Assembly (NCBI RefSeq): GCF_944387805.1
Contig: NZ_CALXGI010000002.1
Coordinates: forward strand, 1 to 64,000
Direction of reading: 5' to 3'
DNA from: an uncultured Pseudoflavonifractor sp.
GTDB lineage: Bacteria > Bacillota > Clostridia > Oscillospirales > Oscillospiraceae
DNA length: 64,000 nucleotides
Of the stretch, positions 1 to 64,000 are shown one piece after another; positions within the stretch are counted from its first letter, which is position 1; every line of letters starts with the position of its first letter. A program made the translations under genes and the position numbers. The notes under the pieces were generated by a model that saw only the letters and a list, made by a program, of their open reading frames with translations, was not told where the DNA came from and searched no databases.

Positions 1-3
1 GTA

Positions 4-255
4 ATGGGTGAAAAAATTTATGTAGTTGGTGTGCAGCATATGGAGTTTAAGGGCCAGGACGGTCAGCCTGTCACCGGCGTGAAAATCTTCTATACGCAGC
101 AGGTGACTCGGCGTGGCCTCACTGGTGACATTGCCGGTAACTTCTTCGTGTCTCGTGCCTATTGGGATGGTCTGGTTTACCATCCTGAGGTCGGCGCTGA
201 GTGCCTTGTCTACTTCAACCGCTATGGCAAGGTCTCCAGCTTCGCGGCGGCGTGA
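4..255 (+). CDS. Putative pV-like ssDNA-binding protein of inovirus
   Basis: This 83-residue soluble protein opens with a beta-strand pattern (KIYVVGVQHMEF) and ends with NRYGKVSSF. In my knowledge that layout is typical of the small ssDNA-binding/replication-accessory proteins placed just before the replication initiator in Firmicute inoviruses. In filamentous phages such a protein coats the single strand before packaging. It has no signal peptide or membrane segment. Its stop codon overlaps the GTG of the next gene, so the two are probably translationally coupled. Gene position supports the call as much as sequence does, and the family assignment is not secure. Confidence 0.6.
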   Translation: MGEKIYVVGVQHMEFKGQDGQPVTGVKIFYTQQVTRRGLTGDIAGNFFVSRAYWDGLVYHPEVGAECLVYFNRYGKVSSFAAA

Positions 256-539
256 CATCCTCGTCTGACGCTCTCCTCGCCTCCCTGGCCGCTCTTCTGG
301 CCGGGGTAGGTGAGGGGATACCCCTAAATCTCAACGTGTCTCTTACGCCGTCTGAGCGTGTCCAGGCCTTGGAAAAGCAGGTGGCAGCGCTTACTTCTGA
401 CCTGGCCACGCTCCAGCGTGACTATAACCGTGTTGAGTACCTGTATTTTTGTGAGAGCAAGATAAATCAGCGTATACAGGACTACTGTGCTGAGAATGGT
501 TTCCGGCTCCCGCGCTCTCTCTACCGTGACCCTTCCTGA
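252..539 (+). CDS. Small inovirus protein with predicted coiled coil
   Basis: I place the start at GTG 252, which overlaps the previous stop (GTGA), giving 95 residues. The frame is open from 201, but that start would lie deep inside gene 1. The N-terminal third is Ala/Leu-rich. The middle (SERVQALEKQVAALTSDLATL) has a clear heptad pattern and is probably a coiled coil. The C-terminus is polar (RIQDYCAENG, RLPRSLYRD). There is no strong ribosome site, so coupling to the upstream gene is likely. Function is unknown; the position next to the ssDNA-binding protein and Rep suggests a role in replication or its regulation. Confidence 0.6.
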   Translation: MTSSSDALLASLAALLAGVGEGIPLNLNVSLTPSERVQALEKQVAALTSDLATLQRDYNRVEYLYFCESKINQRIQDYCAENGFRLPRSLYRDPS

Positions 540-590
540 CTGTCGTGATGATAGACAGGGTGCCTCTCTGGCTGCTGTGTGCGGTCTGGC

Positions 591-608
591 GATATCCTCC
601 GGGGTATC
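591..608 (+). other. Hairpin in the pre-rep intergenic region (candidate origin)
   Basis: The 121-base gap between 539 and 661 contains a 7-bp hairpin (591-597 with 602-608, one G-T pair) followed by a GACCCTTTAACGTT stretch. Inovirus origins usually sit in such gaps as stem-loops nicked by the HUH protein encoded next door. No nick site is identified, so this is only a candidate. Confidence 0.3.
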
Positions 609-660
609 GTCGTAGGGGCACTTGACCCTTTAACGTTTTCCGGGAAGGTGTTGAAATTAC

Positions 661-1620
661 ATGGCTTTTTATGAAGTCGCTCGTCCTGATTACCGTGTGA
701 AAGAATATCGGGATGGCTTGTACAAGCTTATCAAGTTCAAGAACTCCGACAGGACTATGGTAAGTCTCCGGGACCATAGGGAAGATACCCATCATGACAA
801 GAAGCTTGAGGCGGCGTACTCTCGTGCCCGGTCTGTGATTATGCAGCTTGCTCTTTGTAATAAGTGGGATTACTTCTTTACTGCTACGCAGGACGATGCT
901 AAGCGTGACCGGTACGACTTGTTCTCTTTTTGTAACAGTATTTCCCAGTTTGTGCGGGATATGCGTAAAAAGTACAATTCCAAGATTCAGTATCTCTTTA
1001 TTCCTGAGCCTCATAGGAATGGGGCTTGGCACATTCATGGTTTTCTCTCCGGCCTTCCTGCTGAGGCTACCGCCGCTTTCATCCCTGGTATTCATCCTAA
1101 GAAGTTGGTGGATTCCGGTTATATCAACTGGCCGGACTATCAGAAGAAGTTCGGCTTCTGTTCTCTAGGGGAGATAAAAGATGAAGTCGCATGCGCTAAC
1201 TACATGGCGGAGTACGTTTCTAAGGATTTGTGTGATAGTGCCGCTCATACTCCTGGCGCTCATATGTATTATTGCTCTCGTGCCCTTCGGCGCGCTGTGG
1301 ATTTTGGTGACCTTTATGGTTCCTACCCTGATTTAGACAAGTACCTGACGCACAAAGGCGATTTCTGTTCCTGTGGTTGGGTGCGTGATAAGTCTTGGGG
1401 TGATTGGCTCTCGTATCCCATTGACTTGCCTACGGCTGATTTCTTTGACGGCGTGGTTGCCGTCCCGGTCGAGACCGTCTCTCCCTGTGAAGAGTGGGTG
1501 CAGATGGTCATGTTTGGATTTGATAGGGGGGTGGTAGAGGATGTTGAAGCGAATAACCAGTGTTGCGGTGGTCCTTGCCCTCCTGGCGGGCCTGCTGACT
1601 GTCCCGGCCTCGGCGGCTGA
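661..1620 (+). CDS. Inovirus rolling-circle replication initiator (HUH endonuclease)
   Basis: This 319-residue protein carries HUH-endonuclease motifs: His-Ile-His at residues 124-126 (the metal-binding HUH motif) and, after ANYMAEYVSK, tyrosines 181 and 185 with Lys188. Tyr185-x-x-Lys188 resembles the usual catalytic arrangement, and Tyr181 four residues earlier would suit a two-tyrosine enzyme. The protein should nick the phage origin and start rolling-circle synthesis. The last 27 codons overlap the next gene's signal peptide in another frame, so the Gly/Pro/Cys-rich tail is shaped by the overlap and is probably not functional. The ribosome site is GGGAAGGTG before 661. The call as an initiator is firm; the subfamily is not assigned. 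Confidence 0.85.
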   Translation: MAFYEVARPDYRVKEYRDGLYKLIKFKNSDRTMVSLRDHREDTHHDKKLEAAYSRARSVIMQLALCNKWDYFFTATQDDAKRDRYDLFSFCNSISQFVRDMRKKYNSKIQYLFIPEPHRNGAWHIHGFLSGLPAEATAAFIPGIHPKKLVDSGYINWPDYQKKFGFCSLGEIKDEVACANYMAEYVSKDLCDSAAHTPGAHMYYCSRALRRAVDFGDLYGSYPDLDKYLTHKGDFCSCGWVRDKSWGDWLSYPIDLPTADFFDGVVAVPVETVSPCEEWVQMVMFGFDRGVVEDVEANNQCCGGPCPPGGPADCPGLGG

Positions 1621-2935
1621 GGATTCTTCTGGTACGTTTACCGTATCTTATTCTAGTTTTATTATTCCTGGCTCTTCTTCTCCCAGTCCTTCCGCAGGCT
1701 ATACTTTTTCTGCTAAACTTCCTGTTTCTGGAGTTAGTTTTTCTGCTGATTTCGGTAATAGTATTTCTTCTGGCCAGTATTCCGGTACTTTGAGGCTTGG
1801 CGAATTTTCTTTTTCTCCTTCTGAATTGTCTGGCTCTATTTCTTGCTATGTTTCTGTGCAGATTCGTGGGTTGTCTGCTTCTGTTGGTGATTTGGGGCCT
1901 GTTTCTTATTCTTTTAGTTCTTATGCACCTCGTTCTGTCCAAGCTTACTATGTTAACTCTGATGGTCAGACTGGTGTAGGGGAAGCTTCTTTTGATTCTT
2001 TTTCTGCTGGTTTATCTACAGGTTATTCTTTTAAGTTTTCTACTATTGCTGATGCTTTGACGCCTATCTCTTCTATTCGTCTTGTTCCAGATGACTTTTT
2101 TTCTTATTATTTGAATATAAGCCGTACTTATGGCACTGTTTGTATTCCTTCAGCTCAGGTTTATATCAGCTCTGCTCGTTTGATTGCTACGGCCTCTTCC
2201 GCTGATACTGAGGCTTTGGAAAGTATAGCTGATTCCATTACTCAGCAGAATGAGATAATGCAGGCCTTTTATGGTGACATTATCGCCATTCTTCAGGCTA
2301 TGGACACTAAGCTCGGTGGTCTGGAGGCGGCGGCTGATGTAATGAACGGGTATCTTTCTCAGGTTGTCAGCTCTCTGGGAAGTCTTAATAGCACGGCTTC
2401 CAATATTTATACTCTCCTGGGTACATACCTGCATTATCTGGAGTCCATTGCCCAGACTGCGGAAGATATTAAGTCGGAACTCGCTTCTTTCCACGCTGAT
2501 TTTCTGACCTATATTCAGCTTCTTATCTCCACGGTTTCTTCTGAGAGTGACGATATCCAGGCTAAGATGGAGGAGATATACAACCTGCTGATTGCCTATC
2601 TGAATACTGTTTTTGGCTCCGCCGTTACAGACGATGTTACAGACGGTATCTCTGGTGCGGATAATCAGCTGGACGCCATAGAGGGGATAGAGAGCAATTA
2701 TACCGGTTCTCTCTCTGATAAGTGGCAGAGTATCGGCATATCGGATTTCACCATCGCCCCCGGTCTGCTCTCCGGTGTCGCCTGGGTGTCCTCCTGGTGG
2801 ACAAACCTGTTTGAGGCCACTGGTGATTTTAAGGTGATTCTTACCCTGGGCCTCTTTTTCGGTGTGTGCGGCCTGCTCATCGGCATGATATCACGGGCTT
2901 CCCGCCGTGCTGGTGGAGGTGATGGAGATGCTTGA
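1541..2935 (+). CDS. Secreted, membrane-anchored phage protein (candidate adsorption protein, pIII-like)
   Basis: This 464-residue protein has a classical signal peptide (RITSVAVVLALLAGLLTVPASAA) at residues 4-26. Next comes a Ser/Tyr/Phe-rich, low-complexity region of about 200 residues. A long helical region with coiled-coil character follows (about 220-370), then a C-terminal transmembrane segment (ILTLGLFFGVCGLLIGMI) and a short basic tail. This is the layout of the inovirus minor coat/adsorption protein, which holds on to the host membrane until release and binds the receptor at infection. Its start overlaps rep by 80 bases. The first 700 bases are T-rich with TCT/TTT codons, unlike its neighbours. 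The function rests on layout and position, not on a recognised domain. Confidence 0.75.
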   Translation: MLKRITSVAVVLALLAGLLTVPASAAEDSSGTFTVSYSSFIIPGSSSPSPSAGYTFSAKLPVSGVSFSADFGNSISSGQYSGTLRLGEFSFSPSELSGSISCYVSVQIRGLSASVGDLGPVSYSFSSYAPRSVQAYYVNSDGQTGVGEASFDSFSAGLSTGYSFKFSTIADALTPISSIRLVPDDFFSYYLNISRTYGTVCIPSAQVYISSARLIATASSADTEALESIADSITQQNEIMQAFYGDIIAILQAMDTKLGGLEAAADVMNGYLSQVVSSLGSLNSTASNIYTLLGTYLHYLESIAQTAEDIKSELASFHADFLTYIQLLISTVSSESDDIQAKMEEIYNLLIAYLNTVFGSAVTDDVTDGISGADNQLDAIEGIESNYTGSLSDKWQSIGISDFTIAPGLLSGVAWVSSWWTNLFEATGDFKVILTLGLFFGVCGLLIGMISRASRRAGGGDGDA

Positions 2936-3140
2936 ATTCTTTCAGATGGTCGGTGACGCCATTTCCACGGTGTTTGCTTGGATAGGGAATATCTTCTCCG
3001 GCCTGCTGTCTATCTTTAGCCTCTTTGGTTCTGTGATGTCCTTCAACGCTGTTGTAATCGGCTGGCTTCCGCCTGCTATCTTCGCCTTTGCCACGCTGGG
3101 CGTTGGGATTGCCATTGTCCTTTTTATCATTGGGAGGTAA
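2928..3140 (+). CDS. Small phage membrane protein (two hydrophobic segments)
   Basis: GGAGG at 2915-2919 lies 8 bases before ATG 2928, so I take that start, giving 70 residues; the frame is open further upstream to 2907. It overlaps the previous gene by 8 bases. It has two hydrophobic stretches (FFQMVGDAISTVFAWIGNIF and AIFAFATLGVGIAIVLFII) and ends with GR. It lies after the pIII-like gene, where the pVI-type minor coat protein sits in Ff phages. That analogy is positional only. Confidence 0.7.
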   Translation: MLEFFQMVGDAISTVFAWIGNIFSGLLSIFSLFGSVMSFNAVVIGWLPPAIFAFATLGVGIAIVLFIIGR

Positions 3141-3143
3141 GTC

Positions 3144-3299
3144 ATGACGGATTTCCTGAATTGGGCGGTTGCCCTCCTGGCTACTTTCTTCGAATGGCTC
3201 GGTTCTATGCAGCTTGTGGAAGGTGTGTCGCTGCTGGCTTTCTTCGCCGGCGTCTTTGTCCTCGGTGCTGTGATCCGGTTTTACCTGTATAAGGGGTGA
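3144..3299 (+). CDS. Very small phage membrane protein (51 aa)
   Basis: ATG 3144 follows GGGAGG (3131-3136) at good spacing. The 51-residue product is almost wholly hydrophobic (FLNWAVALLATFFEWL and LLAFFAGVFVLGAVI), ending in RFYLYKG. It is three bases downstream of the previous gene, and its TGA overlaps the next GTG. It could be a minor virion protein or an assembly factor; no family is recognised. Confidence 0.7.
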   Translation: MTDFLNWAVALLATFFEWLGSMQLVEGVSLLAFFAGVFVLGAVIRFYLYKG

Positions 3300-3796
3300 T
3301 ATCTTTGTTTCGCCGTCTCTTTCGGATTGTGCCTGCTCTTTTTGCTGTTGGCGTTCTCTTTCTTTTACCTGCTGCCGCTTATGAAGATTTGCCGCCTTCC
3401 AACCCTCCTTTTTATGGTGGGGTCTATATTACTGGCGTTACTCGTGAGCTTGGCAGCGTTACGGTATATGTTCCAGTCAATTACCAGTCTGGGTATCTGG
3501 GCTTGACCTCTTCGGGGAACCTGTTCAACACTTCCAGTAGCTCTATTTCCGGCGTTCTGTATCAGGGGAGTACAGAGTATCAATTCCGGCTCTCTTCCTG
3601 GTCTGAGCCGCAGTACCGTCTTGAAAGCGATTGGGGGTCCTCTTATGAGGATTTGACTTTTACCAGCATTACTGCTTCTAATGCTGAGATATCTGATTCC
3701 TTCCCGCCTCTCGTCTCCGCTGATTCTGTGCTTTCCCTGGTTCCTCTCATTTTCCTAGGGGGTATTCTTTTATGTCTGTTTATGAAGCGATTCTAG
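3296..3796 (+). CDS. Secreted phage protein with C-terminal membrane anchor
   Basis: This 166-residue frame starts at GTG 3296, overlapping the previous stop. TTG 3305 is an alternative start with better spacing from AAGGGG. The N-terminus is a signal peptide (RRLFRIVPALFAVGVLFLLPAAAYED), the middle is Ser/Tyr-rich and probably beta, and the C-terminus is a transmembrane segment (LVPLIFLGGILLCLFMKRF). This resembles a shorter version of the 1541-2935 product, so both may form one tip or adsorption complex. No domain is recognised. Confidence 0.7.
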   Translation: MISLFRRLFRIVPALFAVGVLFLLPAAAYEDLPPSNPPFYGGVYITGVTRELGSVTVYVPVNYQSGYLGLTSSGNLFNTSSSSISGVLYQGSTEYQFRLSSWSEPQYRLESDWGSSYEDLTFTSITASNAEISDSFPPLVSADSVLSLVPLIFLGGILLCLFMKRF

Positions 3797-3927
3797 AATT
3801 AATCGGCCCTGTCCCTGCCGGTTATGAGCCTATCGCCTGGATATTCGCCGGGCTTGTCCTGCTGTATTTGCTCTGCTCCGTGTTCTCCATTATTGCGTCC
3901 GTTGTCAACTGGATAGCTGGTAAATAG
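3772..3927 (+). CDS. Very small phage membrane protein (51 aa)
   Basis: AGGGGG at about 3757-3763 lies 8-9 bases before ATG 3772, which is inside the end of the previous gene (25-base overlap). The 51-residue product has a polar N-terminus (SVYEAILELIGPVPAGYE) and one long hydrophobic helix (IAWIFAGLVLLYLLCSVFSIIASVV), ending in NWIAGK. It could be a minor capsid or assembly protein. No homologous family is recognised. Confidence 0.65.
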   Translation: MSVYEAILELIGPVPAGYEPIAWIFAGLVLLYLLCSVFSIIASVVNWIAGK

Positions 3928-3940
3928 GGGAGGGGAGAGC

Positions 3941-4099
3941 ATGGCGGATTTCTTTTCCTCTCTTTCTCTGATAGGCGATTCAATCTTTCAGTTTCTCACC
4001 AGGATATTTAATCTCTATACCGGTTCTGTCGTCCTGGTCTGCGTCCTGGGTCTCTGGGTGCTCAGAAAAATTGTCCGTCTTATCAGGGCTATAACTTGA
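3941..4099 (+). CDS. Very small phage membrane protein (52 aa)
   Basis: A GGGGAGGGGAG ribosome site precedes ATG 3941. The 52-residue product has an amphipathic N-terminal half (DFFSSLSLIGDSIFQFLTRIF), a membrane segment (GSVVLVCVLGLWVL) and a basic tail (RKIVRLIRAIT). The basic C-terminus after a membrane helix is the layout of filamentous-phage capsid subunits, whose basic end faces the DNA. It is therefore a candidate minor coat protein. Confidence 0.65.
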   Translation: MADFFSSLSLIGDSIFQFLTRIFNLYTGSVVLVCVLGLWVLRKIVRLIRAIT

Positions 4100-4176
4100 T
4101 AGCTTCAGGCATAGCGCTGTGCCTGTGCTATATAGATGTTTCCATGTTTTTGATTTTGTGAAATGAGGTGTTTTGT

Positions 4177-4344
4177 TTGACTGCGCTTCTGACGTCTCTC
4201 GGCGAGGTTGCCACTGAGGTTATCGACTATGTGGGTACTATCTGTACTACCATCGTCGGTCAGCCCCTGCTGCTCCTGACTGTCGGTTTCCTGTTCATCG
4301 GCGGCTGTATCGGTATCTTCGGCCGTCTGCTCTCTCGTGGTTGA
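4177..4344 (+). CDS. Candidate major coat protein, copy 1
   Basis: The start is TTG 4177, six bases after GAGGTG, giving 55 residues. The N-terminal half is amphipathic helix (ALLTSLGEVATEVIDYVG). Then comes a membrane helix ending in a Gly-rich FLFIGGCIGIFGRLLSRG. The last 37 residues differ from copy 2 at only four or five positions, while the N-terminus differs more. There is no signal peptide, as in Pf3-type coats. Position just upstream of a strong terminator, as for gene VIII in Ff phages, supports the coat call. The TTG start may lower its expression relative to copy 2. Confidence 0.75.
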   Translation: MTALLTSLGEVATEVIDYVGTICTTIVGQPLLLLTVGFLFIGGCIGIFGRLLSRG

Positions 4345-4360
4345 ATTGGAGGTGTAAAGT

Positions 4361-4552
4361 ATGGAGGCCGAGACTCCTACCGCTATGGCTGCATTGCTTG
4401 CTGACCTCGGCACGGTCGCTACCAACGTGATTACCCAGGTGGGTACTATCTGTCAGACCATCGTTGATGAGCCCTTGCTTCTCCTGACGGTTGGTTTCCT
4501 GTTCATCGGCGGCTGTATCGGCATTTTTGGCCGTCTGCTTTCTCGCGGTTGA
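4361..4552 (+). CDS. Candidate major coat protein, copy 2
   Basis: This 63-residue protein starts at ATG 4361 behind a full GGAGGTG site. Its C-terminal half (GTICQTIV then LLLLTVGFLFIGGC and IFGRLLSRG) is almost identical to copy 1. Its N-terminus is eight residues longer (MEAETPTAMAALLADLG). The acidic-amphipathic N-terminus, central hydrophobic helix and basic end match filamentous coat subunits. The gap to copy 1 is 16 bases and a strong terminator follows, so the pair should be transcribed together. The better start and ribosome site suggest this is the major version. Confidence 0.78.
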   Translation: MEAETPTAMAALLADLGTVATNVITQVGTICQTIVDEPLLLLTVGFLFIGGCIGIFGRLLSRG

Positions 4553-4554
4553 TA

Positions 4555-4601
4555 ACAATGCCCGGCCCTACGCTTTAGCAGGGCCGGGCATTGTCCTTTT
4601 T
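4555..4601 (+). terminator. Strong rho-independent terminator after coat genes
   Basis: A perfect 15-bp GC-rich stem (4555-4569 with 4580-4594) with a 10-base loop is followed by CCTTTTT. It directly follows the coat genes, where inoviruses place a central terminator to keep coat transcription high and the assembly genes low. Confidence 0.92.
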
Positions 4602-4615
4602 GGAGGTGTTTTCCT

Positions 4616-4756
4616 TTGGCTGAGTTTATGCGTTCCTGTCTGGATTTGTGTTTCATGCTCTTTTCCCGTACTGATAACCTGATTGTTTTCATCCCTACTG
4701 TTTGTATCTTTTTCTGTTTTTGCCTGGCACTTGTGAAGAGGTTAATGAATAGATGA
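4616..4756 (+). CDS. Very small phage membrane protein (46 aa)
   Basis: GGAGGTG at 4602-4608 is seven bases before TTG 4616, so I choose the TTG, the same start type as coat copy 1. The 46-residue product has a polar start (AEFMRSCLDLCFML), one membrane helix (NLIVFIPTVCIFFCFCLALV) and a basic end (KRLMNR). Its TGA overlaps the ATG of the ATPase gene (ATGA), which implies coupling. It lies after the coat terminator and may be an assembly partner of the ATPase. Confidence 0.65.
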   Translation: MAEFMRSCLDLCFMLFSRTDNLIVFIPTVCIFFCFCLALVKRLMNR

Positions 4757-5505
4757 TTGTTTTTGCTGTTTTTGTATTTTTCGTTTTTCCTGCCTGTTTC
4801 GTTCTTTATCATCAGCTTACCAAGAAGTATCTCAACCCCTATAAGCTCATCTTTGTTTTTGGCAAAAAGGGAAGTGGCAAATCAACCCTGCTTACCAAAT
4901 ATGCTCTTGAGTATCAATCCCGTGGATATACCGTTTATTCTACTGAGGATTTCCCTGGATGCTATAAAATCCATTATGAGGATATAGGTGTCTATCAGTT
5001 TCCGCCCAAGTCCTGTATCATTATTGATGAAGCTGGAATGATTTGGGACAATCGTGGTTTTAAGACTTTTCCGGCTCATGTTCGAGACTATTTCAAGCTC
5101 CAGCGGCATTATAAACATGTGGTCATCCTGGCAAGTCAGACTTTTGATGTGGACAAGAAAATTCGTGACTTGGCTGATGAGATGTATCTTGTAACAAAGA
5201 AGCTCCGGGTATTCAGCTATGCTAAGAAAATCCTTCGGAAAACTGTGCTGCTCAAGTCTCAGGCCGCGCAGGGTGGAGAATCCCGCATAGCTGAGGATTT
5301 GGAGTTTGACAGCCTGCTGCTGTTTTGGGCTGGTTCCCGGAAGCTGACTTACATACCCAAGTATGCCAAGTTTTTTGATTCGTTCGTGGCGCCGGAGCTG
5401 AAGGAAAAAGAGTTCGAACAGGTGCCGTTGAAATGTCCTGTGCGACGTGGTAAACTATCCTGGATAAATCGCCTTTTGTTGAGTTGGCGTCAAAAGAGGA
5501 GGTAG
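4753..5505 (+). CDS. Zot/pI-type inovirus assembly ATPase
   Basis: This 250-residue protein has Walker A GKKGSGKST at residues 37-45 and Walker B IIIDEAG at about 89-95, then SQTFDVDKKIRDLAD typical of the zonular-occludens-toxin/pI family. That ATPase drives extrusion of the virion at the membrane. One membrane segment lies at the very N-terminus (residues 2-22), before the ATPase domain. In Ff pI and CTXphi Zot the membrane segment follows it, so topology may differ. The tail is basic (RRGKLSWINRLLLSWRQKRR). Coupled by ATGA to the 46-residue gene, it is the last phage gene before the dif-like site. Confidence 0.88.
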   Translation: MIVFAVFVFFVFPACFVLYHQLTKKYLNPYKLIFVFGKKGSGKSTLLTKYALEYQSRGYTVYSTEDFPGCYKIHYEDIGVYQFPPKSCIIIDEAGMIWDNRGFKTFPAHVRDYFKLQRHYKHVVILASQTFDVDKKIRDLADEMYLVTKKLRVFSYAKKILRKTVLLKSQAAQGGESRIAEDLEFDSLLLFWAGSRKLTYIPKYAKFFDSFVAPELKEKEFEQVPLKCPVRRGKLSWINRLLLSWRQKRR

Positions 5506-5542
5506 GAGACGGCTGGAAGCCTTGCGGCTCAGTATAAATCCT

Positions 5543-5570
5543 ACTCAACAAAATAAAAATTTTGTTGAGT
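5543..5570 (+). other. dif-like 28-bp palindrome, presumed Xer attachment site
   Basis: Two perfect inverted 11-bp arms (ACTCAACAAAA and TTTTGTTGAGT) flank a 6-base spacer TAAAAA, the 11-6-11 layout of dif. The right arm agrees with the XerD-arm consensus TTATGTTAACT, as I recall it, at eight of eleven positions. It lies between the last phage gene and a Xer-type recombinase gene. A second copy of the right arm lies at 5474-5484 inside the ATPase gene. It could also act as a terminator hairpin, although no T-run follows. Confidence 0.6.
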
Positions 5571-5663
5571 TGAGGGGAGGGGGTTCTCTGCCGAAGTCTT
5601 GATTTCAGGCTTTGGACCACTCTCTGGCTGGCCAAGCGGCTCGCCGTCGTTTCCGAAACTATT

Positions 5664-6692
5664 ATGGATTATCGCACTGAAGCACCCGCAATTATTCGTG
5701 ACTTTCTATCCTACCACGAGACCATTCAAGGACACTCACGCAAGACTGTGGATGAATATTTTCTGGACTTGCGGAATTTTTTCCGCTACATTAAAGTTGA
5801 ACGCGGCTACGTACCGCGCAGTACAGATTTAGAACAAATCTCAATTGACGATCTGGATCTTGATTTGGTCCGCTCTGTCAAGCTCAGCGACGTTTATTCC
5901 TATATGAACTACCTCAGCCGTGACCGGGCCAAACATGCTAACAGCCCGGATACCGGCTACGGGCTCACTCCGGCCGCTCGGGCCCGAAAAATCGCTGCTA
6001 TTCGTTCGTTCTATAAATATATCACCAGCAAGGCCAAACTAATGGATGAAAATCCCATGCAGGACTTGGATTCTCCCAGGCTGAAAAAGGCGTTGCCTCA
6101 TTATCTCAGTTTAGATGAAAGTATTCAACTTTTAGAATCGGTCGATGGAGAAAACAAGGAGCGGGACTACTGTATTCTGACGATTTTTCTTAACTGTGGG
6201 CTCCGGATTTCCGAACTGGTTGGCCTAAATCTGACAGATATTAGAAACGATCAGCTCAGAGTATTAGGTAAGGGCAACAAGGAACGAATTCTGTTCCTCA
6301 ATGATGCCTGCCGGCAGGCGATTGACGACTGGCTGGATGTCCGTGGTACACAGGGCATCATTGACAAAAATGCCCTCTTTATCACCAGGCGTCACACCCG
6401 CATGACAACAGATGCAGTCCACTATATGATAAAAAAACGCCTGACTGCCGCCGGACTGGATGCCAGCATGTACTCCGCCCACAAACTCCGTCACACAGCT
6501 GCTACACTGATGCTGCAGAACGGTGTTGATGTGCGCACATTACAGGAAGTTTTGGGGCATGATCACCTGAATACAACCCAGATCTATACCCATGTGGACA
6601 GCGATGACTTGCGTACTGCTGCGAAGGCCAATCCATTGGGGCGTGTCAGGCGAAAAAAGACCCCTCCTACTCCCCCGGCGGACAACAAATAA
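5664..6692 (+). CDS. Xer-type tyrosine recombinase
   Basis: This 342-residue protein has an N-terminal SAM-like DNA-binding domain (residues about 5-120) and a catalytic domain. The family residues are visible: Arg in CGLRISELVGL, Lys in GKGNKERIL, HKLRHTAATLML (His-x-x-Arg) and the C-terminal GHDHLNTTQIYTHV with the nucleophilic Tyr. XerC/D proteins resolve chromosome dimers at dif, and many inoviruses borrow them to integrate. Its length, its place beside a dif-like site and the housekeeping gene next door favour a host Xer rather than a phage integrase. It may be a single-recombinase system of the XerS or XerH kind, whose genes lie beside their dif. Confidence 0.85.
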   Translation: MDYRTEAPAIIRDFLSYHETIQGHSRKTVDEYFLDLRNFFRYIKVERGYVPRSTDLEQISIDDLDLDLVRSVKLSDVYSYMNYLSRDRAKHANSPDTGYGLTPAARARKIAAIRSFYKYITSKAKLMDENPMQDLDSPRLKKALPHYLSLDESIQLLESVDGENKERDYCILTIFLNCGLRISELVGLNLTDIRNDQLRVLGKGNKERILFLNDACRQAIDDWLDVRGTQGIIDKNALFITRRHTRMTTDAVHYMIKKRLTAAGLDASMYSAHKLRHTAATLMLQNGVDVRTLQEVLGHDHLNTTQIYTHVDSDDLRTAAKANPLGRVRRKKTPPTPPADNK

Positions 6693-6758
6693 TATAGTTT
6701 CATAGTGGATAGTAAAAAATGAGAGGACGGCCGTCAAAAAACTGCCGCCCTCCACCTG

Positions 6759-7265
6759 TCAAATATCCTGATATGCACCCAGAATATGAATAAAACGCGC
6801 CTCTTGAAAAAAGTATGTACTCAGAGGCCGCCAATCAGCATCATAGGAGTGGGCGGCCAACAGGACATTCTCCACAGTGGGGGGTTCCCCCACGTCCACT
6901 ACCACAGGGGTATGGCTGAAAATCTCTTTTCCAAAGCGGAGCTGGATCATATCTCCTGGCATAAGACCTTCCAAAGAAGTCAACTCACCAAAAGGTCCAG
7001 GATTCTTCTCCGCTCTGGTCAGAAAATCATAAAAATACTCTACGCCCGTCCAGGACGGAGACTTCTGGTTGGCGTCGATATAGTACCAACCATAAACCGG
7101 CTCATAATTCATGACGCCTGTTCCAGCGAAGAGGCACTGAGAGGCAAAATTAGTGCAGTCCCCTCCGATTTCTTCATAGTCATAGTAGATGGGATTGCGC
7201 CCAAAGGCCCACTTGTGGGCATAGGCCACCGCCGCCTGACGGTCGTATGATATCCGCTTCAGCAT
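6759..7265 (-). CDS. Amidase-domain protein (Amidase_6 type)
   Basis: This 168-residue protein has YDRQAAVAYAHKWAFG near the start and the GGDCTNFASQCL motif at about residues 34-45, which holds the catalytic Cys of this NlpC/P60-like putative amidase family. A later HTPVVVDVG supplies the likely His. There is no signal peptide. Stand-alone copies are common in spore-forming Clostridia, where some act in cortex or spore processes; that role is an inference here. It converges on the Xer gene and lies downstream of fba on the same strand, separated by a terminator. Confidence 0.8.
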   Translation of the reverse strand: MLKRISYDRQAAVAYAHKWAFGRNPIYYDYEEIGGDCTNFASQCLFAGTGVMNYEPVYGWYYIDANQKSPSWTGVEYFYDFLTRAEKNPGPFGELTSLEGLMPGDMIQLRFGKEIFSHTPVVVDVGEPPTVENVLLAAHSYDADWRPLSTYFFQEARFIHILGAYQDI

Positions 7266-7319
7266 GGTTCCACTCCCCTTTCCAGCTTATTCTATGCCGG
7301 CGAAGCAAACTGGAGACAT

Positions 7320-7358
7320 AAAAAGACAGGAGAGGTTTTTTCCCTCTCCTGTCTTTTT
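7320..7358 (-). terminator. Terminator downstream of fba
   Basis: A 15-bp perfect stem (7320-7334 with 7344-7358) with a T-run on both strands lies 34 bases after the fba stop. Confidence 0.9.
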
Positions 7359-7391
7359 ATGTGTTTGCATGTGAGTGAGGAAGCACCTGGA

Positions 7392-8360
7392 TTAGGCCTT
7401 TCCGTCGCAGCCCAGCACGTTGATAATCTTGTGCTTAACCAGCTCCTTAATGTTGGCGCGGGCGGGCTTGAGGTACTCGCGGGGATCAAACTTGTCAGGA
7501 TGCTCAGCAAAGAACTTGCGGATAGTACCAGTCATAGCCAGACGCAGGTCAGAGTCAATGTTGATCTTGCAGACAGCGCCGCGGGCGGCCTGGCGCAGCT
7601 GCTCCTCAGGGATGCCTACAGCGTCAGGCATCTTGCCGCCGTACTGGTTGACCATCTTCACATACTCCTGAGGAACGGAAGAGGAGCCGTGGAGGACGAT
7701 GGGGAAGCCAGGCAGACGGCGGACGACCTCGTCCAGGATGTCAAAGCGCAGCGGAGGGGGAACAAGCTCGCCCTTCTCATTGCGGGTGCACTGAGCGGCG
7801 GTAAACTTGTAAGCACCGTGGCTGGTGCCGATGGCAATGGCCAGGGAGTCGCAGCCGGTCTTGGTTACAAACTCCTCAACCTCCTCGGGCCGGGTGTAAT
7901 GAGAGTCCTCGGCAGAGACGTTAACCTCATCCTCCACGCCGGCCAGAGCGCCCAGCTCAGCCTCGACAACTACGCCGTGATCATGGGCGTACTCAACAAC
8001 CTTACGGGTAATCTCGATGTTCTCAGCGAAGGGCTTGGAGCTGGCGTCGATCATAACGGAGGTGAAGCCGCCATCGATGCAGCTCTTGCAGGTCTCAAAG
8101 CTGTCGCCGTGGTCCAGGTGAAGCACGATGGGGATATCAGGGCACTCAATGACAGCGGCCTCCACCAGTTTCACCAGGTAGGTGTGGTTGGCATAGGCGC
8201 GGGCGCCCTTGGACACCTGAAGGATGACGGGAGCCTTCAGCTCCTGGGCGGCCTCGGTGATACCCTGGACGATCTCCATGTTGTTGACGTTGAAGGCACC
8301 GATGGCATAACCGCCGTCATAGGCCTTCTTAAACATTTCCGTAGATGTGACCAAAGCCAT
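7392..8360 (-). CDS. fba: Class II fructose-bisphosphate aldolase
   Basis: The start is the ATG at 8360 (MALVTS), nine bases after AAGGAG. An upstream ATG at 8369 touches the ribosome site and is unlikely. The 322-residue product has class II zinc-aldolase motifs: HLDHGDS (zinc His and catalytic Asp), GFTSVMIDAS, VEAELGALAG and VLHGSSSVP. It cleaves fructose-1,6-bisphosphate to DHAP and glyceraldehyde-3-phosphate in the cytosol. It is divergent from the PPi-phosphofructokinase gene, and their promoters interlock, so successive glycolytic steps may be co-regulated. Confidence 0.96.
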   Translation of the reverse strand: MALVTSTEMFKKAYDGGYAIGAFNVNNMEIVQGITEAAQELKAPVILQVSKGARAYANHTYLVKLVEAAVIECPDIPIVLHLDHGDSFETCKSCIDGGFTSVMIDASSKPFAENIEITRKVVEYAHDHGVVVEAELGALAGVEDEVNVSAEDSHYTRPEEVEEFVTKTGCDSLAIAIGTSHGAYKFTAAQCTRNEKGELVPPPLRFDILDEVVRRLPGFPIVLHGSSSVPQEYVKMVNQYGGKMPDAVGIPEEQLRQAARGAVCKINIDSDLRLAMTGTIRKFFAEHPDKFDPREYLKPARANIKELVKHKIINVLGCDGKA

Positions 8361-8392
8361 AGGAAACATCTCCTTTCAAATTTTGCATCATG

Positions 8393-8437
8393 ATTCTATC
8401 AGTTCTGATTGATAATTGCAAGAGTATATGCTAGAAT
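8393..8437. promoter_or_regulatory. Interlocked divergent SigA promoters for fba and PPi-PFK
   Basis: On + there is TTGATA (8409-8414), 17 bases, then TAGAAT (8432-8437), for the PPi-PFK gene. On - there is TTGCAA (read at 8416-8421), 17 bases, then TAGAAT (8393-8398), for fba. Each -35 box lies in the spacer of the other promoter, so the two cannot be occupied freely at once. Confidence 0.75.
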
Positions 8438-8511
8438 ATTTCCGCGGAATTTAAAATTAACCAGATCCTTAGCGAAAAAAATCCGGCTATTATGAAAGGA
8501 AGAGAAAAGTT

Positions 8512-9756
8512 ATGAGCGAACTGAAAGGCGCTTGCATTATCGGCCAGTCTGGTGGCCCCACCGCGGTTATTAACTCCAGCGCTCTGGGCGTGATCGAGAC
8601 CGCCCTGGATTCCGGTTCCATCACTCGTGTGCTGGGTGCTGCTCATGGCATCAAGGGCGTCCTGGACGACAAGCTTTATGACATGGCTCAGGAGGATCGC
8701 GAGGAGCTGCAGCTCATGCGGTACACCCCTTCCTCCGCTCTGGGTTCCTGCCGCTATAAGCTGGCCGATCCCGATGTGGACGACACTGACTACAAGCGTA
8801 TTCTTGAGATCTTCAAGAAGTATGACGTCCGCTATTTCTTCTATAACGGCGGTAACGACTCCATGGACACCTGCAATAAGATCTCCAAATATATGCAGAA
8901 GGTAGGTTATGAGTGCCGCGTGATGGGCGTACCCAAGACCATCGACAACGACCTCAACGGCACTGACCACTGCCCCGGCTTCGCTTCTGCTGCCAAGTTT
9001 ATTGCCACCTCCTGCATGGAAGTTCACCGGGATGCTCACGTGTACGACACCGGCATGGTGACCGTGGTGGAGATCATGGGCCGTCACGCCGGCTGGCTGG
9101 CCGGCTCTGCCGCTCTGGCCACTTGGGCCGGCTATGGTCCTGACCTCATTTACCTCCCTGAGGTGGACTTCGACATGGACAAGTTCATCGCTGATGTGAC
9201 TGCCATCTACAACAAGACTGGCAAGTGCATGGTAGCCGTGTCTGAGGGTATCCACTATGCAGATGGCAGCTTCGTTTCCGAGGCTAAGACCTCTGCTACC
9301 GATGGCTTCGGTCACGCTCAGCTGGGCGGTCTGGCTGCCATGCTGGCCCAGATCATCAAGGAGAAGACCGGCGCCAAGGTCCGCGGCATTGAGCTCTCCC
9401 TGCTCCAGCGCTGCGCCTCCCACGGTGCTTCCGCCCGCGACATTGAGGAGGCCTATATGGCCGGCAAGGCCGCCGTTGAGGCTGCCGTTTCCGGTGAGAC
9501 CGATAAGATGGTGGCCTTTGAGTGTACCCGCGACGGCGGCACCTACACCTGTAAGACTGTCCTCAAGCCCCTGGACATCTGCGCCAACTTTGAGAAGAAG
9601 GTGCCCCGTGAGTGGATCAATGCTGAGGGCAACGGCATTGAGCAGCCCTTTATTGACTATGTTCTGCCTCTCATCCAGGGCGAGCTGAATGTGCCCCAGG
9701 AGAACTCTCTCCCCCGCTTTGCCAAGCTGAAAAAGGTTCTCACTACTGATATGTAA
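8512..9756 (+). CDS. pfp: Pyrophosphate-dependent 6-phosphofructokinase
   Basis: This 414-residue protein has PFK-family motifs: GQSGGPTAVINSS (phosphate loop), FFYNGGNDSMDT, VPKTIDNDLNGTDH and EIMGRHAGWLAGS. Lys in PKTIDND and the absence of the ATP-type GGDGT point to the pyrophosphate-using class. That enzyme converts fructose-6-phosphate reversibly using PPi. The usual GGDDS reads GGNDS here, an Asn for the first Asp, which also occurs in some mixed or long clades. AAGGAAGAG precedes the ATG. It carries its own promoter and terminator and converges on the ATP-PFK gene. The cofactor assignment is from motif only. Confidence 0.9.
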   Translation: MSELKGACIIGQSGGPTAVINSSALGVIETALDSGSITRVLGAAHGIKGVLDDKLYDMAQEDREELQLMRYTPSSALGSCRYKLADPDVDDTDYKRILEIFKKYDVRYFFYNGGNDSMDTCNKISKYMQKVGYECRVMGVPKTIDNDLNGTDHCPGFASAAKFIATSCMEVHRDAHVYDTGMVTVVEIMGRHAGWLAGSAALATWAGYGPDLIYLPEVDFDMDKFIADVTAIYNKTGKCMVAVSEGIHYADGSFVSEAKTSATDGFGHAQLGGLAAMLAQIIKEKTGAKVRGIELSLLQRCASHGASARDIEEAYMAGKAAVEAAVSGETDKMVAFECTRDGGTYTCKTVLKPLDICANFEKKVPREWINAEGNGIEQPFIDYVLPLIQGELNVPQENSLPRFAKLKKVLTTDM

Positions 9757-9770
9757 TAGTTGACAGCAAA

Positions 9771-9806
9771 AAGCCCTCGCCGCAGTTGCGGCGGGGGCTT
9801 TCCTTT
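9771..9806 (+). terminator. Terminator of the PPi-PFK gene
   Basis: A 13-bp stem (9771-9783 with 9788-9800, one wobble pair) with a 4-base loop is followed by TCCTTTT. Confidence 0.9.
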
Positions 9807-9813
9807 TCAGCTA

Positions 9814-9848
9814 AAAGGGCTGGGAGACACCTTGCCTCCCAGCCCTTT
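9814..9848 (-). terminator. Terminator of the ATP-PFK gene
   Basis: A perfect 13-bp stem (9814-9826 with 9836-9848), GC-rich, lies just after the pfkA stop on the minus strand. It faces the PPi-PFK terminator. Confidence 0.85.
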
Positions 9849-9855
9849 ATGTAAG

Positions 9856-10869
9856 TCAGAAACTGTGATTTTCCTCGGCGCCAATCAGTGCGCGCAGAAC
9901 GGTATACACACGCTCGTCGATGCCCTTTTTCATGGCCAGAGCCTCGTTGATGTCGTAGTCCACATAGGTGCCCTTCTGCATGGCCACCACACGGTTGGTC
10001 TTTCCCTGAGCCAGCAGCTCCACGGCATTGTAGCCCATATAAGTGGCCTCCATGCGATCGCGGGCAGTGGGGGAACCTCCGCGCTGGACATGGCCCAGGA
10101 CAGTCACGCGGGGATCCAGGCCGGTGTACTCCTTGATCTTGTTGGCAATATCATAAGAGCTGCCATAGGAACTGCCCACGCCCTCCGCAACAATTACCAT
10201 GAAGTGGGTGCGGCCAGCCAGACGGGCGGCACGGATAGGCTCCACTACGTCCCGCTCAAAATCAATCTCCTTTTCAGGGATCAGCACCGAGGTGGCGCCG
10301 CAGGCCATACCCACATAGAGAGCCAGGTGTCCAGCATGGCGGCCCATGACCTCTACAACAGAGCATCGTTCATGGGACTGCATGGTATCCTTCAGCCGGT
10401 CAATGGCCTCCAGCGCGGTATTGCAGGCGGTATCATAGCCGATGGTGTACTCTGTACAGGCGATGTCGTTGTCAATCGTGCCAGGCACGCCTACAACCGC
10501 AACTCCCTGCTCGTTGGAGAATTCCAGCAGACCACGGTAGGTTCCGTCGCCGCCGATACCCACGATACCCTCCAGCCCAAAGAGCTTGCAGGTGTTGGCG
10601 GCCTTCTGACGGCCCTCCGGCGTGCGGAACTCATCGCTGCGTGCGGTATAAAGGGCAGTGCCGCCCCGGCCAATAAGGCCGCTGGTCTGAACGAAGTCCA
10701 TGGGAATAATATCGGCGTTGATCAGGCCGTTAAAGCCGCGCCGAATTCCCAGGCACTTAATCCCCATATGCATGGAGGCACGCACAACAGCACGGATTGC
10801 AGCGTTCATACCCGGGGCGTCGCCGCCGCTGGTGAGGACACCAATGCACTTTACAGCACTTTTCTTCAT
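9856..10869 (-). CDS. pfkA: ATP-dependent 6-phosphofructokinase
   Basis: The start is the ATG at 10869 (MKKSAVK), preceded by GGGAGGG; the frame is open five codons further. The 337-residue product has ATP-type motifs: LTSGGDAPGMNAAIR, GIGGDGTYRG, VPGTIDNDIACTEYTIG with the catalytic Asp, VVEVMGRHAGHLAL and LGHVQRGGSPTARDR. It carries out the committed, allosteric step of glycolysis. Encoding an ATP-PFK tail-to-tail with a PPi-PFK is notable, since many anaerobes keep only one or keep them apart. Confidence 0.96.
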   Translation of the reverse strand: MKKSAVKCIGVLTSGGDAPGMNAAIRAVVRASMHMGIKCLGIRRGFNGLINADIIPMDFVQTSGLIGRGGTALYTARSDEFRTPEGRQKAANTCKLFGLEGIVGIGGDGTYRGLLEFSNEQGVAVVGVPGTIDNDIACTEYTIGYDTACNTALEAIDRLKDTMQSHERCSVVEVMGRHAGHLALYVGMACGATSVLIPEKEIDFERDVVEPIRAARLAGRTHFMVIVAEGVGSSYGSSYDIANKIKEYTGLDPRVTVLGHVQRGGSPTARDRMEATYMGYNAVELLAQGKTNRVVAMQKGTYVDYDINEALAMKKGIDERVYTVLRALIGAEENHSF

Positions 10870-10919
10870 AGGAAACCCTCCCATTTCAATTATTCGATAC
10901 CAGCATTTTTTATTCTGTC

Positions 10920-12359
10920 TTACACCTTCAGTTCAGTTGCTTTCCCGTTTAATGCGGCTGCGTAGCGCTCAAACACGGGCTGCACATATTCTGCCAGGAA
11001 CTCATCGACCTGCTCCGGGCAACGTCCAATATAGCGGGCGGGTTCCAGATGGACAGTCAGCTCCTCTTTGCTCATACCGAACATGGGATCTTCGGCAATG
11101 AGGTCAATCAGATTGTTAGGCAGGCCGCGATCCTTCACGTTCCGTCCTGCCTCCTGAGAGAGCACGCGGATACGCTCATGGAGATCCTGACGGTTGCCGC
11201 CCCGCTTCACCGCATCCATCATAATGTTCTCGCTGGCCATGAAGGGCAGCTCCTCCATCACATGCCGCTCAATCACCTTTTCATGGACCACCAGGCCGGA
11301 GGCTACATTGTCATAGATGTTGAGGATAGCGTCCACTGCCAGGAAGGCCTCAGGCACAGAGAGGCGCTTGTTGGCAGAGTCGTCCAGGGTGCGCTCAAAC
11401 CACTGGCTAGCCGCGGTAATAGAGGGATTGAGAGCATCCACCATCACGTAACGGGCCAGAGAGCAGATGCGCTCACAGCGCATGGGGTTGCGCTTGTAGG
11501 GCATGGCGGAAGAGCCGATCTGGTTCTTCTCAAAGGGCTCCTCTACCTCCTTGAGGTGGCAGAGAAGACGCATGTCAGTGGCAAATTTGCTGGCGGACTG
11601 AGCAATGCCTGACAGAGTGGAGAGAACCGCGTAGTCCATCTTTCTGGAGTAAGTCTGACCCGAGACAGGAGTCACCGCCTCAAATCCCATTTCCCGGGCA
11701 ATCCTGCGCTCCAACTCCTTGACCTTCTCGTGGTCGCCCTCAAACAACTCTAAGAAGCTGGCCTGGGTGCCGGTGGTGCCCTTGGACCCCAGGAGCTTCA
11801 AGCTGGAAATCCGGTGTTCCACCTCTTCAAGGTCCATCAGCAACTCATTCATCCATAGAGTAGCCCGCTTCCCTACTGTCACCAATTGGGCAGGCTGGAA
11901 GTGGGTAAAGCCCAGCGTAGGCAAGGCCTTGTACTGGGCAGCAAAGCTCGAGAGGGCGTGCAGAACACGCACCAGCTTGTCACGCACCAGCTCCAGCGCC
12001 TCACGCATGAGGATCACATCGGTGTTGTCACCAACGTAGCAGCTGGTAGCTCCCAAGTGAATGATGGGCATGGCCTTGGGGCACTGCTCTCCCCAAGCGT
12101 GAATATGAGCCATTACGTCATGGCGGAGCTTGCTCTCCCACTTGGCGGCGGATTCATAGTTGATATCTGTGAGATGCGATTCCATCTCGTCGATCTGCTC
12201 CTGGGTCACAGGCAAGCCCAACTCCATTTCGGCTCTGGCCAGGGCCACCCACAACCGGCGCCAAGTGGAGAATTTCTTGTCCGGTGAGAAGATGTACTGC
12301 ATCTCGTCGCTGGCATAGCGGGAAGAAAGCGGACTCTCATAAACAGCTTTGTTACTCAT
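10920..12359 (-). CDS. purB: Adenylosuccinate lyase
   Basis: The start is the ATG at 12359 (MSNKAVYES), six bases after AAGAGG, giving 479 residues. It has the fumarase/aspartase superfamily signature GSSAMPYKRNPMRCE with the catalytic Ser loop, and TLGFTHFQPAQ and GSKGTTGTQASF. It makes fumarate from SAICAR and from adenylosuccinate in purine synthesis. The length suits the 470-480 residue group found in animals and many Clostridia. It is followed at 51 bases by pfkA on the same strand. Confidence 0.96.
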   Translation of the reverse strand: MSNKAVYESPLSSRYASDEMQYIFSPDKKFSTWRRLWVALARAEMELGLPVTQEQIDEMESHLTDINYESAAKWESKLRHDVMAHIHAWGEQCPKAMPIIHLGATSCYVGDNTDVILMREALELVRDKLVRVLHALSSFAAQYKALPTLGFTHFQPAQLVTVGKRATLWMNELLMDLEEVEHRISSLKLLGSKGTTGTQASFLELFEGDHEKVKELERRIAREMGFEAVTPVSGQTYSRKMDYAVLSTLSGIAQSASKFATDMRLLCHLKEVEEPFEKNQIGSSAMPYKRNPMRCERICSLARYVMVDALNPSITAASQWFERTLDDSANKRLSVPEAFLAVDAILNIYDNVASGLVVHEKVIERHVMEELPFMASENIMMDAVKRGGNRQDLHERIRVLSQEAGRNVKDRGLPNNLIDLIAEDPMFGMSKEELTVHLEPARYIGRCPEQVDEFLAEYVQPVFERYAAALNGKATELKV

Positions 12360-12501
12360 ATTCAACCTCTTTTTCTTGGTTTTTTGGTTAAACAAAAAGT
12401 ACCTTTAGAATATCACAAAACAGCAGCGGGGACAAGTCCCGCTCCGCCGGCGAGCTGAGGAAATCCGGCGTGGAGCAGGGCCCTCCCCGCAGCAGAAGTA
12501 T

Positions 12502-13692
12502 TTATTCCGTCAGGAACTTGCGCAGACGGCGCAGGCCCTCCCGGATATTCTCCATGGAGGCGGCGTAGGACCAGCGGACAAAACCAGGTGCGCCGAAGCC
12601 AGTGCCGGGAACCACCGCCACTAGGCCTTTTTTCAGGAAGAGTGAGGCAAAATCGTCAGCGGTCTCTACTTTAACGCCGTGGAGGGTCTTGCCCAGAATA
12701 TCCTTCAGGTTCATCATCACATAAAAGGCACCCTCGGGCGTGATGCAACTCACACCGGGGATGGCGTTAATGCCCTCCACCATGGCGTTGCGGCGGGCCT
12801 CAAAGGCCTGGCGCATGGTCTCCACCTTCTCCTGGGAACCGGTGAGAGCAGCCAAAGCTGCCTTCTGGGAGATGGCGCAGGGAGAACCGGTAGAATGGCT
12901 GATGTAGTTGGCCATCACTGTGGCAATGGGTTCGCTGGCACAGGCGTAGCCGATGCGCCAGCCGGTCATAGCATAGGACTTAGAGACGCCATTAACCAGA
13001 ATCGTGCGTTCCTTGATCTCCTCACCCAGGGAGGCTAGGCTGACAAACTTACGGTTGTCGTAGACCAGGCTGTAATAAATCTCATCGTCAATTACATAGA
13101 TATCGTGTTTGACGCACAGGTTGGCGATGGCTTGCAGCTCTTCCCTGCCGTACAGCATACCGGTGGGGTTGGAGGGATTGTTGAGGATCAGCGCCTTGGT
13201 TTTGGAGGTGATAGCAGCGGCCAGCTTGTCCGCGGAGAGTTTGAAGTTCTCTTCCTCAGTGGCAGTCACTACCACAGGCACTCCGCCCATAATCTTAATC
13301 AGTTCAATATAGCTGACCCAGTAGGGCGCAGGGAGAATAACCTCATCGCCGGGGTTGATGATGGCCCGCAGGGCGATATATACGGCGTGCTTTGCGCCGC
13401 TGGCCACCACCACCTGATTGGGAGCGTATTCCACGCCGCAGTCGGTTTTCATTCGGTCACACACGGCCTGCCGCAGTTCCACGGTTCCGCGGGCGGGGGT
13501 GTACCGGGTATCGTTGTTCTCAATGGCAGCAATGCCTGCGGCTTTAATCTCATCCGGAGTATTAAAATCCGGCTCACCGGCGGCAAAGCCGATGACATCA
13601 AGGCCGTCTGCCTTCATCTGCTTGAACATGCTGTCGATCGCCATGGTCGTGGACGCCTGGACGGCACTTGCAATACGGGACAGTTCTTTCAC
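12502..13692 (-). CDS. Pyridoxal-phosphate aminotransferase, aspartate type
   Basis: This 396-residue class I aminotransferase has NNPSNPTGMLY, YVIDDEIYYSLVY and NGVSKSYAMTGWRIGY, where Lys in SKSYAMTGWR is the PLP-binding residue. FAAGEPDFNTP at about residues 36-46 is typical of the aspartate aminotransferase Ib subgroup. It would move an amino group between aspartate and 2-oxoglutarate or a related pair. The ribosome site is GGGAGGAGATC before the ATG. Substrate is inferred from family likeness. Confidence 0.92.
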   Translation of the reverse strand: MKELSRIASAVQASTTMAIDSMFKQMKADGLDVIGFAAGEPDFNTPDEIKAAGIAAIENNDTRYTPARGTVELRQAVCDRMKTDCGVEYAPNQVVVASGAKHAVYIALRAIINPGDEVILPAPYWVSYIELIKIMGGVPVVVTATEEENFKLSADKLAAAITSKTKALILNNPSNPTGMLYGREELQAIANLCVKHDIYVIDDEIYYSLVYDNRKFVSLASLGEEIKERTILVNGVSKSYAMTGWRIGYACASEPIATVMANYISHSTGSPCAISQKAALAALTGSQEKVETMRQAFEARRNAMVEGINAIPGVSCITPEGAFYVMMNLKDILGKTLHGVKVETADDFASLFLKKGLVAVVPGTGFGAPGFVRWSYAASMENIREGLRRLRKFLTE

Positions 13693-13815
13693 AGTGGATC
13701 TCCTCCCAATTCTGGCTTAACTAGAGTTATTATATGCGGCGATATGCAATATTGCAAGACTACAATTTCATCAATCTGCCGGTCAGCTTTTCAATGCGAA
13801 AAGGTAATTTGACAG

Positions 13816-13851
13816 AAGACCCGCTCCCTCGAAACACAGGGAGCGGGTCTT
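13816..13851 (-). terminator. Terminator of the ECF S-component gene
   Basis: A perfect 14-bp stem (13816-13829 with 13838-13851) lies just after the stop on the minus strand. Confidence 0.75.
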
Positions 13852-13857
13852 TGCGCT

Positions 13858-14499
13858 TCAGTGATTCAAGGCGCGATACAGGGCCCGTGAGATGGCAGTT
13901 CCGGCAACGGCGGAAATCAGTGCCTCCAGCACGCCTTGCACACCTACAAACAGGACCACAAACAGGAAAGGATTCATCTCCAGGCCAGTGCCATCGGCAA
14001 AGCCCTGAGCAATACCCTGAATATAGTCAGTATGGTAGAACACCGCAGTGAGCACGCCGGTAAACAGCGCCGTGTTTAACAGCGAACCGGCCAGACTGGA
14101 CCCGCCGAAGGCAATCAGCTGAGGCCGGGTCCTATCTACCTTTCTCAGGCCCTTAAAGATAAGGCCGCAGAACAGCCCCATCAGGATCCGGGTGGGCACA
14201 CAGGTCAGGAAGGTACCCAAAGGGCTGATGCCCATCAGGGTGACACCGAAGGCGCTCTTGCCGAAGCACTCCCAGAAGGACAGCAACCCGAACACGCCGC
14301 CCAGAGCTGCACCGGCTGCCGGTCCCAGCACAATCGCGCCAATGACGACAGGTATCTGCATGATGGTAAATTCCAGGAACGGCGTCTTAATCATCCCTAT
14401 CCCGGTAAATTCCAACAGTAACAGGAGCGCCACCAGAACGGCCAGCTGAACAAGATATCGTATGCGGGGACTGGTATTTGTCTTCTTTCCATTTGCCAT
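13858..14499 (-). CDS. ECF transporter S component (substrate-binding membrane subunit)
   Basis: AAGGAGG lies eight bases before ATG 14499 (MANGKKTN), so I reject the longer frame to 14580. The 213-residue product has about six membrane segments and the family feature of a small hydrophobic vitamin-binding unit (PFLEFTIMQIPVVIGAIVLGP, then GLLSFWECFGKS). S components capture a vitamin or metal and share an energising module (EcfA/A'/T) encoded elsewhere. The substrate is not clear. The leader between 14500 and 14580 can form two short GC hairpins, but I recognise no riboswitch. Confidence 0.85.
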   Translation of the reverse strand: MANGKKTNTSPRIRYLVQLAVLVALLLLLEFTGIGMIKTPFLEFTIMQIPVVIGAIVLGPAAGAALGGVFGLLSFWECFGKSAFGVTLMGISPLGTFLTCVPTRILMGLFCGLIFKGLRKVDRTRPQLIAFGGSSLAGSLLNTALFTGVLTAVFYHTDYIQGIAQGFADGTGLEMNPFLFVVLFVGVQGVLEALISAVAGTAISRALYRALNH

Positions 14500-14632
14500 A
14501 TCAAAAACCTCCTTGCTCCCGCTCCCCGCTTCAGGGGATGCAGGGCAATCTGCTCCCGCGGCCGGTGTGTATTCCGGCATTTTCCCTTATTTAAAGTTTA
14601 TCAGATCTGCTCTAAAAGCGCAAGCAAAGCGC

Positions 14633-15121
14633 TCAGTCCGCCTGTTTGGCCAGTTCTTCCAGGGTATTTCCTGTGAGGCGATAGGTGGTCCACTCATCCA
14701 GCGGTACGGCCTTCAGTGAGCGGTAAAAGGCAATGCTTGGCTTGTTCCAGTCCAGGCAGTACCACTCCATCCGTCCGCATCCCCGCTCTACCGCGATGCG
14801 GGCCAGCTGGCTGAGAAAACGGCGGCCGTATCCCCTGCCCCGATACTCCGGGAGAATGAACAGATCCTCCAGATAGAGTCCAGCCCTGCCCAGGAAGGTG
14901 GAAAAATTATGAAAGAACAGGGCGAAGCCAATCTCTCTGCCGTCCTTGACCGCAAAGAGCACCTCTGCCTTCCCTTTCTGGAAAATCCACTCCCTGAGCA
15001 GCTCTTCGGTGGCCACCACCTGGTCCGCCAGCTTTTCATACTCCGCCAGCGCCTTGATGAACGACAAAATAGTCCCGGCGTCCGCCTCTTCAGCGAAGCG
15101 GAAGGTCAGCCCGTCTGCCAT
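14633..15121 (-). CDS. GNAT-family N-acetyltransferase
   Basis: This 162-residue protein has the GNAT fold pattern: FRFAEEADAGTILSFIKALAEYE at the start, GLYLEDLFILPEYRGRGYGRRFL (acetyl-CoA loop R-G-x-G) in the middle and WNKPSIAFYRSLKAVPLDEW near the end. The LYLEDLFILPEYRG block and AEYEKL start are typical of the spermidine/spermine or thialysine N-acetyltransferase branch, so a small polyamine-like substrate is likely. It stands alone, after the leu operon terminator. Confidence 0.9.
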   Translation of the reverse strand: MADGLTFRFAEEADAGTILSFIKALAEYEKLADQVVATEELLREWIFQKGKAEVLFAVKDGREIGFALFFHNFSTFLGRAGLYLEDLFILPEYRGRGYGRRFLSQLARIAVERGCGRMEWYCLDWNKPSIAFYRSLKAVPLDEWTTYRLTGNTLEELAKQAD

Positions 15122-15147
15122 GGAATCACACTCTCTTTCCTGCTCAG

Positions 15148-15183
15148 AAAAGACCGGATACAGCGCTCTGTATCCGGTCTTTT
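15148..15183 (-). terminator. Terminator of the leuCDB operon
   Basis: A perfect 16-bp stem with a 4-base loop and a TTTT end follows the leuB stop on the minus strand. Confidence 0.92.
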
Positions 15184-15197
15184 GGAATTCAACTTGC

Positions 15198-16274
15198 TCA
15201 GATTTTAGCGGCGATCAGTTCGCCCATCTTCTGGGTGCCCACGGCCTGAGCGCCGGGCTCAGCAATGTCGGGCGTACGCCAGCCCTCCGCCAGCACTGCG
15301 TCCACCGCATTTTCGATGGCGGCGGCCTCGTCGGCCAGATGGAAGGAGTAACGCATCATCATGGCGGCGGAGAGAATGGTGGCGATGGGGTTGGCCTTGT
15401 CCTGGCCCGCGATATCGGGTGCGGAGCCGTGGATGGGTTCGTAGAGGCCGGGGGCGCTGTCGCCAATAGAGGCAGAGGGCAGCAGGCCGATGGAGCCGGT
15501 GATCATGGAGGCCTCATCGGACAGGATGTCACCAAACATATTCTCCGTGACTACCACGTCGAACTGGCTGGGGTCACGGACCAGCTGCATGGCGCAGTTG
15601 TCCACCAGCACGTCGGAGTACTCCACGTCAGGATACTCCTGAGCCAGACGGTGCATCACGCTCCGCCACAGCCGGGAGGTCTCCAGCACGTTGGCCTTGT
15701 CCACGCTGGCGACTTTCTTACGACGGAGCCGGGCCAGCTCAAAGGCGCGGCGGCCGATGCGCTCGATCTCCATTTCGGAGTAGGCCATCAGGTCGGTGCA
15801 CTCCACGCCCCGGTCCTCAGTCTCGTAGCGACCTCGTTTGCCGAAGTAAATGCCGCCGGTCAGCTCCCGGACCATCATTAGGTCGATTCCTCTCTCGGCG
15901 GTCTCCCTCTTCAGGGGGCAGGCGTCCGCCAGAGCGGGGCGCAGGGCGGCGGGACGGAGGTTTGCGTACAGCCCCAGGTCCTTCCGCAACGCCAACAGGG
16001 CGGTCTCAGGCCGCTGCTCAGCAGGCTTGTCGGAGCCCCATTTTGGTCCGCCTACCGCGCCCAGAAGCACCGCATCACAGGTCTTGCACAGCTCGGCGGT
16101 GCCGTCGGGGTAGCTCTTCCCCACCGCGTCGGTGGCACAGCCGCCCATGAGTACGTCCACATAGGTGAAGCTGTGGCCGAACTTCCGGCCCACCGCGTCC
16201 AGCACCCGCACTGCCTCGTTTACCACCTCAGGGCCGATGCCGTCACCCCGGATGAGGGCAATCTTGTAGTTCAT
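15198..16274 (-). CDS. leuB: 3-isopropylmalate dehydrogenase
   Basis: This 358-residue protein has the beta-decarboxylating dehydrogenase motifs: [30 protein letters not shown], the [33 protein letters not shown] metal/active-site region (read in parts), and [19 protein letters not shown]. It oxidises 3-isopropylmalate to 4-methyl-2-oxopentanoate with NAD in leucine synthesis. It is last in the leuC-leuD-leuB operon; its ATG overlaps the leuD stop by four bases. Confidence 0.97.
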
Positions 16275-16756
16275 TTCGCCACACCTCTCGCCTTCAGGGA
16301 GTTGAGCAGTCCGCCGCTCTGGATAATGCCGTTGACAAACGCGGGGAAGGGCGCGGCCTGCCAGGTCTTGCCCTGGGTCTCGTCGGTAATAATGCCGCTC
16401 TGGAAGTCCACGGTTACTTTATCGCCGGGCTGAATGGCCTCAGCAGCCTCGGCGCACTCCATAATGGGAAAGCCGATGTTGATGGAGTTGCGGTAGAAGA
16501 TGCGGGCGAAGCTCTTGGCGATGACGCACTTGACGCCGCATGCCTTGATGGATAGAGGCGCGTGCTCCCGGGAGGAGCCGCAGCCAAAGTTGGCGCCGGC
16601 CACAATGATATCCCCCTCCTCCACGGTGGAGGCAAAGCTGGCGTCGATGTCCTCCATGCAGTGGGAGGCCAGTGCCTTAGGGTCAGGGTTGTTCAGGTGA
16701 CGGGCGGGGATAATAACATCGGTATCCACGTTGTCGCCGTATTTATAAACCTTCAT
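16271..16756 (-). CDS. leuD: 3-isopropylmalate dehydratase, small subunit
   Basis: This 161-residue protein has [16 protein letters not shown] at the start and [18 protein letters not shown], the swivel-domain signature of the aconitase small subunit. With LeuC it isomerises 2-isopropylmalate to 3-isopropylmalate. The 161-residue length is the short, archaeal-like group used in many Clostridia. It lies 51 bases after leuC and overlaps leuB. Confidence 0.96.
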
Positions 16757-16807
16757 GGCAAAATTCCTTTCTGTTCAGTGAGAAATAGAGGGCCTGCCGC
16801 GGTGGAA

Positions 16808-18076
16808 TCAGAGCTTCTCCAGCTTGGCGGGGTCGGTGACGCAACCAGTGACAGCGGAAGCGGCAGCCACAGCGGGGCTGGACAGGATAATCTCAGAGCT
16901 CACGGGGCCCATCCGGCCCACGAAGTTCCGGTTGGTGGTGCTGATGGCCCGCTCACCGTCAGACAGGACGCCCATGTGACCGCCCAGACAGGGACCGCAT
17001 GTGGGGGTAGATACGGCACAGCCGGCTTCAATCAGAGCCTGGATATATCCTGCCGCCATGGCGTCCAGCATAATCTGCTGGGTGGCAGGAAACACGATGC
17101 AGCGTACACCCTTTGCCACTTTGCGTCCCTTGAGAATTTCGGCGGCCTCTTTGATATCCTTCAACCGGCCATTGGTGCAGGAGCCGATGACCACCTGCTG
17201 GATGGGCATGCCCTCCACCTGGTCCACGGTGCGGGTGTTGGAAGGCAGATGTGGCAGAGCCACGGTAGGACGCAGCTGGTCCAGGTCAATGACCACCTCG
17301 CGCTCGTACACGGCGTCGGCGTCAGGCTCAAAGGCCTCCCACGCCCGGGTGACCCGGCCATTGAGGTAGGCTCTGGTCACATCGTCCACGGGAAAAATTC
17401 CGTTTTTGCCGCCTGCCTCGATAGCCATGTTGGCAATGGTGAAGCGGTCATCCATGGCCAGCTCCTTCACACCCTCGCCGCCAAACTCCAGAGACTTGTA
17501 CAGGGCGCCGTCCACACCGATTTCACCGATAAGGTGGAGCATCACATCTTTGCCGGACACATAAGGCCGGAACTTTCCCTTCAGGGTGACCTTGATGGCG
17601 GAGGGCACCTTGAACCAGGCCAGTCCAGTGGCCATTCCCGCAGCCATATCGGTAGAGCCTACGCCAGTGGAAAAAGCGCCCAGGGCACCGTAGGTGCAGG
17701 TGTGGGAGTCAGCGCCGATGACGGTCTCACCGGGGGCGACCAGGCCCTTCTCGGGCAGCAGGGCATGCTCCACGCCCATCTGGCCCACGTCATAGAAGTT
17801 GGTAATGTCAAAGCGCTTGGCAAACTCTCTGGCCTGGGCGCACAGCTGGGCAGACTTAATGTCCTTGCAGGGGGTGGAGTGGTCCAGCACAATGGAGATC
17901 TTGTCCTTATCAAAAATCTGGGTTAGCCCCGCCTTATTGAACTCTGTAATAGCCACGGGAGTAGTGATGTCGTTGCCCAGCACCATGTCCAATTTGGCCT
18001 CAATCAGTTGTCCGGCCTCCACGGATTCCAGCCCGGCGTGCTTTGCCAGGATCTTCTGGGTCATGGTCATTCCCAT
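16808..18076 (-). CDS. leuC: 3-isopropylmalate dehydratase, large subunit
   Basis: This 422-residue protein has aconitase-family motifs: [23 protein letters not shown] (split over the active site), [10 protein letters not shown] and [13 protein letters not shown], whose cysteines bind the 4Fe-4S cluster. It pairs with LeuD. GGAGGG lies eight bases before ATG 18076. It is divergent from a Crp/Fnr regulator gene across a 139-base gap, so the regulator may control it, but no T-box or leader peptide is evident. Confidence 0.97.
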
Positions 18077-18143
18077 TCTAGATTCCCTCCTGAAATGTAT
18101 TGGAACGTTGCAGTGTTTTTATGGAGTTAGTATGACAGAACAC

Positions 18144-18173
18144 TTGCAAAAAGAATGTAACGCGTGATACAAT
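18144..18173 (+). promoter_or_regulatory. SigA-type promoter of the Crp/Fnr gene with an imperfect operator
   Basis: TTGCAA (18144-18149), 18 bases, then TACAAT (18168-18173). An imperfect palindrome centred on ACGCGT (TGTAACGCG ... ATACA) overlaps the spacer and -10, so autoregulation is plausible. Confidence 0.55.
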
Positions 18174-18215
18174 TTCTCCGGACATACAACTGAAGTCAAG
18201 ATTTCCGGGAGGCGA

Positions 18216-18851
18216 ATGGGCATGGGTGAAAAAAGGGAAGATATTTGGCGGCCGCTTGCGGAAGGGAGAACGCCCCATATCTATGAGCCCGGGCGAATGA
18301 TTTACCTCCAGGACACCCAGGCGGAGCAGTTCTACTACATCCTCTCCGGTACGGTGAAGTGCTTCCTCAGCTCCGGTGCAGGAAGCGAGCGTACTCTGAC
18401 GCTCCACCATAGCGGAGAGCTGATTGGAGAGGCTGCCTTTTTCGACCGTCAGCCCCGGGTATCCTCTGCTGTCGCAGTGACCAGGTGCGAGTTGATATCC
18501 GTAAACCGGCGGCACCTCTCAGAGGTGTTCGCCCGGCATCCGGATCTGGCCATCTCCATGCTGGAATATCTCTCCCGCACCATTCGTCTGCTCTCTGTCC
18601 ACGTGGACGGCACTCTGCTCCAGGCAGATCAAAGGATTGCCCGCTACCTGTTGTCACTAACGCCGGAGGCAGATGGCACTATACGCTGTACCCATGAGGA
18701 GATTGGTGCAGCGGTAGGCGTCAGCCGTGTAACGGTAAGCCGAGTACTGGGGGAACTGGCGAAGGCGGGTGCGGTTTCCACTGGTTATCGCACGCTGAAA
18801 ATAGCAGACAGCACACTGCTCCGCCGGATGGCCGAAGCGGACCGGTGCTGA
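18216..18851 (+). CDS. Crp/Fnr-family transcriptional regulator
   Basis: This 211-residue protein has a cyclic-nucleotide-binding-like beta barrel (residues about 20-120; ILSGTVKCFL, GELIGEAAFFDRQPR) and a C-terminal winged helix with the HTH_Crp pattern (THEEIGAAVGVSRVTVSRVLGELAKAGAV). It lacks the N-terminal cysteine set needed for an Fnr iron-sulfur cluster, so it probably senses a small molecule or redox state. It is divergent from leuCDB. Its TGA overlaps the ATG of a small gene. The ligand cannot be told from the sequence. Confidence 0.9.
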   Translation: MGMGEKREDIWRPLAEGRTPHIYEPGRMIYLQDTQAEQFYYILSGTVKCFLSSGAGSERTLTLHHSGELIGEAAFFDRQPRVSSAVAVTRCELISVNRRHLSEVFARHPDLAISMLEYLSRTIRLLSVHVDGTLLQADQRIARYLLSLTPEADGTIRCTHEEIGAAVGVSRVTVSRVLGELAKAGAVSTGYRTLKIADSTLLRRMAEADRC

Positions 18852-19129
18852 TGCAAACGTATCTCCCCTTTGATTGGCAAAAGGATTTTGAAAGGGACTA
18901 TCTTTCACATATTCGGTATTACTGCCTTATAATGAGTGAAGACTATATAAAAAGGAACTTTGCAGATATAAAACTATACGCCAATGTGATTGAAAATCGT
19001 ATGGATGATACATGCTGTACAATAGAAACTGTCTTGGCCGACAATGCCCACTTCCTGGAACTCGCCCGGAAGTACAAGGTCAATTACTTGCTGATAGAAA
19101 CTGAATATAACATAACCATTGACTTATAA
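18851..19129 (+). CDS. Small conserved-looking protein coupled to the Crp/Fnr gene
   Basis: ATG 18851 overlaps the regulator's stop (TGATG), giving 92 residues. The product is soluble, with a CC pair (DDTCCTIETVLADNA) and a C-terminal beta-like end (NYLLIETEYNITIDL). No family is recognised. Coupling to the regulator gene suggests that it acts with it, for instance as a sensor partner or modulator. The codon use becomes A/T-rich relative to the regulator. Confidence 0.6.
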   Translation: MQTYLPFDWQKDFERDYLSHIRYYCLIMSEDYIKRNFADIKLYANVIENRMDDTCCTIETVLADNAHFLELARKYKVNYLLIETEYNITIDL

Positions 19130-19218
19130 TGGAAACTATTGTTTTCGAGGATAAATACTCAGGATATGATGTAAATTCTGGAACATTTAAGAGGCGCTTT
19201 CTGAAGTCTATCGCTTAG
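19129..19218 (+). CDS. Possible 29-residue peptide, coupled by TAATG
   Basis: ATG 19129 overlaps the previous stop (TAATG) and runs 29 codons (METIVFEDKYSGYD to FLKSIA). There is no other evidence; a chance ORF is possible. It is the third link in a chain of overlapping stops and starts behind the Crp/Fnr gene, which is why it is listed. Confidence 0.3.
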   Translation: METIVFEDKYSGYDVNSGTFKRRFLKSIA

Positions 19219-19232
19219 TTTTCTCCCTTATC

Positions 19233-19280
19233 TGGCTCCGTTTTGGCCGGTTAATAATATAACCGGCCAAAACGGAGCCA
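19233..19280 (+). terminator. Terminator-like hairpin after the Crp/Fnr operon
   Basis: A perfect 21-bp stem (19233-19253 with 19260-19280), loop ATAATA. No T-run follows directly. Confidence 0.75.
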
Positions 19281-19283
19281 GGA

Positions 19284-19343
19284 GAAACAATAGAAAACAC
19301 CGGACAGGATGTTACTCTGTCCGGTGCTTTCTATTGTTTCTTT
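19284..19343. terminator. Bidirectional terminator after spoIVA 3' end
   Basis: A 24-bp stem with a single mismatch (19284-19307 with 19317-19340) lies between the convergent Crp operon and the spoIVA 3' segment, whose stop it almost touches. TTTTT follows on the + strand. Confidence 0.85.
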
Positions 19344-19622
19344 TTACAGGATGATGCAGATAAGGCCGCCGGAGCCCTCATTGATGATACGGGTCAGGGT
19401 CTCCTGGAGCTTACTCCGGGCATCCTCCGGCATGCGGAGTAGTTTAGTATGAAGGTCCTCACTGACCAGTTCGTGGAACGATTTCCCAAATATATTGGAC
19501 TGCCAGATAGCGCTGGTATCTCCCTCAAACTCCTGAAGCAGGAAATTGACCATCTCTTCCGACTGCTTCTCGTTGCCTACAATGGGAGAGACTTCGGTCT
19601 CGATATCGGCTCGGATCATATG
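19344..19622 (-). CDS. spoIVA: spoIVA, 3' segment (C-terminal 91 codons, separated from the rest)
   Basis: Read on the minus strand from the CATAT core at 19618-19622, the frame continues MIRADIETEVSPIVG and EKQSEEMVNFLLQEFEG, then NIFGKSFHELV, MPEDARSKLQETLTRI, and ends INEGSGGLICIIL, the SpoIVA C-terminus. This end packs on the forespore membrane and contacts SpoVM. The Gly that corresponds to G486 in B. subtilis, implicated genetically in SpoVM interaction, is kept. It has no start of its own. The other 401 codons lie 30.7 kb away at 50316-51518, in the same phase. The intact sequence of both parts argues against long decay. Confidence 0.95.
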   Translation of the reverse strand, partial: HMIRADIETEVSPIVGNEKQSEEMVNFLLQEFEGDTSAIWQSNIFGKSFHELVSEDLHTKLLRMPEDARSKLQETLTRIINEGSGGLICIIL

Positions 19623-21271
19623 TATTGCCTGGTACAAACAGAAGTCCGTCCGCGCCCTCTCCGGATGGTAAACTGCTCTTCCTCAGAGATTGCTTTCAGA
19701 TAGACGGAAACATGAATCTCGTTTTTCTTATTCCCTTCCTGGGGGTGTACTTCAATATGGTCTAAAAGCGTATCGATCACCCCGATAGAAAAACCATTGG
19801 TGAAATCTAATTCCTTCGTAATGGCCTGCCGCAGCACATCAATGGATTGCAGCATCTCCCGATTCTTTGACTGCTCCTGCTCCAGCTCGTCGAGGCGAAG
19901 GCGCAGCCTGTCAATTTCCTCGTTGAAACGGCTGTTGCGCTGGGTAAACTCCTCATCGGAAATATGTCCCCCGACACTCAGGTCAAGGAGCTTATCCTTT
20001 CTCTTTAGGATTCCCTCGATATTGACCTTGCATTTGGCAATGTCCTCTTCGGTCTTGCTCCCGTTTCCAATGGAAGTATAAAGCTGAATTAAGTCATGAA
20101 TGACATCTGTCTTGTTGAGCGACAGCTCTTCCAGCACCTGACGCATGATAGTGTCTAACTCAGAAGTATAGAGGACAGGGGCCGAGCACCCTTCCCTCCC
20201 CTTTCGGCTGTACTCCTGGCACTGCCATATCTCCTTGTTTCCGCTCTTATACCGGTAGAGAGAACGGTAGTACGGCAGCTTGTGAATGCCGCAGATAATC
20301 TTTCCGCTGTACGGGTAGCGGTTTTGATAGCCTGTCTTGTCCTCTGCGCTCTGCTTGACAGATCGCTTTTCCAGAATCCAATTGGCCTTGTCCCACAATT
20401 CCTCTGAAACAATGGCAGGAACGACCTGCCCGGTTTCATCTTTATACATGACCCAGTCCTCCGGGTCGAACACTTTCACATCTTTTGTGCGGTAGTCCAG
20501 CTTGCTGGTCTTTCTGCCGCAGTAATACCCCTTATATTTGGGGTTTGACAGGATTCCCCGAATCGTGCTGAAAGAGAAGTCGTTGCCCCGGGTGTTTTTA
20601 TACCCCATGCTGGAGAGGTGCTGCGCAATCCCGCGGATCCCAAGCCGCTCATTGGCGTAGAGATTAAAAATCGTGCGGACAACCGCAGCCTCTTCCTCAT
20701 TGATGACCAGGCGGCCGTCCTTCTTTTCATAGCCCCAGATTTTATTGTTCCCCAGCACAACGCCATTTTCAATGGCGCGCTTAAAGCCGAATTTCACACG
20801 CTCCGATATTTTCCGCACCTCATCCTGGGCGATGCTGGACATAAGGGTTAACCGGAGCTCCGCATCAGGCATAAGGGTATTGATGTTATCCGATTCAAAC
20901 AGGACCCCAACGCCATAGCGCAGCAGATCCTGCGTGTATTTGATACTGTCCAGGGTGTTGCGTGAAAAACGGGAAATTTCTTTTGTTAAAATGAAATCAA
21001 AGTGGCCTGCCTCCGCGTCCTGTACCATCCGAAGAAAGTTTTCCCGCTTTCCGACCGTTGTACCGCTGATGCCCTCGTCAACGTAGCCCTCTACAAACAC
21101 CCACTGGGGATTGCGCTGGATATACTCCGTATAATAGCGAACCTGAGCCGCCAGAGAATGAAGCTGCTCATCCTTGTCTGTAGATACGCGGGCATAGTAG
21201 GTCACTCTCAGAGGAAGATCATAAATACTTTTTCCTGCGTTGAGCGCAGCACGAATATCATATAAGTCCAA
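19616..21271 (-). CDS. Large serine recombinase at the spoIVA junction
   Basis: The TTG at 21271, after AAAGGAGGG, gives 551 residues. The upstream ATG at 21304 overlaps the promoter -10 and is rejected. Domains: resolvase catalytic domain with Ser30 in YYARVSTDKDEQ; Recombinase domain (about 165-280); zinc ribbon with Cys pairs in IICGIHKLPYY and GREGCSAPVLY; a coiled coil; and a basic tail. It should cut and join attB/attP. Its last codons CAA TAC ATA TGA run across the spoIVA junction, so the stop is supplied by the target gene. The position matches spoIVCA in skin and sprA in SPbeta. Excision would need a directionality factor. Confidence 0.93.
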   Translation of the reverse strand: MDLYDIRAALNAGKSIYDLPLRVTYYARVSTDKDEQLHSLAAQVRYYTEYIQRNPQWVFVEGYVDEGISGTTVGKRENFLRMVQDAEAGHFDFILTKEISRFSRNTLDSIKYTQDLLRYGVGVLFESDNINTLMPDAELRLTLMSSIAQDEVRKISERVKFGFKRAIENGVVLGNNKIWGYEKKDGRLVINEEEAAVVRTIFNLYANERLGIRGIAQHLSSMGYKNTRGNDFSFSTIRGILSNPKYKGYYCGRKTSKLDYRTKDVKVFDPEDWVMYKDETGQVVPAIVSEELWDKANWILEKRSVKQSAEDKTGYQNRYPYSGKIICGIHKLPYYRSLYRYKSGNKEIWQCQEYSRKGREGCSAPVLYTSELDTIMRQVLEELSLNKTDVIHDLIQLYTSIGNGSKTEEDIAKCKVNIEGILKRKDKLLDLSVGGHISDEEFTQRNSRFNEEIDRLRLRLDELEQEQSKNREMLQSIDVLRQAITKELDFTNGFSIGVIDTLLDHIEVHPQEGNKKNEIHVSVYLKAISEEEQFTIRRGRGRTSVCTRQYI

Positions 21272-21302
21272 TGAACGCCCTCCTTTAACTTCTGTTTGTT
21301 CC

Positions 21303-21331
21303 ATTATAAAATCAATTTATGCGGTAGTCAA
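21303..21331 (-). promoter_or_regulatory. SigA-type promoter of the serine recombinase
   Basis: On the minus strand TTGACT (21326-21331), 17 bases, then a perfect TATAAT (21303-21308). Transcription would begin near 21296, before the AAAGGAGGG/TTG start. No SigE-like sequence is seen here, so the recombinase may be made in growing cells. Confidence 0.75.
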
Positions 21332-21507
21332 TGGGCATTTTCAATCTTAGAAGAGGCTATAAAAAGACCAACTAGTTCTCCAATTATATTGACTATTGTA
21401 CAAAGGCATAAAAAATACAGCCCCTCTATATCGCCGTTGATTAGCTGTCCCATGTGGGAGTAACTGGCTATATAAAGCCTGCTATGCTCTTTTCAGATAT
21501 GGAAAAA

Positions 21508-21535
21508 GCCGACTGGATTGCTTACTCCAATCGGC
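21508..21535 (-). terminator. Terminator of the DUF3990/DUF3791 operon
   Basis: A 9-bp stem (21508-21516 with 21527-21535, one wobble pair) ends in TTTTT on the minus strand, downstream of the operon's last gene. Confidence 0.75.
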
Positions 21536-21604
21536 CTTTGCAGCATATGCTTTGCGTTTTATGTGCAGATATGAATGGGAAATGTGCCGGTTCAGACAGC
21601 AGTA

Positions 21605-21823
21605 TTAGGCCATAGCGGGTTTCCTTGCCTCAATATAGAGGTCAATGTCCTCCACAATATAATTGGCTCCCGTGGTGTGCAGGGCTTCAAAGCAGGAATA
21701 CACATAGTCCCATACACGGTAACGGGTAAAGAGTTCCGCCACCTGCTTGCCCGTCAAATGCTTGGCGTTTTTATAGGTCTCCACGCAATAAATAAGGAAG
21801 TCTCCTTGCCTGCTCATATTCAT
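21605..21823 (-). CDS. DUF3791-family protein
   Basis: This 72-residue protein reads FLIYCVETYKNAKHLTGKQVAELFTRY and then YEALHTTG-like FEALHTTGANYIVEDIDLYI, the pattern I associate with DUF3791. Members are commonly beside DUF3990 proteins and are thought to be antitoxin-like partners. Its start overlaps the previous gene by four bases. It is the last gene of a four-gene operon closed by a terminator. Confidence 0.78.
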   Translation of the reverse strand: MNMSRQGDFLIYCVETYKNAKHLTGKQVAELFTRYRVWDYVYSCFEALHTTGANYIVEDIDLYIEARKPAMA

Positions 21824-22062
21824 ACCTCCTCCGGTATCTCAAAGTTCCCTGTCTTTTTTTCTTCGTCATACATGTTAAATAAGGTAAGCGGGCTGAAATG
21901 CCACAATTTGGTGTCCTCCTGCTCCAGCAAAGAATATACCTTGGATTCATAAAATTCTCTGGACGCAGCCACTTCATCCATGGGGTAGTTCTCACAAATC
22001 AACTGAACAACCTGGGGAACCAATAAAGTTAAAATTGCTTCAAACTTTTTATCCGCCATCAA
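21820..22062 (-). CDS. Small protein of the DUF3990/DUF3791 operon
   Basis: This 80-residue acidic, helical protein ([42 protein letters not shown], read in parts) overlaps both neighbours by four bases. Proteins of this sort often occur between DUF3990 and DUF3791 genes and share the pattern ENYxMDExxAxxxFYxSxVYxxL. An antitoxin or adaptor role is inferred from position only. Confidence 0.7.
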
Positions 22063-22550
22063 AATTCCTCCTCTGGTACTGTACCGACAAACCGCAGATA
22101 GGACAGCGCTTTTTCCGTTGTCAACACCAACTGATTATATAGCTTCTTGATTTTGAGCTGTTCCAGGGTCTGTTCCTTGGTTAACACGCCAGCGGTATAG
22201 AGGGTAAATGTGCGGTATACATCATCATTGGCAACTGGCCCAAAGATAAAATCATAGGCTTCACCTTCATAATTGCCAGATCGGTTATCCGATACAAAAT
22301 CCAGCCATGCTTCTCCCGGCTCATCAAAACGCAGGACAGAGCACTCTGAAAAAGCGATATTCTCGTCAATCTCATAAATGCTGACTTCCCTTTGGCCGTC
22401 TTTCCGGCGCTTCGCCACCTTATCCGCAAAGCTGATTGCCTGAGCCTTATTGGTTGTGGTATAAAAGCCAAATCCAAAATCCAAAAATCGATTTTGCTGG
22501 ATCAGCTTGGGTTCCGATACAACCAGATTGCTGCCATGATATAAAATCAT
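22059..22550 (-). CDS. DUF3990 protein, putative ADP-ribosyltransferase-like toxin
   Basis: This 163-residue protein begins [16 protein letters not shown] and has [22 protein letters not shown], the conserved opening of DUF3990. Its His-Gly, Tyr-Thr-Thr and later acidic residues resemble the NAD-binding core of ADP-ribosyltransferases. [17 protein letters not shown] is the second block. The likely role is an intracellular toxin that modifies a host target with NAD, held by the small partner proteins. Activity is inferred from fold likeness. Coupled to genes on both sides. Confidence 0.78.
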
Positions 22551-22858
22551 AATTGTCCCTCCAATGCTTTCTCTGCAATCGCACGTTCCTCCCGCAAAGA
22601 CCGGATCATCGTTTCGATATGCCTTCGTTTTTCCACCTGCTCCCGCACTGTCTCCACATCTTTTTGCGGAATGTACTTGGAAATTACCCGTTTCCCATCA
22701 CGGTACTTCAGATAAAAGTAGGTGGACTGCCCGGCCTTTTTTTCAGAAATGGTGCCTTTGGGGAGTGTTTCCAATTCCTCCTGGTATTTTGCCAGCATAC
22801 GGTCAATGCGTTCTCTCTCCTGCAAGATAGTGCTCAAAATCAAATTCATCCTCTTCAC
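22547..22858 (-). CDS. Basic coiled-coil protein heading the TA-like operon
   Basis: Up to 103 residues; either GTG 22858 or the ATG at 22849 could be the start. The N-terminus is helical ([20 protein letters not shown]), the middle has [19 protein letters not shown], and the end is a charged helix. That Y-F-Y-L-K-Y-R-x-G-K-x-x-S-K-Y pattern is seen in small proteins of mobile elements, but I have no function for it. It lies just after an operator-flanked promoter and may be the regulator of the operon. Confidence 0.68.
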
Positions 22859-22866
22859 CCATCTCC

Positions 22867-22909
22867 ATTATACACAACAAAATCAAAAAATCAATGTCAT
22901 GTTGTGTAT
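22867..22909 (-). promoter_or_regulatory. Promoter with flanking operator for the TA-like operon
   Basis: On the minus strand TTGATT (22889-22894), 16 bases, TATAAT (22867-22872). Perfect inverted 10-mers ATACACAACA (22870-22879) and TGTTGTGTAT (22900-22909) lie one on the -10 side and one just upstream of the -35. This is the arrangement expected for autorepression by an antitoxin or regulator. Confidence 0.7.
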
Positions 22910-22938
22910 CCCAATGAGAGATATTTTTTAGTATGTAA

Positions 22939-22966
22939 AAACGGTGCGGATCGCTCCGCACCGTTT
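22939..22966 (+). terminator. Perfect GC hairpin upstream of the TA-like operon
   Basis: A 12-bp perfect stem with loop TCGC. From here to 23097 I see nothing else recognisable. Confidence 0.5.
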
Positions 22967-23097
22967 CAAAGGGCTATTCCATTTTGAAAGTGCCGATCTT
23001 CTTCAGATGCTATCAATATATTTTAGATGTGATACAGTTGTTATTTCCTTCCGAGATCTTTGCGGCATTAACATCTCTCACCCTATATCTTCTGCTA

Positions 23098-23232
23098 CTA
23101 CACTCTTTTCTCTACAATCTTTAATTTTGCCTGCTCGTACAGTTCCCGGCTGATCTCCCCTTTTAAGTACAAGTTTTCGTTTATTTGCAGCATAATTTCA
23201 TGGATTAACGCACTTCTCACTGGTCCTGACAT
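23098..23232 (-). CDS. 44-residue SHOCT-like protein; candidate directionality factor
   Basis: ATG 23232 follows GGAGGGG. The 44-residue product reads MSGPVRSALIHEIMLQINENL and then YLKGEISRELYEQAKLKIV, the short helical hairpin pattern of SHOCT domains (Gly-x-Ile-Ser-x-Glu). It resembles the 47-residue product at 47832-47975. A SigE-like promoter (GCATA, 16 bases, CATATAGT) ends about 20 bases before the ATG. A tiny mother-cell-expressed protein inside a spoIVA-interrupting element recalls SprB of SPbeta. A role in excision is inference, but it is the best candidate here. Confidence 0.65.
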   Translation of the reverse strand: MSGPVRSALIHEIMLQINENLYLKGEISRELYEQAKLKIVEKRV

Positions 23233-23252
23233 CACATCCCCTCCATGGGACA

Positions 23253-23281
23253 ACTATATGATTTCCACGTTTTTCCTATGC
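23253..23281 (-). promoter_or_regulatory. SigE-like promoter before the 44-codon gene
   Basis: On the minus strand GCATA (23277-23281), 16 bases, CATATAGT (23253-23260). The distance from ATA to CATA is the same as in the SigE-like promoters of spoIVA and sipL in this window. The -10 matches CATACAnT at every fixed base except the C. Confidence 0.55.
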
Positions 23282-23384
23282 GTAGCTAGGCCCAGGTCAA
23301 GGATAAAGCAATCAGTATGAGAGAGCTTCTGTTCGGATGCCCTCCGCCAGCTCCGCCTCCTCTGGGTGTATTCTCCCCCCGCCG

Positions 23385-24278
23385 TCATGGGGAGGACTGT
23401 CCCTTTGACAGATACCGGTAGAGGGTGGCCTTCTTGATGCCGGTCAGCTCCTCAATCTCCGTCACCGTGTGCTGTCCTGTCTCATAGAGCTTCAAGGCCT
23501 GCCGGAGCTTGCGCTGGTCGCAGCGGGGCCGCCCGCCCTTTCTGCCGCGGGCCCTGGCCGCCCGGAGGCCCTCCCGGGTTCTCTCCGCTATCACGTCCCT
23601 CTCGAACTGGGCCAGAGCCGACATCAGGGTGAAGAGCAGCCTGCCGGTGGGGGTGCCCGTATCGATCTGCTCCTTCAGGCTCACCAGCTGCACCTCCTTT
23701 TTCTCCATCAGCTCCACCAGCTCCATCAGGTCCTTGGTGCTCCTGCCCAGGCGGGACAGGGACTCCACGATAACGGTATCACCCGGCGCCAGGTGGGAGA
23801 GCATCCTGTTCAGCTCCGGCCTGTCCCGCCTGGCGCCGGTCATCTTCTCCTGAAACACAATCTCCGCCCCCTGCTGGCGGAGCATATCCAACTGCCGCTC
23901 CAGATTCTGGTCGGCAGTGGACACCCTGGCATATCCGATCTTCTGATGCTTCACCGCTTTATCACCTCCGGTTTCATAAACGCATGGCAAATGAGAACTG
24001 GATTTTGAGACGGGTTTTGGGACCGAAACGGCGGGGAAAAGGGGCGCTTCTGCGCCTCTCCCGCCGCCGTTCCAGAAACGAAGGTTATTGCGGCGGGCCT
24101 GTCCCAGCCAGCGTACCGCCTCCTGTGGGGATGAAAACTCCTCTGTCCATGCGTGTCCGGTGGAATTGTCCACCGCAACCCAGACCTTCCCCTCATGGGC
24201 GAGGAACAGCCCTCTGGGCCTGCGGGTTTGGATCACCCCGCGCAGCCGGGCCGCATGGACCAGCGCTGTCACATGCAC
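23385..24278 (-). CDS. Tn3/Hin-like resolvase, possibly with a fused N-terminal domain
   Basis: The frame is open for 297 codons. The resolvase proper begins at GTG 23954, behind GGAGGTG: 190 residues with KIGYARVSTADQNLERQ (Ser12), IVESLSRLGRSTKDL, GRLLFTLMSALAQFERDVI and a C-terminal helix-turn-helix (TVTEIEELTGIKKATLYRYL). This is the standard small serine resolvase/invertase. The upstream 108 codons (VTALVHAARLRGVIQTRRPRG, then KVWVAVDNSTGHAWTEEF) form a separate small domain with no stop before the resolvase. That part overlaps the amidotransferase gene by 10 bases. Either one fused protein or two nested products is possible. Confidence 0.82.
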   Translation of the reverse strand: MHVTALVHAARLRGVIQTRRPRGLFLAHEGKVWVAVDNSTGHAWTEEFSSPQEAVRWLGQARRNNLRFWNGGGRGAEAPLFPAVSVPKPVSKSSSHLPCVYETGGDKAVKHQKIGYARVSTADQNLERQLDMLRQQGAEIVFQEKMTGARRDRPELNRMLSHLAPGDTVIVESLSRLGRSTKDLMELVELMEKKEVQLVSLKEQIDTGTPTGRLLFTLMSALAQFERDVIAERTREGLRAARARGRKGGRPRCDQRKLRQALKLYETGQHTVTEIEELTGIKKATLYRYLSKGQSSP

Positions 24279-25213
24279 GGCAGGCCGTCCATTTCCCAGC
24301 CGTACAGCGCCTCCTCAATTTCGTCGGTGGTCCAGCCCTCGTCCAGCATGTCGTCGATCTCCTCGCCGGAATAGCCCAGGGAAGAGGCGATGCTTTTCAG
24401 CTCCAGGAGATAGGGGTCCTCCTGCCGGCCGCAGGCCGGGTGGCGCAGATGGCTGCCCCGGCGGCTGAAATACCAGCCGGCGAAACCGTCCGCCCCAAGG
24501 TCGAAGCGCTGGGACAGCCTGCCCCCCTCGGGCGTAATGGACAGAATCTCCCCGCTGTCCACCGGGACCTGGACGGACGCTTCCCGTCCCAGCCAGGTCT
24601 TCTCCAGCGCGCGGTGCAAAATCTCCCAGGTGGAGGCGTACACATAGAGCCCCAGCCTTGGGAAGTGCTCCAGACACAGGGGGTTGCTCCCCCTGACAAA
24701 GTAGAAATTGTCTTTATCGTCCAGCAGGGTAAAGACAAAAGAGCCCTCCACCGACTCCGCCATGTATTTCAGGCTGTCCGGTGTGAGGGCTCTCTGCTGT
24801 TCAATGAGCTGGACCGCCACATAGCTGTCCGTCTCAATGCCGGTCCTGGGCAGCTTCCGCTCTCGCTGGAGGGCGCGGTCGTTATAGAGGACCCCGTTGT
24901 GGGCCAGCGCAAACCGCGTTCCGGGCACTTTCCCGGCAAAGGGGTGGTTATTCCGGTTGCGTTTCGCCTTCCCCTGGGTGGTCATGCGGCTGTGCCCCAT
25001 AATTGCATGCGCGTCCTCCGGTATGAAGAAGTTCAGCTGATGGGCCGGGCCGGGGCGCTTGTAAATCCGCAGGCTGCCGCCGGAGTTGTAGGCAATCCCC
25101 GCGGCGTCGGTGCCCCTGGCCTCGCTTTCCAGGGCCAGAGCGCGGACGAGCCGTCCTTTCTGCCGGCCGGTAAGGCGGCCGCCGCAGTCAAGAAGTCCAA
25201 ACAGACAGCACAT
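24269..25213 (-). CDS. Class II glutamine amidotransferase-like protein
   Basis: This 314-residue protein begins MCCLFGLLDCGG, so Cys2 would be the Ntn-type nucleophile after Met removal. SEARGTDAAGIAY, MGHSRMTTQGKAKRNRNNHPF and LAHNGVLYND are the amidotransferase signatures shared with GlmS and PurF. About 90 C-terminal residues form an extra acidic helical region ending in EIEELYGWE-type sequence. It releases ammonia from glutamine. Coupled by TGATG to an amidoligase gene, it probably feeds that enzyme. Confidence 0.85.
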   Translation of the reverse strand: MCCLFGLLDCGGRLTGRQKGRLVRALALESEARGTDAAGIAYNSGGSLRIYKRPGPAHQLNFFIPEDAHAIMGHSRMTTQGKAKRNRNNHPFAGKVPGTRFALAHNGVLYNDRALQRERKLPRTGIETDSYVAVQLIEQQRALTPDSLKYMAESVEGSFVFTLLDDKDNFYFVRGSNPLCLEHFPRLGLYVYASTWEILHRALEKTWLGREASVQVPVDSGEILSITPEGGRLSQRFDLGADGFAGWYFSRRGSHLRHPACGRQEDPYLLELKSIASSLGYSGEEIDDMLDEGWTTDEIEEALYGWEMDGLPCM

Positions 25214-26337
25214 CAGTTCTCCGCCTCCCCTTCCACCGGCTCGTTGACGTACAGACGCCGCTCTTTGAGATACTGCACCAGCTCCGGGCGCCGCTCCGCC
25301 GGGATGCCGCTCACAAAGGAGGTCCAGGGGATGGCCTTCAGCTCCCCGTCAGAGAGGGAGACCGCCATGTCGCAGAGCTGATCCAGCAGCTCCAGGGCGG
25401 CGAAGATGGTGTTGGGCTTCAGGGTGCCCCGGAACATGCGGAACTCCACCGTATCGGCGTTCTGGAGGTTGACGCAGGTGTAGCGGCCCCCGTGGTAGCC
25501 CTTCTTGGCGAAGTCCAGAATCTCCATGGGCTGCTCCTTGTAGCCGTATCGGGCTGCCCACCGCTCCAGCTGCCGGGGCGTCCGGCGGCTGAATTTCAGC
25601 AGCTCCTCCCAGTGCCTCTCAAAGAAGTAGAGCACCCGGGCGATGGCGGCCTCCTGGGCCGCCTCCGTCTCCCCAAAGGCGCTGCGGCTCACGTGGATGT
25701 GGAGGCCGCAGGTGGAGGTCCGGTGGCTGAGGTAGCCCAGGGAGACCGCCTTGCGGCACAGCGCCTCCCAGGGCATCTCACGCAGGTGGTACTCCAGGCT
25801 CATGGGGTGGGTGACAATCTCCAGACCGTCGTCCAGGGAGCCGTCGTGCTTGATGTAGGCGCAGTCGCCGTTCCGGTTGGCGATGTTCAGAAGGGCAAGG
25901 GCGTGAGACGCACGTTCACCCGCACCGTCAATTTCCAGCTCCACGCCGAAGAACCGGGGCCCTTCCCCGTGGAAGACGGCCTTCGGCTTGTAGTAATAGT
26001 GATGGATGCTCTGGTCTTTATCCAGGGCGGCATAGCACTGGCTGCAATAGGGGCGCTCGTCATATTCATCGGATGATTCATAGTAGGCCTGGTCCTCCCG
26101 CAGCTGACGCCCGCACCGGCAGCAGCTGGTGTAATTGTCATCGTAGCAGTCCTGGCACAGGGGCTCGTCCCGGCTGCCCGCGTTGTCGTCTGACCATATC
26201 CGCCCCCCGCACTCCACGCAGAGGACGGTGTGGGCATCCAGACAATCCGCACATAAATTCTGGCCGTCAAATTCGGCGCGCTCATCCCATGGCCGCTCGT
26301 GGCCGCAGATGTCGCAGACAAAGGTGCGTTCTGACAT
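25213..26337 (-). CDS. Amidoligase-family protein with N-terminal zinc ribbons
   Basis: ATG 26337 (MSERTFVCD) follows GGAGG, giving 374 residues. Residues 1-110 hold several Cys-x-x-Cys pairs (CDICG, CADC, CVECG, CQDC, CCRCG, CSQC), so two or three zinc ribbons. The rest has amidoligase motifs: RFFGVELEIDGAGER, YIKHDGSLDDGLEIVTHP, CGLHIHVSRSAFG and NTVEFRMFRGTL-like residues (DTVEFRMFRGTL). These glutamine-synthetase-fold enzymes join an amine or ammonia to a carboxylate. Together with the amidotransferase it suggests a peptide or metabolite modifying pathway on this element. The substrate is unknown. Confidence 0.85.
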   Translation of the reverse strand: MSERTFVCDICGHERPWDERAEFDGQNLCADCLDAHTVLCVECGGRIWSDDNAGSRDEPLCQDCYDDNYTSCCRCGRQLREDQAYYESSDEYDERPYCSQCYAALDKDQSIHHYYYKPKAVFHGEGPRFFGVELEIDGAGERASHALALLNIANRNGDCAYIKHDGSLDDGLEIVTHPMSLEYHLREMPWEALCRKAVSLGYLSHRTSTCGLHIHVSRSAFGETEAAQEAAIARVLYFFERHWEELLKFSRRTPRQLERWAARYGYKEQPMEILDFAKKGYHGGRYTCVNLQNADTVEFRMFRGTLKPNTIFAALELLDQLCDMAVSLSDGELKAIPWTSFVSGIPAERRPELVQYLKERRLYVNEPVEGEAEN

Positions 26338-26356
26338 GATAATCTTCCTCCGATTT

Positions 26357-27064
26357 CTAGTTGTTGGCCCGGTCCAGCAGCTCCCGCAGGATGGGAAGCT
26401 TGGCCTGTACCGGGGCGGTGATATGCCTGCCGATGCTGATGGCCGCCTGGGCGTCGAAGGCTCTCTGGAAGGCCGCAAGCTGGCTGCCCGCGTCCTCCTC
26501 CATCTGCCCGATGGCGGGCAGAATGTTATAGCCGTGGCGGATGAACGCCCTGGCCGCCAGCTTCAGCAGCCCATCCTCCGACTCTGAGGGGTCGTAGCGC
26601 ATATATTCGGCGCAGCTGAAGTAACGGGCCACATCCGGCAGAGGATAAGCGGCGGCAAGCTCTGCATTGACCCGCTCCATATCCCGGAACACCTGCTCCG
26701 GTGTGAGCAGGGCGCCGATGCGGTTGACCAGGGCGGCGGTATCCCGGGTACGGCAGCGGCCCAGGGCCTCCCGCAGCTCGGACAGACGGCCGTTCAGGGC
26801 GGCCTGGAACCGGAGCAGGAAGCTGTCCGGCGAGCGGGAGTCCGTATAGCGCCAAACCTTCTGTTCCGCCTGCCGGTACAGGTCCCCCAGGAGCTTCTCC
26901 GCCTCCCATACGGCGGCCAGCTTGGTGGGCAGCCCCTCCTCCCAGGTATAGGGCAGGCGCTGCCATTTGTCGCAGTCCAGGAACACATGGGGGAACAGCG
27001 CATGGGAACCGCAGCGGTCCAGGCCGCGCACCAGGTCCTGTACTCTGGCAAATCGTTTGTCCAT
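26357..27064 (-). CDS. Uncharacterised 235-residue protein of the amidoligase cluster
   Basis: ATG 27064 lies five bases after GGAGG. The product is soluble and mostly helical, with many Arg/Glu/Leu (DKRFARVQDLVRGLDRCG, KLAAVWEAEKLLGDLYRQAE, YFSCAEYMRYDPSESEDGLL, read in parts). No motif is recognised. It lies 19 bases upstream of the amidoligase gene on the same strand and shares its high GC, so it is probably co-transcribed with it and may be a substrate-handling partner. Confidence 0.68.
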   Translation of the reverse strand: MDKRFARVQDLVRGLDRCGSHALFPHVFLDCDKWQRLPYTWEEGLPTKLAAVWEAEKLLGDLYRQAEQKVWRYTDSRSPDSFLLRFQAALNGRLSELREALGRCRTRDTAALVNRIGALLTPEQVFRDMERVNAELAAAYPLPDVARYFSCAEYMRYDPSESEDGLLKLAARAFIRHGYNILPAIGQMEEDAGSQLAAFQRAFDAQAAISIGRHITAPVQAKLPILRELLDRANN

Positions 27065-27123
27065 GAACACCTCCAGTCATGAGAAAAGCCCCAGGGTCTC
27101 CCCCGGGGCTTCCGTTTTGAAAT

Positions 27124-27384
27124 TCAATCCTCCGGCAGGTCCGCCTGATAGGCCAGCACGTCCAGGGCCAATAAAACGGCTTGGCAGAAGCCCTCCCGGA
27201 AGGCGGCCTCCATCACGGACCGCTCCCGCCGCCCATAGGCGTCCCCCAGCTTCTCCAGCCACTGCTTTCCTGTCTCGTCCAGACAGCCGGCCAGGGCGTC
27301 GCTTGCCGCCAAGATATCGCCGATGGCGCGGCGGCTCTCCTCCCCGCCAAGCTGCCGCTCTCCGTCCAGCAGCCGCTCAATCAT
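27124..27384 (-). CDS. Uncharacterised 86-residue protein
   Basis: ATG 27384 (MIERLLDGERQLGG) overlaps the stop of the upstream gene by four bases. The frame is open 34 codons further upstream but inside that gene. The product is helical and acidic, with GFCQAVLLALDVLAYQADLPED at the end (read in parts). Small proteins of this size often follow DUF3846 genes on Oscillospiraceae mobile elements. No function is known to me. Confidence 0.68.
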   Translation of the reverse strand: MIERLLDGERQLGGEESRRAIGDILAASDALAGCLDETGKQWLEKLGDAYGRRERSVMEAAFREGFCQAVLLALDVLAYQADLPED

Positions 27385-27722
27385 GGCGCAGCCTCCAGGG
27401 ACAGGAGCCGGAAATAGGCCCCGTACCGGGCGGCCTGCTCCTCTGTCAGTCCGGCAAACCGACCGCTGTCTGGCGGCGCGGCGCACAGGAAGAAGGCGCC
27501 GGCAATCACGTCGTAGATTGTGCCTTCGTCAGGGTGGTAGAGGGGGCGGTTGAGTGGGAGCCCCGCCAGCTTTCCCTCGTCGTTGCAGATGAGCGCCACC
27601 GGCTCCGCAAAGGGATACACCGCCTGGATGGCGCCGCCTACCGCCTTTTGCATGGCCTCCAGAGTGTCCGGGAGTTCACAGACCCGGGGCTCCTTTCCCG
27701 GCTCTACCAGCAATACTCTCAT
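27381..27722 (-). CDS. DUF3846-family protein
   Basis: ATG 27722 (MRVLLVEPGKEPRVCEL) follows a GAGGAG site, giving 113 residues. LEAMQKAVGGAIQAVYPF, then PVALICNDEGKLAGLPLNR, is the DUF3846 signature. The family is frequent on plasmids, ICEs and phages of gut Firmicutes, and is unassigned in function. Here it heads the small cluster 27722-23385. Confidence 0.83.
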   Translation of the reverse strand: MRVLLVEPGKEPRVCELPDTLEAMQKAVGGAIQAVYPFAEPVALICNDEGKLAGLPLNRPLYHPDEGTIYDVIAGAFFLCAAPPDSGRFAGLTEEQAARYGAYFRLLSLEAAP

Positions 27723-27748
27723 GGGGATCTCCTCCTGAATATAGAGAT

Positions 27749-27781
27749 AGCCCACCGGCGCGGATGCCGCGCCGGTGGGCT
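27749..27781. terminator. GC-rich terminator-like hairpin
   Basis: A perfect 15-bp stem (27749-27763 with 27767-27781), loop ATG, lies between the 922-residue gene and the DUF3846 gene. No T-run follows on the minus strand. Confidence 0.6.
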
Positions 27782-27855
27782 TCACAGATATAATTTATAT
27801 TCGGAGTTCCTCCGTGGCCGGAAGCGGGCATTCCCGGCCTCCAACAGGAGGCCCC

Positions 27856-30624
27856 TCAGAACTCTGGGCTGAAGATGGTCGGGACCATATCCCGGCCAAA
27901 GTAAAGGTGCACGCCGGCCTCTTCGCTGTACGCCAGATAGACTGACCCGGTCTCGCTGGTCGCCGCCATTCCGGCCGGGTTGTCCAGCCGCTCTACGGAC
28001 ATGCTGACATTGGTCGTCTCCCCGTTGCGGGTGATGGCCACGTCCCGGAGAACCAAGCTGCCTCCGGTGTCAATCCAGGCAGAGGGACCTATTTCCACGT
28101 CGATGCTCTGGGTCTGGCCGTAGTTCCAGACTGTGTAGCTCCCGGCAGTTTCCAGCAGGAGATCCCCGGACAGCTGAACCCCGGTGCAGTCCCAGCCCGC
28201 TCCCGTCCAGTACAGGGTCAGCTCCGCCGTCATGGCGCTGGTGTCATATAGATCCGGGTCAGCGGAGCGAATCTCCCCCACCAACGCATGGACGGTCATT
28301 GGGTCGGCATCGTCTGCCTGTGTTGTGATGCTCTCCCCGTTTCCCGTGCCGACAGCTTCCGGGAGGGCCTGGCTGAGGGCGGCCAGGATGTCCTCCTGGG
28401 TAATTTGAGGCGGGAGATCCTCCCCGCCGCTGGAGTCGGAGGCGTCTGTCGTGCCGGGGTCATTCTCATGTGCGGAGAGGTAGCGGCTGGCGTCAATCCC
28501 CAGGGTAATGGCCCCGTCAAAAATACCGGCCAAATCCGTCCCATCCGGACATATAGCCTGAAATTCCTCTGTCCCTGTCTGGTCCAGAGTTCCGTCATTC
28601 CAATATACCTGGTAGTCCTCGCCCAGGTAGCGGTCAAAGCCGCTCACATCACTGTCCGGACTGGCGGAAATGGCCAGCTCCGGCGTCTGAGAAGCAACCG
28701 GTTCTTCAGGGACAGGCTCAGGCGAGGGATATGCCGTCTCCAGAGCCTCGTCCTCAACCGCCTCTGTTTCCACTGCCGCAGAAGGGATATCCCCGGCGGC
28801 GCCGGGATTAGCGCCTTCCGCCACGCCCCGCAGGATCAGCTGAGCCGCAACGGTCAGAACCGCTGCCGCCAGCAGCGCAATCAGAGCGGCGGGCACGCCC
28901 TTTTTGGGCTGGGGCAGGTCCTTCGTCAGCACGGGATGGACCACGGCTCCGTCGATGGTCAGCTCCTTCCACGGCTGATAGAGGCCGGTATACAGCATCA
29001 GGAAGACAATGCTCGCCGCGATGCAGCAGATCCCGGCTGGGAGGCCGAGATGCAGGATAAACAGCGCAGACAGGGCGAGAAACAGAAAGAGCAGCCCCGC
29101 CGCCGTGTATATCTTGGGGCGTCGGCCTCTCCGGTATATCCGTGCCTTTTCAATATTTTTGGGAGTGCAGGCGTTAAGCGCGGTGATGTATTGTTCGGAA
29201 GACGAGGTCCGCGCCCGCTCTTTGATACGGTTCAGCGTCTCCGCCACGGCGGCGGGATCTGTGATATCCGTCGCCAGATAGAGCTGATCAAAGGCTTTGC
29301 TGTCCTCCTCCGACCAGATCTCCTCTATTCGCTTCTGGAGCTTTTGGAAAAAGGGTTCTTTTGCCTCATCCGGGGCGTCATACTCCTGGATGGCCCGCTT
29401 TCTGTCGTTGCAGGCGGCCTCGTCCGCCTGCTCATACCCGGCGCAGATAGCGTCCATCTCTTCCTCCCAGATAGCTGAAATCCGCTGGCGCAGCTTCTCC
29501 AGATAGGGGGCCTTGTTCTTCTCCAAGGCGTCGTACCTCTCCACCGCCCGTACCATGGCGAGGCATGCCTCCCTGCCAGCTGTCTCATATCCACCGCACA
29601 GACGCGCAAGGCAGTCGTTCTCCAGGCGGTCCAGGGTGGCGCTGACGGGGATGCCGTACTCCTGCATGAGCTTGCGGATTCTCCCCTTGGCCCTCTGGGC
29701 GGCCTCCTCCGTCTCCCGGTCTTTCTCCGTATACTCCCGTTCCAAAATCGCCTCATATGTATCCGAGAGGTCTACACGGAAGCGCTGGGCGATGGCGCTG
29801 ACGGCCGCTCTTTCTTTTGGAAAATTCACGAAGATATACTTGAGCAGTTCGACATTCCACGGCCACAGCTGCACCGCCTGCACCAGAAGCTCCACCCGCT
29901 TGTCGGGCAACTTTTTGGCATTTTCCAGCAGCGCTTCCGACCGATCAGGGTCGAAGCCGCTGCGGATACAGCCCGGCCGGCGTTCGTTGACCAGAACGAT
30001 ATGCGCGTCAAAAAAGGAGAGGAGCGCCTCTGAGAGCCCATCGAACAGGATTTCTCTCGTCTCTGCCCTCCCATAAAGCGCACGCTTTTCGCCAGAGGCC
30101 GTGATGCTCGATCCGGCGTTTCCCACCGCATTGACCGCACTGTGCGCCATTCCGGAGAGCAGGTTCATGCCGCCGGCCATGGCCGCGCCCTTCACAGCGC
30201 CGGAAAAGCCAAATCCGCCTCCCTGCCAGCGGCCCCGCCCGGCTTTCCGCGCCGCGCGGTACTCCTCCTCTGCCTCTTTCTTGCCCTCTATGGCGTTTAC
30301 CTTCCCAGAGACGGAGCGCAGCGCGGCCTCCGCCTCCGAAAAGTCGGCACAGCACTGCCAGTACACATCCCCGCTCACGTCATAGATTCCGTACTGAGCC
30401 AGAGACTCGTAGAGAGGCCGGGACACTGCATCCTGGATAAGTTTCCTGGCGACGTTCAGGTACCCCTGCAAGACATTTTCAATCTTTCCGCAGCTGTCAT
30501 ACCATGCATTAAACCGCTGCTGCATCTCTTGTTCCGCCTGCCAGCCGGCGTATTGGAGGTCAAAAAAGCGCTCGGACGGGTCATCGAACGCCACTCGCTT
30601 CCCCAATAACACATACTCAACCAT
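27856..30624 (-). CDS. Large uncharacterised membrane protein (922 aa)
   Basis: The first 500 residues are soluble and helical, with a Gly/Ala patch at about 135-175. An internal repeat of about 50 residues follows (about 347-395 and 396-441; each with YDA, K-x-P-[YF]-x-x-K-L-x-x-R-I-x-x-I-W-x-E-E). Three membrane helices lie at about 505-526, 528-548 and 577-598. A Pro/Glu/Ala linker leads to a C-terminal domain of about 280 residues that looks beta-rich and extracellular. It has no signal peptide. I recognise no family. The size and the two-sided layout suggest signalling or envelope sensing. It is divergent from an XRE regulator with shared operators. Confidence 0.75.
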   Translation of the reverse strand: MVEYVLLGKRVAFDDPSERFFDLQYAGWQAEQEMQQRFNAWYDSCGKIENVLQGYLNVARKLIQDAVSRPLYESLAQYGIYDVSGDVYWQCCADFSEAEAALRSVSGKVNAIEGKKEAEEEYRAARKAGRGRWQGGGFGFSGAVKGAAMAGGMNLLSGMAHSAVNAVGNAGSSITASGEKRALYGRAETREILFDGLSEALLSFFDAHIVLVNERRPGCIRSGFDPDRSEALLENAKKLPDKRVELLVQAVQLWPWNVELLKYIFVNFPKERAAVSAIAQRFRVDLSDTYEAILEREYTEKDRETEEAAQRAKGRIRKLMQEYGIPVSATLDRLENDCLARLCGGYETAGREACLAMVRAVERYDALEKNKAPYLEKLRQRISAIWEEEMDAICAGYEQADEAACNDRKRAIQEYDAPDEAKEPFFQKLQKRIEEIWSEEDSKAFDQLYLATDITDPAAVAETLNRIKERARTSSSEQYITALNACTPKNIEKARIYRRGRRPKIYTAAGLLFLFLALSALFILHLGLPAGICCIAASIVFLMLYTGLYQPWKELTIDGAVVHPVLTKDLPQPKKGVPAALIALLAAAVLTVAAQLILRGVAEGANPGAAGDIPSAAVETEAVEDEALETAYPSPEPVPEEPVASQTPELAISASPDSDVSGFDRYLGEDYQVYWNDGTLDQTGTEEFQAICPDGTDLAGIFDGAITLGIDASRYLSAHENDPGTTDASDSSGGEDLPPQITQEDILAALSQALPEAVGTGNGESITTQADDADPMTVHALVGEIRSADPDLYDTSAMTAELTLYWTGAGWDCTGVQLSGDLLLETAGSYTVWNYGQTQSIDVEIGPSAWIDTGGSLVLRDVAITRNGETTNVSMSVERLDNPAGMAATSETGSVYLAYSEEAGVHLYFGRDMVPTIFSPEF

Positions 30625-30659
30625 ACTATTCTCCTCTCCGATATGCCTTCTTCGAATTA

Positions 30660-30765
30660 TAGTCTATCAGCTTATATTTTGTATTTTATCAGATGCTTTT
30701 CCTGTTGTCTACTAGATTATAAGCTATAAGAAAACAAATAATTGTCTTACAGCTTATAAATGGAG
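30660..30765. promoter_or_regulatory. Operator repeats in the divergent promoter of the XRE gene
   Basis: AGCTTATA-type units recur at about 30668 and 30752, and inverted at 30717-30731. ATAAGCTATAAG and CTTACAGCTTAT form an 11-of-12 inverted pair just before the ribosome site. This looks like the binding site of the XRE protein over both promoters. Confidence 0.55.
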
Positions 30766-30772
30766 GATGTCC

Positions 30773-31117
30773 ATGGACAAGAAGGCATTTGGCAGCCGGC
30801 TCCGGCAGGCCCGGAAGGATCGGGGATTGACCAGCGAGAAACTCTCTGAGCTCTGCAACATCAATGCGACCTATCTCCGGCAGATCGAGGGTGGAACAAA
30901 AGTACCGAGTCTCCCGATTTTCATCAGCCTCTGTGAAGCCCTGGATGCTTCTCCAAACTCATTGCTGATAGATTCCCTCCCAGGAATTGGACTGGAGACC
31001 GTCAACGAATTGGCCTCGCTTTGGAAAGCTGCAACACCGTCCCAGATAAAGGTCGTTACTGCCATGCTGACCAGTGCGCTCAGAGTACTTCAAGAGAGTC
31101 AGACAGAAACAACATAG
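30773..31117 (+). CDS. XRE-family helix-turn-helix regulator
   Basis: ATG 30773 gives 114 residues with spacing from GGAGG; the ATG at 30767 touches the ribosome site. The HTH_3 domain covers about residues 5-62 (FGSRLRQARKDRGLTSEKLSELCNINATYLRQIEGGTKVPSLP). A C-terminal helical region follows. It probably represses itself and the divergent 922-residue gene through the repeated operators. A 42-bp perfect palindrome overlaps its last three codons. Confidence 0.9.
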   Translation: MDKKAFGSRLRQARKDRGLTSEKLSELCNINATYLRQIEGGTKVPSLPIFISLCEALDASPNSLLIDSLPGIGLETVNELASLWKAATPSQIKVVTAMLTSALRVLQESQTETT

Positions 31118-31150
31118 GCGTGCGGAGAATTCTCCGCACGCCTATGTTGT
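31109..31150. terminator. 42-bp perfect palindrome over the XRE gene end
   Basis: The arms 31109-31129 and 31130-31150 are fully complementary with no spacer. This is a stronger hairpin than a terminator needs and lacks a T-run; it could form a cruciform. Confidence 0.6.
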
Positions 31151-31284
31151 TAGGTCATTGAACGTGTGCTGAAGGGATTCTTCCTGAGAGATACTCGCAT
31201 TGATGAAACCAGAGAAGTCCTGAATCCCATGCCCATGTTCACATGGGTCAAAGTATGCTCTGTTCGTGAATATTCCCACTCTGC

Positions 31285-31836
31285 TTATCGAATGGACGCC
31301 CCCAGATTCCAGGCCTTTTGCAGCTCCGGCTTGCCTTCGATGTCGCCGATGTCCCCGTTGCCTCCGGCCAGTACATGGCCGAGGTTCTTCCACCGCAGAT
31401 GCTCCATGAGATGGTCAAAGTACAGCGTCACATCATCAAAACCGTGTCCCTCCGCCGCCATCAGCAGAGCGCAGGAACGGTCATGTCCACGAAGCAGGTT
31501 ACCGTCCCCTTCCTCCAAGGCAAAGAGCCGGTCGATGGCCGTCCTGATTTGACCGCTCATGTTCCAGTAGTATAGGGGTGTCGCCAGCACGACCACATCA
31601 CAGTCCCTGACCGCAGGATAGATTTTCTCCATATCGTCCTTCTGGACACAGGGACACTCCCGGCTGCTGTGTCCGCCGAAACAGCCTTTACAGCCGTGGA
31701 TGTTCATTGAGTCCAGGAAAAACTCCGTCACGGTATTGCCGGCGCTTTCAGCTCCTTCGGTAAAGGCCTTGACCAGAGCGGAAGTATTCCCCTTCCGGCG
31801 GGGGCTGCCGTTTAAGATTACAATCTTCTTGCTCAT
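31285..31836 (-). CDS. Flavodoxin-fold NAD(P)H-dependent FMN reductase, copy 1
   Basis: ATG 31836 after GGAGGGG gives 183 residues. KIVILNGSPRRKGNTSALVKAF is the flavodoxin-like phosphate loop, and LATPLYYWNMSGQIRTAIDRLF the FMN-contact block. CKGCFGGHSSRECPCVQKDDM holds four Cys, typical of the iron-sulfur flavoprotein/NADPH-dependent reductase group. It likely reduces quinones or other electron acceptors. It lies 18 bases after a paralogue and is divergent from an HxlR regulator gene. Confidence 0.88.
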   Translation of the reverse strand: MSKKIVILNGSPRRKGNTSALVKAFTEGAESAGNTVTEFFLDSMNIHGCKGCFGGHSSRECPCVQKDDMEKIYPAVRDCDVVVLATPLYYWNMSGQIRTAIDRLFALEEGDGNLLRGHDRSCALLMAAEGHGFDDVTLYFDHLMEHLRWKNLGHVLAGGNGDIGDIEGKPELQKAWNLGASIR

Positions 31837-31854
31837 AACCACTCCCCTCCTCAA

Positions 31855-32400
31855 TCAGACGTTGTCTGCCAGCGCAGCCGCCTGCTTACAGCCGTCGGTT
31901 TTCTCAATGTCGCCGGCATTCAGCACACCAGGGATCAGCACCTCGCCTACCATATGCCATTTCAGCAGGGCGGCGCTGCGCTCAATGGGAATCCTGACGC
32001 CGTCCATGACGGACTTGTCGTCCTCCTCACAGCAGCAGATCAGGCCGCAGCCTTTCCCGGCGATATTCTTTCCCGCTACGCAGAAGGAGAACATTTTGTC
32101 GATAACCGCTTTAATCTGGGCCGGAATGGAGTACCAGTACACCGGCATGGCAAAGACCACAGCATCTGCCTCCAAAATAGCCGGAGCAATGGTGTTGAAA
32201 TCATCATCAAAAGAGCAGGCTTTGCCACTCTTATAGCAGGTTTCGCAGGCATGACAGCCGCCGACATTCATCGCAGCGGCGTCAAATCGGGTGACGCTGT
32301 GCCCCTTTTCTTCCGCTGCCTGGATAAAAGCCTCCGTCATAGCAAAAGTGTTCCCGTTTTTCCGCGGACTGCCGGTGATAACAACGATTTTTTTGCTCAT
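31855..32400 (-). CDS. Flavodoxin-fold NAD(P)H-dependent FMN reductase, copy 2
   Basis: This 181-residue protein starts MSKKIVVITGSPRKNGNTFAM. It has GCHACETCYKSGKACSFDDD with a cysteine cluster and FAMPVYWYSIPAQIKAVIDKMFSF. It is about one-third identical by eye to copy 1 and first in the pair. An extra CCCEEDD segment near residue 115 is unusual. Both genes are probably induced through the divergent HxlR protein, which commonly senses reactive electrophiles. Confidence 0.88.
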   Translation of the reverse strand: MSKKIVVITGSPRKNGNTFAMTEAFIQAAEEKGHSVTRFDAAAMNVGGCHACETCYKSGKACSFDDDFNTIAPAILEADAVVFAMPVYWYSIPAQIKAVIDKMFSFCVAGKNIAGKGCGLICCCEEDDKSVMDGVRIPIERSAALLKWHMVGEVLIPGVLNAGDIEKTDGCKQAAALADNV

Positions 32401-32526
32401 AGCATATTTCCTCCAATCTTCCAGGGATTGACGTTTCCCTTAGATTCTACTACAATCATAGCAAGCACAGAAAGAAAAACAAGTACGCACATTTAAGTGT
32501 GGTACTTACTTTTAGGAGAGTGTCAA

Positions 32527-32859
32527 ATGAGCAAGAGATGTATTTCCAGTGAGTGCCTAAGTTCCACGGGCTTCAGCTACACCCTGTCCCTGATCAGCGG
32601 GAAATATAAAATGACTATCTTGTATACTCTGATGGAGTTCGGTGTGGTTCGATTCAACGAGATGAAACGGTACATCGACGGTATTTCCTATAAGACCCTC
32701 AGCTCCACTCTGAAGGAGCTGGAGGCGGATCAGCTTGTCCACCGGGAGGAATATCCCCAGATTCCCCCAAAGGTAGAATACAGCCTGACAGAGCGGGGCA
32801 GATCCCTCATCCCTATCCTGGACGGGATGTGCGAATGGGGAGAGCAAAATCGGATTTGA
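32527..32859 (+). CDS. HxlR-family winged-helix regulator
   Basis: ATG 32527 follows AGGAGAG, giving 110 residues. The HxlR pattern is clear: TLSLISGKYKMTILYTLMEFGVVRFNEMKRYIDGISYKTLSSTLKELEADQLVHREEYPQIPPKVEYSLTERGRSLIPIL, read in parts. Two N-terminal cysteines (CISSEC) may be redox sensors. It should control the divergent reductase pair across the 126-base gap. Confidence 0.9.
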   Translation: MSKRCISSECLSSTGFSYTLSLISGKYKMTILYTLMEFGVVRFNEMKRYIDGISYKTLSSTLKELEADQLVHREEYPQIPPKVEYSLTERGRSLIPILDGMCEWGEQNRI

Positions 32860-32939
32860 CGAATCCACTGGCCATTGAAGCCTGATGCGAAAAATCCCCG
32901 GTGAGATACCGGGGGCATACAGGCCATGATCACCTCGCC

Positions 32940-33345
32940 GGTTGTCTATACACACATCATTCCGTCACAAACAGCGGTGACTCCGTCATCTACCTTAAGC
33001 GCTGTACCTTCACCGGCGATTCTCCGATCGCTTTTCTTCCCACCACGAGTATCGGCTCCGCTCCCCTGCCATCAGGAGAAAGCTGCACGGTCACGGCAGA
33101 ATGTGCACCTAGCAATCGTGGCCCTGGAACCGTGGCCGCCTCCGACTGGTACTGCGACGCGGTGGCCTACGCTTATAAGAACGACCTGATGGGAGGCATC
33201 TCCCCTTCCCCTCTTCGAGCCGGATATTGCCACTACCCGGAGTATGATCGCCACCATTCTCTAGCGCCTGGAGAACTAGCCCACGGTCTCCGCCGTAGCC
33301 TTCCCCGATTAGGTACTTGTTCTGGAAGAATCGTTTGTTACAGAT
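32940..33345 (+). pseudogene. Remnant of an SLH-domain (S-layer homology) protein
   Basis: One frame reads ASDWYCDAVAYAYKNDLMGG. After a frameshift another reads ATTRSMIATIL, stop, RLEN, stop, PTVSAVAFPD, stop. Those are consecutive pieces of an SLH repeat with TAG where Trp, Gln and another codon are expected. Several stops and a frameshift make it non-functional. It occupies most of the gap between the HxlR gene and the next ORF. Confidence 0.65.
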
Positions 33346-33393
33346 GAAGGGATGTGACCTAAAATAACAATAAAACGGATTATTGAAACGGAA

Positions 33394-34161
33394 TTGGAAC
33401 TGATCCTATTCTCACTTGGCTATAGAAGAGTAAATGGCGGCCAGGGATGGTATTGCTATGAGAATAACGAAACAGGAATTATCATTGATTATCACGTAGC
33501 ACGTACGGCACATCGCTTTGAAAGAAGGATCGAGGTCGATTTTACGGTCCGCGATCTGAACCGGAAGCGGCTTTGCCTGGCGAATTTTCCAGGAGAATAT
33601 CCCCTGACTTATGAGACTCAGGCGGAGTTGGACGGTAAATTGCGGCATACGTTTGACGCTATGGTAAATATGGCTTTGCCCTACATACAGGACATGAAGA
33701 AATATGCCGTCCCTGTACCGTGTCTAAAAGATTACCAAGCGCTTGCGGACCACCCAGAGCGACGAGCGGAACTATTTTCCTTCAAATATCATATGATACC
33801 TGACAAATCTTCTCTTATACAGCTTGATTCTATACTACAGTCAATCCGCCCGAAGAATTTATACGAACTGAAGGACTCGTTTCAAGCAAACTATGAAGAT
33901 TTGATCAATATGGCGGCTTTTTACGGCATATTATTTGCAAAAAAATCCCATCACTACTGTCTGGGATGGGCTCCGCTCATACCCCAAGATGCTCCAATTT
34001 ATCCCCTTATAGCACCAGAACCAGAGAGATTTTTAGTTCTTGAAATAGGCGATTATGATTCTCGACCAGGCGTAAGAGCTGATGTTCTATTGTTTGTTAT
34101 TGAGGCATGGAATTACCTGGACATTAAAGGACATAGTTTTTCCTCTTTTGCACTTTTATAA
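33394..34161 (+). CDS. Uncharacterised 255-residue protein, start uncertain
   Basis: From TTG 33394 the frame encodes 255 residues (LILFSLGYRRVNGGQGWYCYE, later GDYDSRPGVRADVLLFVIEAWNYL, read in parts). The frame is open upstream to 33358 and IKRIIETELE looks like a continuation, with ATA 33364 where an ATG might once have stood, so the start may be mutated. It is mixed alpha/beta and soluble. No family is recognised. Its position behind an SLH remnant suggests a degrading region. Confidence 0.55.
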   Translation: MELILFSLGYRRVNGGQGWYCYENNETGIIIDYHVARTAHRFERRIEVDFTVRDLNRKRLCLANFPGEYPLTYETQAELDGKLRHTFDAMVNMALPYIQDMKKYAVPVPCLKDYQALADHPERRAELFSFKYHMIPDKSSLIQLDSILQSIRPKNLYELKDSFQANYEDLINMAAFYGILFAKKSHHYCLGWAPLIPQDAPIYPLIAPEPERFLVLEIGDYDSRPGVRADVLLFVIEAWNYLDIKGHSFSSFALL

Positions 34162-34271
34162 AGAAGCGCCTCTAATGTTTCTCATGCCCATATATTTAAT
34201 TACATTTCTGGAAGCCGGATAATCACTTAGACCAGACTTACCCAAACCTAAATACCAAATCTACCATACAC

Positions 34272-34314
34272 AAAAAGCCGCAGTTACCCCACTCCGGGGT
34301 GGCTGCGGCTTTTT
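34272..34314. terminator. Bidirectional terminator
   Basis: A stem AAAAAGCCGCAG (34272-34283) pairs with CTGCGGCTTTTT (34303-34314), with an inner ACCCC/GGGGT stem. It follows the 255-residue gene. Confidence 0.88.
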
Positions 34315-34814
34315 GTAGTCCGAAACCCACCGGCTATGCCGGGGGCCTATTCTGTCTCAAATCAGAACACATTAGTTGGCGCAGTTCCGGGCTTACGGAT
34401 ATCAGCATTATCTTAAAGTCGTCCCGCCGGGCTGTCCCTACTGCAGAAAGGGAAAAATCTGCAATGGCCAGTGGCTGTTAGACAGCACCCGCCCCCTGAG
34501 CTTTGGGCGGAGCGCAATTTTGGCGAGGGACCCGAGGAATTTATCCAGATCATTGATACGGTGTGCTTCAAGCAGATATCGCTGCAGGGATAGGGGCGCT
34601 GTATGCACCCCCAAAAGGCTCCACTTCAGGTTGGTGACATCAGAGCATGGCGAGGGACTGCTTATGTATCTTGTTTTCGTCCTCACTAAAATAGTAAAAA
34701 TTTAAAACTCAACTAAAACGCCATAGTCCCCGCCCCATATCCACAAATTTCCGTTTTCCTGTAAACCTATTCCATGATGATGTCCGACTGCAGCTTGTAA
34801 TGTATGCCCCATAA
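34315..34814. other. Gap with decayed coding traces only
   Basis: One frame near 34376-34480 reads AYGYQHYLKVVPPGCPYCRKGKICNG, a Cys-x-x-Cys fragment that might be a remnant. The rest has no ORF that I believe, no ribosome sites and no clear repeat. Confidence 0.35.
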
Positions 34815-35534
34815 TCAGTTCAGTTTTTTAAGAAAAGAGGATGACTTCCCGTTGCCGCATTGGCCTAAATCATTTCTTCCCAAAGAAAATAATCTTCCCC
34901 AGTAATCTTTCATTAGAATAAAGTCATTCCCGGCATATGCTTCGGAAATATTACTGGCTAACTTGATTGGGGCTCTTTCTGTTTGCTTTCTGAATTGCTT
35001 ATTTATCAACGAACCGTATTTAGTACCCCCAAAAAGATACAAGTCTCCACTTTTTGTAATGGCCAATCCATAATCACAGTTTTCTGAGATGGGTAGAGAC
35101 ACCCTTGCAATTTCATCCATAAGAGGTGTTGGTGGGCAATAGTGGTATTGAGGCTGCGTAAAAATAGTGCCTCTCATATTATTTCCCCAGGCCCAAAGAG
35201 TTCCATCCCGCTTAATAGCTGCAGTGATTTGATTGCCACAACTTACATATGTAACAGAATCCATCAAAAGTTTGGGCTGGCAGTAATATTCTTCTGACCC
35301 AAGAAGTGTTCCGAACTCGTTATCACCCCAGCCCCAAAGAGTATGATCCTCTCTTATTGCAAAACTTTGGTATTCATTTGCATAAACGTATTGCACACCA
35401 TCCATTACAAAGGTCGGAGATACCTGTTTTTGTAAACTTCCAATCCCTAGTTGGCCAAATTCATTTTTGCCCAAGCTCCATAGTTTTTTATCAGTCGTAA
35501 TACATATGCAGGATGATTTATCACATTTTAGCAC
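34815..35534 (-). CDS. RCC1-like repeat protein, probably 5'-truncated
   Basis: This 239-residue frame has repeated RCC1 blades: KKLWSLGKNEFGQLGIG, HTLWGWGDNEFGTLLG, GTLWAWGNNMRGTIF, GDLYLFGGTKYGSLI and GRLFSLGRNDLGQCGNG. These make a partial beta-propeller (five of the usual seven blades). There is no signal peptide and no convincing start at 35534. RCC1-like proteins in bacteria are rare and often lie in toxin loci. It sits right behind an Rhs fragment, so it may be a displaced toxin, immunity or tip module. Confidence 0.7.
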   Translation of the reverse strand: MLKCDKSSCICITTDKKLWSLGKNEFGQLGIGSLQKQVSPTFVMDGVQYVYANEYQSFAIREDHTLWGWGDNEFGTLLGSEEYYCQPKLLMDSVTYVSCGNQITAAIKRDGTLWAWGNNMRGTIFTQPQYHYCPPTPLMDEIARVSLPISENCDYGLAITKSGDLYLFGGTKYGSLINKQFRKQTERAPIKLASNISEAYAGNDFILMKDYWGRLFSLGRNDLGQCGNGKSSSFLKKLN

Positions 35535-35639
35535 CGCGATTTTCTAGGTGCAACCACATAGGTAAAAAGAAAGAAAAATAATTTGAAACAAAAAGAAAAA
35601 GGGCGAACGGGGAGAAAGTAGCGTAACCGGGCAAAACAG

Positions 35640-35669
35640 GAATCCTCCGGCCTATTAAGGCCGGAGGAT
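35640..35669. terminator. Terminator-like hairpin after the Rhs fragment
   Basis: TCCTCCGGCCT ... AAGGCCGGAGGA forms a perfect stem around 35643-35668, just after the Rhs fragment's stop on the minus strand. Confidence 0.6.
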
Positions 35670-35675
35670 GAAGCG

Positions 35676-35843
35676 TTACTGTCCGTAGTACCTGGCCAGA
35701 AGGGCGGCGCAGCCCTCCAGAACGTCGGCCAGGGTGGCGTTCTGCTCCCCCACCGTCTTACCGGTGCGGAGCCCCTGGGCGTTGTAGCTGTAGAGGGCAA
35801 CCGTCCCGTTTATGCTGGCTTTGGTCTGCCAGCCAAAGGCGTC
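35676..35843 (-). pseudogene. Rhs core fragment with an alternative short tail
   Basis: On the minus strand the frame reads FGWQTKASINGTVALYSYNA and GLRTGKTVGEQN, then ATLADVLEGCAALLARYYGQ and stop. The first part is 105 bp nearly identical (one mismatch seen) to 39721-39825 in the Rhs gene. It then joins a short new tail instead of the Rhs continuation. It has no start. It is a relic or donor cassette of the same locus. Confidence 0.75.
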
Positions 35844-35876
35844 ACAAGCAGCATGGGCCGTTCAAATGGATAAGGG

Positions 35877-35910
35877 GCAGGCCGCCGGAGCAGCTGCTCC
35901 GGCGGCCTGC
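35877..35910. repeat. 34-bp perfect palindrome, copy 1
   Basis: The arms 35877-35893 and 35894-35910 are fully complementary and GC-rich. It is preceded by CCGTTCAAATGGAT and shares flanking sequence with 37862-37985. The rest of 35911-36264 has no gene that I can support. Confidence 0.7.
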
Positions 35911-36264
35911 TGCGAGGTGGATTCTGTCTGGGACTTGCTGTTCTCTGGGTGAGCGGTGCTGAGGGATCTTTTTTGCGACGGATGTACAGATGCACACAGG
36001 ACTACGGTCTTCGTGGCACAGAACAGATTAAGTGCGATTGGGACTTCAAGTGAAAAACATTGAATCTTGAGGCTCAACCGCAAAAGATTCGGGAGCAGGA
36101 TACAGAATAACTGGGGCCGCGAGTTGGAGGCGGGCACGCAGAAAATCCTCCGCTATTTAGAGCCCCTACAGGCTAAAGGACGAAAACGGGGCGAAACGTA
36201 GGATGTTTTTCCGCTTGAACAGAGTCTCCGAGTTCCAGAGAAGAGAGGGTGTATGCAAAAGAAT

Positions 36265-36783
36265 TCAATCCAGCAATAACCTATAACGTGCACTCTCCTC
36301 TCTTTGATAGCGCCAGACGCAGAAGGGCCGGGGATTTTGGTCCACCTCCCACGGGCTGTTGTCGGAGGAGATAAGCCCCTGCCAGAAGGCGCAGAAATCC
36401 TGGGCCTCTCCATAGGTGGAAAACAGCCCGTTGGCGTTGAGCTGAAGGCAGAAGGGCGGAGGGATCTCACCCGCCAGGGGAGATGCTCTAAAATCTCCCA
36501 GGACGTCAAACCCCAAAAAGCCTTCCTGCAGGCGGAATTCCCCCGGCACATCGGCAAAGCAGATAATCTCGCAGGGCTCCTCCTTGTACCAGCTCCGTAG
36601 TTTCTCCAGCATATCGGCCACCTCCGGGCGGTAGGCGTCATCCTGTCCTGCCAGCCAGTTCAGATAGGGGTCGTAATCGGCAAAGAAGGCGCGGTGTTGG
36701 CGGAGTTTCAGCTTGGGCATGGTCAGATACCGCGTCACGCCCCGGTATCTGCCCGATATGGGCAATAGGTCAATGTAGTACAT
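36265..36783 (-). CDS. Candidate immunity protein for the orphan Rhs tip
   Basis: This 172-residue soluble protein (MYYIDLLPISGRYRGVTRYL; PKLKLRQHRAFFADYDPYLNWL; EIICFADVPGEFRLQEGFLGF) begins one base after the stop of the orphan Rhs cassette. That is the place where Rhs immunity genes lie. It is acidic and aromatic, without membrane segments. No known immunity family is recognised; the assignment rests on position. Confidence 0.65.
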   Translation of the reverse strand: MYYIDLLPISGRYRGVTRYLTMPKLKLRQHRAFFADYDPYLNWLAGQDDAYRPEVADMLEKLRSWYKEEPCEIICFADVPGEFRLQEGFLGFDVLGDFRASPLAGEIPPPFCLQLNANGLFSTYGEAQDFCAFWQGLISSDNSPWEVDQNPRPFCVWRYQREESARYRLLLD

Positions 36784-37869
36784 TTATTTTCCTTCCAGCA
36801 GTTTTTTTATTGCATCGATAATTTGGGAATTTATAGCTACATGATATTTTCCAATATTTAGATGCCAGACATTCCAGTTATTATTATGCGGTGCATCAAG
36901 TCTTACAGATATACCAAACTGTTGTGCTTTCTGGATAAGAGCTTTTGCCCATTCATATCCAATTTGTACATGTGGCGTGTTAAAGGCGGTTTGTAACAGA
37001 CCATAAAATTTTCCTGAATCATTAATTAAGAGTGCAGGGTTAATTCCAAGAAATTTCATAGCAGTTGAGAACACAGACGGTCCAAGACTGTGAGCCAAGG
37101 ATAGCATCTTAGCAGGGTTTGCTGTTAAAAAACTGGACACAGCAGAAGTGATAGCGCTGCCAGCAAACCAGCCAATTGCGCCGCCGCCCACAGTAACCGC
37201 AGCACGGACAGTCCAGTATTTCCACCCTTCAAGTCCTAAATTTTTTGCTACAAAATCTCCGAATGCCCACCCGGCTAAAGCGCCAATTGCCGCACATATT
37301 GCGTTAATCAGAGCCTCTCCTGTTGAATCACGGTATGCTACAGGGCTATTCACACAGTACACATACAGGTTCCCGCTCTGCATGATGGCGGAGATCTGGG
37401 GGACATAGGTGTAGGCGGTCAGGCCCAGGGCGTCCTGCCGCTCATTGATCTTCTGGGGGTTGTCCCCGTAGATCATGTTGGCGGTGTTCCAGTGGGTGTC
37501 CTGCTGGGTGAAGCGGCCTATGCTCGGGTCATAGTACCGGGCCCGCAGGTAGTAGGTCTCGGTCTCGCTGTCCCAGTACTCCCCACAGTAGCGGAAGGGG
37601 TTGGCATCGGTGGAGGAGGGGTTCTTCTCGTTGCCGAAGGCGTCGTAATCGTAGGATCGGGCCACTGCTCCGGCAGCGGTGGAAATCTTCACTATGTCCC
37701 CATGGGCGTTCTGGTGATAGTACCGCAGGGTAGTGCCGCTCCGCCAGGAGACAAGATTGACGCCGTAGACGTAGCGGCTCACCAGAGAGCCTCCCCGGGT
37801 CTCGGCCACGATGTTGTCCCCGTCCAGCAGGAAGCTGGTGTTCTGCTCCCCCACCGTCTTGCCGTTCAA
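36784..37869 (-). CDS. Orphan Rhs tip cassette (C-terminal core plus toxin)
   Basis: The 361-codon frame begins at a TTG in NGKTVGEQNTSFLLDGDNIV. It repeats the end of the Rhs core up to SGNLYVYCVNSPVAYRDSTG, including YDYDAFGN, FRYCGEYWDSETETYYLRARYYDP and GRFTQQDTHW. It then changes to a different C-terminal domain of about 170 residues: a Gly/Ala hydrophobic stretch, then HVQIGYEWAKALIQKAQQFGI and NNWNVWHLNIGKYHVAI. That end, with paired His residues, looks like a toxin (possibly a nuclease). The cassette can replace the tip of the full gene by recombination through a 503-bp repeat. Confidence 0.8.
   Translation of the reverse strand: MNGKTVGEQNTSFLLDGDNIVAETRGGSLVSRYVYGVNLVSWRSGTTLRYYHQNAHGDIVKISTAAGAVARSYDYDAFGNEKNPSSTDANPFRYCGEYWDSETETYYLRARYYDPSIGRFTQQDTHWNTANMIYGDNPQKINERQDALGLTAYTYVPQISAIMQSGNLYVYCVNSPVAYRDSTGEALINAICAAIGALAGWAFGDFVAKNLGLEGWKYWTVRAAVTVGGGAIGWFAGSAITSAVSSFLTANPAKMLSLAHSLGPSVFSTAMKFLGINPALLINDSGKFYGLLQTAFNTPHVQIGYEWAKALIQKAQQFGISVRLDAPHNNNWNVWHLNIGKYHVAINSQIIDAIKKLLEGK
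37358..37860. repeat. 503-bp Rhs direct repeat, copy 1
   Basis: It aligns without gaps to 39239-39741 at a constant offset of 1881 bases, with only a few percent differences by eye. It covers the conserved end of the Rhs core. Confidence 0.88.
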
Positions 37870-37877
37870 ATGGATGA

Positions 37878-37917
37878 GGGGCAGGTCGCTGGAACATCTG
37901 CTCTAGCGGCCTGCCCC
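37878..37917. repeat. Degenerate palindrome, copy 2
   Basis: An imperfect GGGGCAGG ... CCTGCCCC palindrome preceded by CCGTTCAAATGGAT, related to 35877-35910. The homology goes on through about 37985 with moderate identity. Between here and 38189 no gene is seen. Confidence 0.55.
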
Positions 37918-38189
37918 AAGACGGATGCTGCCCGGAATTCGCTGTGCTTTGGTGAGCAGCCTATACAGCGCCGTAGCCTCTTTTTGCAACAGCTGCACAA
38001 GATTTACATAGGATTATTTAGCCCACAGCGGCTTCCCAAATACCAAATAGGTTTGTACCATCGGTGCGTTTGCTAAGGCTTCACTTGATCCGGTATATTT
38101 TCCGCCACCATTGGAACAGGTTGAACAGGTCTTTCGGATGCGCGCTATGAGTGAGTATTCCGGCTGTCTGCACATGGACCATAAGCTTT

Positions 38190-38687
38190 TCAGTCCAAAT
38201 AATGTTGGTTCTTGTTCGATAAAAGATGGTCAATAAAATGTACCCGTCCCCAAATAGAAATCAGCAGATTTTCTCGCAAGGCGGCAATCAGCCCCTCACG
38301 AAAAGCAATACACTCGCATCCCCTTAAATTGGTAGATTCACCCATACAGATCCAGCTTGTCCGTGGATCATAATATGTCTCCCAATGGAGCCCATAATTT
38401 CTCCCGGAGCCGGAAAGCAGTTTCTCTTCCGTAGAAAGATACAGGTGGCCAGGCGATGATTTTGGAGCCTGCAAAGAATGGTGCTTCCAGCGTTTTATGG
38501 AATTCCATCCGGCAATCTGCACGGCTTCTTTTGTCTCCAATAGAATATCAAGGGAACAGTAGGATTGTCCCAGCACCAAAGAATAATCACTCTTTCGTAA
38601 AGGAAGACATGCCAGAGATTGCTCCTCTGTTATGTAATAAAGAGAACCTTTCATGACATTTGTACTTGCTTTATAAAAAAAGTGCAT
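38190..38687 (-). CDS. Candidate immunity protein for the Rhs toxin
   Basis: This 165-residue soluble protein (MHFFYKASTNVMKGSLYYIT; SDYSLVLGQSYCSLDILL; REGLIAALRENLLISIWGRVHFI, partial) starts 16 bases after the Rhs stop. Its lower GC and the position directly behind the toxin-encoding 3' end are usual for immunity genes. No named immunity family is recognised. It is unlike the other candidate at 36265-36783, as expected when the toxins differ. Confidence 0.68.
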   Translation of the reverse strand: MHFFYKASTNVMKGSLYYITEEQSLACLPLRKSDYSLVLGQSYCSLDILLETKEAVQIAGWNSIKRWKHHSLQAPKSSPGHLYLSTEEKLLSGSGRNYGLHWETYYDPRTSWICMGESTNLRGCECIAFREGLIAALRENLLISIWGRVHFIDHLLSNKNQHYLD

Positions 38688-38703
38688 GGAAACACATCCC
38701 CTA

Positions 38704-40866
38704 TTATGATCTGAAAAGAAAGTGGACGATAGTGTTTTTATCTAAATCAATAACTAGCTCCCATAAACCAGATGTCCCATTGTAAAAGCCTTCTACAACC
38801 CACTTCAATCCATTTGGCAAGAAGGCATCTTTAACAGGAGTGCACGCTTCCATAATCATTTTTATTGTTTGTATTGAATGTGTATACGTTCTCTCAGTAT
38901 GCCCCAAAACCGTATTCGAATACTTGAGCGTATCAATGCTAGCAATCAGCTTTTGTGTAATTATTGGTATGGTGGAAGATGTAACAATTTTTAATTCGGC
39001 AGCAATTGAGAGAGCCAGCTTCTCCACCAGCGGTCCTGCAAACCAGCCCAGTACCGCACCGCCGGCAGTAAAACCTGCAATGGCAGCGTTCCTTCGCCAT
39101 CCTGTCAAGCCGTAATAATCTGCAACCAAGGTGCCCAGCAAAGCGCCGCCGCCTGCGCCAATCACCGCGCCAACTACGTTTGCGGGTGTAATGACGGCCC
39201 CGCTCGGGTCAGCGTACAGCACCGGATTATTGACTGCGTACACATACAGATTCCCGCTCTGCATGATGGCGGAGATCTGGGGGACATAGGTGTAGGCGGT
39301 CAGGTCCAGGGCGTCCTGCCGCTCATTGATCTTCTGGGGGTTGTCCCCGTAGATCATGTTGGCGGTGTTCCAGTGGGTGTCCTGCTGGGTGAAGCGGCCA
39401 ATGCCTGGGTCGTAGTACCGAGCCCGCAGGTAGTAGGTCCCGGTCTCGCTGTCCCAATACTCCCCGCAGTAGCGGAAGGGGTTGGCGTCGGCGGAAGAGG
39501 GGTTCTTCTCGTTGCCGAAGGCGTCGTAATCGTAGGACCGGTTCACTGCCCCGGCGGCGGTGGTAATCTTCACCACATCTCCGTGGGCATTCTGGTGGTA
39601 GTACAGCAAGCTGCTGCCGCTCCGACAGGAGACGAGGTTGACGCCGTAGACGTAGCGGCTCACCAGGGAGCCGCCCCGGGTCTCGGCCACAATGTTGTCC
39701 CCGTCCAGCAGGAAGCTGGTGTTCTGCTCCCCCACCGTCTTACCGGTGCGGAGCCCCTGGGCGTTGTAGCTGTAGAGGGCAACCGTCCCGTTTATGCTGG
39801 CTTTGGTCTGCCGGCCAAAGGCGTCGTAGGAGTAAGAGGCGGTCGATATCCCGCTCGGGCTCGTGGACGCCTGGGTCAGCAGGCTTCCGTTGCCGTCGTA
39901 GGTATAGCTTGTGACTGTGGTGGAACTGTTCTTGCTCTCTGCCTCACTCAGCAGGCGATTGGCCCCATCATAGACGTAGTTCACCACATAGGACTCCGCC
40001 CCTGTGGCACTCATCTGGACACGGTTGCTGTTGCGGTCGTAGACATAGGTCAGTGTTGTCCCGCCGCTCTCACTCTCCTGGGTCAGCCGTCCAAGACCAT
40101 CATAGGCGTAGCTGGTGGTTTTACCGGTGAGATTGTCAGTCTTGGTTTTTTGGGTCCCGCTGGCATAGTAGGCATAGCTGTAATCGAACAGCGTTTCACC
40201 ACGTTTGCCTGCGGACATACTGGTGACCCAGTTGGCCAGGTTATATTCGTAATTTGTGGTGATGCCGTTGCCATTGGTCAGGGTGGCGCGGTTGCCGTTG
40301 ACATCGTATGTGTAGGCCGCCTGGAGTGCTCCACTCCCAACTACCTGGATCAGGCGATTCAGGGCATCATAGTTGTAATTGATGTTCTCAACAGCATTGC
40401 CGTTGACGGACAACTGGAAATATACCCGGTTGCCGGCCAGGTCATAGGCGTAGTTTTTTGCATATACCGGGACCAATTCTGTGGAATCGGGCTGAACGGA
40501 GCCGCTGTCCCCGCTGCCGCTATCGCCACCGCCACCGGATCCGCCCGGGAAGGTGATGGAATACAGTTCCAACTCCGGGTCCGGCGTTGGGTCCGGCGGT
40601 ATCTGCAAAAGAGGATCCGTTTTTGTGACAACAGTCTCCTGGTCTGTTTCGGAAACAGTAATGACGTTCCCAAGGCTGTCGTAGCTATTGTAGACCTTTA
40701 CCGCCTCCCTAAGTCCATTATACTCGTAAAGGGCGGTATATGCCAGACCTTTCTGCGCACTGGCGGCGGTGCGCTCGGTCAGAAGATCGCCTACATAATT
40801 GTAGGTGTAGGTGTCCTGATGCTCGGTGCCGTTTGAAACTTTCCCAGTGCGCACTATTTGTGTCAT
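38704..40866 (-). CDS. Rhs/YD-repeat polymorphic toxin protein, N-terminally short
   Basis: This 720-residue protein has YD repeats (YNYDALNRLIQV, YAYDGLGRLTQE, YVYDGANRLLSE, YSYDAFGRQTKA), and the core end FRYCGEYWDSETGTYYLRARYYDPGIGRFTQQD. The last about 190 residues are the variable tip: a Gly/Ala hydrophobic region, then HTERTYTHSIQTIK, EGFYNGTSGLWELVIDL. It lacks the signal and N-terminal parts of full Rhs proteins (over 1000 residues). GGGAGG is closer to an ATG in another frame (about 30 codons), which hints at a frameshift or truncated 5' end. A Pro/Gly/Ser-rich linker lies at about 90-125. Confidence 0.87.
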   Translation of the reverse strand: MTQIVRTGKVSNGTEHQDTYTYNYVGDLLTERTAASAQKGLAYTALYEYNGLREAVKVYNSYDSLGNVITVSETDQETVVTKTDPLLQIPPDPTPDPELELYSITFPGGSGGGGDSGSGDSGSVQPDSTELVPVYAKNYAYDLAGNRVYFQLSVNGNAVENINYNYDALNRLIQVVGSGALQAAYTYDVNGNRATLTNGNGITTNYEYNLANWVTSMSAGKRGETLFDYSYAYYASGTQKTKTDNLTGKTTSYAYDGLGRLTQESESGGTTLTYVYDRNSNRVQMSATGAESYVVNYVYDGANRLLSEAESKNSSTTVTSYTYDGNGSLLTQASTSPSGISTASYSYDAFGRQTKASINGTVALYSYNAQGLRTGKTVGEQNTSFLLDGDNIVAETRGGSLVSRYVYGVNLVSCRSGSSLLYYHQNAHGDVVKITTAAGAVNRSYDYDAFGNEKNPSSADANPFRYCGEYWDSETGTYYLRARYYDPGIGRFTQQDTHWNTANMIYGDNPQKINERQDALDLTAYTYVPQISAIMQSGNLYVYAVNNPVLYADPSGAVITPANVVGAVIGAGGGALLGTLVADYYGLTGWRRNAAIAGFTAGGAVLGWFAGPLVEKLALSIAAELKIVTSSTIPIITQKLIASIDTLKYSNTVLGHTERTYTHSIQTIKMIMEACTPVKDAFLPNGLKWVVEGFYNGTSGLWELVIDLDKNTIVHFLFRS
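39239..39741. repeat. 503-bp Rhs direct repeat, copy 2
   Basis: Partner of 37358-37860, inside the main Rhs gene. Confidence 0.88.
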
Positions 40867-41008
40867 TCATTTGGATGACCTCCCTTTGCTTTCTTTTGTG
40901 CAGTTGGCAGACCGCACTCTCAGTATAGCAACGGGAGTTTTTATTTCCTACTCTCCGCTAAAGCTTTTACGGAACTCCCCGGCATAGCCGGGGCGCGAAC
41001 TACAAAAA

Positions 41009-41051
41009 CGAGACACTCGCGGCAAAAATTCTGCTGCGGGTGTCCCGTTCT
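41009..41051 (-). terminator. Terminator of the rhamnosidase gene
   Basis: An ACGGGACACCCGCAGCA-type arm pairs imperfectly with GCCGCGAGTGTCTCGT and is followed by TTTTT on the minus strand, a few bases after the stop. Confidence 0.8.
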
Positions 41052-41061
41052 GTTATCAGAT

Positions 41062-44000
41062 TTAGAGTGTGCTCAGGACGGCCACAACGTCGCCGCGGGA
41101 GGCGCTCTGGGCGGTGACAGCCGTCGCGCCCCGGGAGGCGCAGAATGCAGCGAGCGCGGCGTTGACCTCCTCAGTGGTCAGGGGCGCATACTGTGCCTGT
41201 CCGCCCATAAACCCCTTCTCCCTGGCCCAGGCCACATAGCCGGCGGACCAGCCGTCTGCAGTCAGCCCGGCGGCTGCCGCGCTGTTGTCTACTGCCGCGC
41301 CATCCATGCGGCCCAGGAAGGTGGCCAGCTCAGCCACGGTGATGACAGCTTCAGGCCGGAATTTAGTCTGGCCCACGCCCTTGATGATGCCTTGCTGGGT
41401 CAGGGCGGCCACCGCACCGGCATAGGGGCTGTCCTTGCCCACGTCGGTGAAATAGAGGGCCACTTCATCGGTGATGTCCATCTGGGCATAGGGGATAATG
41501 ACTGCCTGCGTGGGGCCGTAGCTGCGGTATTCAATGTCATACCCGGCCCAACCGGCGTTGCCCGCCGTGAGCACGCCGGTCTCCAGCAGCTCGTTGGCCA
41601 GGTTGGAGTAGTAGTCCAGCTCAATGGTGTTGACGCCGGGGACCAGATACTCGGTGATGTCCAGCACAGGCTGGTTCATATTCAGGTCGGCGGTCTGCAC
41701 GCCGTTGATGTAGACCTTCATGCTGTTGACCAGGCTGCCGAAATCCAGGTAGGCACCGTCCGCCTGGCCGTCCCAGTTGAACTGGGCGGTGTAGTGGCCG
41801 GTGCCGGAGGCGCCCTGGCCGATTTCGGGGATCCTGTCCCAGGTGGTCAGCTTGTCCAGATGGACGGTGGTGTCTGTCTTGACGGTGTCGTAGATGTACT
41901 CCACGCTGGTGTTGCCCTTGCTGTCGGTGTAGGTATCGGTGCGGGTCAACCTCTCGTCGCTGGCACTCCATGCCTCCACAGTCAGATCCCAGCCGGTGAT
42001 GTCATAAGGGGCGGCCACGGCCAGGGTGTTGGTGTAGGCGGTGCCGTCGCTCAGAGTTGCGGTGTAGGTGCCGCTCTCGGTGGCACGCAGGATGACGGCG
42101 CCGTCGGCAGTGGTGAAGAGCGCGTCGGCCTGGTCGGCGGAGACCACATGCACGTCCTCGCTGTCCACGGCCTCAAAGGCGTACAGGGCCACGTTGCCGT
42201 AGTCCAGGTCAACGGTGATGACGGTCTTTCCGTCCTCATAGCGGTACTGGGCCAGCTGGGTCACCTCGCCGGTCCAGGCGTCAATCTGATAGGGCAGGTA
42301 CAGCCCGTCCAGCTCAATATCCACAGTGGCGTGGGTGCCGTGGTCGGGGTCGTCTCCGTCGTGGAGGGATCCGTCGCAGTAGTTGTAGACATACATGTAG
42401 CGGTTATCGCCGTCCTGGCGGACCTGGGTGAGTAGCTGCTGGTTGCGCTGGACAAAGCCGGCGTAGGGCTCCACGCCCAGGGACTCCAGCGCCTCCATCA
42501 CATCGTCGGCGGTGGCGGCGGTGGCCACGTTGTCCAGGCCCTTGAGCTCCTCCATCACCTGGGCAAGGGCCTCGTCCTGGCCGTCGTCATAGGGGGTCTC
42601 CACAGCGGCGCCGTCCACCACCACGATCTTCATGCCCTGCCTGGCCAGGTCCAGCAGCTCCTGCGCGCTGTCCAGGGACAGCCAGTTCTGCCAGAGGACC
42701 AGGGCCTTGTAGCCGGCCTGCTCCAGGGTGCCGGTCTCAGCGTTGTAGGAGACCGCGTCGTCCTCCAGAAAGGCGGGGCTGAAGTAGTCATAGGTGTAGC
42801 CGTTCTCCTGCAGCTCGGTGGAGGGGAAGAGCATATAGTCGTGGCGCTGCATCCACATGTCGTCCTCAGCGAGGCACTGGGCGGCGATATGCTGGTCGTA
42901 CTTCAGGTACAGCATGCCCACGTCGGTGCGGGACACGCCCTGGCGCAGCAGCTTCTGGATGCGGCCCAGATGCTGGTTGAACGCCCAGTAGGTGGCGTAC
43001 TCCGGCTCGCGGGTGCCCAGCACGTTGAAGTTGGGGTTAAAGCCGGGGCCGAAGGGCAGGCTTTGGAAGCCGGGCCAGTTCTGGGTAATGCTCTCGGGAG
43101 ACCAGGAGGAGGTCCACACATGCCAGTTGATGCGGCTGAAGCCGGCGGCATAGAGTGCGTAGGCCTCCTGGAGATGGCGCTGGTGGTCGTAGGAGTAACC
43201 CATGCCGCCTAGGGCACCGGTCTCACTGGAAAGAATCTTGTTCTCCAGCTTGGCCGCGCCGGTCCACAGGCGGTAGATGTCCACCTGGTTGCGCTGGTTC
43301 AGGTTCTCCGCCTCGGGGTAGTCCACCGCCATGGTGGGCTCGGAGATCTCAAAGTAGCGGCCGTAGGAGATCTGGGCCCGCAGGGAGATGTTGTACTCAT
43401 TGAGCCACTCCTCCATAGGCTCCAGCAGATTCTCCATGTACAGCTGGGTCTGCACATCCCGCAGGTCGTTGAAGATCTTGGTGCCCAGGTCATCGGTTTC
43501 CACACAGAAGGTACCGAATTCGGCGGGCAGCGGAGACCAGCGGGCCAGCTCAGACTCAGCGGGCAGGCCGATGTTCATGAACAGATAGGGCCGGATGTCA
43601 TACCCTTTCCGGGCCATGAACTCGTCGGCAAAATCCTCGGTCCAGTAGGTGACGCAGTTGCCTCGGCTGATCTCCAGGGAGTCCATGAACAGCTGCACGT
43701 CGCCGTTTTTGATCTTCTCGTTGAGCTCCGGGTCATTGAGGACGTTGGCGGAAAAGTACTCCTTAAAGGCCTCGAAGCCCCGGATGTCAAAGTAGTTGAC
43801 GCAGTAGGAAGGCTCCACCGAGGGGGAAGACTGCTGGGCGGTGCCCTGCTGCCAGTAGAAGAAGACGTAGTAGTCTCCGTCGTCGGGGGCGGTCCAGTCC
43901 AGACACTCCTGGCCATTGGCGTCTATAGTGATCCGGCCGGTCAGGTCGATGCAGCTGGCAGAGTCCAGACGGGTCATCTCTACCTCCTCGCCCAGGGCCA

Positions 44001-44664
44001 TCTGGGTGTCGGGGCCGATCACCCGGAAGGCGTAAGCGCCGATGAAGGTGTTCTCGTCCCGCACGGGCTGCATGGTATCGGGCGCGCCGAAGGAGCCGGC
44101 CACCAGTACCTCACGGGGGGCCGGGCCGCTGATGGAGGCGCCGCCCTCCACCAGCTCGGAGGTGGCGAACACACCCTGCATGGCGGCCTGGCTGTCAGGG
44201 TCCAGGCCGGGCACATTGGTGGTGTTCCAGTTGGTGCCGGAGGTAATGCCCACGGTCATGCCCAGGTCCAGGGCCTTGTTGAGCACCACATGGAAGTCGT
44301 GGTTCCACTGCTCGGAGCCGTAGCCGTAGACGGAGGCGTCCAGGCTGCTCTCATTGAGCTGGCACAGCTCAACGCCCCGGAAACCGGCGTCATACATGGC
44401 CTGTACCTCTTCCTCCAGGGTCTGATCGGTGTGGCCGCCCTCGGCCATCCACCAGCGCACCTCGGTGCGGTACTCAATTTCAGAATCCGCGTAGTCGTCT
44501 ACCAGCTCATAGTAGAAGTCGGAGCCGGCCTTGGCGTTTAGGGCCGCCACTGCGGCCTCGGCCTCCGCCTGGGTCAGTCCTCCGTCCTCAGCCGCAAGGG
44601 CTGCGGACGGCAGCAGACTGACTGCCATACACAGCGCGAGGAATGTGGACAGTGCTTTTTTCAT
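41062..44664 (-). CDS. Secreted GH106-like alpha-L-rhamnosidase with SLH anchor
   Basis: ATG 44664 follows AGAGGTGA and gives 1200 residues. Signal peptide at 1-25 (KKALSTFLALCMAVSLLPSAALA). The catalytic part has EVRWWMAEGGHTDQTLEEEV, GFRGVELCQLNES, GITSGTNWN and a Glu/His-rich ILSSETGALGG and RINWHVWTSSWS block, the pattern I associate with the GH106 rhamnosidase family. A beta-sandwich follows, then SLH repeats in the last about 130 residues (YFTDVGKDSPYAGAVAALTQQGI; FRPEAVITVAELATFLGRM). It should free terminal rhamnose from plant or bacterial glycans at the cell surface. The substrate linkage is inferred. Confidence 0.85.
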   Translation of the reverse strand: MKKALSTFLALCMAVSLLPSAALAAEDGGLTQAEAEAAVAALNAKAGSDFYYELVDDYADSEIEYRTEVRWWMAEGGHTDQTLEEEVQAMYDAGFRGVELCQLNESSLDASVYGYGSEQWNHDFHVVLNKALDLGMTVGITSGTNWNTTNVPGLDPDSQAAMQGVFATSELVEGGASISGPAPREVLVAGSFGAPDTMQPVRDENTFIGAYAFRVIGPDTQMALGEEVEMTRLDSASCIDLTGRITIDANGQECLDWTAPDDGDYYVFFYWQQGTAQQSSPSVEPSYCVNYFDIRGFEAFKEYFSANVLNDPELNEKIKNGDVQLFMDSLEISRGNCVTYWTEDFADEFMARKGYDIRPYLFMNIGLPAESELARWSPLPAEFGTFCVETDDLGTKIFNDLRDVQTQLYMENLLEPMEEWLNEYNISLRAQISYGRYFEISEPTMAVDYPEAENLNQRNQVDIYRLWTGAAKLENKILSSETGALGGMGYSYDHQRHLQEAYALYAAGFSRINWHVWTSSWSPESITQNWPGFQSLPFGPGFNPNFNVLGTREPEYATYWAFNQHLGRIQKLLRQGVSRTDVGMLYLKYDQHIAAQCLAEDDMWMQRHDYMLFPSTELQENGYTYDYFSPAFLEDDAVSYNAETGTLEQAGYKALVLWQNWLSLDSAQELLDLARQGMKIVVVDGAAVETPYDDGQDEALAQVMEELKGLDNVATAATADDVMEALESLGVEPYAGFVQRNQQLLTQVRQDGDNRYMYVYNYCDGSLHDGDDPDHGTHATVDIELDGLYLPYQIDAWTGEVTQLAQYRYEDGKTVITVDLDYGNVALYAFEAVDSEDVHVVSADQADALFTTADGAVILRATESGTYTATLSDGTAYTNTLAVAAPYDITGWDLTVEAWSASDERLTRTDTYTDSKGNTSVEYIYDTVKTDTTVHLDKLTTWDRIPEIGQGASGTGHYTAQFNWDGQADGAYLDFGSLVNSMKVYINGVQTADLNMNQPVLDITEYLVPGVNTIELDYYSNLANELLETGVLTAGNAGWAGYDIEYRSYGPTQAVIIPYAQMDITDEVALYFTDVGKDSPYAGAVAALTQQGIIKGVGQTKFRPEAVITVAELATFLGRMDGAAVDNSAAAAGLTADGWSAGYVAWAREKGFMGGQAQYAPLTTEEVNAALAAFCASRGATAVTAQSASRGDVVAVLSTL

Positions 44665-45273
44665 TGTCTGATCACCTCTCTCAAGATTACACACCGACCC
44701 TTCCGCCCTGCGCTTCTCTTCAGCACTTCCCCCTGCGGACGGCGGCGTGGTGTGTCCTGTCCGGCAGCACTTTCACCGAACATTTCTATTGAAATATAAC
44801 ATTTTTCACAAATAATTGCTATAAAAATCCGATTATTGATTGCGATATTGATAAATCGCCATCACCATGTGCAAGACTCGGTGTACACCACCGGAATATG
44901 TCTCCGGACTTTGTCTTGTAAAAGTATAGTCGCAAATATTTTGCACTTAAAAAGTTCGCTTTTCTTCCTGTTTCTTTTTCCTTTTTTCCTAATTTCTTTG
45001 AAATCTTGTTGTTCAATCTGCAGGCTGATCATTCGCGCATCTTCTCTTTTTTTATAAATCCTTTTTGGCAGATGTACGGAATCGAATGGTCTAAGAGACA
45101 CGCCGCAGTGTATAGATATGATGCAGTCATCATAATGTCAGGCCAATACAGGACACCAATCGTCTCCCCTCAAGTAATCATTTTTCCTTTCGGATGCTCC
45201 AAATGGTAGCTGAGCGGATGATGCTCCAGGGCCGCCGGATTACACTTTGGCATAATCCGGCGGCCCTGGAGCA
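44665..45273. other. AT-rich gap without a supported gene
   Basis: There is a T-rich stretch at 44960-45060, but no ORF with a ribosome site. It contains the upstream region of the rhamnosidase gene and, at its end, the large stem-loop at 45220-45275. Confidence 0.5.
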
Positions 45274-45275
45274 TC
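45220..45275. terminator. 23-bp perfect stem-loop after the Rep-like gene
   Basis: The arms 45220-45242 and 45253-45275 are fully complementary, with a 10-base loop. It reaches into the gene's stop codon. There is no T-run, so it may be an mRNA 3' stabiliser or a replication/recombination structure. Confidence 0.65.
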
Positions 45276-46368
45276 AGAAAATTAGCTCATCAACTGCTTT
45301 AATGGATGGCAGTTGTGCAACCTTACTGCTGTTCGGTAGCGTGATAGGATTGATGTCCAACGTATCAAAGGCACTGTAGATTTTCTTCATCCGTTTATCT
45401 TTGACATCTTTATAATCTTTTTTCAGTTTTTGAGCGGCGGTGTCCAGACCTGCACCGTTGCTCGTCTTTCTCAGCAGGAATATCATTTGCTCTCGCAGAA
45501 GAGGATCTTCAATGCCGTTCAAGATTTCCTCTTTAGCAATTTCGTAGCGAACGTGGTTACCAGAGCACGGAAACAGCTTTTCTAAATAGTGAAAGATAAC
45601 TCCCTGCACAAGATTGAATCCTGTCTTTAACATTGTACAAAGAGAATCTTGTCGTTCTACTCCCAGTTTCTTAAGAAAAGATTCCCGTTTTAAGCTAACC
45701 TCCAGGCGTAATAACTTTCTCCCGGTTAGCTTCTTAGGACATCGTCCGTTTCTCTCCAACTCGTAAATTTTATCATATGCCTTGAAAGCAACCGTGCGGT
45801 TAGATATGCCGAAGTAATGCTGGCGTTCTACAGCAGATAGCCCGCCCTGCCTGCTGAAGTTTTTAGGAATTCGCCCCTTCCAGAATAGCCGGATGAGTTC
45901 CTCTATATCTGTTTCTCTGTCAAGCCATAGGTTTACAGTGAGATCAATCTGGCTAAGGCTCAATTCGTCCGGAGAGACAATAAACACTGGCTCACTACCG
46001 TCGTATGTGCCAAGCCCTATTTCTATCAAGGCATCGCCGACCTGCTCCAGCAATTTTTCACACGAGCGTTCCTTTGGACGGTATAGCTTCGTAGGCTGGT
46101 ATTTTCCCTTCAAAAGCGTACTGGGATTTATGATGAAGGCGATACCATTTGATTTGTCGTGGGACTGATGTATCCGAAGACGAATTCCATTATTAACCAA
46201 AAGCGTACTGGTTAGGTGCCGGTCAATGTTATATGGGTCAGAACTCATTATACGGATATTGTCCTCACCTGCCAGATGGTCAATCACCTTCTGCACTTCC
46301 TGGTATTTCAGATCTTTTGCATAGAGTTCAATCGTATGGATACCAAACTCGGCCTTTTCAATCTTCAT
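45274..46368 (-). CDS. Rep-like protein (phage/plasmid replication initiator type)
   Basis: ATG 46368 follows AGGAG and gives 364 residues; the start overlaps the RecQ stop by 11 bases. The layout is that of small replication initiators: a first domain (FGIHTIELYAKDLKYQEVQK), LSQIDLTVNLWLDRETDIEELIRLF, then SNRTVAFKAYDKIYEL and LLRLEVSLKRESFLKKLG. YDKIYEL plus RLEV resembles the gene II/X or Rep_trans-type fold, in which that Tyr could act in nicking. I could not see an HUH pair. With RecQ it may replicate the excised circle. Confidence 0.65.
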   Translation of the reverse strand: MKIEKAEFGIHTIELYAKDLKYQEVQKVIDHLAGEDNIRIMSSDPYNIDRHLTSTLLVNNGIRLRIHQSHDKSNGIAFIINPSTLLKGKYQPTKLYRPKERSCEKLLEQVGDALIEIGLGTYDGSEPVFIVSPDELSLSQIDLTVNLWLDRETDIEELIRLFWKGRIPKNFSRQGGLSAVERQHYFGISNRTVAFKAYDKIYELERNGRCPKKLTGRKLLRLEVSLKRESFLKKLGVERQDSLCTMLKTGFNLVQGVIFHYLEKLFPCSGNHVRYEIAKEEILNGIEDPLLREQMIFLLRKTSNGAGLDTAAQKLKKDYKDVKDKRMKKIYSAFDTLDINPITLPNSSKVAQLPSIKAVDELIF

Positions 46369-47614
46369 AACTGTTTCTCCTGTTCCGTTGGCAGTTGCTA
46401 CAGCGTCCACAATTCTTATCAGGGGTCTCCCCCAGTGCAAGAAGGATTTGACTGGCTAGACATTCATCCCCCCTCATGATAGATACCAACTCTTCCAGGC
46501 GATTGTTCAGCCACGCTCTGAGTTGCTCTGAGAGGTCCTCTTTCTCCAAAATGAAGTGATCTAGTGCAATATCATCTGGATGGTACAGAAGCACCGCATG
46601 GGCTCTCTCTCCATCCCGGCCTGCTCTGCCAATCTGCTGGTAGTAATCAATCACATTGAGCGGCAAATTGAAATGTATAACCAGGCGAATATCCTTGGCG
46701 TTAATTCCCATGCCAAAGGCGGTAGAGGCCACCATAATAGGTTTCTCGCCATGAACGAACAGGAGCTCATGTTTTTCACGTTTGTCCGATTCCATATACG
46801 CATGGCATTTGACTACCTCGCCCGGGAACTTCTTGGAAAGGTAGTTCGCCACCAGATCCACGTTTTTTCGGGATGCACAGTAGACGATCACCCTTCCCTC
46901 TTCGCGGTATTTCTTAATACTGTAACTGACGCGAGACAGGCGTTGCTTAAGGGAAAGAACGGAACAGTCTTCCTTAAGCAGAGCAATATTTTTTCTGGCC
47001 AAACTGCCTTGAAATATGTTCGGCTTTTTCATATCCAGGCACTTTTTAATTTCCTTGTGGTACTCTGGGGGAGCTGTAGCCGTAAATGCTGCAATGACAG
47101 GTCTTTGTTTGAGCGTTTTGATGAATGTCTTGATTAACAGATAGCTGGGGCGGAATGTATATCCCCAGTCTAATACACAGTGGGCTTCATCCACGACAAC
47201 CAGACAGGGACTGTTGTAGCGCACCGCCTGCTGGAATACAGGCGATTGAAGACGTTCCGGTGTCACGTAGAGAAGCGCAATCTGGTGATTGGATAGTTTT
47301 TCCAAGATATTCTTATGTTCTGCTTTATTATGGCTAGACATTGCAACTGCCGGGACTCCTTTCTCAAGGAGTTCTCTCACTTGGTCTTCCATGAGAGAAA
47401 CCGTTGGTTCAATGACCAGTGTCCATTGCTGTTCTTTCTTCCACCTTACATTGGCCGGAATCTGGAATACAGCTGATTTCCCTGATGATGTCGGTGCAAT
47501 CATCAGGGTATCCTCGCAGGACAGTATACTATTGATTGGTTTGATTTGTTGTTTGCGGAGTTTGCTGATACCCATTGTGTCCATAGCGTCTTGAACATCA
47601 TACTTGATTTTCAT
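46358..47614 (-). CDS. RecQ-like DNA helicase, short form
   Basis: This 418-residue SF2 helicase has Walker A APTSSGKSAVFQIP, the DEAH box VVVDEAHCVLDWGYTFRPSY, TATAPPEYHKEI, YCASRKNVDLVANYL, and ASTAFGMGINAKDIRLVIHF with the QIGRAGRDG motif VI. The end CGRCSNCQRN is a reduced zinc-binding part; the HRDC domain is missing. It unwinds DNA 3'-5'. It is shorter than chromosomal RecQ (about 600) and is paired with the Rep-like gene, as in mobile elements. Confidence 0.92.
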   Translation of the reverse strand: MKIKYDVQDAMDTMGISKLRKQQIKPINSILSCEDTLMIAPTSSGKSAVFQIPANVRWKKEQQWTLVIEPTVSLMEDQVRELLEKGVPAVAMSSHNKAEHKNILEKLSNHQIALLYVTPERLQSPVFQQAVRYNSPCLVVVDEAHCVLDWGYTFRPSYLLIKTFIKTLKQRPVIAAFTATAPPEYHKEIKKCLDMKKPNIFQGSLARKNIALLKEDCSVLSLKQRLSRVSYSIKKYREEGRVIVYCASRKNVDLVANYLSKKFPGEVVKCHAYMESDKREKHELLFVHGEKPIMVASTAFGMGINAKDIRLVIHFNLPLNVIDYYQQIGRAGRDGERAHAVLLYHPDDIALDHFILEKEDLSEQLRAWLNNRLEELVSIMRGDECLASQILLALGETPDKNCGRCSNCQRNRRNSYED

Positions 47615-47831
47615 GTTAACTGCCTCCTAACATTTTCTTAGCTCATGTGAGCACTCTATACGCCTGTTTCAGATAAATCATTTTTTAATGCGATCCGGTG
47701 ACGATTTTAAGAATTTCACTCAATGTATCCCGGCAATAGATTTTCTGTGGGAAGTGCCCTGTTAGGTGTTTTCCGCAGTATGTGAGAAAGATTAGAAGGA
47801 AAGTAGACGTTACTTAATAGTAACGAAAAAT

Positions 47832-47975
47832 CTACTCTTCACTTACGATCCGCTCCTGTGCCAACCTGTACACATCGTTAGAAATCAATCCCGTTTCGAA
47901 TAGCCGCTGGTTAATCTGTAGTTTGATCTCTTTGAGGCAATCCTGTGATAAGGTACATTCTTCTGATATAAGCAT
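47832..47975 (-). CDS. 47-residue SHOCT-like protein
   Basis: ATG 47975 follows GAGAGGAG at eight bases. MLISEECTLSQDCLKEIKLQ continues INQRLFETGLISNDVYRLAQ, the short helical-hairpin (SHOCT-like) pattern also seen at 23098-23232 (EIMLQINENLYLKGEIS). Such tiny proteins commonly occur near site-specific recombinases of Firmicutes. The function is unknown. A convincing SigE promoter is not seen here. Confidence 0.65.
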   Translation of the reverse strand: MLISEECTLSQDCLKEIKLQINQRLFETGLISNDVYRLAQERIVSEE

Positions 47976-48131
47976 TTTGCGAGCTCCTCTCATCTTTTTA
48001 CAGATGTTGGGCTGCAAATCAAATTATAATTTCCCTCATCTTAGTAGGTACTATATGAACTATAAGGCTTTAACCGGATTACTAAAACTTCCCTTCAAAG
48101 AGATATTAGCTATCAGACCGGAAATGAAAAA

Positions 48132-48164
48132 ATCCCTGGCGGACAAATCACGTCTGCCAGGGAT
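48132..48164 (-). terminator. Terminator of the 549-residue gene
   Basis: A 13-bp stem (48132-48144 with 48152-48164, one wobble) runs into a TTTTTT on the minus strand. Confidence 0.82.
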
Positions 48165-48229
48165 AGTAGCTTATCTATTTAAGCACGCTGGAACAAAGAA
48201 CAAATGGAACAGAGAACGATTCAATAAAG

Positions 48230-49879
48230 TTAGGACTTCTTTCTTTTTTTATGCTTTTTCTCGTTTTTATCTTTTTCTGCACGCTGCCCTGCGTCATTCA
48301 ATTTGGCACGAAGCTCTTGAGGCAAAAATGTCATTTTATCGATCTGAAAGAAAACTCCTTTTTCATTAGTGTCGGTAGCATTGACACGCATCTTTTTACT
48401 ATATTCTATATAGTCTAAGTCCAGCTTTTTCACTTCTTCATATAGCCATGTTCCACCATTAACTCCGCCAAAATTATTTAAAAGCGTCTTAAAATGTTCT
48501 GTCGAAAACCGAATATAATAAATACCTGAAGGTGGATTTTTTTGAGGACGTAGCCAAATATCGCCCCACATGCCTACCTTGTAGTTTTTTTCGGATATAT
48601 AAAACTTATCTGGGAAGCCTTCTTTCAAAATTTTAAATAGCGTACTTTCAAATTTTTCCTTTACCCTATTCTCGGCCTCTATCTCCTCTTGTACCGCAAA
48701 ATCAGAAGTGCTAATTATTTCACAGCCTGGGAGCAGCACAGTAAACCACTCATTTTCTAGTTTATTTACCTTAGACTGGTCTAAATCCTGTCCCCTTACA
48801 CAAGATTTTAGGAACAGATGAAGGGCCAGCAACTGTAAGGAAACATGGTACCTTTCCACTGTGTTTATTTTGGTATTACTGTTCTGATTATGGGAGTCGA
48901 TCATTGCATCATATCTGGAGAACTCAGACTGAAGCATTGTTTCCCATTGATTCTTCTGGTCGGCTTTGTATACATAGCGGGCATAACGTACCACAGAGAA
49001 TCGCACATCATCCAAATCCCACTGGCAGTCAGACTTTGCCAAGTCCTTACCCTTGATTTCTACCGGCGTAATCACCACTGACTTGTTAGATGCCCTCTTG
49101 TTAGATGCTCCATAGATTACTATGCTTACCCACTTATTCATTAGTTGCAGAATTTTACTATCATTTCCGCGCAAAAACCAACCGTAAACCATCAGAGTAG
49201 TGTCCCGGTATTGAGGTAACATCCGCTCATTATATCCTTGAAGCTTTAAAAAAGCTCGGTCTGTAATCTTTATATCGCTAGCCTTTCTGGGGAGGACAGG
49301 AGTGTATTTACACTTCATTGTCGGACCGCTCCTAATGTATCCAAACAAAGTATTATCGGTAGTATCCAGTGCCAAGGAACGAATAACACGCTCCAGCACC
49401 TCCCCTGCAAATGGAGCTGGCTTTACTATTATGATGGGAGCACGTCGCTGTAATTGAGATAAATATTGCATATATTTTTTAGAAGATACATGTGCGCAGT
49501 ACCCAGCCAGAACAGATGCCACTAAGCGCAACATTTCCCTCTTGGCATCCGGAGTTTCCCCGCAGGAGTTCAGAAGAGCAAGCATTGCGTCAAGTCCGTT
49601 CCTCTCCTGATAATCTTTTTGCTCATACGGATAATTCTGTTTGACACAGTAGAGCCCTCCTAGAATATCGATTTTCTTCTTTCTAACAGGTGTCGCTTCT
49701 CTGCCAGGCTGACAATCGAATTGCTTTTTATACTCTTTATAACGCTTTATAACTGCTTTCCTAGTCGTGTAGACGTCCTGCTCCAACCATCCTTTTTTGT
49801 CCTCTTGCTTCACCGCATACCCCCGGGCGCCATTGTCATACTTCCAGGTATAGACGGTTACTTTTTTGTTCTCCTCCAC
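48230..49879 (-). CDS. Uncharacterised 549-residue protein near the right element end
   Basis: The GTG at 49879 lies seven bases after GGAGGTG, which decides this start. The N-terminus (KVTVYTWKYDNGARGYAVKQED and VYTTRKAVIKRYKEYKKQF) resembles the arm-type DNA-binding start of tyrosine recombinases, but no catalytic set (R-HxxR-Y) is visible. The middle (DKSVVIT-like SNKSVVITPVEIKGKD) and the Lys-rich end (EKDKNEKKHKKRKKS) point to nucleic-acid binding. It carries TGPS-free soluble sequence with no membrane parts. It may be a DUF927-like or element maintenance protein; I do not recognise it. Confidence 0.65.
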   Translation of the reverse strand: MEENKKVTVYTWKYDNGARGYAVKQEDKKGWLEQDVYTTRKAVIKRYKEYKKQFDCQPGREATPVRKKKIDILGGLYCVKQNYPYEQKDYQERNGLDAMLALLNSCGETPDAKREMLRLVASVLAGYCAHVSSKKYMQYLSQLQRRAPIIIVKPAPFAGEVLERVIRSLALDTTDNTLFGYIRSGPTMKCKYTPVLPRKASDIKITDRAFLKLQGYNERMLPQYRDTTLMVYGWFLRGNDSKILQLMNKWVSIVIYGASNKRASNKSVVITPVEIKGKDLAKSDCQWDLDDVRFSVVRYARYVYKADQKNQWETMLQSEFSRYDAMIDSHNQNSNTKINTVERYHVSLQLLALHLFLKSCVRGQDLDQSKVNKLENEWFTVLLPGCEIISTSDFAVQEEIEAENRVKEKFESTLFKILKEGFPDKFYISEKNYKVGMWGDIWLRPQKNPPSGIYYIRFSTEHFKTLLNNFGGVNGGTWLYEEVKKLDLDYIEYSKKMRVNATDTNEKGVFFQIDKMTFLPQELRAKLNDAGQRAEKDKNEKKHKKRKKS

Positions 49880-50120
49880 AAACTTGCACCTCCAGGTAGC
49901 TTTCAAATATTAACATAATTCTTTGTTCTGATGTCTGTTCTACGAAGAGAACACGTATATAAGTTGTATTTTATCTGATAATTCTACTCATTTCAACTTT
50001 GATTACATGTATTTTCAAAAATTAAACTTGTGCGTGATAAAGTCTTTATGTCATATATTTCCATTATGGATGATTTCTCGCTGTTAGTCTTTGCGCCAGT
50101 TGGGAGACCGTACTTTTACT

Positions 50121-51518
50121 CTAATAGGAGTTTGTCATCACTATGAGCTTTTTTAAATTGCCTCGCTTGGCGATCGATTTTCTTTGTAAAAGGAGACGGT
50201 TCCCTTTGGGGAATCGTCTCCTTTTCACATTCAGATCAGCACCGCCCACTCCACTTGTAACATCTTCCCGTTTTGTGGACTTTGCAGTTCTAAACTTCTT
50301 TTTGTTCCATATAATATGGATACTTGGGGCGCTGGCTTTCAGGCGCACGCCGTACCGTCCTCCCTGCCTGACAATCTCCGGCTCCTCCAGTTTGAGTTCA
50401 TCTGTACCAGGCACCACAATGCCGTACCCGGTCTCTTTCACCTCACGAAGGGCGTCCGCTACCTTATCGTACTCCCGCTTGACTCCGGACAGCTCGGTAA
50501 GGAGTCCCATCAGGTCTCCGTCATCATGGATGGTGAAACCAGACTGCTGGGAGATGGTGTCATAGAAAAGCCCTCTGGGCAGCTCCAGGGAAGCCGAGGC
50601 AAGGCCAGTGCCCAGGCTGATGGTATTGACCTTGGCAGAGGACACATTCTCGCACTGACCAATCGCAGAGACTGCCCGCTCCACATCTCGAATCCTCCGC
50701 ATTCCCTCTGCCGCTGAGCGAATCGCAGTGTACAGCCCACTCTTGATGGGGTGTCCATAGGGCAGTGCATCTACCCAAGATGGCAGGAACAGGTCCAACT
50801 CCTTCACCGGGAACTCATAGAGTACACCTTTGATGATGCTGGTAACTGCGTTCTCGTCCAGTTCCAGACAGTTGACGCAGATACAGGTGACATCGTACCG
50901 GGATGACAGATCAGCCTGGATTGCCTTGGCCCGCTCCGAGCCGGGTTCCGCCGAGTTGAGTACCACCAGGAAGGGCTTCCCAAGCTCCTTCAGTTCGGTA
51001 ATCACTCTCTCCTCCGCCTCCAGATAGTCTTCTCTGGGGATATCGGTGATGGTGCCATCGGTGGTGACTACAATGCCGATAGTGGAGTGTTCGGCGATGA
51101 CCTTCCGGGTGCCAATCTCGGCGGCCTCAGACATAGGGATCTCGTGGTCAAACCAGGGAGTGGTCACCATGCGCGGGGATGCGTCCTCCAGCGACCCTAC
51201 CGCGCCGGGCACCATATACCCCACGCAGTCAATCAGCCGCACGGAGAAGGCTGCCCCGTCCTCCATGGCAATTTCCACCGCCTCCTCAGGGACGAACTTG
51301 GGCTCTGCCGTCATAATGGTCCGGCCTGAGCCGCTCTGAGGCAGCTCATCTCTTGCACGCTCCCGTCGGTAGACATTCTCAATGTTGGGGATGACCAAGG
51401 TCTCCATAAAACGTTTGATAAAGGTGGATTTTCCCGTCCTGACCGGCCCCACCACGCCGATATAGATATCGCCCTCCGTGCGCAGCGCAATATCCTCATA
51501 AATCTTACGGTGTTCCAC
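50121..51518 (-). CDS. spoIVA: spoIVA, 5' segment (401 codons plus element-encoded tail)
   Basis: GTG 51518 follows AAGGAGG at seven bases. Residues 1-401 are SpoIVA: GVVGPVRTGKSTFIKRFME with Walker A Lys30 (as in B. subtilis), ELPQSGSGRTIMTAEPKFVPEEA, VRLIDCVGYMVPGA and TTDGTITDIPREDYLEAEERV, then RYGVRLKASAPSIH. From 50315 the frame enters the element and adds about 64 foreign, basic residues (IIWNKKKFRTAKS...). SpoIVA is the ATPase that polymerises into the basement layer of the spore coat. The missing 91 codons lie at 19344-19622. The present product lacks the membrane/SpoVM-contact end. Confidence 0.95.
   Translation of the reverse strand: MEHRKIYEDIALRTEGDIYIGVVGPVRTGKSTFIKRFMETLVIPNIENVYRRERARDELPQSGSGRTIMTAEPKFVPEEAVEIAMEDGAAFSVRLIDCVGYMVPGAVGSLEDASPRMVTTPWFDHEIPMSEAAEIGTRKVIAEHSTIGIVVTTDGTITDIPREDYLEAEERVITELKELGKPFLVVLNSAEPGSERAKAIQADLSSRYDVTCICVNCLELDENAVTSIIKGVLYEFPVKELDLFLPSWVDALPYGHPIKSGLYTAIRSAAEGMRRIRDVERAVSAIGQCENVSSAKVNTISLGTGLASASLELPRGLFYDTISQQSGFTIHDDGDLMGLLTELSGVKREYDKVADALREVKETGYGIVVPGTDELKLEEPEIVRQGGRYGVRLKASAPSIHIIWNKKKFRTAKSTKREDVTSGVGGADLNVKRRRFPKGNRLLLQRKSIAKRGNLKKLIVMTNSY
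50186..50226. terminator. Terminator just inside the element next to spoIVA
   Basis: AAAAGGAGACG (about 50188-50198) and CGTCTCCTTTT form an 11-bp stem with inner pairing. Both strands end in T-runs. It should stop spoIVA transcription about 90-130 bases after the junction when the element is present. Confidence 0.82.
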
Positions 51519-51576
51519 TTCAACTCCTCCTTGCGGACGATTCAGGCATGGGCGAGCAAGCCTGGCTTTCCCTATA

Positions 51577-51607
51577 TAGGTATGGGGATAAGCCATAGTT
51601 TATGACA
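51577..51607 (-). promoter_or_regulatory. SigE-like promoter of spoIVA
   Basis: On the minus strand GTCATAAA (51600-51607), 14 bases, CATACCTAT (51577-51585). This fits the mother-cell SigE consensus and lies about 60 bases before the GTG. Confidence 0.78.
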
Positions 51608-51647
51608 GCGAAATCCCCGCTCTGGACAAGCCCTTATACAGAACAAC

Positions 51648-51676
51648 ACCCCCTCCACATAGCCGGAGGGGGTGCA
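51648..51676 (-). terminator. Terminator of sipL
   Basis: A GC-rich stem CACCCCCTCC / GGAGGGGGTG around 51648-51674 lies just after the sipL stop. Confidence 0.8.
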
Positions 51677-51687
51677 TTTTATCCTAT

Positions 51688-53205
51688 TCAGCGTCGCCGG
51701 GGAATAAGCAGAAGCCGGCCAGTCAGCTCCGCGCCGCTCTCCAGCTCGTTGGCCTGGAGAATATCGTCCATAGTGGTGCGATAGGCCTTGGCGATGTCCC
51801 ACAGCCGCTCATGGCTTACTACACGCAGAACAATCGACGGCGCGTCCTCCCCGGCCTCCGCCTCCCCTACCTGCACATCTGATACAGCAGAGATCTGCCG
51901 GGTACTCTGGGCCAGATAGGAGAAATCCACGTCAAATCGGACCTCAATGCCTCCGCTGGTGGGGGTAGCGTAGATCTCACCCGCGCATCGGCAGACACAG
52001 GAGCAGCTGCTCCCCTCGGGCAGCTCCAGCTGACAGGGCACAGAGACCTGCCTGGACACCGCATAGACCTCGTTATCTTCGGTGGTATATACCACCGTAA
52101 GCATCGTCTCGGCGGTGAGTGTGAGCCGCTCCGCCTCTCTGAGCTGGGTTACCTGCCCGATACTCACCCTGGCGTCAGACACCAGCTTAGCCATAGCTCC
52201 AGTCTCCACGATCTCCCGTGCAGTCTGCCGTCGAACGCTCCGATCCAGCATGCTGTGGAATATGAAGGGCTGGAATTCCGGCGTCAGCTCACACGAGACG
52301 CCGTACAAATCCGTCAGCAGCTCCACCTTCCGCCGCTCCCACACTACCGCCTGGGCCAGCAGCCCCATAGATACCGAAATCGTCCGACCGTCTCCCGGGC
52401 TCAGGGTACAGGCCAGATCTGTCAAAAGGACTTCCAGATCGCAGTCCGCTTCCTCCCCTGCCCCTGAGACTTCCATAATCTGAGAAAATGGGAGCTCATA
52501 GTCTGCCGTGCATAACGTGTTATCTCCCGCCCGATAGCCGAGGTGAAGCACTGCCGCCCCCTTAAAAATCAGCTTATTGCCGATGATTTTGGACTCGCTG
52601 CATACCAGATCCGCTCGGCACTTGAGCAGTTCCTCTGCCTCTGGGCGGCTGCCGGAGATGGTCAGGTCATCAGAGAATGTAAAAGGTTTTTCCTGCATAC
52701 AGACCGCAATGTAAGTATCCTGGGTTTCTTTCAACTGTTCTACCACCATGCCGGACTCCCACTCTGCACCAGAACAAAGGCTGTGCTCCACCTTGGCGTA
52801 CACCCGCAGGTCAATGGCCAAATTGACCCGCACCACCACTTTTCTGGGGTTGATAATCCGTGTGTCCGCCGTCTGTACTCTGGGGACTGCCACAACAGAG
52901 CAGCCGGGCGTGATGCCGGGGCCGTCCGCAGTACAGAAAAATGGAATGTTGGCCTCAATACGGCGCAGGCCGCTCTCCCCTTCTGGCAGATAGAGCACGG
53001 AGCAGCGGGCGGTACCGGTCACCTCCGCCCTTCCCTCCTGGGTTCCCTTGTCCTTAACACACACCAGTCCGGCAGTATCCACAATGCGGAGAATATCGGG
53101 ACAGGCGTCCGGGACAATCATCTCCATGGTCTCCTCATGGAACACTGTGGTCTCCAGCACAGTGTCATAGCAGCTTAGGCAGTTTCGGTTTAATGTCAGC
53201 TCCAT
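51688..53205 (-). CDS. sipL: SipL-like spore coat morphogenetic protein (DUF3794 + LysM)
   Basis: This 505-residue protein has an N-terminal SipL/SPOCS-type region (ETMEMIVPDACPDILRIVDT), a second related region after about 160 (DTYIAVCMQEKPFTFSDDL) and a third near 310. It ends in LysM (VVSHERLWDIAKAYRTTMDDI, LTGRLLLIPRRR). In Clostridioides difficile SipL binds SpoIVA through its LysM domain and is needed for coat attachment; that is established knowledge. Its place directly upstream of spoIVA supports the name. AAGGAGTGG precedes the ATG. Transcription starts from a SigE-like promoter at 53254-53283. Confidence 0.9.
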   Translation of the reverse strand: MELTLNRNCLSCYDTVLETTVFHEETMEMIVPDACPDILRIVDTAGLVCVKDKGTQEGRAEVTGTARCSVLYLPEGESGLRRIEANIPFFCTADGPGITPGCSVVAVPRVQTADTRIINPRKVVVRVNLAIDLRVYAKVEHSLCSGAEWESGMVVEQLKETQDTYIAVCMQEKPFTFSDDLTISGSRPEAEELLKCRADLVCSESKIIGNKLIFKGAAVLHLGYRAGDNTLCTADYELPFSQIMEVSGAGEEADCDLEVLLTDLACTLSPGDGRTISVSMGLLAQAVVWERRKVELLTDLYGVSCELTPEFQPFIFHSMLDRSVRRQTAREIVETGAMAKLVSDARVSIGQVTQLREAERLTLTAETMLTVVYTTEDNEVYAVSRQVSVPCQLELPEGSSCSCVCRCAGEIYATPTSGGIEVRFDVDFSYLAQSTRQISAVSDVQVGEAEAGEDAPSIVLRVVSHERLWDIAKAYRTTMDDILQANELESGAELTGRLLLIPRRR

Positions 53206-53253
53206 TGCATTCCACTCCTTGTCGGGGCGTTCCCGCCCATTTCATGCTGTGAA

Positions 53254-53283
53254 ATTCTATGTACAAGGAGTGAGCAATATGTC
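53254..53283 (-). promoter_or_regulatory. SigE-like promoter of sipL
   Basis: On the minus strand GACATATT (53276-53283), 14 bases, CATAGAAT (53254-53261). It agrees well with the SigE consensus and overlaps the spoVM stop codon. Confidence 0.8.
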
Positions 53284-53353
53284 AGCGCAGGCCAAAAATG
53301 GCTCTCAGAATACCGCGAAGCGCCTTTGGGGATCGTACCACAACAATTTTCAT
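53282..53353 (-). CDS. spoVM: SpoVM, 23-residue spore membrane-curvature peptide
   Basis: ATG 53353 follows GGAGGG. The peptide MKIVVVRSPKALRGILRAI ends FGLR. It is an amphipathic helix with Pro9 in the same place as in B. subtilis SpoVM, and similar to clostridial versions I recall. SpoVM reads the positive curvature of the forespore membrane and anchors SpoIVA there. Its position beside sipL and spoIVA makes the call strong. It is too short for most gene finders. Confidence 0.88.
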   Translation of the reverse strand: MKIVVVRSPKALRGILRAIFGLR

Positions 53354-53366
53354 CTAAATACCCTCC

Positions 53367-53528
53367 TCACCGTGACTCATGGTTTCGCTGTTCCAGCCAG
53401 GTACAGCCCCAGAAGCCCAGGGCAGCTCCAGCGGCCAGCATCAGAACGCTTCCGGGAAAGATTAGTACAGCTGCGCCCAGCGTGCAGGCTGCAGCAGTCT
53501 TTACCGTTCGCTTGCTGGGCAGACGCAT
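53367..53528 (-). CDS. Small membrane protein upstream of spoVM (53 aa)
   Basis: A GGAAGGAGG site precedes ATG 53528. The 53-residue product has a basic start (RLPSKRTVKTAAACTL), one hydrophobic helix (GAAVLIFPGSVLMLAAGAALGFWGC) and a charged end (LEQRNHESR). It lies 13 bases before spoVM and is probably in one transcript with it. No family is recognised, but a sporulation role is likely by context. Confidence 0.7.
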   Translation of the reverse strand: MRLPSKRTVKTAAACTLGAAVLIFPGSVLMLAAGAALGFWGCTWLEQRNHESR

Positions 53529-53675
53529 CCGTGCGCCTCCTTCCTAATTAATCCGGGCTGTGCCGTTCAGCTTCGGTCTCCTGACGGAGCACACCCAAGC
53601 CAGTATACGTGTTGGAGATAAAAGTGGTGCAGAAAAGTGTCTTGATGCTGAAAGCTGTATAGTAGGAGAAAAATT

Positions 53676-53701
53676 GCGGCCAGCTCACATGAGCCGGCCG
53701 C
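53676..53701 (-). terminator. Terminator of ligA
   Basis: GCGGCC/GGCCGC and GCTCA/TGAGC stems (one mismatch) with ATTTTT following on the minus strand, 25 bases after the ligA stop. Confidence 0.75.
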
Positions 53702-53725
53702 TGCCGCTTGTTCTTCTCTCTGCAC

Positions 53726-56336
<2,611 letters not shown>

Positions 56337-56414
56337 TCCACCCCTTCTTTCTACCTGGTTTGACACCATTCTATCACAAAAAAGGGGCCGGTTTCCTGCG
56401 CTTTTCTTACAATC

Positions 56415-57104
56415 TCAGCCGTTTTGCCCCGAGAGGCTCAGATAGGTATCCGGCACCTCACCCACCAGCACAGTCTCCGCAACACAGACCTGTGCGCTGA
56501 CTTGAGTGTTCATTGACCCGCCTGGTATCAGTAGGGTTAAAGAAACAGTCAAATCCAGCATAATCTGGTGGTGTGTCTGGTTGATACCTGCTGCTGCAAA
56601 TACATGCTCAAATACTGCCTCTGCATCGCCCACCGAGCGAATCCGCACAGGGAGCAAAGGCCCCTTCTCCGCCAGTGCAGCAAAGGGCAATAGATTTCCC
56701 AGCGGAATGCCCAGCGTCCCGGTATCCAAAGTATCAATCTGAGAGATAACCGCGCCAAGCAGCTCTGTCCGCAGGCGATTCATCTCAGCTGAATTACTGG
56801 TAAAAGCAGTGATGCGGCCGCTGTTGTCAGTTCGGAATGTGATGATATCATCATAGGCCACCGCTTCCTGGGCCATGGTTTTGCTGATTTCCCTCTCTAT
56901 AATACCCGTGACAATATTTTTTACCCGGCTTTCCGCCATAGCGGCAATGGCAGGCCGTGCCTTGCCATCTAAAAAACTGATAAATATCAGCGCCAGTCCC
57001 AGGCCAATGGCAGCGGACAGAAGGAGCTGAATCCCGCTTCCCCGCCGCCTGCCGCGCTGACGGATCCGCCAGCGCGGCCAGAAGTACCGCCGCCATCTCT
57101 CCAT
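56415..57104 (-). CDS. yunB: Sporulation protein YunB
   Basis: ATG 57104 (or GTG 57113) gives about 229 residues. The N-terminus is basic, then one membrane helix (LLLSAAIGLGLALIFISFL), then the YunB domain: ESRVKNIVTGIIEREISKTM, AYDDIITFRTDNSGRI, IPLGNLLPFAALAEKGPLLPVRI and GINQTHHQIMLDLTVSLTLLIPG (in parts). YunB is a SigE-controlled sporulation protein in Bacillus whose role is poorly known. It extends the sporulation cluster 50-57 kb. Confidence 0.92.
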   Translation of the reverse strand: MERWRRYFWPRWRIRQRGRRRGSGIQLLLSAAIGLGLALIFISFLDGKARPAIAAMAESRVKNIVTGIIEREISKTMAQEAVAYDDIITFRTDNSGRITAFTSNSAEMNRLRTELLGAVISQIDTLDTGTLGIPLGNLLPFAALAEKGPLLPVRIRSVGDAEAVFEHVFAAAGINQTHHQIMLDLTVSLTLLIPGGSMNTQVSAQVCVAETVLVGEVPDTYLSLSGQNG

Positions 57105-57162
57105 ACGGGTCACCCCCTATGGAGAGTCTATGCGTGGCATGGCTCGTCTTAAAACGGGAAAT

Positions 57163-58413
57163 TCATCTCTCCTTCAGCAGTTCCTCCACCGCCAGCAGGA
57201 CGCCCGCCTTTCCGCTTTCATAAGTCAGGCCCCCCTGGAGATAGGCTGTATAGGGTTCCCGCATGGGGGCGTCGCAGGACAGCTCAATGGAGGCCCCCTG
57301 AATAAAGGCGCCGGCAGCCATAATAACCTGACAGTCATAGCCCGGCATGTCCCAAGGCTCCGGAGTTACATAGGAGTCCACAGGAGCGCCGAACTGGATG
57401 CCCTTGCAGAACCGTTTGAGAGGCTCAGGACTGCCGAAGTGGATCATCTGGATGATGTCGTGGCGCACAGCATCAGAGGCAGGCTCCGTCTTATAGCCCA
57501 GCAACTCCATCATTCGGGCGGCAAATACCGCCGTTTTGACCGCCTGAGCTGTGGTATGGGGAGCAAGGAAAAGTCCTTGATAGAGACTGCGGTTATTGCC
57601 CAGAGAAGCGCCGCATTCCCGACCGATGCCAGGAGCCGTGAGGCGCATGGCGGCCCCCTCCACCAGGTCACGCCGCCCAGCGATGTACCCGCCCGCAGGG
57701 GCCAGGCCTCCGCCCGGATTCTTGATGAGGGAGCCCACCACCAGGTCAGCGCCGGCCTGAGTGGGTTCTGTGGTCTCCACAAACTCACCATAGCAGTTGT
57801 CTACCAGAATAGCAGCGTCAGGGTTGTTCTGCCGCACCACCGCACACAGTTCACCAATCTCCGCCACTGACAGAGAGGAGCGAGTAGAGTATCCCTTGGA
57901 CCGTTGGATCAACACAGCTTTCACTCTGGGATCCCGCACTGCAGCGGCCAAGCCGGCCTTATCAGGGGCATTGTCAAGCAATTCAACTTGACGGTACTCC
58001 ACGCCGTACTCCATCAGGGAACCGTGTCCCTTGGGCACTACGCCTATAACACCCAGAAGGGTGTCATAGGGCGCTCCCACGGCAGAGACCAGAATATCGC
58101 CCGGCTTCAGCGCGCCGAAGAGCGCACAGGTGATGGCATGCGTGCCATTGACAAATTGAATCCGGACCAGTGCGTCCTCCGTGCCGAAAATATCGGCATA
58201 GATTTCGTCCAGTTTATCCCGGCCCTGGTCGTCATAACCGTAGCCGGTGGTGCCGGCAAAGTAGCCCTCGGCTACCCGGTGCTTCTGAAAGGCGGCAAGT
58301 ACCTTGCGGGTATTCTCCTCAGCAATGGCGTCAATACGGTCAAACTGGGACCGCAGCTCAGCCTGGGCCTGGGCCGCCAGAGAGAGAACCTTGTCACTTA
58401 ACTGTAAAGGCAT
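57163..58413 (-). CDS. PLP-dependent methionine gamma-lyase-family (aluminium-resistance type) protein
   Basis: This 416-residue protein is of the family often annotated aluminium resistance protein: GTTGYGYDDQGRDKLDEIYADIFG near the start, VRIQFVNGTHAITCALFGAL, VDNCYGEFVETTEP and VGSLIKNPGGGLAPAGGYIAG, where the Lys in SLIKNPGGG binds PLP. It has a cystathionine-lyase fold, so C-S lyase activity on a sulfur amino acid is plausible. The true substrate is unknown. It is separated from the M42 genes by 53 bases. Confidence 0.9.
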   Translation of the reverse strand: MPLQLSDKVLSLAAQAQAELRSQFDRIDAIAEENTRKVLAAFQKHRVAEGYFAGTTGYGYDDQGRDKLDEIYADIFGTEDALVRIQFVNGTHAITCALFGALKPGDILVSAVGAPYDTLLGVIGVVPKGHGSLMEYGVEYRQVELLDNAPDKAGLAAAVRDPRVKAVLIQRSKGYSTRSSLSVAEIGELCAVVRQNNPDAAILVDNCYGEFVETTEPTQAGADLVVGSLIKNPGGGLAPAGGYIAGRRDLVEGAAMRLTAPGIGRECGASLGNNRSLYQGLFLAPHTTAQAVKTAVFAARMMELLGYKTEPASDAVRHDIIQMIHFGSPEPLKRFCKGIQFGAPVDSYVTPEPWDMPGYDCQVIMAAGAFIQGASIELSCDAPMREPYTAYLQGGLTYESGKAGVLLAVEELLKER

Positions 58414-58465
58414 TATCTTTTACACATTCCATTCTATCTAAGTTTTTCGGCTGCGAAGGCAAAAA

Positions 58466-59464
58466 TCAATCCTTGTGCTCCGCCTGGGCAAAGGCAGCTG
58501 CCAGGGCGGCACAGGCTTCCACGTCCCGGCGGTCTACCATCTCAGCGGGCGAGTGTACATAGCGGCAGGGGATGGAGATTCCGCCGCTGGGTACGCCCGA
58601 GCGGGTCTGATGGATGGCACCCGCGTCGGTGCCGCCGGCTCGAATTACATCCATCTGGAAGTTGATTCCCTTCTCCTCTGCCAGCTTCTCCATGGTACGG
58701 ACGACCTGAGGATGGCAGATAACTGAGCCGTCCATTACCTTGATGGCCGCTCCCCCGCCAGTCACGCTGCTGCAGGTATGTTTGGGGTTCATCTCGTCAT
58801 CAGCAGGGGTCACATCCACCGCCACGCCGAAGTCGGGGTCAATGCCGAACGCGGCGGTACGGGCTCCGCGGAGGCCCAGCTCCTCCTGAACAGTAAAGAC
58901 AAAGTACAAGTCGTTGTCACTGTCCTTCAGCTGCTCCAGGGCCATCAGCAGCACCACGCAGGAGATACGGTTATCCATATAGGGTGAGACAATGCGGTCG
59001 CCGGCGGCAAAGACAGCCGTGTCATAGACAGCGGTATCCCCCACACGGACCATATGCCTGGCCTCTTCTGCGTCCTTGGCTCCGATATCCAGATACAGGT
59101 CCTCCAGAGTCATGTCTTTGGGCGCCACACTGTTGTCAAGGCAGACTACACCCCGGACACCGCTCTTGAAGCGAACAGGGGTGCCCAGCAGATCGAAGGC
59201 ATGGAGCCCGCCCAGTTTGCCAAATCGGAGAAAACCGTGCTCATCAATGTGGGTGACAATGAAGCCAATGGAGTCCATATGGGCGGCGAACATGATCTTG
59301 GGTCCCTTGCCCTTCCTGCGAACAATCAAGTTCCCCATGGTATCCCGTTTAATTTTGTCAGCATAGGGGGCAGCCAGGGCCTCAATGGCGTCAGCGATGC
59401 CGGATTCATCGCCGGCAGGGCCGTGACAGGCGTTGAGCGCCTGGAGTGTCTTGAGAATATCCAT
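58466..59464 (-). CDS. M42-family metallo-aminopeptidase, copy 3
   Basis: This 332-residue protein has FAAHMDSIGFIVTHID (zinc ligand His, Asp), YMDNRISCVVLL, FTVQEELGLRGARTAAF (catalytic Glu) and VDVTPADDE, then GGTDAGAIHQTRSGVPS with the last zinc ligand. M42 enzymes are tetrahedral aminopeptidases or glutamyl/lysyl peptidases that trim short peptides in the cytosol. It is third in a tandem set with copies at 59471-60502 and 60496-61533. Confidence 0.94.
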   Translation of the reverse strand: MDILKTLQALNACHGPAGDESGIADAIEALAAPYADKIKRDTMGNLIVRRKGKGPKIMFAAHMDSIGFIVTHIDEHGFLRFGKLGGLHAFDLLGTPVRFKSGVRGVVCLDNSVAPKDMTLEDLYLDIGAKDAEEARHMVRVGDTAVYDTAVFAAGDRIVSPYMDNRISCVVLLMALEQLKDSDNDLYFVFTVQEELGLRGARTAAFGIDPDFGVAVDVTPADDEMNPKHTCSSVTGGGAAIKVMDGSVICHPQVVRTMEKLAEEKGINFQMDVIRAGGTDAGAIHQTRSGVPSGGISIPCRYVHSPAEMVDRRDVEACAALAAAFAQAEHKD

Positions 59465-59470
59465 TTTGAT

Positions 59471-64000: not shown

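Follow-up and report, generated by a model that had tools for sequence, protein, structure and literature searches.

The window, a stretch of 64,000 nucleotides comprising positions 1-64,000 of contig NZ_CALXGI010000002.1 (all coordinates below refer to it), holds the spore-coat gene spoIVA in two parts, split by a mobile element between the residues SAPSIH and MIRADIETEVSP. The 5' part, which encodes the ATPase domain and the greater part of the middle domain (Pfam SpoIVA_ATPase and SpoIVA_middle, TIGR02836), lies at 50317-51596 on the minus strand, and its frame stays open for about 60 codons inside the element. The 3' part, running from MIRADIETEVSP as far as the stop codon, lies on the same strand at 19344-19622. 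The whole intervening element occupies 19622-50317 (30,696 bp). Rejoining the flanks in sequence, as precise removal of the element would do, gives spoIVA in frame, encoding 518 amino acids and reading ...APSIH followed directly by MIRADIETEVSP; an intact homologue, the uninterrupted spoIVA of a genome of the same genus (G160), is 99% identical to this restored SpoIVA.

Elements of this kind are known from several sporulation genes: skin in sigK (Bacillus subtilis and Clostridioides difficile), gin in gerE, SPbeta in spsM, and yin in yabG. Judged by its junctions, the element in the window is a skin-like intervening element, since it interrupts a sporulation gene whose frame is restored upon precise removal. 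Like the known examples it carries a serine recombinase, and relatives of that recombinase are located in sigK, the target of skin itself. It differs from them in its target, spoIVA, and perhaps also in the position of attP, which falls within the recombinase gene (see below).

The recombinase gene lies at 19616-21304 on the minus strand and, in the integrated state, encodes 562 amino acids (PHROG 95, integrase). Its Resolvase catalytic domain, Recombinase domain and zinc ribbon (Pfam Resolvase, Recombinase and Zn_ribbon_recom) all score above cut-offs, and these together with a coiled coil mark it as a large serine recombinase; in a predicted model of one relative (L141), long helices follow the zinc ribbon. 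Just upstream, at 21605-22858 on the minus strand, are small genes encoding DUF3791, DUF3990 and two other proteins, which are 94-99% identical in the related element G306, as against 92% for the recombinase; they are candidate accessory genes, or may encode a directionality factor. The element holds a further small gene of resolvase/invertase type (PHROG 125) at 23385-24278, also on the minus strand, which is partly shared with G306. The cargo at 24269-47614 does not look like phage. It includes a glutamine-amidotransferase-like gene, an amidoligase, RHS-repeat proteins, a GH106-like rhamnosidase with an S-layer domain, a RecQ-like helicase, and a gene for a protein of 922 amino acids (27856-30624) with no family match.

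The recombinase frame at the element junctions

The 562-residue form of the recombinase ends ...CTRQYI, encoded by CAA TAC ATA TGA as read from 19627 to 19616 on the minus strand. The stop codon (TGA, 19618-19616) is spoIVA sequence, just as the preliminary description had proposed; it lies out of frame within the spoIVA codons ATG ATC. A different end is predicted for the excised element. We infer the circle itself from the sequence; its junction would read CAATACATATTATATGG, joined in frame, and the recombinase frame in it would run without an internal stop to 589 residues, QYI being followed by LYGTKRSLELQSPQNGKMLQVEWAVLI. The earlier expectation of about 27 more codons and a stop near 50230 thus holds for the predicted circle, with 27 codons and the stop TGA at 50233-50231. 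The detached 3' end of the gene, consisting of the circle-only tail LYGTKRSLELQSPQNGKMLQVEWAVLI and this stop, lies at 50231-50316 on the minus strand, and relatives conserve its circle frame. What the short form loses is the last 27 residues only, and every recognized domain is retained in the 562 amino acids. In an AlphaFold model of a natural long form the tail has a pLDDT near 30 and is not placed.

The reconstructed attP consists of 22-bp arms around ACAT, with short inverted half-sites around a central dinucleotide, as is usual in large serine recombinases. The left arm, ACTTCTGTTTGTACCAGGCAAT (19624-19645, minus strand), lies inside the recombinase coding sequence, and the right arm, ATTATATGGAACAAAAAGAAGT (50294-50315, minus strand), doubles as the start of the circle-only tail; the two form the inverted repeat in the reconstructed circle. 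The crossover dinucleotide appears to be CA, at 19621-19622 on the recombinase side and at 50317-50318 on the side of the spoIVA 5' part (both minus strand), because the two junctions of element G306 differ just to the right of CA (CAC vs CAT) and the core common to both junctions of G032 is AATACA; the attP inverted repeat is centred on CA as well. The site falls about 29 codons before the true stop of the recombinase gene. On the strength of the conserved circle-frame tails, and of long forms of the enzyme with attP-like inverted repeats (both described below), we place attP within the recombinase gene, whose last 27 codons are carried by integration to the opposite end of the element.

Conservation of the circle-only tail

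The length of the open frame was rejected as evidence for the tail. An open frame of 28 codons is unremarkable in the window (P = 0.14), and of 25 cases examined, no more than 11 have the circle frame as the longest among the three. Evidence comes instead from the same overlap in related elements, where the preliminary description had suggested looking for it. Seven other spoIVA elements (G366, G306, G245, G400, G401, G032 and G143), Flavonifractor and Lawsonibacter among their hosts, have a recombinase at the same place, 54-93% identical, with the same stop; two elements from Bacilli MAGs (L014 and L015) also end in spoIVA. Circle tails could be reconstructed for seven elements, from the opposite ends of six relatives and from the window itself. 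In five of the seven, window included, QY is followed by exactly 28 codons and the stop position is shared; the tail is 24 codons long in G032 and 14 in G143.

Because the attP right arm makes up the first 22-25 bases of the tail, DNA binding could account for conservation there. This leaves room for the view that the overlap is inert: attP would simply happen to fall at the 3' end of the gene, the distal sequence would be kept as attachment-site DNA, and neither C-terminus would matter. The phiC31 integrase tolerates the loss of its last 21 residues (PMC5737554), and tails diverge fast, with 36-43% identity where bodies have 87-92%, both of which suit such a view. Against it, conservation of the circle-frame protein reaches past the arm, into sequence with little nucleotide identity. 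Over the last third of the tail only 9-12 of 27 nucleotides are identical (window vs G306 or G245), and beyond the attP arm the proteins are similar in the circle frame (ELQSPQNGKMLQVEWAVLI, KIISQQRRMTFCVEWFVAL, ELRSEQNGRLFRITLCIIR). Conservation scores for the spoIVA tails are 69 in the circle frame and -22 and 13 in the other two, and column-shuffle permutation of the alignment gives P of about 0.001, for three distinct lineages and with phylogeny and dinucleotides not preserved by the shuffle. As far as these alignments can tell, only the circle frame shows protein conservation of the tail, and more of it than nucleotide similarity would account for.

Elements in sigK, with recombinases about 50% identical to that of the window and sited near the codons VKK-YYTQ, give a second set, in which both ends were reconstructed for eighteen elements. 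Their circle tails share LWxxSGQAxFRDYNRxxL or YNRHLDI, at 18 to 48 codons from the core, and eight elements have a clear copy of this motif, in every case in the circle frame; several other tails are short or have no motif. In two alignable sets of sigK tails, none of 5000 column shuffles was as good as the real alignment. Such strong conservation, combined with a length that varies without loss of frame, again argues against an inert overlap, which we regard as improbable. A relic, G369, has a contiguous junction of recombinase end and attP that resembles the reconstructed ones. Elements at the same site are seen in both orientations, with the recombinase beside either half of the target (L024-L047 in sigK, L099 in spoIVA).

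The conserved end might instead belong to another reading frame, for example the one that enters the element from the 5' part of spoIVA and stays open there. That frame scores 13 against 69 for the circle frame and was rejected as the conserved one, and the sigK tail motif, wherever recognizable, joins the recombinase frame; we give explanations of this type very little credence.

Contiguous long recombinases occur in viral contigs, with hydrophobic, strand-like tails and no recognized spoIVA or sigK half beside the recombinase, and these contigs are likely unintegrated. Four of the viral long forms have a long attP-like inverted repeat whose centre lies 33-37 codons short of the stop. These repeats score 11-16, and the maximum over 60 shuffles of one such sequence was 10; long forms L128, L130, L136 and L145 have no clear inverted repeat. 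The circular junction of the element was not found directly in the viral contigs, nor did the window recombinase, used as a single-sequence query, find a relative among them. Phage and plasmid records contain relatives at 33-41% identity only, and a query made of the recombinase end plus tail had no match in phages. With the conserved circle-frame tails and the contiguous viral forms in hand, the proposal of two C-termini dependent on the state of the element is well supported, and the sequences make a good case that it represents a conserved, family-wide design. Related elements with the same arrangement are present in many gut bacteria.

In other, integrated relatives the junction-crossing frame continues into the target. 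The recombinase frame of L110, L112 and L124 runs in frame into the C-terminal end of SpoIVA, and that of L104-L106, L108, L109, L111, L115 and L119 runs into the final ~24 residues of what seems to be a sporulation sigma factor, making target-fused recombinases of about 630-650 amino acids. A frame that crosses the junction is therefore general, with what follows it depending on the target. Body and tail do not always tell the same history: G366 and G306 have bodies 97% identical and tails 39% identical, and the window and G401 have bodies 71% identical and tails 86% identical. This disagreement suggests that the tail evolves or moves separately; tails may be exchanged through the att sites of co-resident elements, or by homologous recombination.

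State-dependent C-termini and their possible role

An integrase gene that carries its own attP has precedents. A review (PMC6070905, with reference to Tojo 1996 and Magrini 1999) places attP of the Myxococcus phage Mx8 inside int, where integration replaces the 3' end of the gene and alters the integrase without destroying it. The window recombinase shares with Mx8 an attP within the integrase coding sequence and a 3' end that changes after integration, but it belongs to the large serine recombinases and sits in an element that splits a sporulation gene; here the stop comes at once from the target, and in relatives the frame runs on into the target as a fusion. The "suicidal" integrases of archaea (SSV1, pTN3, pT26-2) have att inside the integrase gene, which integration splits, and a review holds genes disrupted in this way by their own att site to be exclusive to archaea (PMC8371274). 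The likeness lies in att being in the gene and in the 3' part being carried to the other end of the element. Unlike the window enzyme with its serine recombinase domains, however, those integrases are tyrosine recombinases, and their catalytic part is separated, while here all recognized domains stay in the 562-residue form. A literature search, with most subscription papers outside its scope, found no report of such an arrangement in serine recombinases or in spoIVA or sigK elements, and no description of an intervening element in spoIVA.

We think it likely that attP lies in the recombinase gene, that the end of the enzyme depends on the state of the element, and that the tail most likely tunes the enzyme for the free state. 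The integrated copy would make only the short enzyme with all its recognized domains, and excision, presumably with a directionality factor, would take place in the mother cell and restore spoIVA, as skin does for sigK. The free circle would make the full-length enzyme, the sole form available from the element at integration, and the tail would most likely favour attP x attB integration or limit the lifetime of the enzyme. The shorter tails of two of the seven spoIVA elements, the short or motif-free tails of several sigK elements, the discordance of body and tail, the low pLDDT of the tail in the modelled long form, and the dispensable end of phiC31 integrase speak against this reading.

Whether the short and long enzymes truly differ in function we put at about even chances. 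The skin recombinase of C. difficile integrates alone and requires CD1234 for excision (PMC5025042). The end of a serine integrase lies close to its coiled coil, a region implicated in how the directionality factor exerts control, and a directionality factor fused at that end promotes excision (PMC5737554). A difference in activity or direction between the two forms, as first suggested for this locus, is plausible on these grounds; given the proximity of the end to the coiled coil on one hand, and the dispensable end of phiC31 integrase on the other, a functional switch is plausible but unproven.

The main alternative to such a switch is that the tail is a degradation tag, making the recombinase of the circle unstable so that an excised element would not re-enter, with the tag removed by integration. 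There is precedent in the integration-dependent immunity of mycobacteriophages, where attP lies inside the repressor gene and integration removes an ssrA-like C-terminal tag (PMC9934374). The present case resembles it in having attP in a mobile element's gene and a C-terminus lost on integration; it differs in that the split gene there is a repressor and the piece removed is an ssrA-like tag. The circle tails are indeed hydrophobic at the end (a fraction of 0.47 in the last 12 residues, vs 0.22 in integrated forms), yet they have no AA ending as ssrA-like tags do, and their alternating, strand-like pattern would suit a folded strand equally. We consider a tag of this sort rather unlikely.

A broader and more speculative version of the tuning proposal would treat an attP in the recombinase's own gene as a sensor of state: the long enzyme would integrate, the short or target-fused enzyme would excise, the swapped C-terminus would set direction or lifetime, and tails would be traded through att sites, all this being widespread in spore-forming gut bacteria and their phages. 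We hold this version to be possible, though we would not bet on it.

Large serine recombinases are tools for genome engineering, and what determines their direction is a live question. A C-terminus that differs between states in the family of the window recombinase offers a natural comparison for the study of directionality, and a recombinase of this family, if taken from an integrated copy, would come without its natural tail. With the element described here, spoIVA joins the list of sporulation genes split by removable elements.
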